Assembly: GCF_011297335.1 (NCBI RefSeq)
Contig: NZ_JAAOTJ010000014.1
Coordinates: forward strand, 1 to 64,000
DNA length: 64,000 nt
DNA from: Catellatospora methionotrophica
Lineage (GTDB): Bacteria; Actinomycetota; Actinomycetes; Mycobacteriales; Micromonosporaceae
Direction of reading: 5' to 3'
Position numbers and translations under genes: made by a program. Below the pieces are notes generated by a model, which had not been told where the DNA came from, made no database searches, and saw only the letters and a program-made list of their open reading frames with translations. This document shows positions 1 to 64,000 of the stretch, in pieces (positions within the stretch are counted from its first letter, which is position 1; the number at the start of each line of letters is the position of its first letter).

Positions 1-29
1 GACCCGAAACGGCGATCATCGCGAGGCGA

Positions 30-56
30 GGGCGGGGGCGGGGGCGGGGGCGGGGG
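30..56 (+). repeat. G-rich hexamer repeat (GGGGGC)n, possible G-quadruplex
   Basis: Four runs of five G separated by single C (34-56), preceded by GGG-C, form a (GGGGGC) tandem just downstream of the stop of the leftward lipoprotein gene. Four G-tracts with one-base loops on the plus strand are the textbook pattern for a parallel G-quadruplex. The leftward mRNA would carry the C-rich complement, so any effect would act on the template or on transcription end. It could also be simple slippage sequence. Confidence 0.6.
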
Positions 57-66
57 ATAGCGGGGT

Positions 67-786
67 TCAGGGGCGGGTGACGGTCAGGGTGGAGACGCCC
101 GCGACGGCGTCGACGTCGTAGCGGTCGGCGGCGCTGTCCCAGCCGGGCGGGGCGAACACGGTGCCGCCGGCGATCCCCGAACGGCGGTTGCCGTCGACGG
201 TGACGTTCGCCGCGCCGCCGCCCGCGGTGACCCGCACCGGAATCCCTTCCGGGGCGCGTACCAGCAGCTCGCTCGCACCGCCCGCCATCCGGACCGTCAC
301 CGGGCCCTCGGGCTTGGGCAGGATCGTCTCGATGCGGCTCGAACCGGCGGTGAAGTCCAGCCCGGCGACCCGGCCGCCACCGAGGTCGACCAGGGTCTCG
401 TTGGCGCCGCCGGAGAAGCGCAGATCCCAGCGCACCCGCCGGTCGAGCAGGATCTCGACCGCCGCCGGGCCGTTGTCGCCGGTGCTACGCAGGTGCAGCT
501 GGAAGCGGCCGCCCGACTCCACCACATCGGGGGCGATGCCCGAGTTGTCCGGGGTGCTGATCCGGTACAGGTCGTCACCCAGGTCCGCGGCGCGCACGGC
601 CAGTGTGGTCGCGCCGCTGACCACGGTCAGCGAGGCGGCATCGCGGTCACCCCGGGCGGCCGAGACCAGGTGCGTCTGCCCGAGGCCGTCGCGGCCGTGC
701 TCAGGGCCGTCGTCGTCGTGCCAGGGGGCGCAGCCGGTCGCCAGCAGGGTCAACGTCAGTCCGGCCAGGACGGTGCGTGCTCTCAT
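67..786 (-). CDS. Secreted lipoprotein with toast-rack-like repeats
   Basis: 239 aa. The N-terminus is a lipoprotein signal peptide with lipobox LATGC (Cys19 would be lipidated), so the protein should sit on the outer face of the membrane. Residues about 45-235 are short glycine-rich beta segments of the kind seen in DUF4097/LiaF C-terminal toast-rack domains; this is a fold impression from the alternating hydrophobic pattern with GG turns, not a firm family assignment. No catalytic motif is seen. It is divergent from the PLP-enzyme gene with about 100 bp between them. No strong Shine-Dalgarno precedes the ATG. Function unknown; such domains are often envelope-stress sensors or adhesin-like. 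Confidence 0.75.
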   Translation of the reverse strand: MRARTVLAGLTLTLLATGCAPWHDDDGPEHGRDGLGQTHLVSAARGDRDAASLTVVSGATTLAVRAADLGDDLYRISTPDNSGIAPDVVESGGRFQLHLRSTGDNGPAAVEILLDRRVRWDLRFSGGANETLVDLGGGRVAGLDFTAGSSRIETILPKPEGPVTVRMAGGASELLVRAPEGIPVRVTAGGGAANVTVDGNRRSGIAGGTVFAPPGWDSAADRYDVDAVAGVSTLTVTRP

Positions 787-887
787 GATCAGCCGATACC
801 CGGCCGGACGGGCGGCTACACGGCGACGCGACCGGGCGTTTGCCCGCCGAGCGGCGCGCGCCCCGTGGGCGATGGCAGCATGAGGGC

Positions 888-1949
888 ATGACGCACCTGC
901 CCACCCCTTACGTGTCGGTCGATGTCGACGTGCTGGACCGCGGCATCGCCCGGATGGCGGCCTTCACCCGCGAACGCGACCTCGCACTGCGCCCCCACGC
1001 CAAGACGCACAAGTGCCTGGAGATCGCCCGGAGGCAGCTCGCGGCCGGGGCAGTGGGGCTGACCGTGGCGACCGTCGCCGAGGCCGAGGTGTTCAGCGCG
1101 GGCGGCTGCGAGGACCTGTTCATCGCGTACCCGCTGTGGGTGGACCAGGCGCGGGGGGCGCGGCTGCGCGAGGTCGCGGCGCGGGCCGCCGTGCGCGTCG
1201 GGGTCGACTCCGCCGAGAGCGCCCAGGCGCTGGCCAGGCACGCCGGGCGCGACATCGAGGTGATGGTCGAGATCGACAGCGGCCACCACCGCAGCGGCGT
1301 ACGTCCCGCCGACGCCGCCACGGTCGCCCTGGCCGCCGACAAGGCCGGACTGCGGGTACGCGGCGTGTTCACGTTCCCGGGCCACGGCTACGGCCCGGCG
1401 CTCGCCGAGGGCGTCGCCGCCGAGGAGGCCGTGGCACTGGTCGAGGCCGCCGACGCGCTGCGGGCAGCCGGGTTCGAACCCGACGTGATCAGCGGCGGGT
1501 CGACGCCCACGGCCGCGTGGAGCCACGTCGCGGCGCTCAACGAGATCCGGCCCGGGGTGTACGTCTTCAACGACGCCCAGCAGGTCGAACTCGGCGTATG
1601 CGACTTCGGGGACGTGTCGCTGGCCGTGGTGGCGACCGTCGTCAGCCGGTCCGCCGACCACGTGATCCTCGACGCGGGCGGCAAGGTGCTCGGTGCCGAC
1701 CGGTCCGCCTGGGCGACCGGGCACGGCCGCCTGCCCGACCTGCCGGACGCCCGCATCACCGCCCTGTCCGAACACCACGCCACGGTGACCGTGCCGCCCG
1801 GCGCCGAACTGCCCGAGCGCGGCTCCCGGCTGCGCGTCGTGCCGAACCACGTGTGCGCGACCGTCAACCTCGCCGACGAGCTGATCGTCGTCTCCGGCGG
1901 CGAGGTCGTCGACCGCTGGGCGGTCGCCGCGCGGGGAGCCAACACCTGA
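888..1949 (+). CDS. DSD1-family PLP enzyme (D-threonine aldolase / D-serine dehydratase-like)
   Basis: 353 aa. The fold-type III alanine-racemase-like N-terminal barrel carries the PLP-lysine motif HAKTHK at residues 37-42 (Lys39 expected to bind PLP). The C-terminal domain has the PNHVCATVN segment, matching the His/Cys pair that binds zinc or another divalent metal in this family. Family members cleave D-threonine to glycine and acetaldehyde or deaminate D-serine; which substrate applies cannot be read from sequence. The ATG at 888 is chosen over an upstream in-frame start because the family begins directly with the LPTPYV-like strand. Likely cytoplasmic D-amino-acid catabolism, perhaps of peptidoglycan-derived amino acids. 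Confidence 0.85.
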   Translation: MTHLPTPYVSVDVDVLDRGIARMAAFTRERDLALRPHAKTHKCLEIARRQLAAGAVGLTVATVAEAEVFSAGGCEDLFIAYPLWVDQARGARLREVAARAAVRVGVDSAESAQALARHAGRDIEVMVEIDSGHHRSGVRPADAATVALAADKAGLRVRGVFTFPGHGYGPALAEGVAAEEAVALVEAADALRAAGFEPDVISGGSTPTAAWSHVAALNEIRPGVYVFNDAQQVELGVCDFGDVSLAVVATVVSRSADHVILDAGGKVLGADRSAWATGHGRLPDLPDARITALSEHHATVTVPPGAELPERGSRLRVVPNHVCATVNLADELIVVSGGEVVDRWAVAARGANT

Positions 1950-2038
1950 GGCAACCTCGGTCATCCGATTCGCCCACCTGCTAGGCCCGGCGGGGCGACT
2001 TCCGATGATCCTGCCCGAACGGCTGTGCCGCCGGTGAT

Positions 2039-2088
2039 GTCCTCTTCCTACACTCCGCCACATGATCAATCGGATCTCGGAAGAGGAC
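2039..2088 (+). promoter_or_regulatory. 10-bp inverted repeat that would sequester the ribosome-binding site
   Basis: GTCCTCTTCC at 2039-2048 is a perfect reverse complement of GGAAGAGGAC at 2079-2088, with a 30-nt loop. The right arm contains the Shine-Dalgarno AAGAGGA (2081-2087) that lies six bases before the GTG at 2094. In RNA the stem would bury the ribosome-binding site completely. Confidence 0.6.
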
Positions 2089-2093
2089 GCACC

Positions 2094-2549
2094 GTGCTGA
2101 GCCGACTGCGCAAGCGTTTGGGCTGGTGGTCGGTGCTGGCGGAGATCACTGTCGCGGTGAGCGTGCTACACCTGCTCGGGTTGCTGGGCATCGCGCTGCT
2201 CGGCGAGGGCACCCCGCGACGGCTGGACGAACGCTTCATCGCCGTCGCGTGGGTGGCCATCGCCGTGATCGCCACGGTAGTCAGCTGGTCGCAGCGGCTG
2301 AAGCGGCGAGATGCCATGTGGTACGCCCCGGGCTGGCGGAACTTCGCCCCGCGCTGGCTGCGGTTCGCCGACGCGGTGGCCGATGTCCTGTGGGCGGCCA
2401 CCTTCTTCACGACACTGCTGATCGCGACCGCCGGGCACGTGAGCGCGAGCACGGCGGCCGTGCTGTTTGCGCTGTCGTTCCTGCCCGTGTCCGTCGTGGC
2501 GCAACTCGGGACGCGGTACGAGGACCCACCTGCCCCTCGGCACCCGTGA
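2094..2549 (+). CDS. Small four-helix membrane protein
   Basis: 151 aa from the GTG at 2094, chosen because AAGAGGA lies six bases upstream; in-frame starts at 2025 and 2037 would add a non-conserved-looking leader. Hydrophobic stretches at about residues 12-36, 45-66, 92-115 and 120-140 predict four membrane helices. A basic loop with WYAPGWRNFAPRW separates the two pairs. No family is recognised. The gene is alone, followed by a strong terminator, and its ribosome-binding site sits inside an inverted repeat, so translation may be conditionally blocked. Confidence 0.75.
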   Translation: MLSRLRKRLGWWSVLAEITVAVSVLHLLGLLGIALLGEGTPRRLDERFIAVAWVAIAVIATVVSWSQRLKRRDAMWYAPGWRNFAPRWLRFADAVADVLWAATFFTTLLIATAGHVSASTAAVLFALSFLPVSVVAQLGTRYEDPPAPRHP

Positions 2550-2573
2550 AGTAGACGGGGGATCGCCTGATCG

Positions 2574-2610
2574 AAAAGGCCGGACGGGCCTGCTGCCCGT
2601 CCGGCCCTTT
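2574..2610. terminator. Bidirectional-looking intrinsic terminator
   Basis: Perfect 12-bp stem GGCCGGACGGGC (2578-2589) / GCCCGTCCGGCC (2595-2606) with loop CTGCT, preceded by AAAA and followed by CTTT. It ends transcription of the small membrane-protein gene. Confidence 0.85.
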
Positions 2611-2637
2611 CTCGCGCCGCGATGAAGAAATCTTTTC

Positions 2638-2666
2638 TTGAAATCGATTCCACGGGTTGATAGTTT
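2638..2666 (+). promoter_or_regulatory. Predicted sigma-70-type promoter for the M23/VCBS gene
   Basis: TTGAAA (2638-2643), a 17-bp spacer, then TAGTTT (2661-2666), in an AT-rich patch between the upstream terminator and the M23 gene. Both hexamers fit the housekeeping-sigma consensus. Transcription would start near 2673, giving a leader of about 107 nt that contains GAGGA before the GTG at 2780. Confidence 0.6.
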
Positions 2667-2779
2667 CAACGAGTTCGATCGACGTGTGTGGATCACGTGC
2701 GTGCCATGGCGGACGCCGTGGCCCTGATCGCCCGCGCGGCGACGCGTCGCATCCCTCCACACCCCCTGAGGACGTGATC

Positions 2780-4294
2780 GTGCACCCCCCATCGGCACGT
2801 TTGCTGGCCCGCGCCCTGGTCGGGCTTCTCGCCCTGGCCTCGGTCGTCGTCGCCCCCACCGCGGCGTTCGCCGCGCCCAACTTCAAGGCCCCGTTCCCGT
2901 GCGGGCAGCGCTGGACCTACAGCCACCACAGTGCCGAGGTCCGCCAGGCCCTCGACTTCGTACGCGCCGACGGCGGCGTCACCGGCGGCACTCCGGTCAT
3001 GGCCTCCGCCGCCGGTACGGCATACCGGTTCTCGCAGCCCAGCGGGGCCGGGAACTACATCGCCATCGAGCACGGCGGCGGCTGGAAGACCTACTACTTC
3101 CACCTGACCTCCTACTCGGTGCCCGACGGCGCGGTCGTGCAGCAGGGCCAGCAGATCGGGATCACCGGCACGACCGGCAACTCGTCGGGCCCGCACATCC
3201 ACTACGAGCAGTTGCTCAACGGCGTCGGGCAGGTCATCGCCATCAACGGGGTGTCGCTGGCCCCGTATCCCGGCTCCTACAACCAGCGCTACCTGACCAG
3301 CGACAACTGCGGCGGCGCACCGGCGGGCGCGAAGTACTACGCGGGTTCGCCGACGGACTTCTCCGGTGACGGCAAGGACGACATCGTCGCGTTCACGCAC
3401 GGCACCCTGGCTGATGTGTACGTGTCGCCGTCGACGGGCAGTGGTTTCGCGGGCACGTCGGTGAAGTGGAACGACTTCTTCGCCCTGACCGGGGAGACGC
3501 CGCTGACCGGTGACTTCAACGGTGACGGCAAGGACGACATCGTCGCGTTCACCCACGGCACGACCGGCACGGCGGCAGGTGACGTGTACGTGGCGCTGTC
3601 CAACGGGTCGGGGTTCCTGGGGGCGTCGAAGTGGCATGACTGGTTCGCCCCTGGTGCGGAGGTCCCGGCGGTCGGTGACGTCAACGGTGACGGCAGGGAC
3701 GACATCGTGACGTTCACCCACGACACCAACGGTGACGTGTACGTGGCCCTGTCGAATGGTTCGTCGTTCGGGGCGGGCGTGAAGTGGCACGAGTTCTTCT
3801 CCCCGGCCAACGAGTTTCCGGCGCTGGGCGATGTCAACGGTGACGGTAAGGATGACCTGATCACGTTCACGCAGGGTCCGGCGAGTGCGGCGGATGTGAT
3901 CGTGGGTCTGTCGAACGGCAGCTCGTTCGGGCCGGGTCTGAAGTGGCACGACCTGTTCGCGGTCGGGGCGGAGCAGCCGCGGGTCGGTGACGTCAACGGT
4001 GACGGTAAGGACGACATCGTGACGTTCACGTGCAACGCCGACGCTGATGTGTATGCGGCGGTGTCGAACGGTTCGGCGTTCGTGGGTACGACGGTGAAGT
4101 GGAACGACTTCTTCTGTACGGCGGGGGAGTTCCCGTTCCTGGGTGACTTCAACGGTGACGGTAAGGACGACATCGTCGTGTTCACGAAGGGTTCGCTCAA
4201 CGACGTGTACGTGGGTCTGTCCACCGGGACCGGGTTCCTGGGCGGGGCGAAGTGGCACGACTTCTTCGGCCTCAACGGCGAGACGACGCTGTAA
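2780..4294 (+). CDS. Secreted M23 (LytM) peptidase with FG-GAP/VCBS repeats
   Basis: 504 aa from the GTG at 2780 (GAGGA seven bases upstream). A Sec signal peptide ends near AFA-A (residue 31). Residues about 35-170 form an M23 peptidase: HH at 49-50 with LDF (Asp59) and the metal-binding HIH at 139-141, so it probably cleaves peptidoglycan cross-links. Residues about 190-504 are tandem VCBS/FG-GAP units of roughly 50 aa, each with a DxNGDGxDD calcium loop and a KW[H/N]D/E motif (six KW copies). These repeats probably form a beta-propeller that binds wall or surface glycan. The same repeat occurs in the convergent GH172-like gene. It ends at a strong shared terminator. Confidence 0.85.
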   Translation: MHPPSARLLARALVGLLALASVVVAPTAAFAAPNFKAPFPCGQRWTYSHHSAEVRQALDFVRADGGVTGGTPVMASAAGTAYRFSQPSGAGNYIAIEHGGGWKTYYFHLTSYSVPDGAVVQQGQQIGITGTTGNSSGPHIHYEQLLNGVGQVIAINGVSLAPYPGSYNQRYLTSDNCGGAPAGAKYYAGSPTDFSGDGKDDIVAFTHGTLADVYVSPSTGSGFAGTSVKWNDFFALTGETPLTGDFNGDGKDDIVAFTHGTTGTAAGDVYVALSNGSGFLGASKWHDWFAPGAEVPAVGDVNGDGRDDIVTFTHDTNGDVYVALSNGSSFGAGVKWHEFFSPANEFPALGDVNGDGKDDLITFTQGPASAADVIVGLSNGSSFGPGLKWHDLFAVGAEQPRVGDVNGDGKDDIVTFTCNADADVYAAVSNGSAFVGTTVKWNDFFCTAGEFPFLGDFNGDGKDDIVVFTKGSLNDVYVGLSTGTGFLGGAKWHDFFGLNGETTL

Positions 4295-4310
4295 CCGCGA
4301 CGCATGAAGA

Positions 4311-4342
4311 AGGGCCGCCTCCGCACCACCGGAGGCGGCCCT
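4311..4342. terminator. Shared terminator between convergent VCBS-repeat genes
   Basis: Perfect 13-bp stem AGGGCCGCCTCCG (4311-4323) / CGGAGGCGGCCCT (4330-4342) with loop CACCAC. A-rich sequence on the left and T-rich on the right let it serve both the rightward M23 gene and the leftward GH172-like gene. Confidence 0.85.
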
Positions 4343-4353
4343 TCCGCTTTCGC

Positions 4354-7300
4354 TCAGGACAGGATCAGACCCGGCCTGGGCAGGTCGGTGGCCGTGGCGA
4401 AGCTGTCGTGCCACTTCCAGCCGTTCTGGACGAAGCGCCCACCATCGGACAGCGACACGTACACATCGGCAGCGCTGCCGCCGGTGTAGGTGACCACGTC
4501 GGCCCGGCCCTCGCCGTCGAAGTCGCCCACGCCGGGCGTCTCCGCGCCGATCGCGAAGTTGTCGTGCCACTTCCACCCGGTCTGCACGAACCGGCCGCCG
4601 TCGGACAGTGACACGAACACGTCCGCGGTGCTGCCCCGGCTGAACGAGACCACGTCGTCGCGCCCGTCGCCGTCGACGTCGGCCAGCGCGGGCAGGTCGG
4701 TGCCCGCCGCCACCTGGTCGTGCCACTTCCAGGCGTTCTGCACGAACCGGGTGCCGTCCGACAGCGCCACGAACGCGTCGGCCGCGCTGCCGCCGGTGAA
4801 CGTGACGATGTCGTCGCGCCCGTCGCCGTCGACGTCGCCGAGCACCGGTGTCTCGGTGCCGAACGCGAACGTCTCGTGCCACTTGACGCCCGGCCCGAAC
4901 CCGCTGCCGGTGGACAGGGCGACGTACACGTCGCCGGTCCCGCCGCGGGTGAACGTGACGATGTCGGCCCGGCCGTCGCCGTCGACGTCGCCGACCGCGG
5001 GGACCTCCGTGCCGACGGCGAAGAAGTCGTGCCACTTCGCGGCCGCCCCGAACGAGGACCCGTTCGACAGGGCCACGTACACGTCGGCGAGGTCGCCGCG
5101 GGTGAACGTGATCAGGTCGGCCCGGCCGTCGCCGTTGACGTCGCCGGTCATGGGGACCTCGCCGGGCAGGCCGAAGAAGTCGTGCCACTTGGCGTTGCCG
5201 GTGAACGCCGAGCCGCTGGACAGCGCGGTGAACACGTCGTTGGTGTCGGCTCGGGTGAATCGCAGCGCGTCGTCGCGGCCGTCGCCGTTGACGTCGGCGA
5301 CGGCCTTGACGCGGGTCGTCGCCGAGACCACCCCGGACGCGGGCCCGGCGTTGCCCGCCGCGTCGACCGCGACGACCCGGTAGTACCAGGCCTGCCTCGC
5401 GGGCAGCGGCCCGTGCCGGAACCCGGTCCCGGCCACCGTGCCCGCCAGGTTGGCGGCGGTGATCGCCACGTCGGAGCTGCGCGAGGCGTACACCCGGTAA
5501 CCGGCCACGCCGACGTCGTCGGTGGCGGCGGCCCAGCTCAGGGCGAGGGCGTGCACGCGGCCGCCGCCGAGCGCGAGCCCGCTCACCTGACCCGGCGCGA
5601 CCGTGTCGGCGAACGGGCTGACCACGCTGAGCGCCTCGTAACGGGACGCGGTCCAGGCCGGCGAACCGGCGACCGGGGTCAGCGTGACGGTGATCGCCGT
5701 CTTGCCCGCCGTCAGCGAGGCGGGCAGCGTGAACTCGTCGGCCAGCCACCGGTGTGTGCCGTTGCCCAGCGGCTGCAGCCAGGTCCCGGCCGACACGCCG
5801 TCGACCGTCACTGCCGCCTGCTGTCCGGGGGACTGCTGGTCGCCGGTGCGGCGCAGGCGTACACCCTGGTTGTCGGACGCGACCGCGAGCCGGAAGCCGA
5901 CCGCCGTCCCACCGGCCCGCACCTGCCCTGACACCGTTGTCGGATCGTCGCCTTCGAACGCCGAGACCAGCGCGTACTGCGACGCCCCACTGTCGGTCCA
6001 GGCGTGCGCGGACCGGCTGGCCGCGTCGCCTGTCACCAGTGTGTCGGTGCGCCGCGACGCGGCGCTGGTCTGCGTGTACAGGTATGCCGTCGAGCCGTAG
6101 TCGGCGGGCATGTCGTTGCCGGGCCCGTGCTCGATGCCGAACCGCAGCGCCGTGGTGTACGCGACCGCGTCGCCGATCAGCAGCCGGTATGCCCCGTCGC
6201 ACTCGTCGGCGCAGCCCGCCGCCCGGAACTGGTGGGCCGGATTGCCGGTGAACACCCCGCTGTACTCGCCCCGGTTGAAGTACCAGCCGGACTCGTAGAA
6301 GTCCTCGGTGCCGGTGCCGTACCACTGCGGGGTGGGCGAGCCGTCGACGTGGATACGCTCGTCGCCCTCCAGGTAGTTGCGGGTGTTGCCGCCGGTGATG
6401 TGCCCGCGCATGGTCTGGGTGACCCCGACCAGGCGGCCCCGGCCGGACTGGTCGGCCAGTGTCCAGTCCTGGCCCATGACGGTCTCGGCGCGTGCCGAGC
6501 GGGTGGTGAAGTAGCCCGCGTCGCCGGTGGCGGCCAGCAGGTCGGTCCACTGCGCTCCCGGCGCGGAGGTCACCTCGGCGCCGATCCCGGAGACGGTCTG
6601 CCCGGTGGTGTTGACCAGCTCGATCGTCGCGGTGCTGCGCAGCGGCATCGGCCACCAGGCGCTGTACCAGCCGCCCGCGGCGGTGTCCATCGCGAACATC
6701 AGTGAGCGCACGTGTTTCTCGGCCAGGCCCGAGCCGAAGAACTCGCCGATCGGCGAGTCGACGGTGCGCCGCCCGTCGAAGGTGATCCGCAGCCGCAGCC
6801 CGGCCAGCACCGCCGGGGTCGCCGACGCGTCGGGCACCCGCAGCCGCAGCGCCGTGATCAGCCGGGGGCCGGTCAGGTTCGCCACGGTGACCTGGCCGCC
6901 CGCCGGGGCCGACACGGTGGTGCTGCTGGTCGCCGCCCCGGTCTGGGTCGGTTTCGGATCGCGGGTGCCCGCGGCGCGCAGCAGCGTGATGACGTCGTTC
7001 GCCTTGTCCGCGGTGCTGAACGTGCTGATCCCGGCCGCGTCGGCGAACCTGCGGTAGCCCACGTGGTAGAAGAGCGGATTGTGCTGCGTCGTGATCTTCA
7101 TCGAGGTCCGGTACGGCATCGGCACCTTGACGGTGACCCCGCCGGAGGTCTGGTCGGCGTTGGTGACCAGGGGGAAGCTGAACGGCGCGCCGAGGTTGCC
7201 GTTGACCAGGTTCTGCAACCCGGTGTCCACGACGGTCACCCCGTCCAGTTCGATGCGGATCCAGCCGGTCGCCGTGACGTTGCCCTCGTCACGGGTGAAC

Positions 7301-7629
7301 CAGATCGACTGGACCTCGCCGGGGCCACGGTCCTCGGCCAGGACGCAGCCGCCGGACTGGCGCAGGCAGGAGTACGCCCCGCTGAAGCCGTCGTCGTTGG
7401 AGCCGTCCCGGCCGAAGCTGGAGAACTGCGCGGTACGGGTCCCGGCCGCCAGGTGCGGGAGCAGGTCCAGCCGCCGGTACGCGTCCCACCCGACGGGGCC
7501 CTTGTCCGCGATGGCGGCGACGCCGGGCGCGGCGGTGGGCGGTTTCGCCGCTGTCGGCGTCGAGGTGCTGGTCAGAGTGAGCGCAACGACTGCCGCGACG
7601 ATCAGTGCGCGCAGGTGAGGAGGGTGCAT
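4354..7629 (-). CDS. Secreted GH172-like (DUF2961) protein with FN3 and VCBS repeats
   Basis: 1091 aa. The signal peptide covers about residues 1-28. Residues about 45-430 match the DUF2961 family, with the hallmark [14 protein letters not shown] block; characterised members (GH172) act on fructofuranosyl or arabinofuranosyl linkages. Next come a middle beta-rich region (about 440-660), one FN3 domain (about 670-770) and six VCBS units of about 50 aa with DVDGDGRxD calcium loops and KWHD motifs, ending the protein. The repeats closely resemble those of the convergent M23 peptidase. A -35/-10 promoter ends six bases before the ATG and there is no Shine-Dalgarno, so the transcript is probably leaderless. 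Substrate unproven. Confidence 0.82.
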
Positions 7630-7635
7630 TCCCGG

Positions 7636-7664
7636 AACGTATATTCGACATCCTTGAATGTCAA
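7636..7664 (-). promoter_or_regulatory. Leaderless promoter of GH172-like gene with dyad in spacer
   Basis: Read leftward: TTGACA (7664-7659), 17-bp spacer, TACGTT (7641-7636), six bases, then the ATG at 7629. An inverted repeat GACAT-N6-ATGTC (7647-7662) lies across the -35 and spacer and is a plausible repressor site. Confidence 0.65.
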
Positions 7665-7701
7665 TTAGTTCCAGAGCGCTGCTGTATCGCCGAGAAAAGT
7701 T

Positions 7702-8532
7702 TCATGCGGTTTCACGCGACGCGGCGCGCATCTGCCAGACCCGGGTCGCCACGGCGATCACGGCGAGCCAGGTCAGGCCCAGCGCCCAGCCGCCGAGCAC
7801 GTCGCTGGGGTAGTGCACGCCGAGGTAGACCCGGGACAGTCCGACCAGGACCGTGCCCGCCGCGGCGGCGACCCATACCGTCGCCCACACGGTGCGGTTG
7901 CTCGTCAGCATGCACACCAGCCAGGCCAGCAGCGCGAACCCCACCAGCGAACTCGCGCTGTGCCCGGACGGGAACGAGTAACCGGCGGCGGTCACCACCT
8001 GGTCCGGCGGGTTCGGCCGGTCCCGGCCGATGATCTCCTTGATCGCGTACACGATCAGCTGCAGCACCCCCAGCGTCAGCACCCCGAGGACCACCGGATA
8101 CCAGGAACGCGTACGCCACGCGACGGCCGCGACCGCGATCACGGCGGCCACGGTCAGCGCGACCGCGCTGCCCAGGTCGGTGATGGCGATCTGCAGGTGG
8201 GTGAGGCCCGGCGTGCGATGCCCGGCCAGCCACGCGACGGCCGGGCGGTCGATGACCGTCAGGTCGTCGTCGTCCACGACCGCGTCCAGCACCTCCACGA
8301 ACACCGACGCGAGCGTGAACACCAGCGCCGCGCCGATGACCAGCAGCACGATCTCGGCCGCCACCCGCGCGGTCAGCCAGGACAGCGCGGCCCGCCCGTG
8401 CCGGTCCGACGCCTGCGTCCAGCGCCGCCCCGCGAGGTACCCGGCCGCCGGGCGCATCGCGCACACCACCGCGTACGCGGCCACCACCAGCACCGCCACC
8501 ACACCCAGCCCGAGCAGCACGCTCCCGGTCAT
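7702..8532 (-). CDS. PAP2-superfamily membrane phosphatase
   Basis: 276 aa. All three phosphatase signature motifs are present in order: KEIIGRDRP (KX6RP), PSGH and SRVYLGVHYPSD (SRX5HX3D). Hydrophobic segments predict about six membrane helices, with the active site facing outward. Members dephosphorylate lipid phosphates such as undecaprenyl pyrophosphate or phosphatidic acid; a role in recycling the wall-lipid carrier is plausible but not shown. The ATG at 8532 is preferred over one nine codons upstream because GAGAGGAG lies just before it. An alternative frame across the same DNA lacks these motifs and was discarded. Confidence 0.9.
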   Translation of the reverse strand: MTGSVLLGLGVVAVLVVAAYAVVCAMRPAAGYLAGRRWTQASDRHGRAALSWLTARVAAEIVLLVIGAALVFTLASVFVEVLDAVVDDDDLTVIDRPAVAWLAGHRTPGLTHLQIAITDLGSAVALTVAAVIAVAAVAWRTRSWYPVVLGVLTLGVLQLIVYAIKEIIGRDRPNPPDQVVTAAGYSFPSGHSASSLVGFALLAWLVCMLTSNRTVWATVWVAAAAGTVLVGLSRVYLGVHYPSDVLGGWALGLTWLAVIAVATRVWQMRAASRETA

Positions 8533-8704
8533 TCCCGCTCCTCTCGCGCAGCACGCCATTTGATCAGAGGACGCTGAACGAAAGCTGGCAACGGGCCGGC
8601 CTGTAGCGACTGTGTACCGCCGATGTAGGGGGCCTGCCTAGCCTCGCCACAGTCGATCACGACAGCCGGGCCGTGAGGCCTGCACACCGAGGGGGAGGAC
8701 CGCG

Positions 8705-9538
8705 ATGGTCACCAGAAGACGGCTGACAGGAGCCGCGCTCGCGTGCGCGCTGGCCGGACCGGTCGCCCTGTGGACGGCGGACGCCTCAGCCGCACTGCCC
8801 ACCGCCGACATGGAAGCCGTCGTCAAGGCCGCGCAGATCGACCCGCGCCGCGCCGACTCGGCGATCACCCCCGGCAGCCGCGACAGCGTGCTGCTCGTGG
8901 AGAGCGCCCTGCAGGCCAAGGGGCTGCTCGCGGCGTCGTACGTCGACGGGCACTTCGGCACGAAGACCATCGACGCGTACGCCGCCTGGCAGCGCTCGCT
9001 GGGCTACACCGGCCTCGACGCCACCGGCCTGCCCGGCCCGACCTCGCTGACCCGGCTCGGCGAGCAGCGGTTCACCGTGGTCCGCCCGCTGTCGCCCGGC
9101 GCGGAGCTCACCTTCCGGGGCGTGCCGATCAACGCGCGTACCAAGGCCATGCTGCTCGAAGCCGAACGCCTGCTCGGCCGCCAGTTCACCATCACGCAGG
9201 GCTCGTACAGCGCGGGGGAGGACCCGACGTCGGCGGGCACCCACGACGGCGGCGGCGCGCTCGACCTGTCCGTCGACGGCCTGACCAGCACCCAGCGCAC
9301 CTCGGCCGTACGGCGGCTGCGGCAGGTGGGTTTCGCCGCCTGGCTTCGCAATCCGTCCCAGGGCAACTGGCCGTACCACATCCACGCGGTGGCGCTGGCC
9401 GACACGGACCTGTCGACCCCGGCCCGCAACCAGGCGGGCGACTACTACCTCGGCCTCAACGGCCTGGCCAACCGTGGCCCCGACGACGGCCCCGTGGTCG
9501 ACCCGAAGGTGACCTGGGAGCAGTACCAGCGGGCGTAG
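8705..9538 (+). CDS. Secreted peptidoglycan-binding protein with M15-like peptidase domain
   Basis: 277 aa. A signal peptide (residues 1-29) is followed by a PG_binding_1-like helical domain (about 35-115; DGHFGTKTIDAYAAWQRSLG). The C-terminal half has THDGGGALDLSV and YHIHAVAL, which fit the HxxxxxxD and HxH zinc-ligand pattern of M15 D,D-carboxypeptidases and VanY-like enzymes. The likely role is trimming peptidoglycan stem peptides outside the cell. The strong ribosome-binding sequence GGGGGAGGAC precedes the ATG. It converges with the DUF4142 gene with only three bases between stops and no clear terminator. Confidence 0.8.
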   Translation: MVTRRRLTGAALACALAGPVALWTADASAALPTADMEAVVKAAQIDPRRADSAITPGSRDSVLLVESALQAKGLLAASYVDGHFGTKTIDAYAAWQRSLGYTGLDATGLPGPTSLTRLGEQRFTVVRPLSPGAELTFRGVPINARTKAMLLEAERLLGRQFTITQGSYSAGEDPTSAGTHDGGGALDLSVDGLTSTQRTSAVRRLRQVGFAAWLRNPSQGNWPYHIHAVALADTDLSTPARNQAGDYYLGLNGLANRGPDDGPVVDPKVTWEQYQRA

Positions 9539-9541
9539 CCG

Positions 9542-10093
9542 TCAGCCGACCAGCACGTTGAGCTCAGACGCCGCGCTGATCAGCTGCTGGTGGTGCTCGG
9601 CGATGACCGGCAGGGCGTCCTTGGCGAGCTGCACGACCGCGGGGTCCTTGCCAGTGGCGATCTCGGCCTCGGTCGCCGCCATCGCCGCCTCGTGCGCCTT
9701 GAGCTGCGACGGGACCCACGCCTGATCGAACAGTGCGCCTTCGAGCAGCACCATCTTCTGGAAGTCGGCCTGCTGCTCGGTGTTCATCCGGGCGGGCAGC
9801 GCGACGCCCTGCTGCTGCGCCACGGACTGCAGGGCGTCGTCCAGCTTCTGGTGGTCGGCCTTGAACTCGGCGCCGAGCTGCACGACGATCACCGAAGCGC
9901 CCTGGTGGGTGGCCGCGAGGTTGTTGACCGCGATCTCGGACAGGTTCGCCTGGTGCGCGACGGCCAGGTACGCGGCGTCCTGCGGCGCGATCGGTGCCGC
10001 CGTGACCGGCGCGGCCGTGACCGGTCCCGCTGTCGCGAGCAGCGCGGCGGCCAGCGCGGCAGCCGGTAGGCAGATGTTTCGCAGGAACCTCAT
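9542..10093 (-). CDS. Secreted DUF4142 (ferritin-like) protein
   Basis: 183 aa. The signal peptide is followed by an alanine/threonine/proline stretch. The body is all-helical with DUF4142 hallmarks: LAVAHQANLSEI, FKADHQKLDDAL near the middle, and a final helix ending AEHHQQLISAA. DUF4142 proteins are exported four-helix bundles of unknown function, sometimes linked to stress or metal handling; the repeated His and Glu would allow metal binding, which is inference. The start is at the ATG preceded by GGGGGTACGGCC. The leader mRNA carries two small hairpins. Confidence 0.82.
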   Translation of the reverse strand: MRFLRNICLPAAALAAALLATAGPVTAAPVTAAPIAPQDAAYLAVAHQANLSEIAVNNLAATHQGASVIVVQLGAEFKADHQKLDDALQSVAQQQGVALPARMNTEQQADFQKMVLLEGALFDQAWVPSQLKAHEAAMAATEAEIATGKDPAVVQLAKDALPVIAEHHQQLISAASELNVLVG

Positions 10094-10096
10094 GGC

Positions 10097-10134
10097 CGTA
10101 CCCCCGTACGCCGGGCACCGCGAGGGCGCGGTGC
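10097..10134 (-). promoter_or_regulatory. Leader hairpins upstream of the DUF4142 gene
   Basis: Two perfect stem-loops lie directly upstream of the start: GCACCGCG/CGCGGTGC with a four-base loop (10115-10134), and CGTAC/GTACG (near 10097-10110), whose loop holds the G-run that is the only Shine-Dalgarno candidate. Confidence 0.4.
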
Positions 10135-10231
10135 TGTGCCCTCCTGAGTTCCCACCCGGAGCTGAAACCCAAACAACGAGGCCTGCCCCACCTCGGCGAA
10201 TACCACCACGAGGGGTGTAAGCGGGCAGACA

Positions 10232-11104
10232 TCAGGGGCGGGTGCCGAGGACGACCTCGGCGAGCGCGGGCAGGGTGGCGCTGCCGGTCTCCAGGTAGCC
10301 GTCGTGGCCGCGCACACCATCGGTCGGCAGCGGCCGCGCGCCGAACTCCGCCGTACCGGGCCGGGTGCCGTGGCCCAGGCCCAGCACGCGTACGCCCGGC
10401 ACCCGGCGGATCCAGTCGGTGGGGGCCTCCGCGGCCCAGACCCGAGCGCCAGTGCCCAGGTCGCTCACGTCGTCGTGGCCCATGCCGGGGCTGCCGATCG
10501 CGACCAGGTCACCGACCTGGGCCGGCAGGGCGCTCGCGGCCAGGCCCAGCACGGTCGAGCCGTAACTGTGCCCGACCAGCGTGATCGCCACCGCCGGACG
10601 CTCACCCGCCAGCCGCCCGACGAACCGGGTCAGCGCCGCCGCCCCGGCCGCCGCGCTGGACTCGGTGACCACGTCCAGGCCCCAGCCGCCGGGCGGGTCG
10701 TAGCCCAGCCAGGCCACCACCGCCACCCGGGCCTGCGGCGCCTGGCGTCGCAGCTCCGCGTACAGCTGCCGGGCCTGCACGCCGGGCGCGCGGCGCGCGA
10801 CGCCGCCGAGCCCCCGGTCGAAGTCGGCCAGCACCGTGCCGACCCCCGGCACCAGGACCGCCACCCGGTCCGCGGTGGACAGATCACCCAGCACCTCGAC
10901 GGCGTATCCGTCACCGGCCGGGTCGAACAGCAGGAACCGGCGGCCATGCGCGGCCCACCCGGCGAACGGCTCGCCGGCGGCGGTCATCGCGGACGCCGCC
11001 CGCGCGTAGTCGACGGTGTCGGGCAGTGGCGCTGCCGCGGGCGCGGCGACCAGTCCGAGGGCGAGCGCGCTGACGGTGCTGACGGACAGGAGTCGGGATC
11101 GCAT
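10232..11104 (-). CDS. Secreted alpha/beta hydrolase, DUF1023 type
   Basis: 290 aa. The signal peptide is about residues 1-28. The nucleophile elbow is GHSYGS, and the C-terminal GHDGYLE offers the catalytic His, as in the DUF1023 family of actinobacterial alpha/beta hydrolases. LVPGVGTVLADFDRG marks the first strand and oxyanion region. Members are exported esterases or lipases of unknown substrate. The ATG at 11104 is chosen because it begins the signal peptide; an upstream extension would put arginine-rich sequence before it. It lies downstream of the two-component pair in the same orientation but is separated by 74 bp. Confidence 0.82.
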   Translation of the reverse strand: MRSRLLSVSTVSALALGLVAAPAAAPLPDTVDYARAASAMTAAGEPFAGWAAHGRRFLLFDPAGDGYAVEVLGDLSTADRVAVLVPGVGTVLADFDRGLGGVARRAPGVQARQLYAELRRQAPQARVAVVAWLGYDPPGGWGLDVVTESSAAAGAAALTRFVGRLAGERPAVAITLVGHSYGSTVLGLAASALPAQVGDLVAIGSPGMGHDDVSDLGTGARVWAAEAPTDWIRRVPGVRVLGLGHGTRPGTAEFGARPLPTDGVRGHDGYLETGSATLPALAEVVLGTRP

Positions 11105-11178
11105 GAGCGCCACGGTCTGCGCCCGGCCACCACGCGGGCGTCGCGCCACGGAGCCATTCCGCGCCCGCTACCGCCGTA

Positions 11179-11832
11179 CTACTCGCCCGCGGCGACCAGA
11201 CCGGACTCGTACGCCAGCACCACGGCCTGCGCCCGGTCGCGCAGGCCCAGCTTGCCCAGCACCCGGCTCACGTGGGTCTTGACCGTCTGCTCGGCGAGCA
11301 CCAGCAGTTCCGCGATCTCCTGGTTGGACATGCCCCGGGCGATCAGCCGCAGCACCTCGGTCTCCCGCGCGGTCAGCCCGTTCAGCGACACCGGCCGGGG
11401 CCGGTCGGGTCGTGGCCGCGACGCGAACGCGGCGATCAGCCGCCGCGTCACCGACGGGGCCAGCAGCGCCTCCCCGCCCGCCACGACCCGCACCGCGTGG
11501 ATCAGGTCGGCGGCCGGGGCGTCCTTGAGCAGGAAACCGCTGGCCCCGGCCCGCAGCGCCTCGTACACGTAGTCGTCGAGGTCGAACGTGGTCAGAATGA
11601 TCACCTTGGGGCGCTCGCGACCGGCCAGCCGCCGGGTGGCCTCCAGCCCGTCCATCACCGGCATGCGCACGTCCATCAGCACCACGTCCGGGTCGAGGCG
11701 GCGGGCCGCGGCCACGCCCTCGGCCCCGTCCGCCGCGTCGCCGAGCACCACCAGGTCGGGCTGGGCGGCCAGCAGCGCCCCGAATCCCTGCCGCACCATG
11801 GCCTGGTCGTCGACGATCAGGACCTTGATCAA
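11179..11832 (-). CDS. NarL/LuxR-family response regulator
   Basis: 217 aa. The receiver domain has the acidic pair D8/D9, phospho-acceptor Asp54 (VVLMDVRMP) and the conserved Lys in LKDAP. The C-terminal LuxR-type HTH is about residues 150-212 (LTAREXEVLRLIARGMSNQEIA). It is translationally coupled to the upstream histidine kinase by an ATGA overlap, so the pair forms one operon. It probably binds the two GTCATACC repeats before the kinase promoter and autoregulates; that is inference. Neighbouring wall and membrane genes suggest an envelope-stress signal, but nothing in the sequence proves it. Confidence 0.92.
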   Translation of the reverse strand: MIKVLIVDDQAMVRQGFGALLAAQPDLVVLGDAADGAEGVAAARRLDPDVVLMDVRMPVMDGLEATRRLAGRERPKVIILTTFDLDDYVYEALRAGASGFLLKDAPAADLIHAVRVVAGGEALLAPSVTRRLIAAFASRPRPDRPRPVSLNGLTARETEVLRLIARGMSNQEIAELLVLAEQTVKTHVSRVLGKLGLRDRAQAVVLAYESGLVAAGE

Positions 11833-13061
11833 TGCACTCCTCCGTCCGGCAGCAGCGCCGCCACCGCGAACCCGCCGTCACCGGTCGGCGCCGCGGTCAG
11901 TCCACCGTCCAGGATCGCGACCCGTTCCCGCATTCCGACCAGGCCGTGTCCGGCTCCGGGCGGCCGGGTCGGGCGCCCGGTCGGCCGCCCGTTGCGTACC
12001 GTGACCCGCAGGCCCTGCTCGTCGGTGGCCAGGGACACGTCGACGCGCGCGCCGGGCGCGTACCGGGTCGCGTTGGCCAGCGCCTCCTGCACGATGCGGT
12101 ACGCCGTCAGGGCCGCCGCCTCGCCGACCGGCCGCAGCGGCAGCTCCATCGCCAGGTGCACGTCGACCCCGGCGGCCCGCGCGTCGTCGACCAGCGGGCC
12201 GAGTTCGGCCAGGCCCGGCTGCGGCGCGGTCAGGGCCGGGTCGTCGGCCTGGCGCAGCACCGACAGCAGGCGGCGCATGTCGTCCAGCGCGGTCCGCGCC
12301 GACGCGGCGATCTCGGTGAACTCGTCCTTGGCGGCACCGGTCAGTTCGGCGACGCGGTAGGGGGCGGTCTCGGCGCGTACCGCGATCATCGACATGGAGT
12401 GCGCGACGACGTCGTGCATCTCACGGGCGATACGGGTGCGTTCCTGCAGCACCGCGCGGCGGGCCTGCTCCAGCTCGCTGCGTTCGGCCTGCTCGGCCAG
12501 GGCGCGCTGGCTGCGGCGGCGGCGGCGGACCTGGTCACCGACCAGCATGATCGCGGCCAGCAGCACGGTCACCCCCCAGGCGTTGCCGGGGTTGCCGACG
12601 TACACCCACACCGGCAGCAGGCTGAGCAGCCAGCACCAGGCGCTGATCCCGGCGTCGGCGCGCAGGGCGACGAACCACAGCACCGCCAGCAGCGCCAGGA
12701 TCTGCACCGGGTTCCACGGCCACGACTCCGTCGGGGCATACCCGGTCGTGCCGAACAGCAGCGCGGCATACCCGATCCGCCAGGCCAGCAGCGGCCGGTA
12801 CGCCATCAGCGCGGCGGGCGCGGTCCCCGCCGTGGCCAGCGCGATCGACCAGCCGTAGGCGAGATTCCGATTGTCGGACAGGTACTCGAAGGCGGCGCTG
12901 GTGAGCCCGACCAGGGCCAGCAGCAGGACCGGCACCAGCACCGGCCGGACCCGGGCCCACCGCGGGCCCGCCGACGACGTCGGCGGGTAGTCCGCGCCGA
13001 TCAGCAGCCGGCGCAGATCGCCCAGCACCTGCCCACCCGGTCGCCGCGTCACGCTGTCCAC
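11829..13061 (-). CDS. DesK/NarL-type sensor histidine kinase
   Basis: 410 aa. The N-terminal part has about six hydrophobic segments (residues 35-160), so the sensor is probably within the membrane. A basic coiled region leads to the HisKA_3 dimerisation box RIAREMHDVVAHSMSMI, in which the His is the phosphorylation site, and the HATPase_c domain ends with GHGLVGMRERV. The start is the GTG at 13061: TAGTCT ends seven bases upstream and there is no Shine-Dalgarno, so the operon probably starts as a leaderless transcript. It is coupled to the response regulator by ATGA. Confidence 0.9.
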   Translation of the reverse strand: MDSVTRRPGGQVLGDLRRLLIGADYPPTSSAGPRWARVRPVLVPVLLLALVGLTSAAFEYLSDNRNLAYGWSIALATAGTAPAALMAYRPLLAWRIGYAALLFGTTGYAPTESWPWNPVQILALLAVLWFVALRADAGISAWCWLLSLLPVWVYVGNPGNAWGVTVLLAAIMLVGDQVRRRRRSQRALAEQAERSELEQARRAVLQERTRIAREMHDVVAHSMSMIAVRAETAPYRVAELTGAAKDEFTEIAASARTALDDMRRLLSVLRQADDPALTAPQPGLAELGPLVDDARAAGVDVHLAMELPLRPVGEAAALTAYRIVQEALANATRYAPGARVDVSLATDEQGLRVTVRNGRPTGRPTRPPGAGHGLVGMRERVAILDGGLTAAPTGDGGFAVAALLPDGGVH

Positions 13062-13068
13062 CGGCGGA

Positions 13069-13074
13069 AGACTA
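13069..13074 (-). promoter_or_regulatory. -10 element of leaderless kinase transcript
   Basis: TAGTCT read leftward, seven bases before the GTG at 13061. No -35 consensus is visible; the region instead carries the GTCATACC repeats, which fits an activator-dependent promoter. Confidence 0.5.
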
Positions 13075-13096
13075 CGGCGTGCCCCGCGTGGCGGTC

Positions 13097-13132
13097 GTCA
13101 TACCCGGGAGCCATGCGCAGGTCATACCGGGG
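13097..13132. promoter_or_regulatory. Direct repeats GTCATACC[C/G]GGG, candidate response-regulator sites
   Basis: GTCATACCCGGG at 13097-13108 and GTCATACCGGGG at 13121-13132, 24 bp apart. The proximal copy overlaps the expected -35 position of the kinase promoter. Paired direct repeats in this position are typical for NarL-type regulators. Confidence 0.5.
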
Positions 13133-13240
13133 TAGCGGGACGCCCGTCGGTGGTTGTTCACCACGCGTTGTCCCGGTCGACTCCAGCCGGTCAGCCGTGC
13201 TCGATACCAAGACCACGTCATTTCTTGGTTTGGAGCCACG

Positions 13241-15568
13241 ATGTCATTTCACACCCGGGTGTTCGCGGGAGCCGGTGCCGCCGGTCTCGTCGCGTCGCTC
13301 CTGCTCAGCGGACCCACCCAGGCCGCCGACACGCCGCAGACGTTCAATCGCATCGCCACCTTCCCGGTCTACCTGAACACCTCGGCCGCCGACGCCGCGT
13401 CGGCGGAGATCTCCGCGGTCAGCGCCGACGGCAAGACCGTGATCTACACCGACGCGTCCGGCGACCGGATCGGCTTCGTGAACATCGCCGACCCCGCTGC
13501 CCCCGCCCCGGCGGGCGTGCTCGGCCTGCCCGGCTCGCCGACCTCGGTCGCCGTGCTCGGCCAGTACGCCCTGGTCGCGGTCAGCACCGGCGCGGACCTC
13601 ACCCACCCGGACGGCGAGTTGCTCGTCGTCGACGTGGCCTCCCGGTCGGTCAAGCGCAGCATCGACCTGGGCGGCCAGCCCGACTCGGTCGCGGTCTCGC
13701 CCGACGGCAGGTTCGTCGCGATCGCCATCGAGAACGAGCGCGACGAGGAGGTCGACGACGGCGAGATCCCGCAGGCACCCGCCGGGTGGCTGGCGGTCGT
13801 CGACGTCAAGCCCGCCGTGGCCGACTGGTCGCTGCGCACCGTCGGGCTGACCGGCCTCGCCGAGGTCGCGCCGACCGACCCCGAGCCCGAGTACGTCTCG
13901 ATCAACAGCGCGGGCAAGGCGGTCGTCTCGCTGCAGGAGAACAACCACCTCGCCATCGTCGACCTGGCCGCAGGCAAGGTCGACAAGCACTTCACCGCCG
14001 GGCAGGTCACCGTTTCCGCCGTCGACACCGAAGACGACGACCGCATCGCGCTGACCGGCGCCATCACCGCCCGGCGCGAGCCCGACGGCGTCGTCTGGCT
14101 GGGCGCCGACCGGTTCGCCACCGCCAACGAGGGCGACTACGAGGGCGGCTCGCGCGGCTGGACCGTCTTCGACACCAGCGGCAAGGTCGTCTACGACGCG
14201 GGCAACAGCCTGGAGCACCTGGCCGTCACCCACGGCGTCTACCCCGACAAGCGTTCCGACGCCAAGGGCGTGGAACCGGAGAACGTGGCCACGGGCGTGT
14301 TCGGTGGCAGGCCGTACCTGTTCGTCAACGCCGAGCGCGGCAACTTCACCGCCGTGTACGAGGTCACCGACCCGGCCCGACCCAAGTTCGTGCAGATCAT
14401 CCCGACCGCCAACGAGCCCGAGGGCGTCATCGCGGTGCCGTCACGGGGCCTGGTCGTGATCTCCAGCGAGCTCGACGACCCGGACAACGGGCTGCGCGGC
14501 GCGGTCACCATCGCGCGGTTCGGGCAGGCTCCGGCGTACCCGTCGCTGGTCTCGGCGAAGTCCGGCGGACTGCCGATCGCCTGGGGCGCGCTGTCCGGCC
14601 TCACCCCGGCCGCGGGCGAGCCCACCACACTGTGGGGCGTCAGCGACAGCGTGTACGCCCCGACGCGCCTGTTCGCGATCGACACCGCCGCGACCCCGGC
14701 CGTGATCACCAAGGACCTGACCGTCACCAAGGACGGCCAGGGCGTCGCCCTGGACGCCGAGGGCCTGGCCACCCGGCCCGGCGGCGGCTTCTGGCTGGCC
14801 GTCGAAGGCGCGAAGGGCCCGGAGAACAAGCTGGTGCGCATCGACGCAGCGGGCGCGGTGCAGCAGGAGGTGGCGCTGCCCGCCGACGTCACCGCCAAGC
14901 TCGGCAGCAACGGCCTGGAGGGCGTCGCGGTCACCGGCTCCGGCGCGACCGAGACCGTATGGGTCGCCGTGCAGCGCGAGCTGACCGGCGAGAAGGGCAC
15001 CGCCCGCATCGGCCGCTACCGGGTCACCGAAGGCGACTGGGCCTGGCTGGGCTACCCGCTCGACGCCGCACCAACCGGCGCGTGGGTCGGCCTGTCCGAA
15101 CTGGTGGCCCTCGACGCGGACACGTTCGCGGTGATCGAGCGCGACAACCAGCGCGGCGAGCTGGCCACGCTCAAGAAGGTGTACACGTTCGACGTGCCCG
15201 CCACGCTCGGCGCGCAGCTCACCCCGGTGACCAAGAAGCTCGCCGCCGACGTGCTGCCCGCGCTGCGGGCCGGTCACGGCTGGACCCAGGACAAGCTGGA
15301 GGGCCTGACCGTCGGCGGCGACGGGCAGGTGTACGCCGTCACCGACAACGACGGCATCGACGACGCCACCGGCGAGACCGTGTTCCTGCGCCTCGGCAAG
15401 GCGACCACCGTGTTCCCGGGCGTGTTCCCGCCCGCCGACGGCGGCGAGGGCGGCGGCCTGCCCGTCACCGGCGCCAAAGTCACCACGATCGTCGGCGTCG
15501 GCCTCCTGGTGCTGGCCCTGGGCGCGGGACTGTTCCGCCTGACCCGCCGCAAGCGCCCGGCGGCCTGA
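13241..15568 (+). CDS. LPXTG-anchored phytase-like esterase
   Basis: 775 aa. The signal peptide ends near AQA-A (about residue 29). The body resembles the esterase-like activity of phytase family: beta-propeller repeats in the first half (choice-of-anchor-like VSADGKTVIYTDASGDRIGFV) and the second half carrying LDAEGLATRPGGGFWLAVE and LEGLTVGGDGQVYAVTDNDG. The C-terminus is a sortase sorting signal: LPVTG at 740-744, a hydrophobic helix, then RLTRRKRPAA. The protein should be covalently fixed to peptidoglycan. GGAG before the ATG at 13241 supports the start; an upstream in-frame ATG at 13154 would precede the signal peptide. No sortase gene lies in the window. Confidence 0.85.
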   Translation: MSFHTRVFAGAGAAGLVASLLLSGPTQAADTPQTFNRIATFPVYLNTSAADAASAEISAVSADGKTVIYTDASGDRIGFVNIADPAAPAPAGVLGLPGSPTSVAVLGQYALVAVSTGADLTHPDGELLVVDVASRSVKRSIDLGGQPDSVAVSPDGRFVAIAIENERDEEVDDGEIPQAPAGWLAVVDVKPAVADWSLRTVGLTGLAEVAPTDPEPEYVSINSAGKAVVSLQENNHLAIVDLAAGKVDKHFTAGQVTVSAVDTEDDDRIALTGAITARREPDGVVWLGADRFATANEGDYEGGSRGWTVFDTSGKVVYDAGNSLEHLAVTHGVYPDKRSDAKGVEPENVATGVFGGRPYLFVNAERGNFTAVYEVTDPARPKFVQIIPTANEPEGVIAVPSRGLVVISSELDDPDNGLRGAVTIARFGQAPAYPSLVSAKSGGLPIAWGALSGLTPAAGEPTTLWGVSDSVYAPTRLFAIDTAATPAVITKDLTVTKDGQGVALDAEGLATRPGGGFWLAVEGAKGPENKLVRIDAAGAVQQEVALPADVTAKLGSNGLEGVAVTGSGATETVWVAVQRELTGEKGTARIGRYRVTEGDWAWLGYPLDAAPTGAWVGLSELVALDADTFAVIERDNQRGELATLKKVYTFDVPATLGAQLTPVTKKLAADVLPALRAGHGWTQDKLEGLTVGGDGQVYAVTDNDGIDDATGETVFLRLGKATTVFPGVFPPADGGEGGGLPVTGAKVTTIVGVGLLVLALGAGLFRLTRRKRPAA

Positions 15569-15573
15569 GGACA

Positions 15574-15686
15574 GAGGGGGCTGCGGTGTCTGGGTCCGCA
15601 GCCCACTACGGCCTCAGGCAGCCACTACCCGTGACAACAGCTGCCTACATCCGTCGATAAATTCGGGAGCAGTTCGCAGCCCCCTC
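15574..15686. promoter_or_regulatory. Competing inverted repeats in the convergent 3' region
   Basis: GAGGGGGCTGCG(G) at 15574-15586 can pair either with CCGCAGCCC at 15596-15604 (short hairpin, terminator-like) or with CGCAGCCCCCTC at 15675-15686 (12 bp, long loop). Inside the long loop AGGCAGC (15616-15622) pairs with GCTGCCT (15640-15646). The short hairpin is the likely end of the esterase gene. Confidence 0.55.
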
Positions 15687-15694
15687 ACCCTCGG

Positions 15695-16372
15695 TCAGCG
15701 CACCTGCCGCCGCAGTACGAACTCCGCCACCACCAGGTTCGGCACCCAGCACAGGAACGGCACCCACGCGTACGCCGCCGTGAACGCGTCGTGCGGCGCT
15801 ACTCCACCCCAGGCGACCATCGCCGGCATCAGCACGAGCAGCCACACCCGCAGCATCACCCCCGCGTACAGCAGCGCGAACGCGCGGACAGCCCAGCGCC
15901 GGTGCGCGGTGAAGTCCCGCCGCCGCGCGGCCAGCAGCGCCGCCGCCGCGAACCACAGCGACAGCACCGCGAGTCCACCGAACCCGGCCGTGCCGACCGC
16001 CCCGGCCTGGTTCATCGGCGCGAGCACCAGCCCTGCGGCGCTCCCGAGCAGCATCGCGGTCACGGCGACTCGGCCGACGACGCGGTGCACCCGGGGCAGC
16101 CGGGTCCGTACCCGCGCCGCGAACTGCAGCGGAGCCACCGCCAGCGCGGCTCCGCTGCCGACGATGTGGACATACAGCACGACGTGCACCCAGCCGGGGC
16201 GCTGCGCGTACGCGGCGGCCAGACCGGTGTCCTGGGCCGCGAGCCGGGTCAGGGAGGCGGTCAGGTAGGGCAGCGCCGCGAACGCGGCGACGGCCACCGC
16301 GCTCAGGGCGAACCACCAGAAGCCGATGACACGGCCCGTCCGGCGGCCGGTGGGCAGCCCGGTCGTCACCAT
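15695..16372 (-). CDS. DUF2306-like membrane protein
   Basis: 225 aa from the ATG at 16372, which AAGGAG precedes. About seven hydrophobic segments run through the chain, with HIVGSGAALAVAPLQF, LPRVHRVVGRVAV and DFTAHRRWAVRAFAL; the spaced histidines are typical of DUF2306/COG5395 membrane proteins, where they may bind haem or metal. Function in the family is unknown. It is divergent from a two-component system with 156 bp between starts, so it may be the target of that system. Confidence 0.8.
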   Translation of the reverse strand: MVTTGLPTGRRTGRVIGFWWFALSAVAVAAFAALPYLTASLTRLAAQDTGLAAAYAQRPGWVHVVLYVHIVGSGAALAVAPLQFAARVRTRLPRVHRVVGRVAVTAMLLGSAAGLVLAPMNQAGAVGTAGFGGLAVLSLWFAAAALLAARRRDFTAHRRWAVRAFALLYAGVMLRVWLLVLMPAMVAWGGVAPHDAFTAAYAWVPFLCWVPNLVVAEFVLRRQVR

Positions 16373-16528
16373 GGGAACTCCTTCAGGTCGGCGGATCGAA
16401 CGCGGTGAGCGTAGGCAGGCCCGCGACCGTGGTACGCCCCTCGGAGCAGGGGTTCGGCCTCCCTCCCGCGAGGGGTTTGTGCCCGCGTGCCTGCCGCGCG
16501 GCGCACCCGGTCGGGCAGGATGACCGCC

Positions 16529-17683
16529 ATGGCCGTCACCCCCGCACCAGCCCGGCGGTTCACGACCGCCGACGTCGGACCGGCCGTGGGACTCGCGCTC
16601 GTCTCCATCCTGGCCGGACTGTTCATGCCGGTGAGCCCGCCGTACCGGCCCGCCGACGCGCTCGGGCTCGCCCTGGGGGCGCTCGCGCCACTGGCGCTGC
16701 TGTGGCGTCGCCGCGCGCCGCTGACCGTGCTCGCCGTCGCAGGGGCGCTGGTGCCGCTGACCGCCGCGCTCGGCTACGCGGTCACCACGGTCCAGTGGGC
16801 GGCGTGGATCGCCCTGTACACCTGCTTCGCGGGCAGCGGACACTGGCGGCGGCGGGCCGTGGCGGCCGCGCTGACCAGCCTGTCCGTCGGCGGGTTCGCG
16901 CTGGCCGACGGCGGCGCGATCGGCACCCTGGACTACTTCGGCATCGCGATGTGCTTCCTGATCGCGACCGTCGCCGGCGACGCCGCACGCAGCCGCCGGG
17001 CCGCCGCCGAGGCCGAGCGCCTGCGGGCGGCGGCCGTGGCCAGGGAACAGGCCGACGCGGCCGAGCGGATCCTGGCCCGCGAGCGGCACCGCCTGGCCGG
17101 GGAACTGCACGACGCGCTCGGGCACGCCGTCAACGTGATGGTGATGCAGGCCGGGGTGGGCAGGCGGGTGTTCGCTGACAACCCGGAGTTCGCCGCGGAG
17201 GCGCTGGGGCACATCGAGAACGTCGGCCGCGACGCCCTCGGTGAACTGGACCGCCTGCTGCGGGTGCTGCACCCCGACCGCGACGGCGAACCCGCGACGC
17301 CCGAACCCGCGCTGACCGACCTCGCCGACCTCGCGAACCGGGTGCGGGCCGCCGGACGCGAGCTGGTGCTCAACCCGGCGGCCGTGTCGCTGTCGCCCAG
17401 CGGCGAGCGCGCGCTGTTCCGCATCGCGCAGGAGGCCGTCACCAACGCGCTGCGCCACACCGTCACTGGGCGCATCACCGTCGACATCGGGCAGACCGCC
17501 GACACCGTGGTACTGGAGGTCGTCAACGAGACACCGCCGCTGCCCGCCCCGACCGGAGGCCGGGGCCTGGTCAACATGCGCGAACGCGCCCGGCTCGAGG
17601 GCGGCCTGCTTGAGGCCGGACCCGTCGACGGCGGTTTCCGGGTGCGGGCCGCGCTGCCCGCGGCAGCGGCGGTGCGGCCGTGA
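16529..17683 (+). CDS. DesK/NarL-type sensor histidine kinase
   Basis: 384 aa from the ATG at 16529, with AGGA eight bases upstream; the ATG at 16520 is an alternative. There are five hydrophobic segments in residues 15-150. The HisKA_3 box is RHRLAGELHDALGHAVNVM, with the phospho-His in ELHD. The HATPase domain ends GRGLVNMRERARLEGG. It is coupled to the following regulator by a GTGA overlap. The signal is unknown; the divergent DUF2306 gene is the most obvious partner or target. Confidence 0.9.
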   Translation: MAVTPAPARRFTTADVGPAVGLALVSILAGLFMPVSPPYRPADALGLALGALAPLALLWRRRAPLTVLAVAGALVPLTAALGYAVTTVQWAAWIALYTCFAGSGHWRRRAVAAALTSLSVGGFALADGGAIGTLDYFGIAMCFLIATVAGDAARSRRAAAEAERLRAAAVAREQADAAERILARERHRLAGELHDALGHAVNVMVMQAGVGRRVFADNPEFAAEALGHIENVGRDALGELDRLLRVLHPDRDGEPATPEPALTDLADLANRVRAAGRELVLNPAAVSLSPSGERALFRIAQEAVTNALRHTVTGRITVDIGQTADTVVLEVVNETPPLPAPTGGRGLVNMRERARLEGGLLEAGPVDGGFRVRAALPAAAAVRP

Positions 17684-18327
17684 TCCGGGTACTGCTGGCC
17701 GACGACGACGCCCTGGTGCGCGGCGGGCTGCGGGCGCTGCTGGCCGCGGAACCCGGGATCGTGGTGGTCGGTGAGGCGGCCGACGGGCGCGAGGCCGTGG
17801 CCGTGGCGCGGGCGCAGCGACCCGACGTCGTCGTGCTCGACATCCGGATGCCGGTGCGGGACGGCACGTCGGCGGGCCGCGAGATCGTGTCCTGGCCCCC
17901 GCCGCGCCCCCGGGTGCTGGTGCTGACCACCTTCGACCACGACGAGGTCGTCGACGACGCCATCGCCGCCGGAGTGGACGGGTTCCTGCTCAAGCGCGCC
18001 ACGCCGGAGCAGTTGGTGGCCGGGATACGCACGGTCGCGGCCGGGGACGCGCTGATCGCGCCCGCGGTCACCCGCCGCCTGATGCAGGCCGCCGCCCGGC
18101 GCCCGCCCGCCGACCCCGCCGCGGTCTCGGCCGCCCGGCTCACCGAGCGGGAGGCGGAGGTGCTGCTGGCGCTGGCGGCGGGCAAGTCGAACGCCGAGAT
18201 CGCGCGGGCGATGTTCATCTCGCTGGAGACGGTGAAAAGCCACGTCAAGAGCCTGCTCGGCAAGGTGGGAGCCCGCGACCGGACCCAGGCGGTGGTCTGG
18301 GCGTACCGCACGGGCTTCACCCGCTGA
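17680..18327 (+). CDS. NarL/LuxR-family response regulator
   Basis: 215 aa, starting at a GTG that overlaps the kinase stop (GTGA). The receiver has D8-D10, phospho-acceptor Asp54 (VVVLDIRMP) and the Lys in LLKRATP. The LuxR HTH is at about residues 148-210 (LTEREAEVLLALAAGKSNAEIA). It forms an operon with the upstream kinase. It converges with the SDR gene with only six bases between stops, so transcripts probably overlap. Confidence 0.92.
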   Translation: MIRVLLADDDALVRGGLRALLAAEPGIVVVGEAADGREAVAVARAQRPDVVVLDIRMPVRDGTSAGREIVSWPPPRPRVLVLTTFDHDEVVDDAIAAGVDGFLLKRATPEQLVAGIRTVAAGDALIAPAVTRRLMQAAARRPPADPAAVSAARLTEREAEVLLALAAGKSNAEIARAMFISLETVKSHVKSLLGKVGARDRTQAVVWAYRTGFTR

Positions 18328-18333
18328 CCCCGG

Positions 18334-19074
18334 TCAGGAGTCACGCAGCATCGCATCGGTGATCCGCGGCGCGAGCCGGTGGATCACCCGGAAGGGCCGC
18401 GCCCGGCCCACGGGTATGACCGGCACGCGCCTGGCGATCCCGGTCAGGATCTGCCGTGCGGCCTGCTCGGCGGGCATCGCGCCGTCGTCGCGGCCGGCCG
18501 TCATCGGCGTGGCGACCAGCGGCATCAGTGCCTCCTGCACGGTCACCGCGGCGTCGGCGTCCTGCCACTGGTAACGCAGCGCCCGCAGGAACACCCCCAG
18601 CCCCGCCTTGCTGGCGCAGTACACCGGGGCGGACTTCTTCGGCGAGTAGGCCAGCGCCGAGGTGAGCGCGGTGAACACACCGCCCGACCGGCGCAGGTGT
18701 GGCCAGGCCGCGGCGGCCAGCACGACCGGCCCGACGAGGTTCGTGTGCACCTCGGTGAGCGCGGCCGCGCTGTCGGCGGCGGTCCACCCGCCGGTGAACG
18801 ACTGCCGGTGCTGCACGGCGGCGTTGGCGACGACGAGGTCGAGCCCGCCGAGCGCGACGACCGTGTCGGCGACCAGGGCCGCGGTGCTCCCGGGGTCTGC
18901 CAGGTCGGTGATCCAGCCGGTGACGCCGCGTTGCCGGGTCGTCTCGGCGAGCCGGTCGGGGTCGCGGCCGCAGGTCGCCACGAGGGCGCCCTGTTCGGCG
19001 AGCAGGCAGACCAGGTGCGCGCCGATGCCGCTGGTGCCGCCGGTGACGAGGACGCGGGTGGGATGGAAGGACAT
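18334..19074 (-). CDS. Short-chain dehydrogenase/reductase
   Basis: 246 aa. The Rossmann NAD(P) motif TGGTSGIG (about residues 12-19), the NA[A]V strand-4 motif (VVANAAV) and the catalytic YCASK (Tyr-x3-Lys) are all present, preceded by the catalytic Ser region ALTSALAYSPKK. It oxidises or reduces a small alcohol or carbonyl; substrate unknown. The ATG at 19074 starts directly before the first beta strand. It is divergent from an AraC-family gene with 49 bp between starts, so that regulator probably controls it. Confidence 0.88.
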   Translation of the reverse strand: MSFHPTRVLVTGGTSGIGAHLVCLLAEQGALVATCGRDPDRLAETTRQRGVTGWITDLADPGSTAALVADTVVALGGLDLVVANAAVQHRQSFTGGWTAADSAAALTEVHTNLVGPVVLAAAAWPHLRRSGGVFTALTSALAYSPKKSAPVYCASKAGLGVFLRALRYQWQDADAAVTVQEALMPLVATPMTAGRDDGAMPAEQAARQILTGIARRVPVIPVGRARPFRVIHRLAPRITDAMLRDS

Positions 19075-19111
19075 GCCTGAAGGCTGGCCGAGCACCCGGC
19101 CGGGACGCTTG

Positions 19112-19117
19112 TACGAT
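19112..19117 (+). promoter_or_regulatory. -10 element of leaderless AraC-family gene
   Basis: TACGAT, six bases before the ATG at 19124, with no Shine-Dalgarno. It lies in the 49-bp gap shared with the leftward SDR gene. Confidence 0.55.
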
Positions 19118-19123
19118 CCCGCC

Positions 19124-20038
19124 ATGCAGGTCCTGGTTCCCGCGCACGAGCGCACCGTGCATCCAGACCTGGCCCGCGCGGCGCTGCTCGGCGTACGGCG
19201 GCACGGCCCGTCCCCGGCCGCCGACGCGGTGGCCCGCCGGCAGGCGGAGCCGGTGCCGGAGCGGCTGCATCACGCGCTGCTGGCGGAGCTGGCGGGGCAC
19301 GGGTGGCAGGCGCTGCGCGAGGCGGCCGCGCATCTGCTGGACCGTCCCCGCGAGGGAGAACTCGCGGAGATCATCGAGCGCGGCTCGCTGCCGGACCTGG
19401 CCGACCGGCTGCCAGAGCTGCAGCTGAGCTACCACGTGGGCCACACCACACGGCTGCGGCTCGAACCGGGCCGGCTCGTCGTGTCGCACGGGGCACTGCT
19501 GGGCGGCCCGCCAGCACCGGCGGAGAGCCTGTTCACGGCCGCGATTCACGACGTGCTGGTGACCGCCTGCCTGGGCAGGCGACCCGCAGTGACGGTGCGG
19601 TTCGCCGACGGCAGGACGCTGACCGGCGAGCGTCCGGTGGAGCTGAGGCTGACCGGCCGGAGCAGGGTCATCGGCTGGACCCTCGACCTGGCGGCGCTGC
19701 GGGGACCCGCCCCGTCGGCGGTGGCGGCGGTGCGTGAGCTGATCGCCGCGGACCCGGCCCGGCGCTGGCGGCTCGACACGATGGCGGTGCACCTCGGCTA
19801 CTCGACCCGCACCCTGCAGCGCTGTCTGGGGCAGCAGGGCACGGGCTTCCGGGAACTGCTGACCGCCACCCGGCTGGGCCTGGCCGGGGGACTGGTGCGG
19901 CGGACGGATCTGGGGCTCGCAGAGGTCGCCGCGGCCTGCGGATTCACCGATCACGCGCATCTGACCCGATGCTTCACCGCGCGGCACGGGCAGCCCCCGT
20001 CGTTCATACGCGGCCAGCTCGCCGAGCACGCAGCGTAG
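19124..20038 (+). CDS. AraC-family transcriptional regulator
   Basis: 304 aa. The C-terminal 100 residues form the double-HTH AraC domain (MAVHLGYSTRTLQRCLGQQG and LAEVAAACGFTDHAHLTRCF). The N-terminal 200 residues are a ligand or dimerisation domain that resembles the AraC_binding_2-like arrangement only loosely. The divergent SDR gene 49 bp away is the natural target. The start is the ATG with TACGAT six bases upstream, so the gene is probably translated from a leaderless mRNA. Confidence 0.88.
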   Translation: MQVLVPAHERTVHPDLARAALLGVRRHGPSPAADAVARRQAEPVPERLHHALLAELAGHGWQALREAAAHLLDRPREGELAEIIERGSLPDLADRLPELQLSYHVGHTTRLRLEPGRLVVSHGALLGGPPAPAESLFTAAIHDVLVTACLGRRPAVTVRFADGRTLTGERPVELRLTGRSRVIGWTLDLAALRGPAPSAVAAVRELIAADPARRWRLDTMAVHLGYSTRTLQRCLGQQGTGFRELLTATRLGLAGGLVRRTDLGLAEVAAACGFTDHAHLTRCFTARHGQPPSFIRGQLAEHAA

Positions 20039-20133
20039 TCGTCTGATCTCGATTGGTTAACAGCGGGCGATGGTGGCTCACAGTGCCTGCCGATTTCTTG
20101 GCGACAAGCCCCCTGAGCTGGCAACCTTGCCGC

Positions 20134-20802
20134 GTGCAAGCAGAGCAGCTGGCCGACTTCACCTGGGCCTTCGACGTCGTACACCCGGACGCCGAGCGGC
20201 GGCGGGCCGCCATCGAGCGGGAGCGGGGCTACCAAGACGACTGGGCGCGCCTGCACTCCTGGTCGCGCATCGTGCGTCCGCGCACCGGCGACGCCGATTC
20301 CCTCGACCCGCGCCTGGTCGCCGAGCACGACCAGACCGAGGCCGCCAAGCGGGACGTGCACGACCGCATGTTCGCCGCCCCGATCTGGCACTACCTGTCC
20401 GCACCGACACCGGGCGAGCGCACCCCCTTCGCCCGGTTCGCCGTGCTCTACCTGCGCTGGGAGACCGAGTACCCGCAGGAGTGGGCCGAGCACGCCCGCA
20501 GCTGGCAGGCCAAGCGGCACATCCTGCGTACCCTCGCCGCCGACGGTCCGACCCTGGACACCCATGCCGAGCTGCTGGGCCTGCTCGCCGCGGCGATCGG
20601 CCGCGAGCACCGCTGCGAGGACCTCGGTTACCTCAAGATCGCCCGCACGCTGCACGAACCCATGGTTCGCATGATCATCGAATCAGCCGAACGGAGCCTG
20701 GACGGCCTGGTCCGGCTGCGCGCCGGTTACCTGCGCTGGGCGCTGGACAACCCGACCGCCCCGGTCACCCCCGCCTCCTGGCGGCGCTGGCTGCGCCGCT
20801 GA
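20134..20802 (+). CDS. Conserved helical protein of unknown function
   Basis: 222 aa from the GTG at 20134; an in-frame start at 20053 would add 27 residues. CAACCT ends six bases before the GTG, so a leaderless start is possible. The sequence is helical and tryptophan-rich (DDWARLHSWSRIV, IWHYLS, YLRWETEYPQEW), with no signal peptide or membrane helix. No family is recognised. Its 3' end overlaps the convergent membrane-protein gene by 76 bp, so one of the two C-termini may be overextended, though both frames look coding. Confidence 0.65.
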   Translation: MQAEQLADFTWAFDVVHPDAERRRAAIERERGYQDDWARLHSWSRIVRPRTGDADSLDPRLVAEHDQTEAAKRDVHDRMFAAPIWHYLSAPTPGERTPFARFAVLYLRWETEYPQEWAEHARSWQAKRHILRTLAADGPTLDTHAELLGLLAAAIGREHRCEDLGYLKIARTLHEPMVRMIIESAERSLDGLVRLRAGYLRWALDNPTAPVTPASWRRWLRR

Positions 20803-21572
20803 TCTGACCGTGCGCGTCTGACGCGCAACCAGGTGAGCTGTCCCGCGACCGTGACGGCCAGCGCGAGGCTGAACGCCGCGGCGACGCCCCACCGGTCGAC
20901 CAGCACGGCGACCAGGAAACAGAACACCGTGAAGCCGACCAGCCCGGCCAGCACCCCGCGCAGCGTGCGCACCGTCTCCGCCGAACCGTGCCGGGCCAGC
21001 ACGAACGCCGCCACCACGCTGGTGGCGATCGGGAACGGGGCCAGCACCCCGGTCATCGCCGGCCCCAGTGCGCTCGACAGCGTCGTCACCAGCACGACCA
21101 GGGTCGCGGTCGCCGCCGCGCGGCCGGGCAGGTCCCACCACGGCCAAGCCGTCGCCGGGCGTACGCCCACCGAAGCCGCCTGCGGCGGCAGCGCCCGGGA
21201 GGCGGCGGCGATCCCGGCGAGCGCCAGCAGCAGGCCCCACCCGGCGGGCACGGTCACCTGCGCGACGAGCACGTCCGCGGCCAAGCACGCCGACCAGGCC
21301 ACCGCCAGCGCGCCGACCCAGGCCAGCCGCCGCGAGCACCAGGCGAACACGACCGCGAACAGCGCCAGCGTCACCAGCCCGAGCAGCGACGACGCCGCCG
21401 CCGCGGCCCCGAACGCCGTGCCGTGTTCCAGGCAGCTGATCAGCAGGATCGGCCCGGCCACGATCGGCAGCGTCACCAGCACGCCCGTGACCTGCGCACC
21501 CCACCGCCGTCCGGCCAGCGACGAGCCGACGACCAAGGCGGGAGCCAGCAGGAGCTTGAGTAGCAGCGTCAC
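20727..21572 (-). CDS. Nine-to-ten-helix membrane protein
   Basis: 281 aa. Hydrophobic segments run almost continuously from residue 3 to 245, predicting eight to ten helices; the C-terminal 35 residues are basic. No transporter signature is recognised. The GTG at 21572 has TAGATT six bases upstream and no Shine-Dalgarno, so it should be leaderless. The last 25 codons lie antisense to the C-terminus of the rightward neighbour. Function unknown; topology hints at an integral-membrane permease or lysE-like protein. Confidence 0.7.
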   Translation of the reverse strand: MTLLLKLLLAPALVVGSSLAGRRWGAQVTGVLVTLPIVAGPILLISCLEHGTAFGAAAAASSLLGLVTLALFAVVFAWCSRRLAWVGALAVAWSACLAADVLVAQVTVPAGWGLLLALAGIAAASRALPPQAASVGVRPATAWPWWDLPGRAAATATLVVLVTTLSSALGPAMTGVLAPFPIATSVVAAFVLARHGSAETVRTLRGVLAGLVGFTVFCFLVAVLVDRWGVAAAFSLALAVTVAGQLTWLRVRRARSDQRRSQRRQEAGVTGAVGLSSAQRR

Positions 21573-21578
21573 GGCGAC

Positions 21579-21584
21579 AATCTA
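21579..21584 (-). promoter_or_regulatory. -10 element of leaderless membrane-protein gene
   Basis: TAGATT read leftward, six bases before the GTG at 21572. Confidence 0.5.
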
Positions 21585-21619
21585 GATGCCTTGGCGCCGC
21601 GCGATCATCGCGAGTGGGG

Positions 21620-22051
21620 TCAGGAGGTGGCGTGCTGCCCTTGTGCGGTGTCGCGGAAGCCGCGGTTCTCGGTGCGGACCGCGCGGCGCAGTAGCGGTCC
21701 GAGTAACGCCCAGAACAGGCCCGCGCCCCGGCCGCGCAGCTCGATGCCCAGCGTGTTGCGGCAACCGGCGCCCACAGGCTCCAGCAGGTGTGACCCGATG
21801 ACGGTCAGGCCCATCCGGGTGGACTCCCAGGTGAACCCGCGACCCTCGTCAAGTGCGGTGACGGTCCACACCGCCTCGCCCTGGCCCGGTTGCTTGATGC
21901 GCGCCTGGCTGCCCACGCGCAGCGGTCCTTCGTCGAGGCGGACCACGCTGGTCATCGTCGGCGTGGTGGCGGGCCACTGCTCGACGTCGGCAGTCAGCGC
22001 CCAGACCGTTTCCGGCGGCGCGTCGATCACGAGTGCGTCTTCCCATCGCAT
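21620..22051 (-). CDS. SRPBCC-family (polyketide cyclase-like) protein
   Basis: 143 aa. It begins with the SRPBCC pattern (DALVIDAPPETVWALTADVEQWP) and continues with the alternating strands of the START-like hydrophobic cavity (GSQARIKQPGQGEAVWTVT, GRGFTWES). Such proteins bind or transform hydrophobic small molecules. It is divergent from a TetR gene; the two starts are 23 bp apart and share one palindrome that overlaps both -10 elements, so the TetR protein very likely represses this gene and itself. TACATT lies six bases before the ATG with no Shine-Dalgarno. Confidence 0.85.
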   Translation of the reverse strand: MRWEDALVIDAPPETVWALTADVEQWPATTPTMTSVVRLDEGPLRVGSQARIKQPGQGEAVWTVTALDEGRGFTWESTRMGLTVIGSHLLEPVGAGCRNTLGIELRGRGAGLFWALLGPLLRRAVRTENRGFRDTAQGQHATS

Positions 22052-22057
22052 GACGCC

Positions 22058-22063
22058 AATGTA
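22058..22063 (-). promoter_or_regulatory. -10 element of leaderless SRPBCC gene
   Basis: TACATT read leftward, six bases before the ATG at 22051; it overlaps the left arm of the 22059-22076 palindrome. Confidence 0.6.
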
Positions 22064-22076
22064 CCATCTGGTACAT
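22059..22076. promoter_or_regulatory. 18-bp perfect palindrome, probable TetR operator
   Basis: ATGTACCA-TC-TGGTACAT. The left arm overlaps the -10 of the leftward SRPBCC gene. The centre covers the -10 (TACCAT, 22062-22067) of the rightward TetR gene, and the right arm runs into its ATG. One bound dimer would block both genes. Confidence 0.75.
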
Positions 22077-22692
22077 GATCGCTGGTGCGAGTGCTCAGGA
22101 GCTGCTGGAACGGGTCGTCACGCACGCCGCGGCAGAAGGCATCACCGGCCGCAGCCTGCGCGACATCGCCGCCGGAGTCGGCACGAGCCACCGCATGCTG
22201 CTCTACCACTTCGGCTCCCGCGAGGGCCTGCTCGCGGCCGTCGTCGGCCTCATCGAGCAGCAGCAGCGCGACCTGCTGGCCGAGCTCGCCGACCGGGTCG
22301 CGGCCAGCGGGACCCCGGCGGAGGGGACGAAGGCCGGTGAACTCATGCTGCTGCTCTGGGCGCGGCTGTCCGATCCGGAGCTGCGGCCGTACGTGCGGCT
22401 GTTCTTCGAGGTCGTCGGTGTCGCCGTGCATGACGCGCCGGGCACCGGCGGCTTCCTGGCGAACCTGACCGGCCCGTGGCTCGACGAGAGCGAGGCGGTG
22501 GTCAGGCGGCTCGGCCTGGTCGTGGACCGCGACGCGCTGCGGCTGGGCGTGGCCACCTGCCGGGGCCTGCTGCTGGAGCTGCTGGCCGGGGCCGACCCGC
22601 AGGAGACGGACGCCTCCTATCGGCTATTCGTGGACATGTGGGAGGCGCGGCTCGCCGCGCAAGGTTTCGAAACGTTTCGAGATGAAGGTTAA
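22075..22692 (+). CDS. TetR-family repressor
   Basis: 205 aa. The N-terminal HTH (residues about 15-55: GITGRSLRDIAAGVGTSHRMLLYHFGSREGLL) is a typical TetR domain. The C-terminal helical domain ends with VDMWEARLAAQGF. It autoregulates, in all likelihood, through the palindrome that overlaps its own start and the divergent SRPBCC promoter. TACCAT lies seven bases before the ATG, so its mRNA should be leaderless. The 3' end of the gene contains a separate LacI-type palindrome that belongs to the downstream GH127 gene. Ligand unknown, perhaps the molecule bound by the SRPBCC protein. Confidence 0.9.
   Translation: MIAGASAQELLERVVTHAAAEGITGRSLRDIAAGVGTSHRMLLYHFGSREGLLAAVVGLIEQQQRDLLAELADRVAASGTPAEGTKAGELMLLLWARLSDPELRPYVRLFFEVVGVAVHDAPGTGGFLANLTGPWLDESEAVVRRLGLVVDRDALRLGVATCRGLLLELLAGADPQETDASYRLFVDMWEARLAAQGFETFRDEG
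22667..22680. promoter_or_regulatory. LacI-type operator palindrome before GH127
   Basis: TCGAAACGTTTCGA, a perfect 14-bp palindrome with a central CG, the form bound by LacI-family sugar repressors. It lies inside the last codons of the TetR gene, 26 bp upstream of the predicted -35 of the GH127 gene. Confidence 0.65.
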
Positions 22693-22705
22693 TCAGCCGG
22701 ACATC

Positions 22706-22734
22706 TTGCCGAAATGGTTTTCGTAGGACATCGT
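22706..22734 (+). promoter_or_regulatory. Predicted promoter of GH127 gene
   Basis: TTGCCG (22706-22711), 17-bp spacer, CATCGT (22729-22734). The leader then carries AAAGG before the ATG at 22787. The -10 is weak, so this is a moderate call. Confidence 0.4.
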
Positions 22735-22786
22735 CGATGCGCCGGACACGTCGCTCTCACCGCCCTGTCCTGAGAAAGGCGAATCG

Positions 22787-25264
22787 ATGTCCGCACTGTC
22801 CCGCCGTACCGTGCTGCGCGCTGGCGCGGTCGGCGCCGCGGCCGCGGCTGTCTCCGGCAGCCTGCCCGCGTCGCCCGCCCACGCCGCCCGCACCGACATC
22901 GGCGTATCCGTGTACCCGTTCCCCCTCGGCGCGGTCACCCTGCTGTCCGGCCCGTTCCTGGCCAACACCGGCCGCACCCAGAGCTACCTGAGCTTCCTCG
23001 ACGCCGACCGGCTGCTGCACACGTTCCGCCTCAACTACGGCCTGTCCTCCTCGGCGACCGCGTGCGGCGGCTGGGAGTCGCCCACCACCGAGCTGCGCGG
23101 CCACTCGATGGGCCACGTGCTCACCGGCCTGGCCCAGGCGTACGCCAGCACCGGCACCGCCAGCTTCAAGACCAAGGGCGACTACCTCGTCGCGCAGCTG
23201 GCGATCTGCCAGGCCCGCGCGACGACGGCCGGGTACAACACCGGTTACCTGTCGGCGTACCCGGAGAGCTTCATCGACCGGGTCGAGGCGCGCCAGTCGG
23301 TGTGGGCGCCCTACTACACCCTCCACAAGATCATGGCCGGGCTGCTGGACATGCACCTGCTCGCCGGGAACGCGCAGGCGCTGACCGTGCTCACCGCGAT
23401 GGCGTCGTGGGTGAAATTCCGCAACGACCGGCTCACCCAGACCCAGCGGCAGAACATGCTCGACACCGAGTTCGGCGGCATGAACGAGGTGCTGACCAAC
23501 CTGTACCAGCTCAGCTCCAACACCGCGCACCTGACCGCCGCGCAGCACTTCGACCACGCCGAGGTCTTCGACCCCCTGGCCGCCAACACCGACGCGCTGA
23601 ACAACTACCACGCCAACACCCAGATCCCCAAGGCCCTCGGCGCGATCCGGGAATACCACGCCACCGGCACCACCCGCTACCTCGACATCGCCCGCAACTT
23701 CTGGGACATCGTGGTCAGCCGCCACACCTACGCCATCGGCGCCAACTCCAACGGCGAATACTTCAAGGCCCCGAACCGGATCGCCAGCGAGCTGTCCGAC
23801 AACACCGCCGAGTGCTGCAACACCTACAACATGCTCAAGCTGTCCCGGCAGCTGTTCTTCACCAACCCGGCCCGCGCCGACTACATGGACTACTACGAGA
23901 AGGCGCTCTACAACCACCTGCTCGGCGCGCAGGACCCGAACTCCTCGCACGGCTTCCACAGCTACTACATCCCGCTGCGCGCCGGCGGCATCAAGACCTA
24001 CAGCAACGACTACAGCAACTTCACCTGCTGCCACGGCACGGGCATGGAGACCAACACCAAGCTCGGCGACACCATCTACTTCCACTCCGGCGACAACCTG
24101 TACGTCAACCTGTTCATCGCCTCGCAGCTGAACTGGTCGGCCAAGGGCGTCACGATCCGGCAGGACACCACCTTCCCGGAGGCGGCGTCCAGCAGGCTGA
24201 CCATCACCGCGGGCTCGGGCACGTTCGCGATGCGGATCCGGGTGCCCGCCTGGGCCAGCGGCGCGACGATCCGGGTCAACGGCACCGTGCAGGGCGGGGT
24301 CACCCCCGGGTCGTACGCCGTGGTCAACCGCACCTGGGCGACCGGCGACGTCGTCGACGTCGCACTGCCGATGGCGCTGGTACGCGAGGCCACCCCGGAC
24401 AGCTCCACCACGCAGGCGGTCAAGTACGGCCCGATCGTGCTGGCCGGGGCGTACGGCAGCACCAACCTGTCCGCCCTGCCCACCCTCACCGCGTCCTCGA
24501 TCGCGGCGACGTCCACCCCGCTGCAGTTCACCGCGGCCGCGTCCACCGGCAACGTCATGCTGCTGCCGTTCTACAAGGTGCACGGCCAGCGCTACACCGT
24601 CTACTGGAACGTCACCACGACCAACCCGCTGCCCGCGTTCGTGTCGCACCACCTGTTCAACGAGACCTCGGGCACCTCGGCGGCCGACGCCACCGGCAAC
24701 GGCAAGACCGCCACCCTGGCCGGGGGAGCGACCTGGGTCGCCGGGCGCACCGGCAACGCGGTCAACCTCAGCGGCAGCTCGCAGTACGTGTCACTGCCGT
24801 CGGGCATCCTCGCCGGGGCCACCGCGTTCAGCATCGCCACCTGGGTACGGCTGGACGCCGTCACCAACTGGGCCCGGCTGTTCGACTTCGGCACCGGCAC
24901 CACCGCGAACATGTTCCTGGTTCCGGCCAGCAGCACCGGCACGGCCCGGTTCGCGATCACGTCGTCGGGGGCGGCCGGCGAGCAGCGGATCAACGCCCCG
25001 GCGGCGCTGCCCACCGGCGTGTGGACGCACGTCGCGGTCACCGTCGGCGGCGGCGTCGGCATCCTGTACGTCAACGGGGCCGAGGTGGCCCGCAACACGG
25101 CGATGACGCTGAGCCCGGCGTCGCTGGGCAGCACCACCCAGAACTGGATCGGCCGCTCGCAGTACGCCGACCCGTACCTGGACGGCGCGGTGGACTCGTT
25201 CCGTGTCTACAGCCGGGTGCTGACGGCGTCGGAGGTCAGCGGCTTCCACACGTCGGGCCTGTAA
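22787..25264 (+). CDS. Tat-exported GH127 beta-L-arabinofuranosidase with LamG domain
   Basis: 825 aa. The N-terminus is a Tat signal (SRRTVLRAG, residues 5-13). Residues about 45-640 match GH127 (DUF1680): the zinc/nucleophile cluster is present as AECC (Glu342, Cys343, Cys344) and TCCHG (Cys414, Cys415), equivalent to the Glu, Cys and nucleophile Cys of characterised beta-L-arabinofuranosidases. Residues about 640-825 form a LamG/concanavalin-like carbohydrate-binding domain. It should release L-arabinose from plant glycoprotein or arabinan side chains outside the cell. A perfect LacI-type palindrome upstream suggests sugar-controlled expression. It ends at a strong 12-bp terminator. Confidence 0.9.
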   Translation: MSALSRRTVLRAGAVGAAAAAVSGSLPASPAHAARTDIGVSVYPFPLGAVTLLSGPFLANTGRTQSYLSFLDADRLLHTFRLNYGLSSSATACGGWESPTTELRGHSMGHVLTGLAQAYASTGTASFKTKGDYLVAQLAICQARATTAGYNTGYLSAYPESFIDRVEARQSVWAPYYTLHKIMAGLLDMHLLAGNAQALTVLTAMASWVKFRNDRLTQTQRQNMLDTEFGGMNEVLTNLYQLSSNTAHLTAAQHFDHAEVFDPLAANTDALNNYHANTQIPKALGAIREYHATGTTRYLDIARNFWDIVVSRHTYAIGANSNGEYFKAPNRIASELSDNTAECCNTYNMLKLSRQLFFTNPARADYMDYYEKALYNHLLGAQDPNSSHGFHSYYIPLRAGGIKTYSNDYSNFTCCHGTGMETNTKLGDTIYFHSGDNLYVNLFIASQLNWSAKGVTIRQDTTFPEAASSRLTITAGSGTFAMRIRVPAWASGATIRVNGTVQGGVTPGSYAVVNRTWATGDVVDVALPMALVREATPDSSTTQAVKYGPIVLAGAYGSTNLSALPTLTASSIAATSTPLQFTAAASTGNVMLLPFYKVHGQRYTVYWNVTTTNPLPAFVSHHLFNETSGTSAADATGNGKTATLAGGATWVAGRTGNAVNLSGSSQYVSLPSGILAGATAFSIATWVRLDAVTNWARLFDFGTGTTANMFLVPASSTGTARFAITSSGAAGEQRINAPAALPTGVWTHVAVTVGGGVGILYVNGAEVARNTAMTLSPASLGSTTQNWIGRSQYADPYLDGAVDSFRVYSRVLTASEVSGFHTSGL

Positions 25265-25272
25265 CCGGTGAC

Positions 25273-25306
25273 CGGCCGCCGGCGGGGGAGACCACGCCGG
25301 CGGCCG
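25273..25306. terminator. Terminator between GH127 and the HTH-membrane gene
   Basis: Perfect 12-bp stem CGGCCGCCGGCG (25273-25284) / CGCCGGCGGCCG (25295-25306) with a 10-nt loop, between convergent genes. There is no T-run, as is common in actinobacteria. Confidence 0.75.
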
Positions 25307-25357
25307 TGGTGCGTCACGGCACCGCCGACGCCGCCCACCGCAGCCACGCGTGACCGG

Positions 25358-27280
25358 TCATGGCGGCTGTCGGCGCGCGGCCACCGGCTTCGGCGGGACC
25401 GCGCCGCGGGCCGGGCGCCGGGGCACCGTGGCCGCCTGCGCGCGTTTCCAGGCGCGCAGGTCGGCCCGGTCGTTTCGGTCGGCATACCGGTCGGCCAGCA
25501 GCAGCCCCGCGAACAGCAGGACCATCACGACCAGTGTGACGGCCCCGATCAGGGTCGCATTGCTCGGGTGGGTCAAGGCCCGGGCGACTGTGCCGACTCC
25601 GGTCGGCGTTCGCCACGTGAAGGCCGCGGGGGCGGAGGTGGCAGCGTCGACCGGGGTGAGGTCGGGCACGGTCATCGCCGTCGCGGCAGTCAGCACCTGC
25701 GGCGTGGGCACGGTGGCCGAGGCGGTGCCGGGCCAGGCCAGTACGACCGTCGACGCCAGCCATAGCGCGCCGAGCAGCACCATGACGAACACCAGCAGTT
25801 TCAGGGCGGGCCAGCCGGTGATGGCCTGGTGGGGCTGCCCTGCCCAGTCCTCGCCGTCGGTCCATACGATCTGTCGATCGGCGTCCGGGCTCGCGGGGGC
25901 GGGACGGCGCAGCGCGGGCGTGGTGCGGGGCTCGTGCCTTCGGTGCCGCGGGCCTCTGCGGCGGCCGGTCACCACCGCGTAGGCGGGCAGATCCGGTTGC
26001 CTGGTCCGGGCCGGTACGGGCAGCCGAAAAGCGTCGTCGGCGGCGAGCGTGAAGGGCGCCCGTCCGCTCGGGATCCCGAAGATCCGCCCCAGCCGTGACG
26101 GCAGCGCTTCCCGCGCCGATAGCCGGGGCCGTTCCCGGTATGCCGGTGACCCCGGCCGGTTCGGCCAGGGGTAGCGGTGACCGTCGACCCCCGCACGGCG
26201 ACGTCCCCCCGGGTGCGGGGGCATCACCGGTGCCGGTCGCGCCGCAGGTATCCGCGGCGTCGAAGGATCGGCACCAGCAGCGGGCTGGATGTCGCTGCGG
26301 CGCAGACCGCCCGACGGTGCCGCGAGCATCGCCACGCTGACGGCGCAGCGGCCGATGTACCTGGTCCGCTCGGCTTCCGCGGGACGCAGCTGCCAACCGC
26401 CGGACGGCTCCAGCCACTCACGGGTGGGGGCGGGTTCCTGCGGCAGATAGCGTGGCAGCGCGGCGACCGGCGGCGGCATGGCGTCGGAGAGCGTCCACGG
26501 CGTCGCCGGGTCCGGCGATCCGGGACCGCCACGTGACCGCTGCCCGGTCCGCCGTCGCTGCGGCAGGCCGCTGCGCGGGTTGACCACGGCAGCCGGGTAG
26601 GTCGCTGCGGCGGGGACGGGCGTCACCGGCGGCGGAAGCCGCCGCTGCGCGGTCACGGCGCGGTGGACCCGGATGTACGCGTGCCTCCAGTCCTCGAACT
26701 CGTCGTTGGGGACCTCGCAGACGGTCAGGAAGATCCCTACCGAGGTCCACTTGGGCAGGTGTGGGTTGTTGCGCTTGAGAAGGTCGCCGACCGTGCTCGC
26801 GGGCAGCTTCTGACCGGCGGCGGCGGCCATCGCCTGGAGCTTGCGGCGCGACGGGCGGCCTACCGCGATGTGCGCCTCTACCAGCGCACGTTGCAGGTCC
26901 TGCGGGGTCTGGACACGCCGCGGGTTCGGCCGGGCGGCCTTGCGCAGCGGGTTGACCGGTATGGGCATGATCCGCGCCGCGGCCAGCCTGCGCTGGTCGG
27001 ACTTGAACTGGACGGCGTCGTCGAGCGCCGTCCTCACCTGGGTCAGGTAGGGGTCGCTCGCACGCCCGCAGCCGCGCAGCAATGCCTGGCAGGTCGTCCA
27101 GGTGGGCACCCGGCGGCCGCTCATGGCGTTGGAGAGCGTCGAGGCACTGCAGAGACCGCTTTTGGCCAGGGCCCGCAGATTGGGCTGACCCGCCCCGTGC
27201 CAGATCTCGCGCAGCAGTTGCGCGAGATCCGGCAGGGGGCCGGTCAGCTCTGGCGGGATCGGAGCCAGAGTCCGTGGCAT
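25358..27280 (-). CDS. Membrane-anchored regulator with two XRE-like HTH domains
   Basis: 640 aa. Residues about 15-75 form one XRE-like HTH (LRALAKSGLCSASTLSNAMS), and residues about 128-200 a second (RKLQAMAAAAGQKLPASTVGDLLKR). Both end in the WTxxxxxL(x)xC pattern seen in actinobacterial XRE proteins. Residues about 215-500 are a proline/arginine-rich low-complexity linker. Two membrane helices follow (about 505-530 and 580-605), ending with a basic tail. A DNA-binding N-terminus held at the membrane suggests a one-component signal transducer or chromosome tether; no family member with a known role is recognised. It lies 17 bp after a small membrane-protein gene, forming an operon. Confidence 0.75.
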   Translation of the reverse strand: MPRTLAPIPPELTGPLPDLAQLLREIWHGAGQPNLRALAKSGLCSASTLSNAMSGRRVPTWTTCQALLRGCGRASDPYLTQVRTALDDAVQFKSDQRRLAAARIMPIPVNPLRKAARPNPRRVQTPQDLQRALVEAHIAVGRPSRRKLQAMAAAAGQKLPASTVGDLLKRNNPHLPKWTSVGIFLTVCEVPNDEFEDWRHAYIRVHRAVTAQRRLPPPVTPVPAAATYPAAVVNPRSGLPQRRRTGQRSRGGPGSPDPATPWTLSDAMPPPVAALPRYLPQEPAPTREWLEPSGGWQLRPAEAERTRYIGRCAVSVAMLAAPSGGLRRSDIQPAAGADPSTPRIPAARPAPVMPPHPGGRRRAGVDGHRYPWPNRPGSPAYRERPRLSAREALPSRLGRIFGIPSGRAPFTLAADDAFRLPVPARTRQPDLPAYAVVTGRRRGPRHRRHEPRTTPALRRPAPASPDADRQIVWTDGEDWAGQPHQAITGWPALKLLVFVMVLLGALWLASTVVLAWPGTASATVPTPQVLTAATAMTVPDLTPVDAATSAPAAFTWRTPTGVGTVARALTHPSNATLIGAVTLVVMVLLFAGLLLADRYADRNDRADLRAWKRAQAATVPRRPARGAVPPKPVAARRQPP

Positions 27281-27297
27281 GTCGCTCGTCGCCCCCG

Positions 27298-27513
27298 CTA
27301 CTTCCGGGTCAGCCGGATCGCCGCGGCGATCACGGCGACGCCGCCGGTGAGCGCGAGGTAGGGATCGCAGTCGAGCGAAACCAGCCCGAGCACGAACGCC
27401 ACGGTGACGACGACGACCCAGAGGCGGGTCATCAGCACCGCCCGGTCGACCCCCGGCGGGGCCGGGGGCTGTTCGGGCAGTGTGGAGCGGACCCGCTGTG
27501 CACTCTTGCGCAT
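27298..27513 (-). CDS. Small two-helix membrane protein
   Basis: 71 aa. A basic, proline-containing N-terminus (residues 1-28) precedes two hydrophobic helices (about 29-45 and 50-67). AGGAAG lies seven bases before the ATG. It is 17 bp upstream of the double-HTH membrane protein and is probably co-transcribed, perhaps as its membrane partner or inhibitor. The operon begins in an interval full of stem-loops. Confidence 0.7.
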   Translation of the reverse strand: MRKSAQRVRSTLPEQPPAPPGVDRAVLMTRLWVVVVTVAFVLGLVSLDCDPYLALTGGVAVIAAAIRLTRK

Positions 27514-27535
27514 CTCATCACTTCCTGTGAGGGGT

Positions 27536-27616
27536 GGGCCCCGCCTGTCGGCGGGGCCCGTGTCCTTGTCCGGACCCGAGACCGCGTGTTCGCGGCCCGG
27601 TGTCCGCCGGGCCGCG
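27536..27616. terminator. Tandem GC-rich hairpins near the start of the HTH-membrane operon
   Basis: Two perfect 10-bp stems: GGGCCCCGCC/GGCGGGGCCC (27536-27559) and CGCGGCCCGG/CCGGGCCGCG (27591-27616). They would be in the 5' leader of the leftward operon if it starts further right, or act as insulators. Confidence 0.45.
27560..27576 (+). repeat. 17-bp direct repeat, copy 1
   Basis: GTGTCCTTGTCCGGACC. The identical sequence occurs at 28097-28113, both times next to hairpins. Confidence 0.7.
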
Positions 27617-28096
27617 GGATCTCATGTGGAATGTTGGAGGGGAAACTTCCACAACACAACTGAACCTTGTTCGCGATCTGGCGACCGTGGAACCGGTATC
27701 CGCTGGAATCGATGACCTTGCTATGTCAACGCAGGCCGGAGCGGTTTTGATCGACGTCTGTCCGATCGATGATCGGCTGGGCGATGTTCACCGGAACATG
27801 ACCGGCGGCCGGGTCTGTGCAACACGGTGACCGGCTCCCGATTGCCGGATCCGCGCGCCGTGTTGCACAAACTCCGAACAATCGGCGCAGCCGTGCTGAC
27901 TCAACGTGATACCTGCAGCTCACCGATGAGTGCCGCCGGAGCTCGATCTTTCCCTGCCTGCCCTGGCGCACCACCGGGCCGCACCTTCGCCCGCGGTGCG
28001 GCCCGACGCGAACAACAGGCCCTTCCGATCGAAGTGGATCTCCCGCATAGTAGGAGTGCGCTGAGCTACCTCATCCGAGGGCGATCCGCAGGGATC

Positions 28097-28113
28097 GTGT
28101 CCTTGTCCGGACC
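28097..28113 (+). repeat. 17-bp direct repeat, copy 2
   Basis: GTGTCCTTGTCCGGACC, identical to 27560-27576, followed by an 8-bp and an 11-bp stem-loop. Confidence 0.7.
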
Positions 28114-28159
28114 ACACCCAGCGTCGGCCGGGACCCTATGTCCGTAGACCCGGCCGGGC

Positions 28160-28186
28160 GGGGTGGGCCGTCACGCGGCCCACCCC
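28160..28186. terminator. Strong hairpin at right end of the gene-free interval
   Basis: GGGGTGGGCCG (28160-28170) / CGGCCCACCCC (28176-28186), perfect 11-bp stem, loop TCACG. It lacks a T-run. Confidence 0.55.
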
Positions 28187-28242
28187 GACCCCCCGTCAGC
28201 GTGCGTGGCCAGCGGTTCTGAAGATCTGTCAGGCGTCGGGCG

Positions 28243-28248
28243 TAGCGT
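28243..28248 (+). promoter_or_regulatory. -10 element of leaderless gene at 28257
   Basis: TAGCGT, eight bases before the ATG, with no Shine-Dalgarno. Confidence 0.4.
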
Positions 28249-28256
28249 GATGTCCT

Positions 28257-28988
28257 ATGCGGACCCCTCCTCTCCGCGGCCGCCGGACCCTTACCGCCGT
28301 CGGCCGAGCGCCGGTGCACCTGTGTGGCACCTGGCTCGCGATCCGTACCGGCGAGCAGGAGTCGGTGCTGGTGGAGCTCGGCTTGTCCGACCCGGTGCCG
28401 GTCACGATCGGGCAGGGCGAGGCCGCCTGGAATCGCGACCACCACTCCTGGGACCGCGACCACCAGGACCGGCCCGCACGGGTGTACGTCTCGCCGGTGA
28501 CCGACGGCTGGACCCTGGTGTTCGGCGACCTGCCCGGCTCGGCCCCACCCGCCGCAGGCTCGTGGGCGCGCGATGTACAGGCGTTGTGCGCGCGCCTCAG
28601 CGCCCGGTTCGGTGCGGCCCACCTCTACGGCATGAGCTGCGGCGGCCCTTGGACGATGTGGTGCCTGGCCGAGGCGGGCACCGTCCGGCGCTACTACGAC
28701 GCGCAGACGGGCGAGCGGCTCGGGTCCCACCCCGCCGAGGACGGCTACCGGCTGCCCGACGAGGACGAGGGCCTGCCGCCGGACGCGTACGACGGGATCG
28801 ACGCGGACGACATCGACGCCGTCATGGCGCGGCGGGCCGAGCTGTACGAGCGGCTGGCGCTGCCCGAGGTCTGCTACGCCACCGACATCGCCGCACTGAC
28901 GTCGGTCGACCCGAGCACGTTCGGCCCGCACACCCGCGTGTCCGGCCAGGGCGTGCTGGCACTGACCGCCCACGGTCGCCGACAGTGA
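28257..28988 (+). CDS. Protein of unknown function, soluble, acidic C-terminus
   Basis: 243 aa. No signal peptide or membrane helix. Features include WNRDHHSWDRDHQD (residues about 60-75), GMSCGGPWTMWCLAEAGTVRRYY (which reads like the sheet of a small alpha/beta domain) and a long acidic stretch (LPDEDEGLPPDAYDGIDADDIDA). No family is recognised. It lies 65 bp before another unknown gene in the same direction. The pair sits next to the stem-loop-rich interval, and small unknown pairs of this size are sometimes immunity or contact-system proteins; that is speculation. Confidence 0.65.
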   Translation: MRTPPLRGRRTLTAVGRAPVHLCGTWLAIRTGEQESVLVELGLSDPVPVTIGQGEAAWNRDHHSWDRDHQDRPARVYVSPVTDGWTLVFGDLPGSAPPAAGSWARDVQALCARLSARFGAAHLYGMSCGGPWTMWCLAEAGTVRRYYDAQTGERLGSHPAEDGYRLPDEDEGLPPDAYDGIDADDIDAVMARRAELYERLALPEVCYATDIAALTSVDPSTFGPHTRVSGQGVLALTAHGRRQ

Positions 28989-29039
28989 TCGGACCCACCC
29001 CGCCCGCGTGGCCGACGAGTACGGGCGGCCCGGCCCGTG

Positions 29040-29045
29040 TACCGT
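29040..29045 (+). promoter_or_regulatory. -10 element of leaderless gene at 29054
   Basis: TACCGT, eight bases before the GTG at 29054. Confidence 0.4.
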
Positions 29046-29053
29046 CTCCGCCC

Positions 29054-29707
29054 GTGATCACGTCCGACGAGGTGCTGGCGCAGTTCGACCGTGCCGCGAA
29101 GCGGTTCGACTTCCCGGACCCCGAGAACGGCTACTACTACGCGATCGACAGCCGCCTGCACGCGTTCCGCGACGCGACCCGCTGGGCTCTGGTCGTCGAA
29201 CTCGTCGGCTACAGCCCCCGCGCCGGCAACGTCCTGGACGTGCTGCACTGCTTCGGCAACTGCCTGACCGAGGGCGAACCCGGCTACGGCGAGGGCGACT
29301 TCCTGGCCCGCGTCGACAACATGTACCAGCTCGAACACCACGCCGAGCCCGAGCGGCTGCGCGGCGGACGGCCACCGGTCGTGGTCCGCGGGCAGGCGCT
29401 GGACGTCGACGCCGTCGAGGGCGAGCGGCTGGAGGACGTGTTCCGGCGTCTCGTGCCCGAGCATCGCGACCTGCTGCTGGCCGACGAGGTCGAGTTGCGC
29501 CACCGGCTGCCCGCCGACCTGCCGCGCGTGCTGGTGCTGGAGCAGTGGTGGCACCGCGACCCCGACCGCTTCGACCAGCTCCCCAGCGAAACCGAGACGT
29601 TCCAGCAGCTGGCGCAGGTGCTCACGACCGGCGACGTGGCCGCGTACCAGCCCACGCACGCACCGAACACGCACTGGTCGTACTGGCCGGAGTCCGGCTC
29701 GCTGTGA
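29054..29707 (+). CDS. Conserved protein of unknown function
   Basis: 217 aa from the GTG at 29054 (VITSDEVLAQF), chosen because TACCGT precedes it and the upstream extension is low-complexity proline. The sequence is soluble, acidic and aromatic-rich: ENGYYYAIDSRLHAFRD, WALVVELVGYSPRAGN, LHCFGNCL and VLEQWWHRDPDRF are the recognisable landmarks. I recall similar uncharacterised proteins in actinobacteria but cannot name the family with confidence. It follows the 28257 gene and precedes the MFS gene, separated from it by a 15-bp palindrome. Confidence 0.7.
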   Translation: MITSDEVLAQFDRAAKRFDFPDPENGYYYAIDSRLHAFRDATRWALVVELVGYSPRAGNVLDVLHCFGNCLTEGEPGYGEGDFLARVDNMYQLEHHAEPERLRGGRPPVVVRGQALDVDAVEGERLEDVFRRLVPEHRDLLLADEVELRHRLPADLPRVLVLEQWWHRDPDRFDQLPSETETFQQLAQVLTTGDVAAYQPTHAPNTHWSYWPESGSL

Positions 29708-29714
29708 CTTTTCA

Positions 29715-29729
29715 GTCCGATGATCGGAC
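29715..29729. promoter_or_regulatory. 15-bp palindrome between unknown gene and MFS gene
   Basis: GTCCGAT-G-ATCGGAC, perfect arms, eight bases after the stop at 29707 and about 20 bp upstream of the predicted MFS -35. It could be an operator or a weak terminator. Confidence 0.45.
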
Positions 29730-29749
29730 GAATTCACCGCTGATCTCGA

Positions 29750-29777
29750 TTGCGCGTTAGTTCACCCGCGATACAAA
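29750..29777 (+). promoter_or_regulatory. Predicted promoter of MFS gene
   Basis: TTGCGC (29750-29755), 16-bp spacer, TACAAA (29772-29777). This abuts the annotated ATG at 29778, so transcription would start at about 29784 and the true start may be the in-frame GTG at 29787. Confidence 0.4.
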
Positions 29778-30962
29778 ATGCGGCATGTGATCCGCAAACC
29801 CGGCCCGTGGCCGTCCCTCGCCCTGCTCAGCGCCGCCGTGTTCGTATCGGTGACCACCGAGCTGGTGCCGACCGGCCTGCTGCTGAGCATGAGCCGCGAC
29901 CTGGCCGTCTCGGAGTCACAGCTCGGCCTGCTGGTCACCGGCTACGCACTGATGGTCGCACTGTTCGCGGCCCCGCTCGGCACGCTCACCGCCCGGATGC
30001 CACGCAAGAAGCTGCTGGTGGTGGCGCTCGCGGCGTACACGGCGAGTAACGCGGTCATGACGCTGGCCGCGAACTATCCCGTGGCGTTCACGGCACGGCT
30101 GCTCGGCGGCGTCACACACGGCCTGTTCTGGGCGGTCGTCGGCGGGTACGCGGCACGGCTGGTCAGCCCCGACCGGATCGGCCGGGCGGTGACGCTGGTC
30201 TCGGCCGGTGGCAGCATGGCGGTGCTGATCGGCGTACCCGCCGGGACCAGCCTCGGCACCGCCACCGGCTGGCGGGCCGCCTTCGCCCTGCTGACCGGCG
30301 TGGCCGTCGTGCTCACCCTACTGGTGTGGTGGCTGCTGCCCGAGGTGCCCGGCAGCACCGCCACCGTGCGCACCCCGATGCGCGAGGTGCTGCGCGTGCC
30401 GAACTTCCCGCCGATCGTCGTGATGACCGCGGTCGTCATGCTCGGCACCTACATGATGATCACCTACACGGCGCCGCTGCTGCACCGCGCCGGGATCAGC
30501 GAGGACGGCATCGCCCCGGTGCTGCTGGCCAACGGCCTCGCCGGAACGCTCATGCTCCCCGTCGCCGGCTGGATCGCCGACCGGCACCTGCGTACGGGCA
30601 TCGTCGCGGCGAGCGGGCTGCTGCTCGGCGGACTCGTGCTGATGTGGCTGAACGGCGCCGCGGCCTGGACCGCGATCACCGCGGTCATCGTGCTCGGCTT
30701 CGGCATGGGCCTGCTGCCGATCTTCATGCAGGCGGCCACGCTGCGCGTCGCACCCGACCACACCGAACAGGCCTCGGGCATCAACGCCAGCGCGTACAAC
30801 GTCGGCGTCGCCGCCGGGGCGCTGACCGGCGCGTTCGCGCTGGACGCCTGGGGCCTGGGCGCGATCCCGCCGCTGGCCGCCCTGCTGGTCGCCACCGGGA
30901 TGGCGCTCTACCTGTCCGGCACCGCCCGCGCCGGTGCCCGCGTCCAGCCGGAACGGATGTAG
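29778..30962 (+). CDS. MFS transporter, AraJ/sugar-efflux type
   Basis: 394 aa with twelve predicted helices. The loop 2-3 motif is GTLTARMPRKKLL, and the region around helices 4-5 (LLGGVTHGLFWAVVGGYAARL and GRAVTLVSAGGSMAVLIGVPAG) matches the DHA1/AraJ drug and sugar efflux branch. Likely an exporter of a small hydrophobic compound or sugar across the cytoplasmic membrane. The first codons are uncertain because the predicted -10 ends immediately before the ATG; a GTG three codons in may be the real start. No regulator is linked in the same direction. Confidence 0.88.
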   Translation: MRHVIRKPGPWPSLALLSAAVFVSVTTELVPTGLLLSMSRDLAVSESQLGLLVTGYALMVALFAAPLGTLTARMPRKKLLVVALAAYTASNAVMTLAANYPVAFTARLLGGVTHGLFWAVVGGYAARLVSPDRIGRAVTLVSAGGSMAVLIGVPAGTSLGTATGWRAAFALLTGVAVVLTLLVWWLLPEVPGSTATVRTPMREVLRVPNFPPIVVMTAVVMLGTYMMITYTAPLLHRAGISEDGIAPVLLANGLAGTLMLPVAGWIADRHLRTGIVAASGLLLGGLVLMWLNGAAAWTAITAVIVLGFGMGLLPIFMQAATLRVAPDHTEQASGINASAYNVGVAAGALTGAFALDAWGLGAIPPLAALLVATGMALYLSGTARAGARVQPERM

Positions 30963-30985
30963 CCGACCGGGACGCGGCACCGAGG

Positions 30986-30991
30986 TAGTTT
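30986..30991 (+). promoter_or_regulatory. -10 element of leaderless PCD-VOC gene
   Basis: TAGTTT, seven bases before the ATG at 30999, with no Shine-Dalgarno. Confidence 0.55.
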
Positions 30992-30998
30992 GGCCGAC

Positions 30999-31625
30999 AT
31001 GAGCGAGCGGATCACGGCCGAGCAGTTCCACGCGGCCGACGGCGTAGACGATTGGCGCGTGCTGTACCACCTGGTCTCAGCCCACTTCAGGACGCGCACG
31101 TTCACCGAAGGCGCCGCGTTCGTCGGTGAGATCGACCGGCTCGTCGCCGACGCCGATCATCGCCCCCGGGTCGACCTGCGCGACACCGGTGTCACCGTGT
31201 CCCTGACGACCCGCGACGTCGCGATGGCCCGGCAGATCTCGGCCGCCGCCGTGAAACTGGGCATCCCGGCCGACCCGGCCGCCGTCCAGCTCGTCGGCAT
31301 CACCGTCGACGCCCTCGTCGTCGAGCACGTGCTGCCGTTCTGGCGCGCACTGCTCGGCTACGACCAGCTCGGCGACGACTACCTCGCCGACCCGCTGCGC
31401 CGCGGCCCCGGCCTGGAGTTCCAAGCGATGGACGTCGCCCGTCCGCAGCGCAACCGGATCCACCTCGACGTCGCCGTCCCGCACGAGCAGGCGGAGGCCC
31501 GTATCGCCGCGGCACTGGCCGCAGGCGGTCACCTCGTCTCTGACGCGTACGCGCCGAGGTGGTGGACCCTGGCCGACGCCGAGGGCAACGAGGCGTGCGT
31601 CGCCACCTGGCAGGGTCGCGAATAG
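30999..31625 (+). CDS. Pterin-4a-carbinolamine dehydratase fused to a VOC domain
   Basis: 208 aa. Residues about 1-95 resemble pterin-4a-carbinolamine dehydratase: FxxGAAFVGEIDRLVADADHR-P-RVDLRDTGVTVSLTTRD matches the ADHHP-xx-V-xxL-T-H-D pattern, with HRP in place of HHP. Residues about 100-208 form a glyoxalase/VOC fold (LPFWRALLGY, NRIHLDVAVPHEQAEAR, WTLADAEGNEACVATW). The first domain would recycle or dehydrate a 4a-hydroxypterin; the second may bind another substrate. ATG 30999 is chosen since TAGTTT lies seven bases upstream. The fusion is known in actinobacteria, but its job is unclear. Confidence 0.75.
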   Translation: MSERITAEQFHAADGVDDWRVLYHLVSAHFRTRTFTEGAAFVGEIDRLVADADHRPRVDLRDTGVTVSLTTRDVAMARQISAAAVKLGIPADPAAVQLVGITVDALVVEHVLPFWRALLGYDQLGDDYLADPLRRGPGLEFQAMDVARPQRNRIHLDVAVPHEQAEARIAAALAAGGHLVSDAYAPRWWTLADAEGNEACVATWQGRE

Positions 31626-31716
31626 TACGTAATCATCCGGTATGATATTTTTGGCGGTCAATTCCACGCGGCCCCCTTGCCGTCTCCATGGGACGGCAGG
31701 ACAACCCGCCGGACGG

Positions 31717-31722
31717 TAGTGT
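31717..31722 (+). promoter_or_regulatory. -10 element of leaderless DUF4419 gene
   Basis: TAGTGT, six bases before the GTG at 31729. Confidence 0.55.
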
Positions 31723-31728
31723 CGTCCC

Positions 31729-33243
31729 GTGATGATCTTTCCGGTCGACGACGTCGTACAGGCGGCCGAGCCGCTGCCCACCGTGCCGCTGCGCGAGCTG
31801 TTCCCCGAGGCGATCGCCATCGGCGGGGACCCGGACCTGGCCGTGCTGGCCTCGAACGGCGTGCACCCGCTGCTGCGCGCCGTCGGCCAGGCGTTCGCCG
31901 AACACCGCCCCCTGGTGCTGTCCCCGGACGCGGTGTGGTTGACCATCACCCAGGGCCTCGCCCAGCACATCCGGCTGCACGCCGAGGAACTGCGGCCGCT
32001 GCTGGTGAACCACACCGGACGGCAGCGGCTGGAGATCACGCTCGACGGACCGGAACCGCAGGACGCCGACTCCTGGCGGTATCTGATCGCGCAGTACGCC
32101 AAGCTGCTCGACGCCGAGGTGTCCGACGCGGCCCTGTTCGCCTGCGACTTCACCACCAGCACCGATGTCGAGCGCACCGCCGCGCGGGTAGTGCTGCTGG
32201 ACGCGTATTCGGCGTACTTCAGCATCTGGTTGTTCGTTGGGTGCGGCATCCCCACGATCACGCTGACCGGCACCGAGCAGGACTGGCGCACCATCCGTTC
32301 CCGGATCGACGAGCTGCCCCGCTTCGGGCTGGGCGACTGGCACCGCTCGCTCGCGCCGATCGCCGACCAGTTCGTGCTGGCTGCCTGCGGGCAGGCCGAC
32401 CCGGCGTTCTGGCAGCGGATCTACAACCCCGCCGACGCGTACGGCGGTGCGGTCACCACCGGCTGGATCACGCGGCTGTACCCGTACCTGAACGAGCGCG
32501 GTGCCGCCGAGCAGCCGAATCCGCTGCTGGAGCTGCCGCTGGACGAGCCGCGTGACGTCACGGCCGTCGGCCGCCTGTACTCCGGGCCCGGCGTGCGGCC
32601 GTCAGACGTGCCCGCCACGCTGTCCCGGGTGGCGGTCAACGTCGCGGACCTGATGACGGGTCGGTTCCGCGAACGGGCGTTGCACGCAGGGGTCGTCGCC
32701 GTGGCGCAGGACCCGGGCGGCGCGCTGCGTCCGGTGGCCGGCTGGCACCTGGCCCAGGCCCGAGCCGACATCGACGACCTGCTGGACCGGATCGAACGCG
32801 AGCACGTCACCACCCCGGCGGACGGTCCGGACGGGCACGGTCCTGCCGAGGTCGTGGCGATATACCAGCGCGTGTCGACGGCGAGCCTGTTCGGCGGAGC
32901 CTGGCAGCTTGCCCCGTCCAGATGGCACCGCCAGGGGGACGTCGACGACCTCATCGTGACTCCGGTGTTCGACCTGCCCGGCGGACGCAGCATCTGCTGG
33001 GTCCGCCGCTGGCGGGGACAGGTGATTCACTGGGCGATCTGCCGCATCACCGAGGTGATCACCGACTGTGGCAACGGGATCAGCGTCCGCAACTTCACGT
33101 TCGACGACGACCCGGCAGAGGTCTGGCTGTACGGCACGAGCCTGGCGACGCTGCTCGAAGTCGCCCTCGACAACGACGGTGACATCGCGTCCCTGCGCAG
33201 CGGCCGCCTCACCGACCTGCTCCGCACCCCGCCGACCGTATAG
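31729..33243 (+). CDS. DUF4419 domain protein
   Basis: 504 aa. The N-terminal 330 residues match DUF4419: LVLSPDAVWLTITQGLAQHI, the CDFTTSTDVERTAARVVLLDAYSAYF segment and GCGIPTITLTGTEQDWR are family hallmarks. The C-terminal 170 residues are a less conserved domain with WRGQVIHWAICRITEVITDCG. DUF4419 proteins occur in bacteria and fungi and have no known activity. No signal peptide. The start is the GTG with TAGTGT six bases upstream, followed at once by an ATG; either could be used. It is 72 bp before the RBBP9-like hydrolase. Confidence 0.85.
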   Translation: MMIFPVDDVVQAAEPLPTVPLRELFPEAIAIGGDPDLAVLASNGVHPLLRAVGQAFAEHRPLVLSPDAVWLTITQGLAQHIRLHAEELRPLLVNHTGRQRLEITLDGPEPQDADSWRYLIAQYAKLLDAEVSDAALFACDFTTSTDVERTAARVVLLDAYSAYFSIWLFVGCGIPTITLTGTEQDWRTIRSRIDELPRFGLGDWHRSLAPIADQFVLAACGQADPAFWQRIYNPADAYGGAVTTGWITRLYPYLNERGAAEQPNPLLELPLDEPRDVTAVGRLYSGPGVRPSDVPATLSRVAVNVADLMTGRFRERALHAGVVAVAQDPGGALRPVAGWHLAQARADIDDLLDRIEREHVTTPADGPDGHGPAEVVAIYQRVSTASLFGGAWQLAPSRWHRQGDVDDLIVTPVFDLPGGRSICWVRRWRGQVIHWAICRITEVITDCGNGISVRNFTFDDDPAEVWLYGTSLATLLEVALDNDGDIASLRSGRLTDLLRTPPTV

Positions 33244-33303
33244 ATCGCAGCAGGGTTCCAGATCACCGGAAAAGCGGCTCGCAGCAGACGATCGACCAGA
33301 GGC

Positions 33304-33309
33304 TATGGT
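33304..33309 (+). promoter_or_regulatory. -10 element of leaderless RBBP9-like gene
   Basis: TATGGT, six bases before the ATG at 33316. Confidence 0.55.
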
Positions 33310-33315
33310 CGGCGG

Positions 33316-33846
33316 ATGGTCCGACATCTCCTGGTGCCCGGAAGGGGCATTCCCCGACCGGAGCACTGGCAGCGTCGCTGGGCCGACGCGAACCCGCAGT
33401 ACCGGTGGGCGCCCTACCCGCCCGGCCCGCCGTTCACGGTTCAGGAGCGGGTCGCCGCTTTGCACGAGGCCGTCATGGCCGACCCCGAACCCGCCGTACT
33501 GATCGCGCACAGCGCCGGGTGCATCACGTCGGTCACCTGGGCCGCCGGCCACGTCGGCCCGGTGCGCGCCGCGCTGCTGGTCACGCCGCCCTACATCGAC
33601 CCGCTATGGTCCCCGGACCGCCCCTCCGACTCCGTGTTCGGGACCGTGCCCCGCGAGCCGCTGCCGTTCCGCGCGATCCTGGTCGCCAGCCGCACCGATC
33701 CCTACACGACGTTCGCACAGTTCGAGCAGTACGCCGCCGACTGGGGCGCGGAGTTGTACGACGCGGGCGACGCCGGCCACATCGAGACGGCATCCGGCCA
33801 CGGCCCCTGGCCGGACGGTGAACGGCTCGTCGCCGCCCTCGGCTGA
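33316..33846 (+). CDS. RBBP9/YdeN-family serine hydrolase
   Basis: 176 aa. The nucleophile elbow is AHSAGC (GxSxG variant with Ala), and the conserved SRTDPYTTF block supplies the catalytic Asp and DAGHIETASGHGPW the catalytic His, as in RBBP9/YdeN hydrolases. PGRGIPRPEHWQRRW matches the family N-terminus. Small serine hydrolases of this group have few known substrates. Leaderless start: TATGGT six bases before the ATG. It precedes the VOC gene by 41 bp, with a separate predicted promoter. Confidence 0.85.
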   Translation: MVRHLLVPGRGIPRPEHWQRRWADANPQYRWAPYPPGPPFTVQERVAALHEAVMADPEPAVLIAHSAGCITSVTWAAGHVGPVRAALLVTPPYIDPLWSPDRPSDSVFGTVPREPLPFRAILVASRTDPYTTFAQFEQYAADWGAELYDAGDAGHIETASGHGPWPDGERLVAALG

Positions 33847-33875
33847 GCGGCGCGGCCGGTGCCGGTGTTCGGCGG

Positions 33876-33881
33876 TACGGT
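33876..33881 (+). promoter_or_regulatory. -10 element of leaderless VOC gene
   Basis: TACGGT, six bases before the ATG at 33888. Confidence 0.5.
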
Positions 33882-33887
33882 GCGCAC

Positions 33888-34271
33888 ATGTCGACACACT
33901 GGACACTGGGCTGCGACGCGGCCGACCCGCACCGGATCGCCGCGTTCTGGGCACTCGCGCTGGGTTATGTGGCCGAGCCCGGCTACGGCGACCCCGACGG
34001 CGCCTCGATCATCGACCCCGACGGCGTCGGACCCGCCATCGGCTTCCTGCGGGTGCCGGAAGGCAAGACGGCCAAGAACAGGATGCACATCGACGTCAGA
34101 CCGGCGGGGGAGCCGCCGTGGGACATGGCCGAGCGCGAGCGGCTCATCCGGGCCAAGACGGCCGAGCTGGTCGCCGCCGGTGCCACGCTCGTGCGCGAGG
34201 AGTTCTACGGCGACGACTTCGGGCACGTCGTGATGCTGGATCCTGAGGGCAACGAGTTCTGCGTGGCCTGA
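33888..34271 (+). CDS. VOC-family (glyoxalase-like) protein
   Basis: 127 aa. The sequence follows the glyoxalase-like pattern HWTLGCDAADPHRIAAFWALALGY, then IGFLRVPEGKTAKNRMHIDVRP and a C-terminal FGHVVMLDPEGNEFCVA strand, which is typical of actinobacterial VOC proteins with a metal-binding HxxE arrangement. Substrate unknown; members include antibiotic-binding and dioxygenase-like proteins. TACGGT lies six bases before the ATG, predicting a leaderless mRNA. It converges with the alpha/beta hydrolase gene, with 40 bp between stops. Confidence 0.85.
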   Translation: MSTHWTLGCDAADPHRIAAFWALALGYVAEPGYGDPDGASIIDPDGVGPAIGFLRVPEGKTAKNRMHIDVRPAGEPPWDMAERERLIRAKTAELVAAGATLVREEFYGDDFGHVVMLDPEGNEFCVA

Positions 34272-34311
34272 TCGCGTGCCGCGGTTGGTGTGATCACTGG
34301 CGGGTTCGGCG

Positions 34312-35199
34312 TCAGGCCACCGCCTCGGCGCGGTCGGCGAACGCGAGGGTCCGGTCGGTGACGAGTTCGGGGCTGTGCACCTGCAGGTCGTGCCCGGCGT
34401 CGGCGACGACCTCGACGTGCGCCTCGGGTACGAGTGCCCGGATGCGGTCGGCGACCTGCCCGGCGTCGTACATCTGGCTGCGCCCGCCGAGCAGCGCGAG
34501 CACGGGGACGGCGAGCCCGCGCAGTTCGTCGTCGGTCAGCGGGGGCGGGGTGGGCAGCCGCCGCCGGAAGCCGGCCGAGACGAGCGCCAGGCCCATCAGG
34601 TCGTCGTCGAGCAGGGTGGCGTTGCGCAGCCACCGTGCCGCGCGGTGGCGCAGCGGGCGCGGGGTGAGCCCGGCGAGCCCGCCGACGATCACCCAGGCGA
34701 GGAACCGTTTGGTGACCCGGCCGAACCCGGCCGGGTCCAGCAGCGTGATCGTGGCGGCGCGGCCGGGCGTGTGGAGCTGGTGCTGCAGCGCGGCCCAGCC
34801 ACCGTAGGAGCATCCGACCAGGTGCGCCCGGTCGACGTTCAGCGCGGCGAGCACCTCGTCGAGCCAGCGTGCCGTGTCGCGGCCGTCCGTGATGGGGGTG
34901 TCCTGGGTCGAGCAGCCGGGCTCGCCGACGGGGTCGATCGCGATGACCGGTCGCCTGCTGCCCCATCGGGTCACGTGCCGGTGCCAGCCGAGGGCGTTGC
35001 CGCCCGCGCCGGGCAGCAGCACGAACGGCACGCCGTCGGGCCGTCCGGTCCGGTAGGCGCGGGTGACGCCGAAGGAGGTGGGCACGTCGAGGCGATCGTG
35101 CTCGGCGGGCCAGACCCGGTCGAACGTGCGCTGGTAGGCCGCCAGGAACTTGGCGCGCGCGTTGTCGCTGGTGAATCCGCTGAGCCGGGTCTCTGTCAC
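34312..35199 (-). CDS. Alpha/beta hydrolase (esterase/lipase-like)
   Basis: 295 aa. The chain runs from the oxyanion region (FVLLPGAGGNALGW) through the elbow GCSYGGW and the Asp-containing PVLALLGGRSQMYD to the catalytic His in ADAGHDLQVHSPELV. It resembles alpha/beta hydrolases of the epoxide-hydrolase/haloperoxidase type, with no signal peptide. The start is the GTG at 35199, with GGAGG six bases upstream. It is divergent from a TetR gene, with a perfect 16-bp palindrome between the two starts, so the TetR protein probably represses it. Confidence 0.85.
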   Translation of the reverse strand: MTETRLSGFTSDNARAKFLAAYQRTFDRVWPAEHDRLDVPTSFGVTRAYRTGRPDGVPFVLLPGAGGNALGWHRHVTRWGSRRPVIAIDPVGEPGCSTQDTPITDGRDTARWLDEVLAALNVDRAHLVGCSYGGWAALQHQLHTPGRAATITLLDPAGFGRVTKRFLAWVIVGGLAGLTPRPLRHRAARWLRNATLLDDDLMGLALVSAGFRRRLPTPPPLTDDELRGLAVPVLALLGGRSQMYDAGQVADRIRALVPEAHVEVVADAGHDLQVHSPELVTDRTLAFADRAEAVA

Positions 35200-35226
35200 G
35201 TGCTGCCTCCGATCGCCACGATTTTG

Positions 35227-35242
35227 TGATACGACCGTATCA
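35227..35242. promoter_or_regulatory. 16-bp perfect palindrome, probable TetR operator
   Basis: TGATACG-AC-CGTATCA between the divergent alpha/beta hydrolase and TetR genes. The right arm overlaps TATCAT (35238-35243), a candidate -10 of the TetR gene. Confidence 0.7.
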
Positions 35243-35296
35243 TCAAACCGACAGTGCATGATAGGCCGACCGGACAGGCCCGACGGACGGAGCACC

Positions 35297-35935
35297 GTGC
35301 CCAAGCGCGTGGACCACGACCTGCGGCGTCGTGAGATCGGCGAGGCCCTGCTGAGGATCGCCAGCACCAGGGGCCTGCAGGCGGCGAGCATGCGCGAGGT
35401 CGCCACCGAGGCGGGCGTATCCCTGCGCCTGGTCCAGTACTACTTCCACACCAAGCAGGAACTGCTGCTCGGCGCGCTCGCCTACCTCGGCGAACAGCTG
35501 TCCGCGCGGGTGGAGGAGCACATCCGCGCCCTGGGCCTGCCGCCCAGCCCGCGCAGCCTCGTCTACGGCACGCTCACCGCGATCCTGCCGACCGACCCGG
35601 AGAGCCGCAGGCTGACCAGGACCTACGCCGCGTACTACGCCCTGGTGCTGGCCGAGCCCGAACTCGCCGCCGACCATGGCACGGCCTATCCCGACCTGCT
35701 GGAACGCTTCCTCACCACGCAACTGCGTACCGCCCAGCAAGCCGGCCAGGTCGATCCGGACCTGGACGCCCCCACGGTCGCGGCAGGGCTGCTGGCCCTG
35801 ACCAACGGCCTCGGTTCGAGCGTGCTCGGCGGCCAGCGCGACGGCGACGCCGCGCTCGCGATCCTCACCTACCACCTGGACCGCCTGTTCGCCCACGGCA
35901 CGGGCGGGATGGCATCCGATAACGTGGCCGCGTGA
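35297..35935 (+). CDS. TetR-family transcriptional regulator
   Basis: 212 aa from the GTG at 35297 (GGAG just before); the ATG at 35258 is the alternative. The HTH is residues about 15-60 (GLQAASMREVATEAGVSLRLVQYYFHTKQELL), a typical TetR domain, followed by a TetR_C_6-like helical ligand domain. It probably binds the 16-bp palindrome upstream, controlling itself and the divergent hydrolase. Its stop overlaps the arginase start by four bases, so the arginase is co-translated. Confidence 0.9.
   Translation: MPKRVDHDLRRREIGEALLRIASTRGLQAASMREVATEAGVSLRLVQYYFHTKQELLLGALAYLGEQLSARVEEHIRALGLPPSPRSLVYGTLTAILPTDPESRRLTRTYAAYYALVLAEPELAADHGTAYPDLLERFLTTQLRTAQQAGQVDPDLDAPTVAAGLLALTNGLGSSVLGGQRDGDAALAILTYHLDRLFAHGTGGMASDNVAA
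35920..35925 (+). promoter_or_regulatory. -10 element inside TetR gene for the arginase gene
   Basis: TAACGT, six bases before the GTG at 35932. It lies within the last codons of the TetR gene and may give a separate leaderless arginase transcript. Confidence 0.35.
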
Positions 35936-36687
35936 CGATCATCTTCGTGCCGTACCACCTCGACGAACGACTACCCGATCACGACTTCCCGCTGCCGGAC
36001 GGCCACCCCGTGCGTACCGTGACGGAGCAGCTGCCCGACGGGGACGTCTGGGCCCGGCTCGGCCACCTCTACGAGCCGGTGGCCCGGCAGGTCGCCGACT
36101 GCGTGCAGACCGGTGAGATCCCGACGGTCGTGTCCGGCGACTGCACCGTGTCGCTGGGCACCATGGCGGGCCTGCAACAGGCCGGAGTGGACGCGGGCAT
36201 CGTCTGGTTCGACGCGCACGGCGACGTGCAGACGCTGGAGACGACAACGTCGGGCTACGTCGGCGGTATGCCCCTGCGGATCCTCGTCGGCTACCGGCCC
36301 GAGCTGATCTCGCAGCGGCTGGGCCTGCGGCCGCTGGCCGAGGACCGGGCGCTGCTCGTCGACGCCCGCGACCTGGACCCGCCGGAGGCCGCATACCTCG
36401 CCACCTCGGCCGTACGCCGATGCGGCGTCGACGACCTGGACGAGTCGATGCTGCCGCCCGGCCCACTGGTCCTGCACCTGGACCTCGACGTGATCGACGC
36501 GGCGGAACTGCCGGACCTGCGCTTCCCCGTGCCCGGAGGCCCCACGGCGGCCGGGGTGCTCGCGGCGGCGCGGCGGGTTCTGGACACGGGCCGGGTGGCC
36601 GCCGTCGATCTCGCCTGCACCTGGTATCCCGGCCGCCCCGACCCGGCCGGGGTTCGCGCCAGTCTGCTGGCGGCGCTGACCGTGTGA
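35932..36687 (+). CDS. Arginase-family ureohydrolase, variant metal site
   Basis: 251 aa. Two of the three arginase metal-site blocks are intact: DAHGD (WFDAHGDVQ) and DLDVID. The first block reads SGDCTVSLG instead of GGDHS, so the usual His ligand is a Cys. That substitution is seen in a subset of actinobacterial members, whose substrate is not known; it may change metal preference or activity. No signal peptide. It overlaps the TetR stop by GTGA and is probably co-transcribed with it, with a possible second internal promoter. Confidence 0.82.
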   Translation: MTIIFVPYHLDERLPDHDFPLPDGHPVRTVTEQLPDGDVWARLGHLYEPVARQVADCVQTGEIPTVVSGDCTVSLGTMAGLQQAGVDAGIVWFDAHGDVQTLETTTSGYVGGMPLRILVGYRPELISQRLGLRPLAEDRALLVDARDLDPPEAAYLATSAVRRCGVDDLDESMLPPGPLVLHLDLDVIDAAELPDLRFPVPGGPTAAGVLAAARRVLDTGRVAAVDLACTWYPGRPDPAGVRASLLAALTV

Positions 36688-36748
36688 TCAAGGCGTCTGG
36701 TCCGGGGCCGGCTTTGGGGCTCAGCCCGAGAGACGGTCCCGGACCGGT

Positions 36749-37834
36749 TCACCTACCCGCGGCCGCCGGTCGTGCCGCCATCACGCTGGTCGTCGCGTGG
36801 CGGCGCCGCCACGCCGCGCGGACGACCACGGCGACGCAGCCGGCGAAGCCGACCGCGATCACCGTCGCTGCGACCGGGTTGACGGCCTGGTTAGCCAGCG
36901 GATAGAGGAGGTCGGCGGCCAGCAGCACACCCTCGGTGTCGGGCACCATGCTCATCACGTTGTCGAGCGTGTTCGCGAAGCAGGCGAACAGGGCGGGCAG
37001 GCCGAACGCCAGGAGCAGCAGCCGGTCCCGGTTCGAGACGCGGGTACAGTGGCGGGTCAACGCGGCCAGCACGGGCCACGCTGCGAGCAGTCCGATGACG
37101 ACCCCGGCGACCGCGGCGGCGGTCACGCCCTCGGGCTCGACGGGGAAGAGCTCCACGCTCACCACCGAACTCAGGCCGACGGTGCGGGCCTCCTGCATAC
37201 GCAGCAGCAGCCCGTCCCGGTCGGCCCAGAATACGACGCAGCCGCAGTAGGGCGACCTGGTGATCGGGCCGACCTGCCAGCCATCAGCCCGCAGGCGAGG
37301 GAGCGCGCCTTTCATGACACCGCCCGGCACGAAGGTCGTCGGATAGGAGCGGTGCTGGCCGGACGGCACCGGCTTCCCTCCGGGCAGCGTCTCGCGGTCG
37401 AGGTCCCAGAACAGGCCGGTGGACGTGTAGCCACGTGCGAAGTCGAGTGGCTCGCCGCTGTCGAAGGAGACCCGCTCGGCCGGCCGGCCGACGAGCCCGT
37501 CGGCGAGCGCGGCGAGCCCGGGATCGCTGACGTCGACCGAGCTGGCCGAGGGCAGCCAGGCGACGTACGCGCCCGCACTGCCGAGCACCACCGCGAACCA
37601 CAGTGCGGCGACGCCGGTCGCGATCTTCGCGGCCCAGCCGGGCGGGACGAGGCGAAACCGCAGCCCCGACAGGATCAGGTGGACGGTGTCGCCGCGCGTC
37701 GGGCGATCCTGGCCCGGCCTGGCCGCGTCCAGCAGCGTGGTGAGCATCTCCAGCCCGCGTTCGCGCCGGTAGTAGCGCGGGTACGCCCACAGCAGGCGGC
37801 GGTAGCAGCGTTCGAGCCGGTCCTGCTCAGCCAT
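36749..37834 (-). CDS. PadR-linked membrane protein (HAAS-like N-terminus)
   Basis: 361 aa from the ATG at 37834. Residues about 1-60 (RLERCYRRLLWAYPRYYRRERGLEMLTTLLD) resemble the HAAS/permease-prefix segment found on proteins encoded after PadR regulators. Helices lie at about 68-90, 255-275, 285-305 and 325-345. The middle is an extracytoplasmic region of about 160 residues with SPYCGCVVFWADRDG, whose Cys pair may form a disulphide. It overlaps the PadR stop by eight bases, so it is co-translated. The role is probably sensing or transport; unproven. Confidence 0.78.
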   Translation of the reverse strand: MAEQDRLERCYRRLLWAYPRYYRRERGLEMLTTLLDAARPGQDRPTRGDTVHLILSGLRFRLVPPGWAAKIATGVAALWFAVVLGSAGAYVAWLPSASSVDVSDPGLAALADGLVGRPAERVSFDSGEPLDFARGYTSTGLFWDLDRETLPGGKPVPSGQHRSYPTTFVPGGVMKGALPRLRADGWQVGPITRSPYCGCVVFWADRDGLLLRMQEARTVGLSSVVSVELFPVEPEGVTAAAVAGVVIGLLAAWPVLAALTRHCTRVSNRDRLLLLAFGLPALFACFANTLDNVMSMVPDTEGVLLAADLLYPLANQAVNPVAATVIAVGFAGCVAVVVRAAWRRRHATTSVMAARPAAAGR

Positions 37835-38168
37835 GCTGCACCGCCACGCCGAAGCCGAACGCCTCCCGCAGGCGGGCCGACGCGACGGTCGCGTCGGAGC
37901 GCATGCGCTCGACCGCGGCCTCCAGTGCGGCCCGTCCGTCGTCGGACAGGACGTAGTAGCGGCGCAGTCGCCCGGCCACGGCCTCCTCACGGTCCACGGC
38001 GATCAGCCCGGTGGCGGTGAGCCGGTCCAGGGCGGCGTACAGCGTGCCCGCCTTGAGCGTGACCCGGCCGCTGGACAGCTGCTCGACGGCCTGCATGACG
38101 CCGTATCCGTGCAACGGGGTGCGGACGAGCGCGGTCAGGATGAAGAACGTGGGTTCCTGCATGGACAT
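37827..38168 (-). CDS. PadR-family transcriptional regulator
   Basis: 113 aa. The winged HTH is typical: PTFFILTALVRTPLHGYGVM, then LKAGTLYAALDRLTATGLI and the wing GRLRRYYVLSDDGRAAL. A full promoter (TTGACT-N16-TATATT) ends six bases before the ATG at 38168 with no Shine-Dalgarno, so the mRNA is leaderless. The spacer holds a CTGT-N8-ACAG dyad that matches the PadR operator shape, so it should repress itself and its partner. The promoter-operator pair is among the clearest regulatory predictions in this window. Confidence 0.92.
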   Translation of the reverse strand: MSMQEPTFFILTALVRTPLHGYGVMQAVEQLSSGRVTLKAGTLYAALDRLTATGLIAVDREEAVAGRLRRYYVLSDDGRAALEAAVERMRSDATVASARLREAFGFGVAVQHG

Positions 38169-38174
38169 GACTGC

Positions 38175-38202
38175 AATATAGACTGTCTGTATATACAGTC
38201 AA
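38175..38202 (-). promoter_or_regulatory. Leaderless promoter of padR operon
   Basis: Read leftward: TTGACT (38202-38197), 16-bp spacer, TATATT (38180-38175), six bases, then the ATG at 38168. Confidence 0.8.
38181..38200. promoter_or_regulatory. PadR-type operator between -35 and -10
   Basis: GACTGT-N8-ACAGTC (38181-38200), containing the perfect inner palindrome CTGTATATACAG (38187-38198). CTGT-N8-ACAG has the same spacing as the classical PadR ATGT-N8-ACAT site. Confidence 0.75.
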
Positions 38203-38211
38203 TCTGTGTAG

Positions 38212-39168
38212 TCAGTGGGTTCGTGCCACCGAGCGGGGCAGGTCCGCACGGTCCGGTTCGGGCAGCCAGTCGACGGCCGGGTCGAACCGGACGGTGCCCG
38301 GCCCCGGCAGCACCTTGAGCAGCCGGGGGAGCAGCGGGTGCGGGTTGCCCGCCCGCCAGATCACCGACCACGGCAGATACGGCGTCGGGCGCAGCGGGAT
38401 CCGCACCACGTCGCCGGGCAACTGCCACCACGCGCCCAGCGGCGTGACCCGGTGCGGATGGCGGCGCAGGTCGGCGATCGTATGCTCGACCCCGAGGTTG
38501 AGCGCCGTCCCCGTGATCGGCACGTCCAGGGCCGCCGCGTACGCGCGCAGCAGCCCCGTCAGCTCCGGCGGCCGGTCCTCGAACGGGATCCACAGCCCGT
38601 ACCCGCGCAGCTCGTCCGCCCCGACCACGGCGGCGTCGGCGAGCGGGTGCCCGGCCAGCACCCCGACCGCGATCGGCTCCAGGCACACCAGCCGCCGCCG
38701 CAGCCCGTCCAGCCACGGCCGGCCCAGGTCGTGCGGCCGCCCCCACGCGACGTCGAGGTCGCCACGGGCCACCGCGTCCAGCGCCGAGCCGAGGCTGCGC
38801 CGCATGCTCAGCTCCAGCAGCAGCTCCGGGTGGGCCGACACGAGCTCCCCGAGCAGGCTCAGCGGCCGGTGCACCGGCCCCCACACGTCGACCTTGAGCG
38901 GCAGCGGCTCGCCGCGCACCGACCGGGCCGCCGTCGCGGCGAGCACCAGCAGCTCCCGCGCGTGCGGCAGGAACCGCTCTCCCGCGGCGGTCAGCTCGAC
39001 GGGGCCGCGGCCGCGTACGAACAGGGTGACGCCGAGGGTCTCCTCCAGCCGCCGCACCCGTTTGGACAGTGCCTGCTGGGTCAGGTACAGCGCGGCGGCG
39101 GTGCGGCCGAAGTGCAGCTCGTCGGCGGCGCGCACGAACGCCCGAACCTGTGCCAGATCGAGATCCAC
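38212..39168 (-). CDS. LysR-family transcriptional regulator
   Basis: 318 aa from the GTG at 39168. The N-terminal HTH (LDLAQVRAFVRAADELHFGRTAAALYLTQQALSKRVRRLEETLG) and the substrate-binding domain from about residue 90 are typical. It is divergent from an alpha/beta hydrolase gene, the usual arrangement for LysR activators. A 17-bp inverted repeat and a third half-site lie between them. Its stop is 43 bp upstream of the padR start. Co-inducer unknown. Confidence 0.9.
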   Translation of the reverse strand: MDLDLAQVRAFVRAADELHFGRTAAALYLTQQALSKRVRRLEETLGVTLFVRGRGPVELTAAGERFLPHARELLVLAATAARSVRGEPLPLKVDVWGPVHRPLSLLGELVSAHPELLLELSMRRSLGSALDAVARGDLDVAWGRPHDLGRPWLDGLRRRLVCLEPIAVGVLAGHPLADAAVVGADELRGYGLWIPFEDRPPELTGLLRAYAAALDVPITGTALNLGVEHTIADLRRHPHRVTPLGAWWQLPGDVVRIPLRPTPYLPWSVIWRAGNPHPLLPRLLKVLPGPGTVRFDPAVDWLPEPDRADLPRSVARTH

Positions 39169-39185
39169 AGCGCACAGCCTGGCCT

Positions 39186-39223
39186 GACAACCAACGGTTG
39201 TCCAATAGATCAGCACGGTTGTT
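39186..39223. promoter_or_regulatory. LysR-type binding region
   Basis: Inverted repeat GACAACC-AAC-GGTTGTC (39186-39202) plus a further half-site GGTTGTTC (39217-39224), so ACGGTTGT occurs twice, 21 bp apart. This is the recognition-plus-activation layout used by LysR regulators. Confidence 0.6.
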
Positions 39224-39258
39224 CGACGCTGGGCCGCAAGGAGGCTTGACTGGGGGAC

Positions 39259-40041
39259 ATGACACTCAGAGGAACCGCGGCCGGAGTGCCGTACGTCGCC
39301 CTGCCGCCCACCGACCCGACCCCGGACTCGCCGCTGGTCGTGGCATGGCACCTGCTCGACCCGCCGCGCAGCGAGGCCGCCATGGCCGCCGCCCTGCCCC
39401 TGAACGGCCTCAACGCCTGGCGGGTGTATCTGGGCCTGCCGATGACCGGCGACCGGATGGTGCCCGGCGGCCCCGAGGAGCTGATGAAGCTCGTCATGGA
39501 GGACGCGGTGCTCAACCTGTTCGAGCCGCTGACCCGCCAGGCGGTCGCGGAGTTCCCGGCCGTGCTGGCCGAGCTGCGCTCGGTGCTGGCCGTACACGGC
39601 CCGCTCAGCCTGCTGGGCGGCTCGATCGGGTCGATGACGGCGCTGCGCCTGCTGACCGAGACGACCGTTGAAGTCGACCGGGTCGCGCTGGTCAGCCCTG
39701 CGGTCCAGTTGTCAGCACTGGTCGACGCGAACTCCCGGATGTTCGGCACGCCGTACGTGTGGACCGACGAGAGCCGTGCCGTGGCCGACCGGCTGGACTT
39801 CGTGGCCCGCGCCGGTGAGATCGAGCGGCCGCTGCTGATGGTGATCGGTGACGAGGACGGCCGGGACGGCTTCCGCGACCCCGCGGAGCGGCTGTGGGCG
39901 GCGCTGCCGGAAGGATCGTCGCTGGTCGCGATCCCTGGCATGGGACACGCCCTGGCCGAGGAACCCGGCGTCGAGGCGGCCCCGCAGACCGCGAACGCCG
40001 CGCGGGTCGACGCGATCGTCACCGACTGGCTGTCGCGTTAG
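39259..40041 (+). CDS. Alpha/beta hydrolase controlled by divergent LysR
   Basis: 260 aa. The elbow is GGSIGSM (Ser as nucleophile), with LMVIGDEDGRDGFRDPAERL supplying the Asp region and IPGMGHALAEEPG the His. No signal peptide. The start is the ATG with GGGGGAC before it. The LysR-type boxes upstream suggest activation by a small metabolite. Substrate unknown; the family includes dienelactone-hydrolase-like and peptidase enzymes. Confidence 0.85.
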   Translation: MTLRGTAAGVPYVALPPTDPTPDSPLVVAWHLLDPPRSEAAMAAALPLNGLNAWRVYLGLPMTGDRMVPGGPEELMKLVMEDAVLNLFEPLTRQAVAEFPAVLAELRSVLAVHGPLSLLGGSIGSMTALRLLTETTVEVDRVALVSPAVQLSALVDANSRMFGTPYVWTDESRAVADRLDFVARAGEIERPLLMVIGDEDGRDGFRDPAERLWAALPEGSSLVAIPGMGHALAEEPGVEAAPQTANAARVDAIVTDWLSR

Positions 40042-40045
40042 GCGG

Positions 40046-40075
40046 ACGGCGGGGCGGCGTCGGCCGCCCCGCCGT
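40046..40075. terminator. Shared terminator between hydrolase and thioredoxin genes
   Basis: Perfect 13-bp stem ACGGCGGGGCGGC (40046-40058) / GCCGCCCCGCCGT (40063-40075), loop GTCG, between convergent genes. Confidence 0.8.
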
Positions 40076-40077
40076 GC

Positions 40078-40545
40078 TCACGGTTTCGCCGCGGGCAGTG
40101 AGCGCTCCACCCATTGCAGCAGCGCGTCCGGCGGGACCGCGCCGAGCTGCCGGGCCACCACCTCGCCGCCGTTCAGCAGGAGCAGCAGCGGGATCGACTG
40201 GGCCTGGTAACGCGCCGCGGTCTGCGGCGAGTCGTCGACATTGACCTTGACGACCTTCAGCCTTCCCGCGTACGCCTGCGCCGCCTTCTCCACGCCCGGT
40301 GCGACCATCCGGCACGGGCCGCACCACGGCGCCCACAGGTCCAGCAGCACCGGCAGCGACGACGTGACCACGACGGCGTCGAAGTCGTGATCGGTGGCGT
40401 CGGTCAACCAGGGCAGCATGCCGCGGCAGCTGCCGCAGCGGGCGAGTCCCGTCGCGGCCGCCCGCAGCCGGTTGCGCTTGCCGCAGTGTGGGCAGGCGAC
40501 CAGATCGGCCCGGGTGTCCTGCTGGGGTGCCTGTGCCATGGTCAC
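40078..40545 (-). CDS. Thioredoxin with N-terminal zinc ribbon (Trx2/TrxC type)
   Basis: 155 aa. N-terminal CPHC (18-21) and CGSC (37-40) form a zinc site, as in thioredoxin 2. The thioredoxin domain has the redox motif WCGPC (Cys75, Cys78) and ends with cis-Pro SIPLLLLL. It would reduce protein disulphides and may supply oxidative-stress reduction to the ClpB/DnaK disaggregation system. The GTG at 40545 overlaps the ClpB stop (GTGA), so it is the last gene of the chaperone operon. The ATG at 40539 is an alternative start. Confidence 0.9.
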
Positions 40546-43190
40546 GCTCCCGTTCCCGCGCCCGCCTCCGCCAGCTGCGGAGCCGGTGCCGCGTCGAAGG
40601 TTACCGCCAGTTCGCCGTCGCGTACCCCGACGTGGATCATGGCGTCCTCGCGCAGGTCACCGGCGATGATGGCGCGGCCGATGCGGGTCTCGACCTCGTG
40701 GGCGATGTAGCGGCGCAGCGGCCGCGCGCCGTACACCGGGTCGAAGCCGTGCTCGGCGATGAGCTTGCGGGCGTCCTCGGTGAGGTCCAGGGTGATCCGC
40801 CGCTCGCCGAGACGCCTACGCAGGTCCTCGAACTGCAGGTCGACGATCTTCTCGATCTGCGGCAGCGTCAGCCGGTGGAACAGCACGATGTCGTCGACAC
40901 GGTTGAGGAATTCCGGCCGGAAGTGCGCGCGCAGCTCGCCGAGCACCTTCGCGCGGGCCTGCTCCGAGATGTCGGCATCGGACCCCTCCAGCAGGTACTC
41001 CGCGCCGATGTTGGACGTCATGATGATGACGGTGTTGCGGAAGTCGACGGTGCGGCCCTGCGCGTCGGTGATCCGGCCGTCGTCGAGCACCTGCAGCAGC
41101 GTGTTGAACACGTCGGCGTGCGCCTTCTCGATCTCGTCGAACAGCACCACCGAGTACGGCTTGCGCCGCACCGCCTCGGTGAGCTGCCCACCCTCCTCGT
41201 AGCCGACGTACCCGGGCGGCGCGCCGACCAGGCGGCTGACCGTGTGCCGTTCCTGGTACTCGCTCATGTCCAGGCGCACGATGTTGTCCTCGGAGTCGAA
41301 CAGCGCCTCCGCGAGCGCCTTGGCCAGTTCGGTCTTGCCGACACCGGTCGGGCCCAGGAAGATGAACGACCCGATCGGGCGGCGCGGATCCTTGATGCCG
41401 GACCGGGCCCGGATGATCGCGTCGGCGACGACCTGCACGGCCTCGTCCTGGCCGATGACGCGTTCGTGCAGGATCTCGTCGAGGCGCAGCAGTTTCTGCC
41501 GCTCGCCCTCCTGCAGCCGCGACACCGGGATGCCCGTCCACGCCGACACGATCTCGGCGATCTCGTCCTCGGTGACGGTCTCGCGCAGCAGGCCGGGCTG
41601 TCCCTGCTGCCGGTCGGCGAGTTTCTGCTCCTCGGCCGCCAGCCGCCGTTCCAGGTCGGCGATCCGGCCGTAGCGCAGTTCGGCGGCCCGGTTCAGGTCG
41701 TACGCCCGCTCGGCCTCCTCGACCTCGTGCCGCAGCCGCTCCAGCTCCTCGCGTACGTCCTGGACCCGGCGGATGGCCTGGCGTTCGCTCTCCCACTGGG
41801 CGTGCTTGGCGTCGGCCTCGGCGCGCAGGTCGGCCAGCTCCCGGCGCAGCTGGTCCAGGCGGGCCAGGCTGGACGCGTCGGTCTCCTTGGCCAGCGCCGC
41901 CTCCTCGATCTCCAGCCGCATGACCCGCCGGGTGATCTCGTCGAGTTCGGCGGGCATCGAGTCGATCTCGGTACGCAGCCGCGCGCACGCCTCGTCCACC
42001 AGGTCGATCGCCTTGTCGGGCAGGAACCGGTCGGTGATGTACCGGTGCGACAGCGTCGCCGCGGCCACCAGCGCCGAATCCTGGATCTTCACGCCGTGGA
42101 ACACCTCCAGGCGCTCGCGCAGCCCGCGCAGGATCGAGATGGTGTCCTCGACCGACGGCTCGTCGACGAACACCTGCTGGAAACGCCGCGCCAGCGCGGC
42201 GTCCTTCTCGATCTGCTTGCGGTACTCGTCGACGGTCGTCGCGCCGATCATGTGCAGCTCGCCGCGCGCCAGCATCGGCTTGAGCATGTTGCCCGCGTCC
42301 ATCGCGCCCTCCGCGCCGCCGCCCGCCCCGACGACGGTGTGCAACTCGTCGACGAACAGCAGGATCCGGCCCTCGGCCGCGCGGACCTCGTTGAGCACGG
42401 CCTTGAGCCGCTCCTCGAACTCCCCGCGATACTTCGCCCCGGCGATCAGCGAACCCATGTCGAGGGCGAACACGGTCTTGTCGCGCAGCCCCTCGGGCAC
42501 GTCACCGCGCACGATGCGCTGGGCCAGGCCCTCCACGATCGCGGTCTTGCCGACGCCCGGATCGCCGATCAGCACCGGGTTGTTCTTGGTCTTGCGGGAC
42601 AGGATCTGGATGACCCGCCGGATCTCGGCGTCGCGGCCGATGACCGGGTCGAGCCGGTTCGCGCGCGCGTCGGCGACCAGGTCCTGGCCGTACTTCTCCA
42701 GCGCCTCGTAGGTCACCTCCGGCATCGCCGAGGTGACCCGCTGGTTGCCGCGGATCTGGGTCAGCGCCGCCAGGAACGCGTCGCGGGTGACGCCGTTCTC
42801 CTTGAGTCGCCGCCCGGCCGCCGACGCCGAACCCTCGTCGGCCAGCGCCAGCAGCAGGTGCTCGGTCGACACGTACTCGTCCTTGAGCCGCTTGGCCTCG
42901 CGCTCGGCGGTGTCGAGCACCCGCGACAGCCGCTGGGTGACGAACACCTGGCCCGGCTGCGCGCCCGGCCCGCTGACCTTGGGCCTGCGCTGCAGATCCT
43001 GTTCGACCTCGCCGCGCAGCCGTGCCGGATCGGCGCCGGTCTGGGCGATCAGCCGCGGCACGATCCCGTCGGGCTGGTCCAGCAGCGCCAGCAGCAGATG
43101 CTCGCCGTCCACCTCGGTATGGCCCATCCGCAGCGCGATCGTCTGCGCGTCATGCAGCGCCTCCTGCGACTTCTGCGTCAGCTTGTTCAT
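40542..43190 (-). CDS. clpB: ClpB ATP-dependent disaggregase
   Basis: 882 aa from the ATG at 43190; the GTG at 43196 has a better-spaced AAGGAG and may be used. The N-domain is followed by AAA+ module 1 with Walker A GDPGVGKT, a coiled-coil M-domain (residues about 400-525), and AAA+ module 2 with Walker A GPTGVGKT; the small C-domain ends with [13 protein letters not shown]. It works with DnaK/DnaJ/GrpE to pull apart aggregated proteins. The start overlaps the CbpM-like gene and the end overlaps thioredoxin, so translation is coupled along the operon. Confidence 0.95.
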
Positions 43191-43485
43191 GTCCACGGCG
43201 CTCGCTCCTTCGCAGTGCGGTCTGCAGCTCCTCGACGCGGTCAAGCAGGTCCATGACCAGGCCGATCGCGGTGTAGTTCAGGGGCAGGTCGGCGTGCAGC
43301 CGCTGCACCCGCGCCACCTGGTGCAGCTGGGTGGGGGAGAACCACAGGCCGCCGCCCGCGTCGCGGGTCGCCTCCAGCAGGCCCAGCGTCACGTACCGCT
43401 GCACCAGCACCGGGTGCAGGCGGGCCTCGCGGGCGAAGCGGTCCAGGCTCAGCCGGGACGGCACGGCCAGCGCGTACACCTTCAT
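43150..43485 (-). CDS. MerR/CbpM-like chaperone modulator
   Basis: 111 aa. Residues about 1-90 have the MerR-like HTH-17/CbpM pattern ([42 protein letters not shown]). It overlaps the J-protein stop by ATGA and ends about 40 bases inside clpB. In other actinobacteria this slot is HspR; here the sequence lacks the HspR-typical recognition helix and looks more like CbpM, which binds CbpA-type J-proteins. The adjacent J-protein is indeed CbpA-type. It could still be an HspR-like repressor; that is unresolved. Confidence 0.7.
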
Positions 43486-44447
43486 CTCGCGCTCCTCGGG
43501 TCGAACGTGGACGCCTTGGCGAGTTCCTCGTACAGTTCCCGCTCGCGGTCGCTCAGGCTGCCCGGCACCACGATGCGCACCTCGGCGTACAGATCGCCGT
43601 GCTCGCCGCGCCGGTGCGGCATGCCCTGCCCGCGCAGCCGCAGCCGCTTGCCGCTGGACGTGCCCGGCGGCACGGTGACCTTGGTCTGCCCGCCGGGGGT
43701 CGTCAGCTCGACGGTCGCGCCGAGCGCCGCCTCGGACGGGCTCACCGGCAGCGGCACGTGGATGTGGCGGCCGTCGAGCCGGTAGCGCTGGTGCGGTTCG
43801 AGCCGCACCACCAGGTACAGGTCGCCGGGCTGGGCGTTGCCGCGCCCCTGCCCGCCCTGCCCGGCCAGCCGGATGCGCTGCCCGTCGGTCACCCCGGCCG
43901 GGATGTTCACGTCGTAGCTGCGCGGCCCCTGCGCCCCGGACAGCGTGATGGTGCGCTTACCGCCCTGGTAGGCCTCCTCGACGGACAGCGGCAGCTCGGC
44001 CTCCTGGTCCGCGCCCGGGATCGGGCCCGCCGCGCGACCCCGGCCGCCACCGCGGAACATCCCGCCGAGCAGGTCCTCCAGGTCGACGTCGCCGCCCTCG
44101 TACGACCACGAGAACGGCTCGCCGCCGCCCCCGCCGCCGAACCCGCCGCCGCCGAACCCGCCCGGCGCGCCACGGCCGCGGAAACCGCCCGCGCCCGCCC
44201 CGGCCATCTCCTCGTACCCCTCGGGCACCTTGCGGAAGTCCTCACCGAAGCGGTCGTAGCGGGCGCGCTGCTTCGGGTCGTGCAGCACGTGGTACGCCTC
44301 GTTGATCTCCTTGAACCGGTCCTCGGCGTCTGGGCTCTTGTTGACGTCCGGGTGGAACTTGCGGGCCAGCTTGCGGAACGCCTGCTGGATCTCGTCGGTG
44401 GACGCGCCGCGTGAAACCCCGAGCACGTCGTAGAAGTCACGGGCCAC
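43482..44447 (-). CDS. dnaJ: J-protein (DnaJ/CbpA type, no zinc finger)
   Basis: 321 aa. The J-domain (residues about 4-68) contains HPD. A long Gly/Phe-rich linker (about 80-130) leads to two C-terminal beta-sandwich substrate domains. There are no CxxCxGxG repeats, so this is a CbpA-like rather than a DnaJ-type-I protein. It stimulates DnaK ATPase and delivers substrates. It lies three bases after grpE and overlaps the CbpM-like gene, an order that pairs CbpA with its modulator. Confidence 0.92.
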
Positions 44448-44450
44448 GGC

Positions 44451-45068
44451 TCACCTCTGGGTGTTGCCGGCCACGACGACCGTGGCCGGGCGCAGTTGCC
44501 GGTCGACCTCGCCGTAGCCGGGACGGACCACCTGCAGCACCGTCCCGTCCGGCTCGCCGGTGTTCGGGACCACGCTGACCGCCTCGTGCCAGACCGGGTC
44601 GAACGGCACGCCGGTGTCCTCGCGGCGCGGGAAACCGAGCGTGGACAGCGTGTTCACGGCCTGGTCGCGGACCGCCCGCACGCCGTCGACGACCGCGGCC
44701 GGGTCGCTGTCGGCGTGCGTCAGGGCCAGGTCCAGGTTGTCGATCACGGGCAGGAACACCGCGGCGGTGCGGGCCCGTTCCTGCTCCCGTTCGGCGGACA
44801 GCTGGCGCTCGTACCGCTTGCGCATGTTGTCCAGGTCGGCCAGCGCCCGCCGCAACCGGCCCTCGAGCTCGGCCACCGTCGGCCCGGCCTCGACGTCCGG
44901 CGCCTCGGCGGACGGCTCCCCGGCGTGCCCGTCGTGCACCGCGGCCTCCTCGGCTTCCATCGCGACCGGCCCCGGCGCGTCCAGGCCGTGCCGGGGCACG
45001 TGCTCCCCGGCGGCTTCGGGTTCGGTGTCGGCCTGCGGGCCGGTGCCGCCGTGCGGGTGGTCTGCCAT
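44451..45068 (-). CDS. grpE: GrpE nucleotide-exchange factor
   Basis: 205 aa. The acidic, disordered N-terminus (residues 1-60) is followed by the long coiled-coil helix (VAELEGRLRRALADLDNMRKRYERQ) and a C-terminal beta domain (DPVWHEAVSVVPN... VVRPGYGEVDRQLRPATVVV), the GrpE signature. It exchanges ADP for ATP on DnaK. It starts eight bases after the dnaK stop and ends three before dnaJ, so it is coupled in the operon. Confidence 0.95.
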   Translation of the reverse strand: MADHPHGGTGPQADTEPEAAGEHVPRHGLDAPGPVAMEAEEAAVHDGHAGEPSAEAPDVEAGPTVAELEGRLRRALADLDNMRKRYERQLSAEREQERARTAAVFLPVIDNLDLALTHADSDPAAVVDGVRAVRDQAVNTLSTLGFPRREDTGVPFDPVWHEAVSVVPNTGEPDGTVLQVVRPGYGEVDRQLRPATVVVAGNTQR

Positions 45069-45076
45069 CGCGGCGC

Positions 45077-46990
45077 TCAGCTCGGGGAGAACTCGGCGTC
45101 GATGACGTCGTCGTCGCCCTGGCCCTGACCGGTGCGCGCGCCCGCGGTCGGACCGCCCTGCCCGCCCTGGCCCGCGTCGCCGCCGGGCGGCGGTGCGCTG
45201 GGCCGCGCCATCAGACCCTGCGCGACCTGCTGCAGGTCCCCGATCAGCGAGCGCAGCCGGTCGACCGGGGCGTCCTCCTTGATCGCCTGCCGGGCGTCGG
45301 TGACCAGCAGGTCCGCGCGGGCCTTCTCGTGCGCGGGCGCGGCCTCGCCCAGCTCACCGAGGCGCTGCTCGACCTGGTACGTCAGCGATTCCAGCTCGTT
45401 GCGGGTGTCGATGAGCTGCCGGGTGCGGGCGTCCTCGTCGCGGTGGGACTCGGCGTCGGAGACCATCCGGTCGACGTCGCCACGGTCCAGGTTGCCGCTG
45501 TCGGTGATAGTGACGGCCTGCTCGACACCGGTGTCCTTGTCCTTGGCCGACACGTTCAGGATGCCGTTGGCGTCGACGTCGAACGTGACGTCGATCTGCG
45601 GCACGCCGCGCGCGGCCGGGCGGATGTTCTCCAGCCGGAACTTGCCCAGCGTGCGGTTGTCCCCGGCGAGTTCACGCTCGCCCTGCAGGATGTGGATGTC
45701 GACGGCGGGCTGGTTGTCCTCGGCGGTGGAGAACGTCTCGGCCCGCCGCGCCGGGATCGTGGTGTTGCGCTCGATGACCTTCGTCATCCGGCCGCCCAGG
45801 GTCTCCAGGCCGAGCGACAGCGGGATGACGTCGAGCAGCAGCACGTCCGGGCCTTCGCCGGTGAGCACCCCGGCCTGGATCGCCGCACCGAGCGCCACGA
45901 CCTCGTCGGGGTTGACGCTCATGTTCGGGTCCTTGCCGCCGGTCAGCTTGCGCACCAGCGCCTGCACCGCCGGGATGCGGGTCGACCCGCCGACGAGGAT
46001 GACCTCGTCGAGGTCGTTGGCGGTCACCTGCGCGTCGGTCATCGCCTGCTCGACCGGGCCCAGGCAGCGCTGCACGAGGTCCTTGGTCAGGTCCTCGAAC
46101 TTCGAGCGGGTGATCGTCGTGGTCAGGTGCTTCGGACCGGACGCGTCAGCCGTCACGAACGGCAGGCTGACCTGCGTCTGGGTGACCGAGGACAGCTCGA
46201 CCTTGGCCTTCTCGGCGGCCTCGAACAGCCGCTGCAGCGCCTGCGGGTCGGTACGCAGGTCGATGCCGGTGTCGTTCTTGAACTCGTCGGCGAGGTGGTC
46301 GACCAGCCGCCGGTCGAAGTCGTCGCCGCCCAGGTGGGAGTCGCCCGCGGTGGCGCGCACCTCCACGACGCCGTCGCCGACGTCGAGGATGCTCACGTCG
46401 AACGTGCCGCCGCCGAGGTCGAACACGAGGACCGTCTCGTGGCCCTTCTTGTCCAGCCCGTACGCCAGCGCGGCCGCGGTCGGCTCGTTGATGATGCGCA
46501 GCACGTCGAGTCCGGCGATACGCCCGGCGTCCTTGGTCGCGGTGCGCTGCGCGTCGTTGAAGTACGCGGGCACCGTGATGACGGCCTGGGTGACCTTCTC
46601 GCCGAGGAACTTCGACGCGTCGTCGACGAGTTTGCGCAGCACCTGGGCGCTGATCTCCTCGGGGGAGTACATCTTTCCCTTGACGTCGAAGCGGACCAGC
46701 CCGTCCGGACCGGCCACCACGTCGAACGCGACGGCCTTGGCCTCCTGGCTGATCTCGTCGAAGTGCCGGCCGATGAACCGCTTCGCGGAATAGATGGTGC
46801 CCTTGGGGTTCAGGATCGCCTGTCTGCGGGCGAGCTGCCCGACCAGGCGCTCGCCCGCGTCGGTGAACGCGACCACGGAAGGCGTGGTACGCGCGCCCTC
46901 CGCGTTCTGGATCACCGTCGGCTGTCCGCCCTCGAACACCGCGATCACCGAGTTCGTGGTCCCCAGATCGATACCCACTGCCTTGGCCAT
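45077..46990 (-). CDS. dnaK: DnaK Hsp70 chaperone
   Basis: 637 aa from the ATG at 46990. The nucleotide-binding domain begins [12 protein letters not shown] and contains [11 protein letters not shown]. The substrate domain and lid follow from about residue 380, ending in a Gly/Gln-rich tail with DVIDAEF. It is the first gene of the chaperone operon. There is no HAIR (CTTGAGT-N7-ACTCAAG) or CIRCE upstream; a TGTACA-centred dyad lies at 47074-47099, so control may be different from the Streptomyces model. Confidence 0.97.
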
Positions 46991-47073
46991 GGCGCCGCTC
47001 CACATCCGCTGACTTCCGGCGCGTACGCATGATCATCGGCGCGGGCCGCCACCAGCGGACACACCTGACGCAC

Positions 47074-47099
47074 GTCCGGTATTTGTACATAAATCGGAC
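47074..47099. promoter_or_regulatory. 26-bp imperfect dyad upstream of dnaK
   Basis: GTCCG...TGTACA...CGGAC (47074-47099), centred on TGTACA, 20 of 26 positions symmetric. It is 84 bp before the dnaK start and may be the operator of the chaperone operon. Confidence 0.5.
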
Positions 47100-47187
47100 T
47101 CACATAATCTAGCCGAACACCGCGCCCGAGGTTGCCGTTACCCCACGACCCGCCCTCCGAACACGCGTACGACCATCGCCGGTGGCC

Positions 47188-47242
47188 CTGCAGTTTCGGG
47201 GAGACTGCAGAAGCCGACGCGATGATTCGTGCGGTTTCCCCG
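47188..47242 (+). ncRNA. Possible pseudoknotted RNA element before prs
   Basis: CTGCAGT (47188-47194) / ACTGCAG (47204-47210) is a perfect 7-bp stem with a loop containing CGGGGA, which is complementary to TCCCCG (47237-47242) downstream. Stem plus loop pairing would form a pseudoknot. The predicted prs start is further downstream, so this could also be a short antisense or intergenic RNA. Confidence 0.3.
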
Positions 47243-47339
47243 AGACTGCGCTTTGCCGGGTGGGCGTGCGTCGGATTCCCGATCGGATGACGTGCGCCGA
47301 TGCGGCGGGGCTGGCACCGCTCCGCTCGGCCGGGCTGGT

Positions 47340-47345
47340 TACCAT
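47340..47345 (+). promoter_or_regulatory. -10 element of leaderless prs paralogue
   Basis: TACCAT, six bases before the GTG at 47352. Confidence 0.5.
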
Positions 47346-47351
47346 TCCGGC

Positions 47352-48290
47352 GTGCGTGACATCGCGGTGTTCAGCGGTAGTGCCCATCCCGAACTCGCGG
47401 CCGAGATCTGTGCCCACCTGGAAGTGCCGTTGCACCCGGTACGGGTGTCGCGTTTCGCCAACGACTGCCTTGAGGTGCAGCTCGGCGCGAACTGCCGCGA
47501 CCGCGACGTGTACCTGGTGCAGCCGCTGGTCCCGCCGGTGCAGGAACACCTGGTCGAGCTGCTGCTGATGCTCGACGCGGCCCGTGGCGCCTCAGCGGGG
47601 CGGATCACCGTGGTGATGCCGCACTACGCGTACGCGCGTTCGGACAAGAAGGACGCCCCGCGCATCTCCATCGGCGGGCGGCTGGTCGCCGACCTGCTGC
47701 GCACCGCGGGGGCCGACCGGGTGCTGGCGATGACGCTGCACTCGCCGCAGATCCACGGGTTCTTCAGCATGCCCGTCGACCACCTGCACGCGCTGCGCGA
47801 GCTGGCCGGTTACTTCAAGCAGTACGACCTGGCCGACACCGTCGTCGTGTCGCCCGACCTCGGCAACGCCAAGGAGGCGGCCGCGTTCGCCCGGCTGCTG
47901 GGCACGCCCGTGGCAGCCGGGGCGAAGCAGCGTTACAGCGACGACCGGGTCCAGATCAGCGCGGTCATCGGCGACGTCGCCGACAAGCACGTCATCGTGC
48001 TCGACGACGAGATCGCCAAGGGCAGCACCGTCATCGAGCTGATGGAGCACCTGCGCGGCCTGAACGTACGCTCCATCCGCCTGGCCTGCACCCACGGCCT
48101 GTTCTCCGACAACGCCCTCAAGCGCCTCAGCGAGCAGGACGGCGTCCTGGAGATCGTCTGCACCAACACGGTCCCCATCGCGGCCGACAAGCACGTCCCC
48201 AAACTGAAGGTCCTCTCCGTCGCGCCCGCCCTGGCCGAGGCGATGCGCCGTATCCACAACGGCGAGTCGGTCAGCGCCCTGTTCGCCTGA
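47352..48290 (+). CDS. prs: Divergent ribose-phosphate diphosphokinase (PRPP synthetase) paralogue
   Basis: 312 aa from the GTG at 47352 (VRDIAVFSG). The two-lobed PRPP-synthetase pattern is intact: FSGSAHPELAAEI, VMPHYAYARSDKK, DLHSPQIHGFF-like TLHSPQIHGFFSMPVDHL, and the PRPP loop VLDDEIAKGSTV. The loop reads DDEIAKGST rather than the usual DDMIDTGGT, and VQISAVIGDVADKH differs from the main-line enzyme. It makes PRPP from ribose 5-phosphate and ATP, or acts on a related sugar phosphate. It is probably a second copy; location next to dnaK is unusual. Confidence 0.82.
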   Translation: MRDIAVFSGSAHPELAAEICAHLEVPLHPVRVSRFANDCLEVQLGANCRDRDVYLVQPLVPPVQEHLVELLLMLDAARGASAGRITVVMPHYAYARSDKKDAPRISIGGRLVADLLRTAGADRVLAMTLHSPQIHGFFSMPVDHLHALRELAGYFKQYDLADTVVVSPDLGNAKEAAAFARLLGTPVAAGAKQRYSDDRVQISAVIGDVADKHVIVLDDEIAKGSTVIELMEHLRGLNVRSIRLACTHGLFSDNALKRLSEQDGVLEIVCTNTVPIAADKHVPKLKVLSVAPALAEAMRRIHNGESVSALFA

Positions 48291-48302
48291 CCGGGCCGCC
48301 GC

Positions 48303-48881
48303 TCAGACGGGCAGCGACAGGACGTGCTGGAGCAGTGCGACCAGGACCGCCCGCGACGAGGTGCGGTCGCGGGCGTCGCACAGCAGCACCGGCGTGCCGG
48401 GATCCAGGTTCAGGGCGAGCTGCACGTCGGCCGTGGTGAAGCGGTCACTGCCCTCGAAGCAGTTCACGGCGACCACGAACGGGGTCTCGCGCTCCTCGAA
48501 GTAGTCGAGGCAGGCGAAGCTCTCCTTGAGGCGGCGGGTGTCGGCGAGCACGACCGCGCCGATCGCGCCCGAGGCGAGTTCGTCCCACAGGAACGAGAAG
48601 CGGTCCTGGCCGGGGGTGCCGAACAGGTACAGGACCAGGTCGCGGCTGATGGTGATACGCCCGAAGTCCATCGCGACCGTGGTGTGCGTCTTGGCCTCGA
48701 CGCCGGACAGGTCGTCGACGCCGATGCCCGCGTCGGTGAGCATCTCCTCGGTGCGCAGTGGGCGGATCTCGCTGACCGCGCCGACCATCGTGGTCTTGCC
48801 GACACCGAAGTGCCCCGCGATGAGGATCTTGACGGCGGTGGGCAGCACGACCGGTGCCGCGTCAGAGCGTACGGAGTCCAT
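48303..48881 (-). CDS. cvnD: Conservon GTPase CvnD
   Basis: 192 aa from the ATG at 48881, overlapping the DUF742 stop by 20 bases. Walker A GHFGVGKT, switch region GTPGQDRFSF and VVAVNCFEG in place of NKxD mark the MglA-like small GTPases of conservons. It should couple to the roadblock protein and kinase-like CvnA as a prokaryotic G-protein system. Last gene of cvnABCD. Confidence 0.93.
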   Translation of the reverse strand: MDSVRSDAAPVVLPTAVKILIAGHFGVGKTTMVGAVSEIRPLRTEEMLTDAGIGVDDLSGVEAKTHTTVAMDFGRITISRDLVLYLFGTPGQDRFSFLWDELASGAIGAVVLADTRRLKESFACLDYFEERETPFVVAVNCFEGSDRFTTADVQLALNLDPGTPVLLCDARDRTSSRAVLVALLQHVLSLPV

Positions 48882-49227
48882 GGATGACCGCCTCGAGTAC
48901 GGGTCGGCTCGCCACACCGCGAGCCGGGGTAGGGGAACGGGTGACGATGAGCCGCTGCGCCAGCAGGTCGCCGAGCAGCACCATGACCGTGCCCGCGGGC
49001 AGGTCCAGTTCGGCGGCCAGTTCGGCGACCGAGACGGGCTCCTGGCTGTGCCGGATGATCTGGGCGGACTCCGGGTGGAGTCCGTCGTCGCGTTCGGGCG
49101 GCCGGGTGGCCAGCACGATCGAGATGAGGTCGAACGCGCCGCGTGCCGGGGTGGTCCGGCCGGACGTCATCGCGTACGGCCGCACCACCGGCACAGCGTC
49201 GGGCCACTGCTCCTGTGGCGCCTGCAC
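48862..49227 (-). CDS. cvnC: Conservon DUF742 protein CvnC
   Basis: 121 aa from the GTG at 49227, five bases after the CvnB stop. It has the DUF742 winged-helix pattern: VRPYAMTSGRTTP, then ISIVLATRP, LHPESAQIIRHSQEPVSVAELAAELDLPAGTVMVLLGDL and the final basic-aromatic strand. It is the DNA-binding-like member of the conservon and would pass the signal from CvnA/B to CvnD. Confidence 0.93.
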   Translation of the reverse strand: MQAPQEQWPDAVPVVRPYAMTSGRTTPARGAFDLISIVLATRPPERDDGLHPESAQIIRHSQEPVSVAELAAELDLPAGTVMVLLGDLLAQRLIVTRSPTPARGVASRPVLEAVIHGLRTL

Positions 49228-49231
49228 CCGG

Positions 49232-49648
49232 TCAGCCCTGCGCCGCGGCGGGCTGGCGGACCGGTGTGGTGATGTACTGGCCCACCCGGACCACCAGCAT
49301 CTCCATCTCGTACGCGGCGACGCCCACGTCGATGTCGCTGCCGCACACCACGGCCAGGCAGGCGCCGTTGCCGGCCGACGTGACGAACAGGTAACCCGTC
49401 CCGAACTCGATCATGGTGCGGCGCACCACGCTGTCGCCGAAGTGCCGGCCCGCGCCCCGGGCGAGGCTGCTCATCCCGGCTGCGGCCGCCGCCAGGTGCT
49501 CGGCGTCCGGCGTGGCCAGCCCCGCCGAGGCGGCGATGAGCAGCCCGTCGGTGGACAGGATGATGGCGTACCTGGCCTCCACGACCCGGTGGACCAGGTC
49601 GTCCACGAGCCACGCGAGGTCGACGGTCGCTGCGGTCTTCTCCATCAC
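49232..49648 (-). CDS. cvnB: Conservon roadblock/LC7 protein CvnB
   Basis: 138 aa. The roadblock/LC7 fold is clear from LVDDLVHRVVEARYAIILSTDGLLIAAS, then FGDSVVRRTMIEFGTGYLFVTSAGNGACLAVV. It is the GTPase-activating partner of CvnD. The ATG overlaps the CvnA stop (ATGA), and it lies five bases before cvnC. Confidence 0.93.
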   Translation of the reverse strand: MMEKTAATVDLAWLVDDLVHRVVEARYAIILSTDGLLIAASAGLATPDAEHLAAAAAGMSSLARGAGRHFGDSVVRRTMIEFGTGYLFVTSAGNGACLAVVCGSDIDVGVAAYEMEMLVVRVGQYITTPVRQPAAAQG

Positions 49649-51927
49649 GATGAGTGTCCTTCCGGCTGTGCTGCGATCGGGGACTGTGCGGTCAGTGCGG
49701 TCTGCGCCCTGGCCTGCCGCGCGCCGTCGGCGTACGCCGCCAGGAAGCGGCTGACCTCCTGCGGCTCACGGCCGTTCGGGAACGCCGAGACGGCCTGCTG
49801 GTCGGCTTCGGCCAGGTCGCGCGGACGGGGCACGACGCGTTTGGGCCGCTTCTCGCGCCACGGCAGCCCGGCGGGCGTCATCGGGGTCTCGCCGCCGCCC
49901 GCCGGCTGCGGCGCGCCCGCCGCCGGGCCGGTGCCGGTCGGCTGCCCGGCGGGCAGGCGGGCCGGGTTGAGCGCGGCCGCCGCGGCGACCGTGGCCAGCA
50001 GCCGCTCGCGGGGGCGGTCGCCGACCTCCGGGGCGGTCCGGGCGATCAGCTCGGCCGGGATCACCACCGCGGCGGTCACGCCGTCGTGCGGCGAGCGCCG
50101 CAGCTGCACCACGAGCTGGTAGCGCTGCGCGAGCCGCCCGACCACGTAGAAGCCCAGCCGGGCCGCGCCCTCCAGGGGGAAGTCGGGCGGGTCGGCCAGC
50201 TGCAGGTTCGCGTCCTGCAGGTCCAGGTCGGTCATGCCCAGGCCGCGGTCGCCGATCTCGACCAGGTAGCCGCCGGGCACGGCGCGGCCGGTCACGTCGA
50301 CCTCGGTGTGCGGCGGCGAGAACGACACCGCGTTCTCCATCAGCTCCGCCAGCAGGTGGATGACGTCACCAGCGGCGTGACCCGCGAGCGCGGCCGGCTC
50401 TGCGGCACGCAGCCGCACCCGCGGGTAGTCCTCGACCTCGGCCAGCGCGCCGCGCAGCACGTCCACCATCGGCACCGCGGCCCGGTAGGTGCGGCTGGCC
50501 GGTACACCGGACAGCACCACCAGGTTCTCCGCGTTGCGCCGCATCCGGGTCGCCAGGTGGTCGATCTGGAACAGTTTGGCCAGCTCCTCGTCGGTGGCGG
50601 CCTGCCGCTCCATGAGGTCGATCATCTTCAGCTGCCGGTGCACCAGCGTCTGGATGCGGTGCGCCAGGCTCAGGAACACATCGCGTACGCCGCGCCGCAG
50701 CTCCGCCTGGTCGACGGTCGCCTGGATGGCAGTCTGCTGCACCACGTCGAACGCCCGGCCGACCTGCCCGATGTCGTCGTCGCCGAACGCCAGCGGCGGC
50801 GCGGCCCGGCCGACGTCGACCTGCTCGCCGACCCGCAGCCGCTCCACGACCCGCGGCAGCCGTACGTGCGCCAGGTCCAGCGCGGCGGCCCGCAGCTGCG
50901 ACAGCTGGGTCTGCAGCGAGCGCAGCGACCGGATGGTGAACCGGATCGACAGCACCACCGCGATGAGCCCGAGCCCGGCGGCCAGCACCAGCTGCACCAC
51001 GATGCCGATCATCGCGGGACGGAACCGGACCACGGTCTGGTCGGCCAGGTCGAGCACCAGCGTGCGCAGCGCGTCGATGGCCCCGGTGACCGCGCCCCGC
51101 CACGACGCGGCGTCGAGCAGCGGGACCGCGCCCGGTGGCGCCCGCATCACCTGGTTCTCCAGCGACTGCAGCGCGGTCATCTGCGGGCTGCTCAGCAGCG
51201 CCAGGTACTGGCCCTTGTCGGGCTCCGGCAGCCGCTCGGCGACCTGCGTCGACAGGTACTTCTGCGCGCCGACCAGCTCGGTGAACGCGGCCCGGTCGGC
51301 GTCGGTGAACCGTCCCTCGCCGAGCACACCCGACAGCACCGCGTCCTCGCGGGAGATCATCTCCTGGGAGTGGGTGAGCAGCACCAGCGTCGAGGTGTGG
51401 AAGATGACGTCCGAGTCGTCCCAGGCGGTGTACGTGCCGTACACGTCGAAGCCGAGCTGGGCGAGATGGGTGAAGTAGGCGTTGGCGCGGACCCGGTCCA
51501 GGCCGCCGCGGTCCAGTTCCAGGCGTCGTCCGGGCAGCCCGTCGAGCGCGCCGAGCAGGTCGGCCAGCCGGGCGTCGCTGGCCTCGCTGGTCGACCACCG
51601 CGCCACCGTGCCCTCCAGCGCGCCGCGCAGGCTGCTCACCGCCTGGTCGGTGCCGGTGCGGGCGGCGTCGAGCGCGGCCCGGTCGGCGGCGACGCCGGAC
51701 GCGGCGAACGTGACCGACTCGCGGCGCTCGGCCTGGATCGCCGCGATGAGCGATTCGGTCGGCTTGGCGACCTGCTGCTCCAGCGCGGCCAGCCAGACCA
51801 GGCTGAGCCCCTGGCCCACGGTGACGTACGCGGCGAACGCCCACAGCGCCACAAGCGAGGCGAGCACGGCGAAGATCTTGTTACGCAGGCCGGGGTTGCG
51901 GGGTGGTCGGGGGTCGGAATCGTGCAT
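49645..51927 (-). CDS. cvnA: Conservon sensor kinase-like CvnA
   Basis: 760 aa. Helix at residues about 18-40; a long extracytoplasmic NIT-like (nitrate/nitrite-sensing) region (about 45-305); second helix (about 308-335); HAMP-like linker; HATPase_c domain (about 520-650) with ELMENAVSFSPP and GLGMTDLDL. There is no phosphorylatable H-box of the HisKA type, as in other CvnA proteins. The Pro-rich C-terminus (about 660-760) may recruit CvnB. It is the first gene of the conservon and has four palindromes in its upstream region. Confidence 0.92.
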   Translation of the reverse strand: MHDSDPRPPRNPGLRNKIFAVLASLVALWAFAAYVTVGQGLSLVWLAALEQQVAKPTESLIAAIQAERRESVTFAASGVAADRAALDAARTGTDQAVSSLRGALEGTVARWSTSEASDARLADLLGALDGLPGRRLELDRGGLDRVRANAYFTHLAQLGFDVYGTYTAWDDSDVIFHTSTLVLLTHSQEMISREDAVLSGVLGEGRFTDADRAAFTELVGAQKYLSTQVAERLPEPDKGQYLALLSSPQMTALQSLENQVMRAPPGAVPLLDAASWRGAVTGAIDALRTLVLDLADQTVVRFRPAMIGIVVQLVLAAGLGLIAVVLSIRFTIRSLRSLQTQLSQLRAAALDLAHVRLPRVVERLRVGEQVDVGRAAPPLAFGDDDIGQVGRAFDVVQQTAIQATVDQAELRRGVRDVFLSLAHRIQTLVHRQLKMIDLMERQAATDEELAKLFQIDHLATRMRRNAENLVVLSGVPASRTYRAAVPMVDVLRGALAEVEDYPRVRLRAAEPAALAGHAAGDVIHLLAELMENAVSFSPPHTEVDVTGRAVPGGYLVEIGDRGLGMTDLDLQDANLQLADPPDFPLEGAARLGFYVVGRLAQRYQLVVQLRRSPHDGVTAAVVIPAELIARTAPEVGDRPRERLLATVAAAAALNPARLPAGQPTGTGPAAGAPQPAGGGETPMTPAGLPWREKRPKRVVPRPRDLAEADQQAVSAFPNGREPQEVSRFLAAYADGARQARAQTALTAQSPIAAQPEGHSS

Positions 51928-52004
51928 GGCACCCGCTCGGGAGAGGACGCTGTGGGGGTGGACGGCGGTGCTCGCGTCCCGCGGTGAACAGGGCGCGACA
52001 GGGG

Positions 52005-52069
52005 TTCACGTGAAGTCGCGACTCGTTGTAGCAACGCCGGTTACGCGCAGGTCGCACACCGCGTGCGAC
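52005..52069. promoter_or_regulatory. Cluster of four palindromes upstream of the conservon
   Basis: TTCACGTGAA (52005-52014), AGTCGCGACT (52014-52023), CGTTG-TAG-CAACG (52024-52036) and GTCGCAC-ACCGC-GTGCGAC (52051-52069), all perfect. They lie 78-142 bp before the cvnA start. Confidence 0.55.
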
Positions 52070-52128
52070 GGTCCGCAAGCTCAGCCGTGAGGCCGACTCG
52101 TGATCACCCGATCCGGCCACGGACACGG

Positions 52129-52166
52129 CCGGACGGCCGCCCCCGTGTCGCGGGGCGGCCGTCCGG
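52129..52166. terminator. Terminator of the GH3 gene
   Basis: 15-bp perfect stem CCGGACGGCCGCCCC (52129-52143) / GGGGCGGCCGTCCGG (52152-52166), loop CGTGTCGC, right after the leftward GH3 stop. Confidence 0.8.
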
Positions 52167-52174
52167 TAATGCGT

Positions 52175-55294
<3,120 letters not shown>

Positions 55295-55369
55295 GGGCTG
55301 CTCCTGATGGAGACGGGACGGGACAGGCCCAGCCGGGTGGGGGACGGCCACGATTCGGCGGGACCTGCT

Positions 55370-55383
55370 GGAGAGCGCTCTCC
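55370..55383. promoter_or_regulatory. LacI-type operator upstream of GH3
   Basis: GGAGAGC-GCTCTCC, a perfect 14-bp palindrome with central GC, of the same general form as the CebR box of Streptomyces (TGGGAGCGCTCCCA). It lies 76 bp upstream of the start. Confidence 0.7.
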
Positions 55384-55427
55384 CGACAGACTCATCGAAA
55401 CAACCCGATTAGTCAACCCTGGTGCCG

Positions 55428-55790
55428 TCAGCGGATCGCCGCGCTCACCCTGTTCGCCGGAGTGCGGGCCGGGCGCGTGTCGAGTGCCTCGTCGGCGGCG
55501 CGCTTGCGCGCCAGGTGCTCGCTGATGCCCACGTGCAGGGCCAGGTTGAGCAGTGCCGGGAACGCGATCAGGAACTCGAACACCCCGGGCGAGGCGCCCT
55601 CGGTGAACTGCGCGGTGAGGATGCTCCATGGTGCGCCGGCAAGCAGCACCGGGATGCTGAGCAATACGGTGCCCCACCCGGAGCCGCCGCCGGTGGTCTG
55701 GCCGGAACCGGCCACCACGAATACCGCGACCAGCGGAATGACCAAAAGGGCGTGTACGAGTACGGCCAAACGTCGCACTGAGACAGTCAT
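55428..55790 (-). CDS. Small membrane protein
   Basis: 120 aa. Three helices are predicted (about 8-30, 40-58 and 65-85), then a basic tail. TACCCT lies seven bases before the ATG with no Shine-Dalgarno, so a leaderless mRNA is likely. No family is assigned. It stands between the GH3 and DinB genes, reading leftward. Confidence 0.75.
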   Translation of the reverse strand: MTVSVRRLAVLVHALLVIPLVAVFVVAGSGQTTGGGSGWGTVLLSIPVLLAGAPWSILTAQFTEGASPGVFEFLIAFPALLNLALHVGISEHLARKRAADEALDTRPARTPANRVSAAIR

Positions 55791-55797
55791 TCGGTGG

Positions 55798-55803
55798 AGG
55801 GTA
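55798..55803 (-). promoter_or_regulatory. -10 element of leaderless small-membrane-protein gene
   Basis: TACCCT read leftward, seven bases before the ATG at 55790. Confidence 0.45.
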
Positions 55804-55955
55804 ACGGGGTCGGAGCCGGTGCGAAACCCCCTCTACCCGTTGCAATCGGGACATCACTGCCAGCCATCGTGCCGACGGGTGGCAGCCTGCCCTGTTTTGT
55901 CGGCCGCCACCCCTATGGTGGGGCCGTAGCAGCCGCAACGATGGGGGTCAGCATC

Positions 55956-56471
55956 ATGTCCGAATCCGCCAAGACCGTGACCGGCGAGCGCGCCGACCTG
56001 CTGGAGACGCTGGGCAAGCACCGCTTCTTCCTCCGGTACACCGCGCAGAACCTCAGCGACGAGCAGGCCTCGGCCACCCCGACCGCGAGCGCGCTCAGCG
56101 TCGGCGGCCTGATCAAGCACGTCACCGCGACGGAGAAGCAGTGGATGCAGTTCGCGGTCGGCGGGGCCTCCGGCATGGGTGCCGGTGACGGCGGCGAGGT
56201 CGACTGGGCCGACGGCTTCAGGATGACCGCCGGTGAGACGGTCGAGGGCCTGCTGAAGTCGTACGAGGAGGTGGCGCGTCACACCGACGAGCTGCTGACC
56301 ACCCTCGACCTCGACGCCGCGTACCCGCTGCCGGAGGCCCCCTGGTTCGAGCCGGGCGCACGCTGGTCGGTGCGCCGGGTCGCGCTGCACCTGATCGCCG
56401 AGACGTCCCAGCACGCCGGGCACGCAGACATCATCCGCGAAACGCTCGACGGCCAGCGCACCATGGGATGA
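55956..56471 (+). CDS. DinB-like (DUF664) protein
   Basis: 171 aa from the ATG at 55956, preceded by GGGGG; ATG 55941 is an alternative. The four-helix DinB/DUF664 pattern has His in LIKHVTATEKQW and in HLIAETSQHAGHADIIRE, which form the metal site. Members include mycothiol-dependent detoxification enzymes in actinobacteria; the substrate here is unknown. It is followed by the Usp gene with a separate ribosome-binding site. Confidence 0.88.
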   Translation: MSESAKTVTGERADLLETLGKHRFFLRYTAQNLSDEQASATPTASALSVGGLIKHVTATEKQWMQFAVGGASGMGAGDGGEVDWADGFRMTAGETVEGLLKSYEEVARHTDELLTTLDLDAAYPLPEAPWFEPGARWSVRRVALHLIAETSQHAGHADIIRETLDGQRTMG

Positions 56472-56586
56472 CCGGCTACCCCTGCGGCCGGTGTGACCAG
56501 GCGTAGCGCACATGTCGTGGCTGCGTAACATGCCCGAAATGTCGATTGGGCAGGGTTGCGGGCTTACCCACGGAAGGGAGAAGCCC

Positions 56587-57348
56587 ATGACTGCCACTCA
56601 GACATCGGCGAAGCCCGTCGTCGCGGGATACGACACCGGTGACATGGCGGCGCTCGGCATGGCCGCCGACCAGGCCGCGGTGCGACACACGGGGCTGCGG
56701 GTGCTGGTGCGGCGCGCGGTGCCCGTGTGGACCAGCCACCTCGCGATGGGCGTGTGCCCGCCCGCCGCCTTCGACGACGACGATCCGGCCGCCGAGCTCG
56801 CCCGCGAGGCCGTCGCGAGGCTGCGCCACGATCACCCCGGCACCGCCGTCGACCTGTACGGCACGGCCCGCTCGCTGCCGCGTGCGATGCTGCGGGAGGC
56901 AGGCGACGCGGCCATGCTGGTGACCGGCCGCGACACCGCCCACCCGGACGCCACGACCCGGCTGGCCGGGCGGGCCGGCTGCCCGGTGCTCAGCGTGCCC
57001 GACGGGAGCAGCACAGACCCGGCCGCGCCGGTCCTGCTCGTCGGCGCGGACGCGCCGGGCGACGCGGCCGAGTTCGCCATGGCGCAGGCGTCGGCCCGCG
57101 GCGTGCCCGTGCTCGCCTGCGACCTCGGCCCGGCGACGGGGGAGTTCGCCGACGCCGTCGTGCGGGCCGCCGACCGGCACCCGTCAGTCGAGGTGTACCA
57201 GCAGGGACGGGCCGGGCTGACCCGGACACCGGCCGGGATCGCCGTGCTGCGCACCCCGGGCCGGCGCGGGGACGCGGCCTGGCCGCTGCTGAACGGGCTG
57301 CTGCGCGATGCGCCGTACCCGGTGGCCACCGTCCCGGCCGCCCACTGA
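56587..57348 (+). CDS. UspA-like universal stress protein
   Basis: 253 aa from the ATG at 56587, with GGAAGGGAGAAG upstream. It is a tandem UspA-like chain: KPVVAGYDTGDMAALGMAADQAAVRHTGLRV, then LVTGRDTAHPDATTRLAGRAGCPVLSVP as the nucleotide-binding end of the first domain, and a degenerate second domain. Members bind ATP and respond to stress. The 56472-56586 leader is probably a separate promoter region; no clear terminator precedes it. Confidence 0.85.
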   Translation: MTATQTSAKPVVAGYDTGDMAALGMAADQAAVRHTGLRVLVRRAVPVWTSHLAMGVCPPAAFDDDDPAAELAREAVARLRHDHPGTAVDLYGTARSLPRAMLREAGDAAMLVTGRDTAHPDATTRLAGRAGCPVLSVPDGSSTDPAAPVLLVGADAPGDAAEFAMAQASARGVPVLACDLGPATGEFADAVVRAADRHPSVEVYQQGRAGLTRTPAGIAVLRTPGRRGDAAWPLLNGLLRDAPYPVATVPAAH

Positions 57349-57505
57349 GGCCGGACCGTCGGGCAGCGCCGCCCGATCGGTCCACTCCGGAGCCAGGCCG
57401 CCGTGACCGGCGGTCCTGCCCGACGGTGAGCCGTGCACCACGGAAACCGAGTGGGCGGGACCGGGGCGGCGTACGCTCGGGTGGTCTGCGCTTTCGGGGG
57501 AGAGC

Positions 57506-58123
57506 ATGGTCACCTACGAACCGGCGTCCACGGGCCTGATCATCACGGACCCGTACAACGACTTCATCAGCGAGGGCGGCAAACGCTGGCCGCAGCTCCA
57601 GGAGGTCGCCGAGGCGGTCGGCCTGATCGAGCACATGCGGCAGCTGATGTCCGCCGCGCGGGCCGCCGGGATCCAGATCTTCTACTCCCGGCACCGCCGG
57701 TGGCGGCCCGGCGACTACGAGCAGTGGCGCAACGCCACGCCGTACCTGCTGCGCGCGGCGGGCATCCAGCTGTTCGCGAAAGGCAGCTGGGGCGGGCAGT
57801 GGCACCCCGACTTCGAACCGCAGCCCGGTGACGTCATCCTGCACGAGCACTGGGCGCAGAGCGGCTTCGCCAACACCGACCTGGACGTGCAGCTCAAACA
57901 GCACGGCGTCAGCAAACTGATCCTGATCGGGCTGATCGCCAACACCTGTGTCGAGTCGACGGCCCGGTTCGGCATGGAGGCGGGCTACCACATCACCCTG
58001 GTCCGCGACGCGACCGCGGCGTTCAGCTTCGAGGCGATGCACGCCGCCCACGAGATCAACGGACCCACCGTCGCCAACGAGATCACCGACACCGCGAGCC
58101 TGGTCACGGCCCTGGCGACCTAG
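57506..58123 (+). CDS. Cysteine hydrolase (isochorismatase family)
   Basis: 205 aa. The catalytic triad is visible: Asp15 (LIITDPYNDF), the Lys region ELFAKGSWGG (reads IQLFAKGSW) and Cys148 (LIANTCVES). The family hydrolyses amides, nicotinamide, or isochorismate-like substrates; N-carbamoyl or other specificity cannot be read. GGGGGAGA lies before the ATG. Its stop overlaps the convergent kelch lipoprotein by four bases. Confidence 0.9.
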   Translation: MVTYEPASTGLIITDPYNDFISEGGKRWPQLQEVAEAVGLIEHMRQLMSAARAAGIQIFYSRHRRWRPGDYEQWRNATPYLLRAAGIQLFAKGSWGGQWHPDFEPQPGDVILHEHWAQSGFANTDLDVQLKQHGVSKLILIGLIANTCVESTARFGMEAGYHITLVRDATAAFSFEAMHAAHEINGPTVANEITDTASLVTALAT

Positions 58124-59250
58124 CCCTGCGGCGTCCACAGCCAGGCGCGTGAGCTCAGTTCGGCCTTGCCCTCCTTGGGCCAGGAAGCGCCCCCGAAGAC
58201 GAGCAGCCGGTTGCCCGCGGCGACGACCGTGCTGTCGCTGACGTCGTCCTGCGGCAGGGGAGGAATCACTCCCCACTGCCCGGTCACGGCGTTCAGGACC
58301 GGGCCGGGCCGGTCGGCGTACACCGCCGAGGTCGTGCCGAACGCGCTGGCATGCCAGCCGCCGGGCGCGTTCGGCAGCGCCGACCAGGTGCCGGTGGCCG
58401 GGTCGAGCACGCCGCCGTTGGCGTAGGTGCGTCCCCAGTTCCCGACCGAGCCGCCGTCCGCGCCGCCCAGCGCCGGCGCGATGAGCTTGCCGCCCTCGAC
58501 CAGCCACGGGCCGGTGGCCAGCTGCTGCGAGTCAGGCAGCCGTCGCCAGGTGCCCCCGCGCGGGTCGAACACCGCCGCGCGGGTGACCGGCGGCCCGTCC
58601 GCGCCCGGGTTCGGCACGAGCTCGTGGTCGAACAGCACCAGGTGCTTCCCCGTCCACGCCATCGACCGGTCGAAACCCGCCCCCAGCGGGTCGGCGGGCA
58701 ACTCGCTCCAGCTCCGGGTCGACGGCGCATAGCGGTAGTCGGGTCCGGGCGTGGTCTCCTCGCTGCCCCGCACCGCGAACAGCAGGTCGCCGCCCGCCAC
58801 GAGAGTCACCCCGGAGGCGGGCAGCGCGGCCCGCTCCCACCGGTCGGCGGCGATGTCGTACGCCAGCAGCGCCTGCTCGCCGCCGACCGTGCCGCCCTGC
58901 ACGTACGCGATGCCGCCGACGACCGCGCCCTGCATCCAGCGCAGCGCCACGGGCGGCTCGGCGAGCACCCGCCACCGGCCGCTGTCCGGGTCGACCGCGG
59001 CGGCGGCCAGCAGCGGGCTGGGATCGCCCGCGCAGTCCGCACCGGGCGGGCACGGCTGGTCCGCCCCACCGATCAGCAGCGCCTCGCGCCCGGTCCACAG
59101 CCCGAGCGCCATGGCCCGCGGGCTCAGCGGCGACCCCGGCAGTTCCCGCCAGCCCGGCACGGCCGCCGACGGCGGCTCGACCGGCGACGGCTGTGCCGAA
59201 CAGGACGCCAGCACGAGCAGAGCGGCGAAAGCGGTGACGGTACGGCGCAT
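58120..59250 (-). CDS. Kelch-like lipoprotein
   Basis: 376 aa. The lipobox is VLASC (Cys17). The body is repeats of the galactose-oxidase/kelch type, about 50 aa each (ALLIGGA, AVVGGIAYVQGGTVGG, RAAVFDPRGGTWRRLP, RLLVFGGASW), forming a beta-propeller on the outer membrane face. Function unknown. The stop overlaps the cysteine-hydrolase stop on the other strand by four bases. Confidence 0.82.
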   Translation of the reverse strand: MRRTVTAFAALLVLASCSAQPSPVEPPSAAVPGWRELPGSPLSPRAMALGLWTGREALLIGGADQPCPPGADCAGDPSPLLAAAAVDPDSGRWRVLAEPPVALRWMQGAVVGGIAYVQGGTVGGEQALLAYDIAADRWERAALPASGVTLVAGGDLLFAVRGSEETTPGPDYRYAPSTRSWSELPADPLGAGFDRSMAWTGKHLVLFDHELVPNPGADGPPVTRAAVFDPRGGTWRRLPDSQQLATGPWLVEGGKLIAPALGGADGGSVGNWGRTYANGGVLDPATGTWSALPNAPGGWHASAFGTTSAVYADRPGPVLNAVTGQWGVIPPLPQDDVSDSTVVAAGNRLLVFGGASWPKEGKAELSSRAWLWTPQG

Positions 59251-59304
59251 GGGTGGTTGGACCCTCCGATGAGGCCGATGGTTCCGGCGGTGGACGCCGC
59301 TGAC

Positions 59305-59310
59305 TATCGT
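59305..59310 (+). promoter_or_regulatory. -10 element of leaderless zinc-ribbon gene
   Basis: TATCGT, eight bases before the ATG at 59319. Confidence 0.4.
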
Positions 59311-59318
59311 GCCGGAAC

Positions 59319-59504
59319 ATGACGACCTCGGAGATCCCCGTGCTGCGCTGCCCGCTGTGCAAGGGCGCCGAATTTCAGCAGGAGGTGGGACGCCTCGACA
59401 GCCGGTGGGGGTTGACCTCGCACCGGATGACGCTGCTGATCTGCCGGAGCTGTCGCTACATCCTGCACTTCTACGACAAGAACTCGATCTTCGACTTCGA
59501 CTGA
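59319..59504 (+). CDS. Small zinc-ribbon protein
   Basis: 61 aa. CPLC (residues 11-14) and CRSC (about 42-45) form a zinc ribbon; RYILHFYDKNSIFDFD ends the chain. TATCGT lies eight bases before the ATG. It sits 54 bp before a four-helix membrane-protein gene and may act with it. No family with a known job is recognised. Confidence 0.75.
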   Translation: MTTSEIPVLRCPLCKGAEFQQEVGRLDSRWGLTSHRMTLLICRSCRYILHFYDKNSIFDFD

Positions 59505-59545
59505 TCCGCGCCGGACCGCGGTCAGCACGCTCGCCGGAGGTGGCG

Positions 59546-59551
59546 TAGCCT
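59546..59551 (+). promoter_or_regulatory. -10 element of leaderless membrane-protein gene
   Basis: TAGCCT, seven bases before the ATG at 59559. Confidence 0.45.
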
Positions 59552-59558
59552 CGCGCGG

Positions 59559-60014
59559 ATGGATGTGCAGTCGCCGGACGCCGCGCGGACCCGCCGCGGC
59601 CCGCACCTCACCGGGTGGTTCCAGTACGCGATCGTCGCGGTCTTCCTGCTCGGGGCGGTGTCGCTGCTACTCGCGGCGGCGGCCGGCACCGGCGACTGGG
59701 CCGGTCTGGCCGACCCGGGCCTGGAGCGCTACGGCGACCCGAAGGACTGGAACCCGCCGATCGGCCCGGACTCGGTGTGGAACCCGCTGGCCTGGCTGGT
59801 GGAGATCTGCCGGTGGATCGTGATGACCTCGCTGATCGTCGTGCTCGGCTTCATCGCCGCGCTGATCGGCTTCGTCCAGTACGCCGGTCAGCGGGACGGC
59901 CTCAGCCGTGGCGCGAAGGCGAACCTGCTCACCGGCACGGTGCTGTGCGTCGCGACCGCCCTGCTCATGCTCACCCCGTACGGCAGCCAGCTGCGCGACT
60001 GGCTACTGGATTAG
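59559..60014 (+). CDS. Membrane protein, three to four helices
   Basis: 151 aa. Helices at about 20-42, 78-105 and 118-140. The loop ERYGDPKDWNPPIGPDSVWNP is outside or in the cytoplasm depending on topology. TAGCCT lies seven bases before the ATG. It ends 10 bp before the convergent NUDIX gene. No family is assigned. Confidence 0.72.
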   Translation: MDVQSPDAARTRRGPHLTGWFQYAIVAVFLLGAVSLLLAAAAGTGDWAGLADPGLERYGDPKDWNPPIGPDSVWNPLAWLVEICRWIVMTSLIVVLGFIAALIGFVQYAGQRDGLSRGAKANLLTGTVLCVATALLMLTPYGSQLRDWLLD

Positions 60015-60024
60015 GCGTCGCCGT

Positions 60025-60447
60025 TCATCGCCCGAGGAGGTCCGCCAGTCCGGACGGGTAGAGCGGGGTCGTGTCGTCGAAGCCGCCCAGCGGCCGCCAC
60101 ATCACCGGTGTGCCCGGGTCGTCGAGGATGTCGCCGACGTGGTCCCGCTCGTACAGCGAGCGGTCGGCCAGGTCGCACGCGAACACGAACACGATCTCGT
60201 GGCCCTGCCGGTCGAAGGCGTGGAACAGGTTCTCCAGCACGCCGAGCAGCCGCACCCCGGTCAGTTCGACGTCCAGCTCCTCGCGCAGCTCCCGGTGCAG
60301 TGCCTGCGCGGCGGTCTCGCCGAACTCGATGCCACCGCCCAGCGGCCGGTAGAAGGTGTGTTCCCGGGTGTGGTCGTAGCCGCGGAACACAAGCACGTCG
60401 TCGCCGCGCCGGGGCACGGCGAGCGCGATGTTTCTGATGGAGGTCAC
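60025..60447 (-). CDS. NUDIX hydrolase
   Basis: 140 aa from the GTG at 60447. The NUDIX box is GGIEFGETAAQALHRELREELDV, with Gly-x5-Glu-x7-REUxEE and Asp in place of the last Gly. It hydrolyses a nucleoside diphosphate linked to X. TAGGTT lies six bases before the GTG, within the end of the upstream response-regulator gene, so it may have its own leaderless promoter. It is close to the third two-component pair but separately started. Confidence 0.9.
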   Translation of the reverse strand: MTSIRNIALAVPRRGDDVLVFRGYDHTREHTFYRPLGGGIEFGETAAQALHRELREELDVELTGVRLLGVLENLFHAFDRQGHEIVFVFACDLADRSLYERDHVGDILDDPGTPVMWRPLGGFDDTTPLYPSGLADLLGR

Positions 60448-60453
60448 TCCTGG

Positions 60454-60459
60454 AACCTA
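60454..60459 (-). promoter_or_regulatory. -10 element of leaderless NUDIX gene
   Basis: TAGGTT read leftward, six bases before the GTG at 60447. Its first three bases are the stop codon of the response-regulator gene. Confidence 0.5.
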
Positions 60460-61098
60460 ACCGCTGGCCGCGTTCGCGGCGTGCACGGCCAGCTGTACGC
60501 GGTTGGCGCTCCCGGTCTTGGTCATCAGGTTCGCCACGTGTGTCTTGACGGTGGTCACGCCGAGGTGCAGCCGGGCGGCGATCTCCGGGTTGGACATGCC
60601 CTGGCCGACCAGCGCCAGCACCTCGCGCTCGCGCTCGGTCACGCCGGGCAGGGCGGGCACGGCCACGGGCTTCTGCTGGTGGCGTACGGCCTGCGCGACG
60701 AGGCGGCGCAGCACCGCCGGGCTGAACGGGCTGTCGCCCGCGGCCGCCCGGCGCACCCCGTCCAGCAGCTCGTCCGGGCTCGCGTCCTTGACCAGGAACC
60801 CGCACGCGCCAGCCGCCAGCGCCGGATACAGGTGGTCGTCGTCGTCGAACGTCGTCAGCACCAGCACCCGCGCCGACGGCCGCTGCGCCAGGATGCGGGC
60901 CGTCGCCGTCGTGCCGTCGACGCCCGGCATGCGCAGGTCCATCAGGACCACGTCGGGATGCAGCTGCTCGGCCAGCCGCACCGCCGCAGCGCCGTCCGCG
61001 GCCTCGCCGACGACCTGCATGTCCGCCACCGACTCGCACAGCATCCGCAGCCCCGCCCGGATGAGCTGCTGGTCGTCCACGAGCAGCACCCGGATCAC
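60457..61098 (-). CDS. NarL/LuxR-family response regulator
   Basis: 213 aa from the GTG at 61098. The receiver has Asp54 (VVLMDLRMP) and the Lys in LVKDASP; the LuxR HTH is at residues about 145-205 (VTEREREVLALVGQGMSNPEIA). It overlaps the kinase stop by GTGA. Third such pair in this window. Confidence 0.92.
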   Translation of the reverse strand: MIRVLLVDDQQLIRAGLRMLCESVADMQVVGEAADGAAAVRLAEQLHPDVVLMDLRMPGVDGTTATARILAQRPSARVLVLTTFDDDDHLYPALAAGACGFLVKDASPDELLDGVRRAAAGDSPFSPAVLRRLVAQAVRHQQKPVAVPALPGVTEREREVLALVGQGMSNPEIAARLHLGVTTVKTHVANLMTKTGSANRVQLAVHAANAASG

Positions 61099-62228
61099 GC
61101 GGCGGCCCTCGGCAGCGACGCCGACAGCAGCCACCCGGCGTCGGCCGGGCCCGCCCGCAGGCTGCCGCCCAGCACCTCGACCCGCTCGCGCAGGCCGACC
61201 AGCCCGTGCCCGCCACCGGCCGTGCCCGGCGACGCCGGCCCGCCGAAGTCGTGCAGGTCGAACACGACATGGTCACCGCCGAGCCGGATCGACAGGCGCG
61301 CCCGCGCGGCGGTGCCCGCGTGCCGGGCCACGTTGGCCAGGCCCTCCTGGGTCAGGCGCAGCAGTGCCAGCGCCGTACGCGCGTCCAGCCGGACCACCTC
61401 AGGGTCGATGTCGGCCCGCACGTCGAGCCCGATGCCGTTGCTGCGCTCGACCGCCGCCCGCAGGGCCACCGGCAGGCCCTGCGGTTCCACGAAGAACACC
61501 TGCTGGGCGGTGCCCGGATCACGCAGCACGGCGACCAGCTTGCGCAGGTCGGCCAGGGCGCTGGTGCCCGTGGTGTGCACATCGTCGAGCACCTGGCGCA
61601 CCCGTGGATCGTCCACCGCCAGCACGTCGCGGGCGACCGCGACCCGCAGCACGATCGAGGCGACGTGATGCGCCACCAGGTCGTGCAGCTCGCGGGCGAT
61701 GCTGGTGCGCTCGTCGGCGCGTACCCTCGTCTGCTCCTGCGCCGCGACGGCGGCGGCCTGCCGGTTGAGCTCACCCAGCGCCCGCAGGTGCAGCCCCAGC
61801 AGTAGCGGCGCGGCCACCGCGGCGGCCGCACCGTAGAACACGGTCTGCGGGGTCGCGATGAACTCGATCCGGTCCGACACGACGTGCGCGGCCAGGCCGA
61901 GGACGAGACCCGCCCACACCCGCCAGCCGCCCCGGCGCGCGCCCAGCTCGAACATCGCCCAGGCCAGCCCCACCGTCGGCACCGAGTCGTCGTCGCCGCC
62001 GGCGAAGCAGCCCACCACCAGGGCCGCGGCCGCGCTGAGCACGGCGGCGAACGGCCACCGCACCCCGAGATACCCGAACAGCAGCACACCGATCGCCAGG
62101 CCCAGGTCGACGGCGCCCATAGACCGGCCCTCCGGCGTCAGCGTGAGGTAGCCGACGCCGGTCAGGACCACGGCGGTGAGGCGGACCGCGGCGTACCGCT
62201 GTTCGAAAAGCCGCCCCACCCACAGCAT
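61095..62228 (-). CDS. DesK/NarL-type sensor histidine kinase
   Basis: 377 aa from the ATG at 62228. There are about five N-terminal helices (residues about 12-150), then the HisKA_3 box RTSIARELHDLVAHHVASIV and HATPase_c domain ending GGGHGLVGLRERVEVLGG. TAGGAT lies seven bases before this ATG; the ATG nine bases upstream is less likely. It follows a membrane-protein gene with ten bases between, so the two may be read together or from the leaderless promoter. Confidence 0.9.
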   Translation of the reverse strand: MLWVGRLFEQRYAAVRLTAVVLTGVGYLTLTPEGRSMGAVDLGLAIGVLLFGYLGVRWPFAAVLSAAAALVVGCFAGGDDDSVPTVGLAWAMFELGARRGGWRVWAGLVLGLAAHVVSDRIEFIATPQTVFYGAAAAVAAPLLLGLHLRALGELNRQAAAVAAQEQTRVRADERTSIARELHDLVAHHVASIVLRVAVARDVLAVDDPRVRQVLDDVHTTGTSALADLRKLVAVLRDPGTAQQVFFVEPQGLPVALRAAVERSNGIGLDVRADIDPEVVRLDARTALALLRLTQEGLANVARHAGTAARARLSIRLGGDHVVFDLHDFGGPASPGTAGGGHGLVGLRERVEVLGGSLRAGPADAGWLLSASLPRAAA

Positions 62229-62235
62229 GGCGGCC

Positions 62236-62241
62236 ATCCTA
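62236..62241 (-). promoter_or_regulatory. -10 element of leaderless kinase gene
   Basis: TAGGAT read leftward, seven bases before the ATG at 62228; it overlaps the stop of the upstream membrane-protein gene. Confidence 0.5.
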
Positions 62242-63210
62242 ACCGGACACCGGAACCCGTGACGGCCCCGCGACCATGCCCCCGGCCGGGGCGACCGCGA
62301 GCACACCCGCCACGGCGGTCACCGCCAGCAGCCCGCCCGCCACCGCCAGCGTCAGCGCGTCCGGGGCGAGCAGCGGCTGACCGCGCAGCGCCTGCCAGGT
62401 CACCAGCACGAGCAGCCCCGCGTACGCGAACGAGAAAACCACCACCAGCCGGGTGCGCCGCACCACGTCGCCGACCAGCGCCGGCACCAGCATCGCGAAC
62501 AGCAGCACCGCCTGCAGCCCGTGCATGCCGACGAAGTGCCCGATCCGCAGATCGCCGCCGGTGGTGCTCCAGCCCGTCAGCGGCATGCCGGGCCCGCCGT
62601 CGCTCACCCCGACCGCGTGCGCGCCCATCAGCGTTTCGACGCCCTGCTCGTCGAGCGCCAGCTGCTCCGCCGTGGGCACCACCATGGTGAACCCCTGCAG
62701 CAGCCCGAGCAGCAGCAGGACCATGCCCAGCCGGACGGCCCAGGTGCTCGTCCGGTCCGGCATGCCGCCGCGCCACAGCAGTACCGCCAGCACGGCGGTG
62801 GCGACCCACAGCACCGCGATCGTCGCACCCATGGCGTTCCACAGCGCCTCGTCCAGCGGCGTCGCCTCGTTGTAGTGGCTGGCCCTGCCGCGCGCGGCCT
62901 GGAACACGATGATCCCGACCTCCAGCACCGACATGACCACGATGACGTACGCCGCCCAGCGGGCGGTTCGGCGTCCGCGCCGCAGGTGGCCGATCATCCA
63001 GGCCAGGCTGAGGCCGTAGGCGATGAACGAGCTGGCGAACTTCGCCGGTTTGAGCCAGGTGGGCTGCCCGCCGACGGTGCGCCCGTCGGCGACCAGGCCG
63101 ACGACGGCGACGAGCAGCAGGACACCCATGACGGCGGACAGCCAGGTGAGGGCGCGGCTGCCGTGCAGGGCCGTGCGCAGGACGGCGGTGGTGCGCGAGA
63201 AAGGTTTCAT
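62239..63210 (-). CDS. Membrane protein, eight to nine helices
   Basis: 323 aa. Hydrophobic helices run from about residue 20 to 310 with a central outer loop (about 185-225, VETLMGAHAVGVSDGGPGMP). A conserved-looking GRASHYNEATPLDEALWN block and GHFVGMHGLQAVLLF carry histidines that could bind metal or haem. No family is named with confidence. It lies just upstream of the third two-component pair and may be part of its signal path. Confidence 0.78.
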   Translation of the reverse strand: MKPFSRTTAVLRTALHGSRALTWLSAVMGVLLLVAVVGLVADGRTVGGQPTWLKPAKFASSFIAYGLSLAWMIGHLRRGRRTARWAAYVIVVMSVLEVGIIVFQAARGRASHYNEATPLDEALWNAMGATIAVLWVATAVLAVLLWRGGMPDRTSTWAVRLGMVLLLLGLLQGFTMVVPTAEQLALDEQGVETLMGAHAVGVSDGGPGMPLTGWSTTGGDLRIGHFVGMHGLQAVLLFAMLVPALVGDVVRRTRLVVVFSFAYAGLLVLVTWQALRGQPLLAPDALTLAVAGGLLAVTAVAGVLAVAPAGGMVAGPSRVPVSG

Positions 63211-63279
63211 GCCCTCGACACTCGCGGCACCGGCGGCCCGAAACCTCCTGCTCCGAGCCCGGACCGTCCTCCTGCCACT

Positions 63280-63313
63280 GGCCGGGCCTCCTGCTGTCGG
63301 AGGAGGCCCGGCC
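63280..63313. terminator. Terminator of the 55-aa gene
   Basis: Perfect 12-bp stem GGCCGGGCCTCC (63280-63291) / GGAGGCCCGGCC (63302-63313), loop of 10, just after the leftward stop at 63328. Confidence 0.75.
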
Positions 63314-63327
63314 GCCTGACGCCTCGG

Positions 63328-63495
63328 TCAGCCGGGGTGCTTGTGCGCGCGACACAGCGGAGCGGTCGGCTGGCCGCAGTTGCCACACCACGTCAACGGC
63401 GCGTCCCCGGCGGTCCGGGACACCGGTCGGCGGCACATCAGCAGACCGCAGAGCACGCCGATGACCATTCCGGCGATGAGATCGAGCACGTGCAT
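63328..63495 (-). CDS. 55-residue membrane/zinc-ribbon protein
   Basis: 55 aa: a single N-terminal helix (residues about 3-20) followed by a short cysteine segment (CGNCG at 37-41 and Cys48) and a His-containing end (HKHPG). GGAGG lies before the ATG at 63495 (GGAGGTGGTC), an excellent Shine-Dalgarno, and the gene is closed by a strong terminator. This looks like a small membrane-anchored zinc finger. It is easily missed by automatic calling because of its length. Confidence 0.65.
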   Translation of the reverse strand: MHVLDLIAGMVIGVLCGLLMCRRPVSRTAGDAPLTWCGNCGQPTAPLCRAHKHPG

Positions 63496-63664
63496 GACCA
63501 CCTCCGTGGGATTCGGATGCCGGGTCGGGACGGGGTGCGAGCCATGGGGCCCGACCCCGCACCGTCGAGCTTCGGCCCGGTTCCGCCGGTAAGACAGGTG
63601 TCACCGGGGCGACACGTCATGGGGACACGCGATTGTCACCATGCGCCGTCGGGGCCGTCGCGGG

Positions 63665-63670
63665 CATACT
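63665..63670 (+). promoter_or_regulatory. -10-like element before the XRE gene
   Basis: CATACT, six bases before the ATG at 63677, with no Shine-Dalgarno. Confidence 0.35.
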
Positions 63671-63676
63671 GGCCTG

Positions 63677-64000
63677 ATGGACGAAGGTGCGGCCGACGTC
63701 GATAACCGGCCGGGATGGGCGAGGCGGCTGCGCGCTGAGCGGCTGGGCCGCGGCTGGTCACAAGCCGATGCCGTACGAGCGCTGCGAGCGCACGCCGACC
63801 GGCCCCTGCCCGAACCGTCCAGCCTGATGCGCAACTGGAAGCGTTGGGAGGCGGGTGGCACCGAGCCTGACAGCTTCCACAAGGCACTGATCGCCCAGAC
63901 GTTCGGGACGGTGACCGGGGCGTTCTTCCCACGCCCGCATCGCAACGACGACAATACCGGTGTTCTCGGGACCGCCGGTATGGACACCCACGAACTGCTG
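63677..64000 (+). CDS. XRE-family regulator, cut by the window end
   Basis: At least 108 aa, running off the right edge. The N-terminal HTH is WARRLRAERLGRGWSQADAVRALRAHA, then LMRNWKRWEAGGTEPD, FHKALIAQTFG, the form common in actinobacterial XRE regulators with large C-terminal TPR-like domains. The ATG at 63677 has CATACT six bases upstream. The rest of the protein is outside the window. Confidence 0.85.
   Translation, partial: MDEGAADVDNRPGWARRLRAERLGRGWSQADAVRALRAHADRPLPEPSSLMRNWKRWEAGGTEPDSFHKALIAQTFGTVTGAFFPRPHRNDDNTGVLGTAGMDTHELL

Follow-up and report, generated by a model that had tools for sequence, protein, structure and literature searches.

The window analyzed here is a 64,000-nucleotide stretch of Catellatospora methionotrophica DNA, and its most conspicuous noncoding segment is a 743-bp interval at positions 27514–28256. 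A preliminary description had singled out this interval as gene-free and packed with perfect stem-loops, and both observations were borne out. The nearest credible genes are a minus-strand ORF at 27298–27513 and a plus-strand gene at 28257–28988. When 171 segments of 743 bp were stepped over the 64 kb and perfect stems of at least 10 bp with loops of 3–12 nt were counted, the interval held four (27536–27559, 27591–27616, 27975–28005, and 28159–28187), against a mean of 0.18 per segment. The sole segment with four stems started at 27455 and spanned most of the interval, the next-ranked ones (three and two stems) also overlapped it, and all others had at most one. The earlier count of five perfect 10–12-bp stems holds if a 12-bp dyad with a 30-nt spacer, TGTGCAACACGG / CCGTGTTGCACA (27816–27827 / 27858–27869), is included, whereas four are found with loops of 3–12 nt. 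Its figure of nine inverted repeats was not reproduced as such, with looser settings giving 19 pairs.

The most informative feature, missed in that description, is an 18-nt exact direct repeat at 27559–27576 and 28096–28113. Around it, the interval contains two copies of one unit, 537 bp apart, each made of a hairpin with the loop CGGACA, 24–25 nt, and GGTCCGGACAAGGACACG (box Y). Box Y is read on the minus strand, and the CGGACA hairpin precedes each copy in that orientation. A further GC hairpin adjoins each unit. In the operon-proximal unit B, box Y (27559–27576, minus strand) folds by itself as a GTCC-GGACAA-GGAC hairpin. The unit B hairpin proper, located by the stem scan and loop comparison (27591–27616, minus strand), has a 10-bp stem, with an outer stem at 27578–27583 / 27618–27623. 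Box Y is separated from the small-ORF ribosome-binding site by a GC hairpin with a 10-bp perfect stem (27536–27559, minus strand) that is terminator-like, without a T run; a similar one is present in genome G009 (L053, 5431–5458). Read along the minus strand, the leader thus runs from the hairpin (27616–27591) through the box (27576–27559) and the GC hairpin (27559–27536) to the start codon (27513–27511).

The distal unit A was read on the plus strand, where it comprises the complement of box Y (28096–28113), a hairpin (28125–28156) whose loop TGTCCG is the complement of the unit B loop, and a 12-bp hairpin (28159–28187) without a T run that is probably a small-RNA terminator and has a counterpart in nearly all other loci. 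Box Y and the loop are complementary in sequence between the units if unit A is read in this way. Upstream lies a candidate promoter (TTCCGA, 17 nt, CATAGT; 28023–28051, plus strand), a weak match read from the sequence, and GCATAGT occurs at the equivalent place in G009. From this candidate promoter and the terminator hairpin, the ends of the predicted small RNA would fall at 28058–28190 on the plus strand. Neither a sigma-70 promoter scan nor a simple scan for terminators with a T tail returned anything in 27300–28400.

Downstream of the leader, the first operon gene (27298–27513, minus strand) encodes a predicted small membrane protein of 71 aa with two hydrophobic segments by hydropathy. 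Small hydrophobic ORFs were similarly placed in the other 22 loci compared. As annotated or read here, these proteins span 58–114 aa, with at least one hydrophobic segment above threshold in 23 of 23 and two or more in 21. No Pfam family scored above cut-off for the seven small proteins scanned, so none matched the Fst/Ldr peptides. The second gene (25358–27280, minus strand) encodes a 640-aa double-HTH protein with a Pfam HTH_31 match at residues 34–73 (E 5e-5, 23.9 bits, under the curated cut-off of 27); the plasmid members of pFP1 and S. venezuelae score above the cut-off. AlphaFold2 models of residues 1–230 showed two five-helix bundles, the best model having a mean pLDDT of 70 and a pTM of 0.39 and the other four mean pLDDT values of 45–58. 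The best PDB matches of the modeled region in Foldseek were XRE regulators, at E 0.08 or worse. With modest confidence, the protein is therefore modeled as two tandem five-helix HTH domains. NCBIfam and PADLOC profile scans and phage records gave no match, and a PHROGs profile scan gave weak regulator and unknown-family matches only. Of 61 genomes searched at the protein level, 17 gave matches; the only close one outside the genome itself was in G009, whose double-HTH protein matched at 48% over residues 1–222. Whole-protein and alignment scans of genome contigs found 0 and 1 locus, respectively.

BLASTN against five same-genus genomes placed the double-HTH gene, the small hydrophobic ORF, and the interval in an insertion of about 2.9 kb (about 25268–28203). 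In these relatives, a match to the glycoside hydrolase (to 25263–25278) is directly joined to a match from 28204–28218; the hydrolase gene of the window ends at 25264. Absence of the insertion was scored in the five same-genus genomes, out of 10, that aligned there. The segment at 28204–28256, upstream of the plus-strand gene 28257–28988, is kept in the five relatives and lies outside the module. When relatives were searched with the DNA, the 3′ flank was matched in five same-genus genomes; elsewhere, the search gave three matches, all short and weak. The earlier suggestion that the interval is the remains of a small mobile element was thus right in part: about 2.9 kb is absent in five relatives and homologous modules sit on plasmids, but the two genes of the insert matched no transposase or recombinase families. 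The gene pair at 28257–29707 (a 243-aa protein without a Pfam family and a DUF7003 protein) is conserved in five same-genus genomes, outside the module.

The paired arrangement recurs beyond this genome. GTCCGGACAAGGAC was present in 16 of 354 Micromonosporaceae genomes and occurred twice only in the window genome and in G009, spaced by 537 and 540 bp, respectively, and upstream of the same two-gene operon in both. In a third genome, G191, two copies of TCCAGGTCAACGGAC spaced by 510 precede a small hydrophobic ORF and a double-HTH gene. A search for relatives of the double-HTH protein at E 0.01 returned 60 plasmid records; with the pFP1 protein as the query, the number at E 1e-10 was 77. We compared 30 gene-free regions, namely, 27 plasmid loci (of 28 fetched), the window, G009, and G191. 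Inspection showed both a common loop and a common box in 21 of them, four of which (pFRL3, two S. anulatus plasmids, and S. virginiae) were added to an initial 17. The weak members of this group are Sviet, where the two units have five loop letters in common; G009, where the distal hairpin with the common loop stands 56 nt from Y instead of about 25; and pFRL3, with a box of just 9 nt and a proximal hairpin absent from the minimum-energy fold. One region, on a Nonomuraea plasmid, has a box pair without a loop, and its pair is within chance (6 of 25 shuffles); eight have no convincing pair. Misses at the plasmid loci L121, L129, and L132 carry little weight because their small ORF and HTH gene are unannotated and where the gene-free region ends was a guess. 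Of the 30 regions, 11 lay above the 99% point of 750 shuffles on box score alone, and the putative membership of the remaining regions leans on the shared motif and loop rather than on the box score. Across loci, the units are 286–541 bp apart, each with separate hairpins, and the loop-to-box spacing is 23–39 in unit A and 14–29 in unit B (G009 aside).

Within a locus, the loop is identical in both units, while the stems differ between them. Between loci, the loop itself changes (CTGCAA, CGCCAA, CGTCAA, CGGCAA, CTGGCA, CTGCCA, CGGACA, and TGCCAC). In a blind test for a common 5–7-mer with stems on either side, run on the 75 nt that precede each of the two boxes, the loop was recovered in 14 of 18 loci, 11 of the 18 reaching p 0.03 or below; the misses were G009, Nonomuraea, Slav, and Sviet. 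The summed score was 65, compared with at most 29 in 300 shuffled sets. Homologous loci also showed the compensatory changes that the preliminary description had proposed to look for: 16 of 20 consensus pairs carried a pair-keeping double change in at least one of 18 plasmid unit A copies. Its suggestion of a structured RNA is accordingly supported by invariant-loop hairpins with covarying stems, present in two units and recurring in homologous loci. Its alternative of a regulatory array for the HTH protein does not describe the shared units, which are unlike an HTH operator array because their stems vary freely while their loops stay fixed. Judged on the aligned units, such variation fits an RNA hairpin (or single-stranded DNA), unlike a duplex operator. 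HTH operators elsewhere in the interval are possible. A known RNA family was rejected, as Rfam 15 gave no match at gathering score in 27000–28600 (seven sub-threshold matches) or in 14 related loci. A loop-box pseudoknot within one unit was likewise discarded; it fits CGGACA/GTCCG in the window and, roughly, the TTGGAG-type boxes, but on inspection fails in Sacid, Slav, and Kpap.

As an independent test, the covariance model R1 was built from 18 plasmid distal units (unit A) alone. At a threshold of E 1e-4, R1 had matches in 21 of the 150 genomes searched from one genus. This genus is probably Streptomyces, as suggested by two HTH genes in the matched loci that are 81–83% identical to that of pFP1. 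Twenty of the loci were fetched. None was identical to the training set, the closest agreeing with its nearest training sequence at 89% of positions, and 12 had under 50% of positions in common with the nearest one (length-weighted identity). In 16 of 20, the box and loop recurred in a matching unit B (15 at a Y score of at least 11.5, and L148 at 10), and a small hydrophobic ORF lay directly past unit B in 14 of the 15 loci scoring at least 11.5; in L147, unit B was present with no small ORF in the stretch examined. The flank of 16 of the 20 held a double-HTH gene, divergent from the R1 match in all 16. The misfits were L140, L156, and L158, with neither unit B nor the HTH gene, and L155, with the HTH gene but no clear unit B. 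In L140 (G732:C1:21476–21587 and three more), four strong R1 matches lie symmetrically near both chromosome ends, probably in terminal inverted repeats, and the match without a proximal unit may be an orphan small RNA. A strong match of the small-RNA model was also seen in L138, an S. coelicoflavus plasmid (2973–3087, E 2e-16); a further TTGGAG box lies 368 bp off, with no annotated small ORF or HTH gene directly past that box.

With default filters, R1 left unit A of the window, of G009, and of G191 undetected. The best matches in the window were two at 4259–4402 (23 bits, E 0.003), an unrelated place. With filters off, predicted unit A scored 4.7 bits (terminator hairpin, plus strand), and the maximum in the interval was 12.7 bits on the plus strand at hairpin 27975–28005 (hairpin part only). 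Since R1 does not detect the window copy, its membership rests on layout, loop, box, and operon, and the window, G009, and G191 form either a separate branch or a look-alike.

The strand on which unit A would be transcribed was judged from several features. A strong GC hairpin lies past the distal hairpin, away from the operon, in nearly all of 32 loci, the exceptions being L143, where it is weak, and NBC1520, where one further on was picked. T runs of at least 3 follow the terminator stem in 7 of 32 loci in the direction away from the operon and in 0 of 32 in the other direction; the longer T run points away in 15 loci versus 4 the other way, with 13 ties. This set took in just 11 of the 20 new R1 loci. 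Nine of 17 plasmids carry TTGATGC and an ACGATCC-like box 49–50 nt apart upstream of unit A, a pattern framed after looking. On the strand that reads away from the operon, the fold of the unit A hairpin is the better one in 14 of 17 cases. Unit B hairpins fold better on the leader strand in 7 of 17 and on the other strand in 10, while their mean energy favors the leader strand. An excess of G·U-compatible differences in Y in the first set (11 to 2 for the model, or 20 to 7 with spurious pairs included) was not replicated in the new R1 loci (7 to 7), and this asymmetry was dropped as proof of strand. RNAduplex energies were unusable, being swamped by GC-rich mispairing.

We consider it probable that the interval forms the RNA half of a regulatory module that is mobile, with a divergent small RNA pairing with the operon leader. 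Transcription of identical DNA units in opposite directions would give complementary RNAs. On the plus strand, a small RNA from about 28058–28190 would carry the box Y complement, the TGTCCG-loop hairpin, and the terminator hairpin. On the minus strand, the operon leader would present the CGGACA-loop hairpin, box Y, and the GC hairpin just before the start site. The two would meet by loop-loop kissing and an 18-nt duplex at box Y, and this pairing would lower expression of the small membrane protein and the double-HTH protein. Complementarity of the A and B RNAs under this model explains why loop and box are the same within a locus yet drift between loci. The paired units, the same loops on differing stems, the covariation, and the recurrence at homologous operons are seen directly in the DNA; from them, we infer transcription of both strands, pairing in the cell, and repression. 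Toxicity of the membrane protein and a role of the module in addiction are no more than guesses.

The chances seem about even that these loci form a family of RNA-controlled mobile modules on actinobacterial plasmids and in chromosomal insertions, where a coevolving loop and box (about 9–21 nt) would give each locus a private RNA-RNA address controlling a new small membrane protein family and a double-HTH regulator. Since each plasmid has its own address, the module could, besides acting in addiction, mark plasmids for incompatibility or exclusion. Among the matches listed in a search of open-access literature (titles and abstract openings; subscription papers scarcely covered), no description of such an RNA-controlled module was found. 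Under the model, a collection of stem-loops becomes an RNA-RNA circuit open to experiment, of which nature supplies many variants, each marked by a loop and box of its own; compensatory swaps between these variants could directly probe antisense-pair specificity. It also offers a testable function for a recurring, functionally unannotated plasmid gene pair of Streptomyces and relatives.

Two alternatives dispense with antisense RNA. Ordinary terminators of the flanking genes are a very improbable source of the stems. The hairpins at 28159–28187 and 27536–27559 are indeed terminators or terminator-like, probably, and to this extent the concern raised in the preliminary description was sound; under the proposed model, however, they would belong to RNAs inside the module rather than to the flanking genes alone. 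The hydrolase gene of the relatives ends in a hairpin at the junction, but the window hydrolase also has its own hairpin directly past its stop, the terminator scan found none, and the exact repeat pair, the common loops, and their recurrence are left unaccounted for. It is less far-fetched, though still improbable, that both units are sites of one protein, such as the double-HTH protein, on folded RNA or DNA and form the ends of a loop or nucleoprotein complex. In its favor are the direct repetition of the units in the DNA, with loop and box unchanged, the DNA-binding protein encoded in the operon, and the operator-like TTGTTCGCG repeats of the interval. Against this, the stems of A and B differ freely yet stay paired, which is not the pattern of a duplex-DNA operator; between loci, loop and box change jointly; the loop-to-box spacing is unequal between A and B; and a terminator-like hairpin lies past unit A on the opposite strand.

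Other readings concern what the proposed RNA circuit would serve. FinP/traJ is a model for small-RNA tuning in the control of plasmid transfer. Control of plasmid transfer, spread, or exclusion in this manner, by tuning of the membrane protein and the regulator and with the chromosomal copies as relics, is a tentative possibility. Several of the operons, one of them without a box pair, have MobF relaxase or replication-relaxation genes nearby, but 36 of 60 carriers were typed non-mobilizable, and the window copy stands alone among metabolic genes. A type I toxin-antitoxin system, a stronger form of the preferred explanation in which the small membrane protein would be the toxin and unit A the antitoxin RNA, is doubtful too, and the transfer, spread, or exclusion reading is nearly as likely. 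The layout resembles tisB/istR, shoB/ohsC, zor/orz, and dinQ/agrB (PMC4147584), and the module is frequent on plasmids. However, its proteins are of 58–114 aa, compared with 29 aa for TisB and 33 aa for Fst (PMC4147584, PMC7472228), and a regulator gene follows the small protein gene. The S. venezuelae plasmid that carries the module, taken as pSVJI1 by strain and plasmid size, was cured without an obvious phenotype (PMC8788739), which argues against strong addiction.

Known systems share parts of this design. In the E. coli divergent type I loci tisB/istR-1, shoB/ohsC, zor/orz, and dinQ/agrB, short complementarity of at least 18 nt (21 nt for IstR-1) links the small RNA to the long 5′ leader at a distance from the start codon (PMC4147584). 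Like these, the module would have a small RNA gene that points away from the gene of a small hydrophobic protein, with short leader complementarity. In sequence, the predicted small RNA is complementary to the leader, and its predicted target is a small hydrophobic membrane protein, longer than the classical toxins. The terminator and the upstream boxes point to divergence, and the 16 double-HTH genes were divergent from their R1 match, with the strand read from sequence alone. Unlike the tisB/istR kind, the module has a proposed second, loop-loop contact, proteins of 58–114 aa, most with two hydrophobic segments, and a double-HTH gene that follows, and it occurs in Actinomycetes. The par locus of pAD1 (Fst) has direct repeats transcribed from opposite strands, with loop-loop kissing followed by a second duplex (PMC7472228). 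The module would likewise use direct DNA repeats to give two complementary RNAs, with kissing and a second duplex. The par promoters converge on a shared bidirectional terminator, whereas the units of the module appear to diverge; in the loci compared, units 286–541 bp apart with separate hairpins do not match the par arrangement. By profile, and by fold at weak E-values, the second protein of the operon belongs with the XRE / HTH_31 regulators of Streptomyces plasmids, from which the operon differs in its two tandem HTH domains, small hydrophobic partner, and paired-unit leader.

An iteron origin was also considered. At the iteron locus of pWTY27, a long inverted repeat is the target of RepA, and the locus has 7–8-bp iterons in a 300-bp origin and a primase/polymerase gene (PMC3583192). 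That locus is similarly a noncoding Streptomyces-plasmid region with inverted repeats beside a two-gene operon, but, unlike the module, it is described without paired units. An iteron origin was rejected for the interval, where no tandem array was found, and the module of the window carries no Rep-like gene. Recombination sites were rejected as well: they would agree with the identical central loops but not with the variable arms, and the window module is without an integrase.

Several elements of the interval are left unexplained by the proposed model, namely, the 11-bp perfect hairpin 27975–28005 from the stem scan, a counterpart of which was not recognized in G009; the dyad at 27816–27869, a possible operator; and the TTGTTCGCG pair. 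The exact-copy count found TTGTTCGCG only twice in the 64-kb window, in opposite orientation and both inside the interval, once upstream of unit B (27667–27675, plus strand) and once just ahead of the candidate promoter of the small RNA (28007–28015, minus strand). The two operator-like copies may serve as operators for the HTH protein. G009 carries four TTGTTCRCR copies at the place matching this pair, and at L053 4600–4780 its module directly adjoins the apparent last CRISPR repeats of an array that is type I-E-like by eye.
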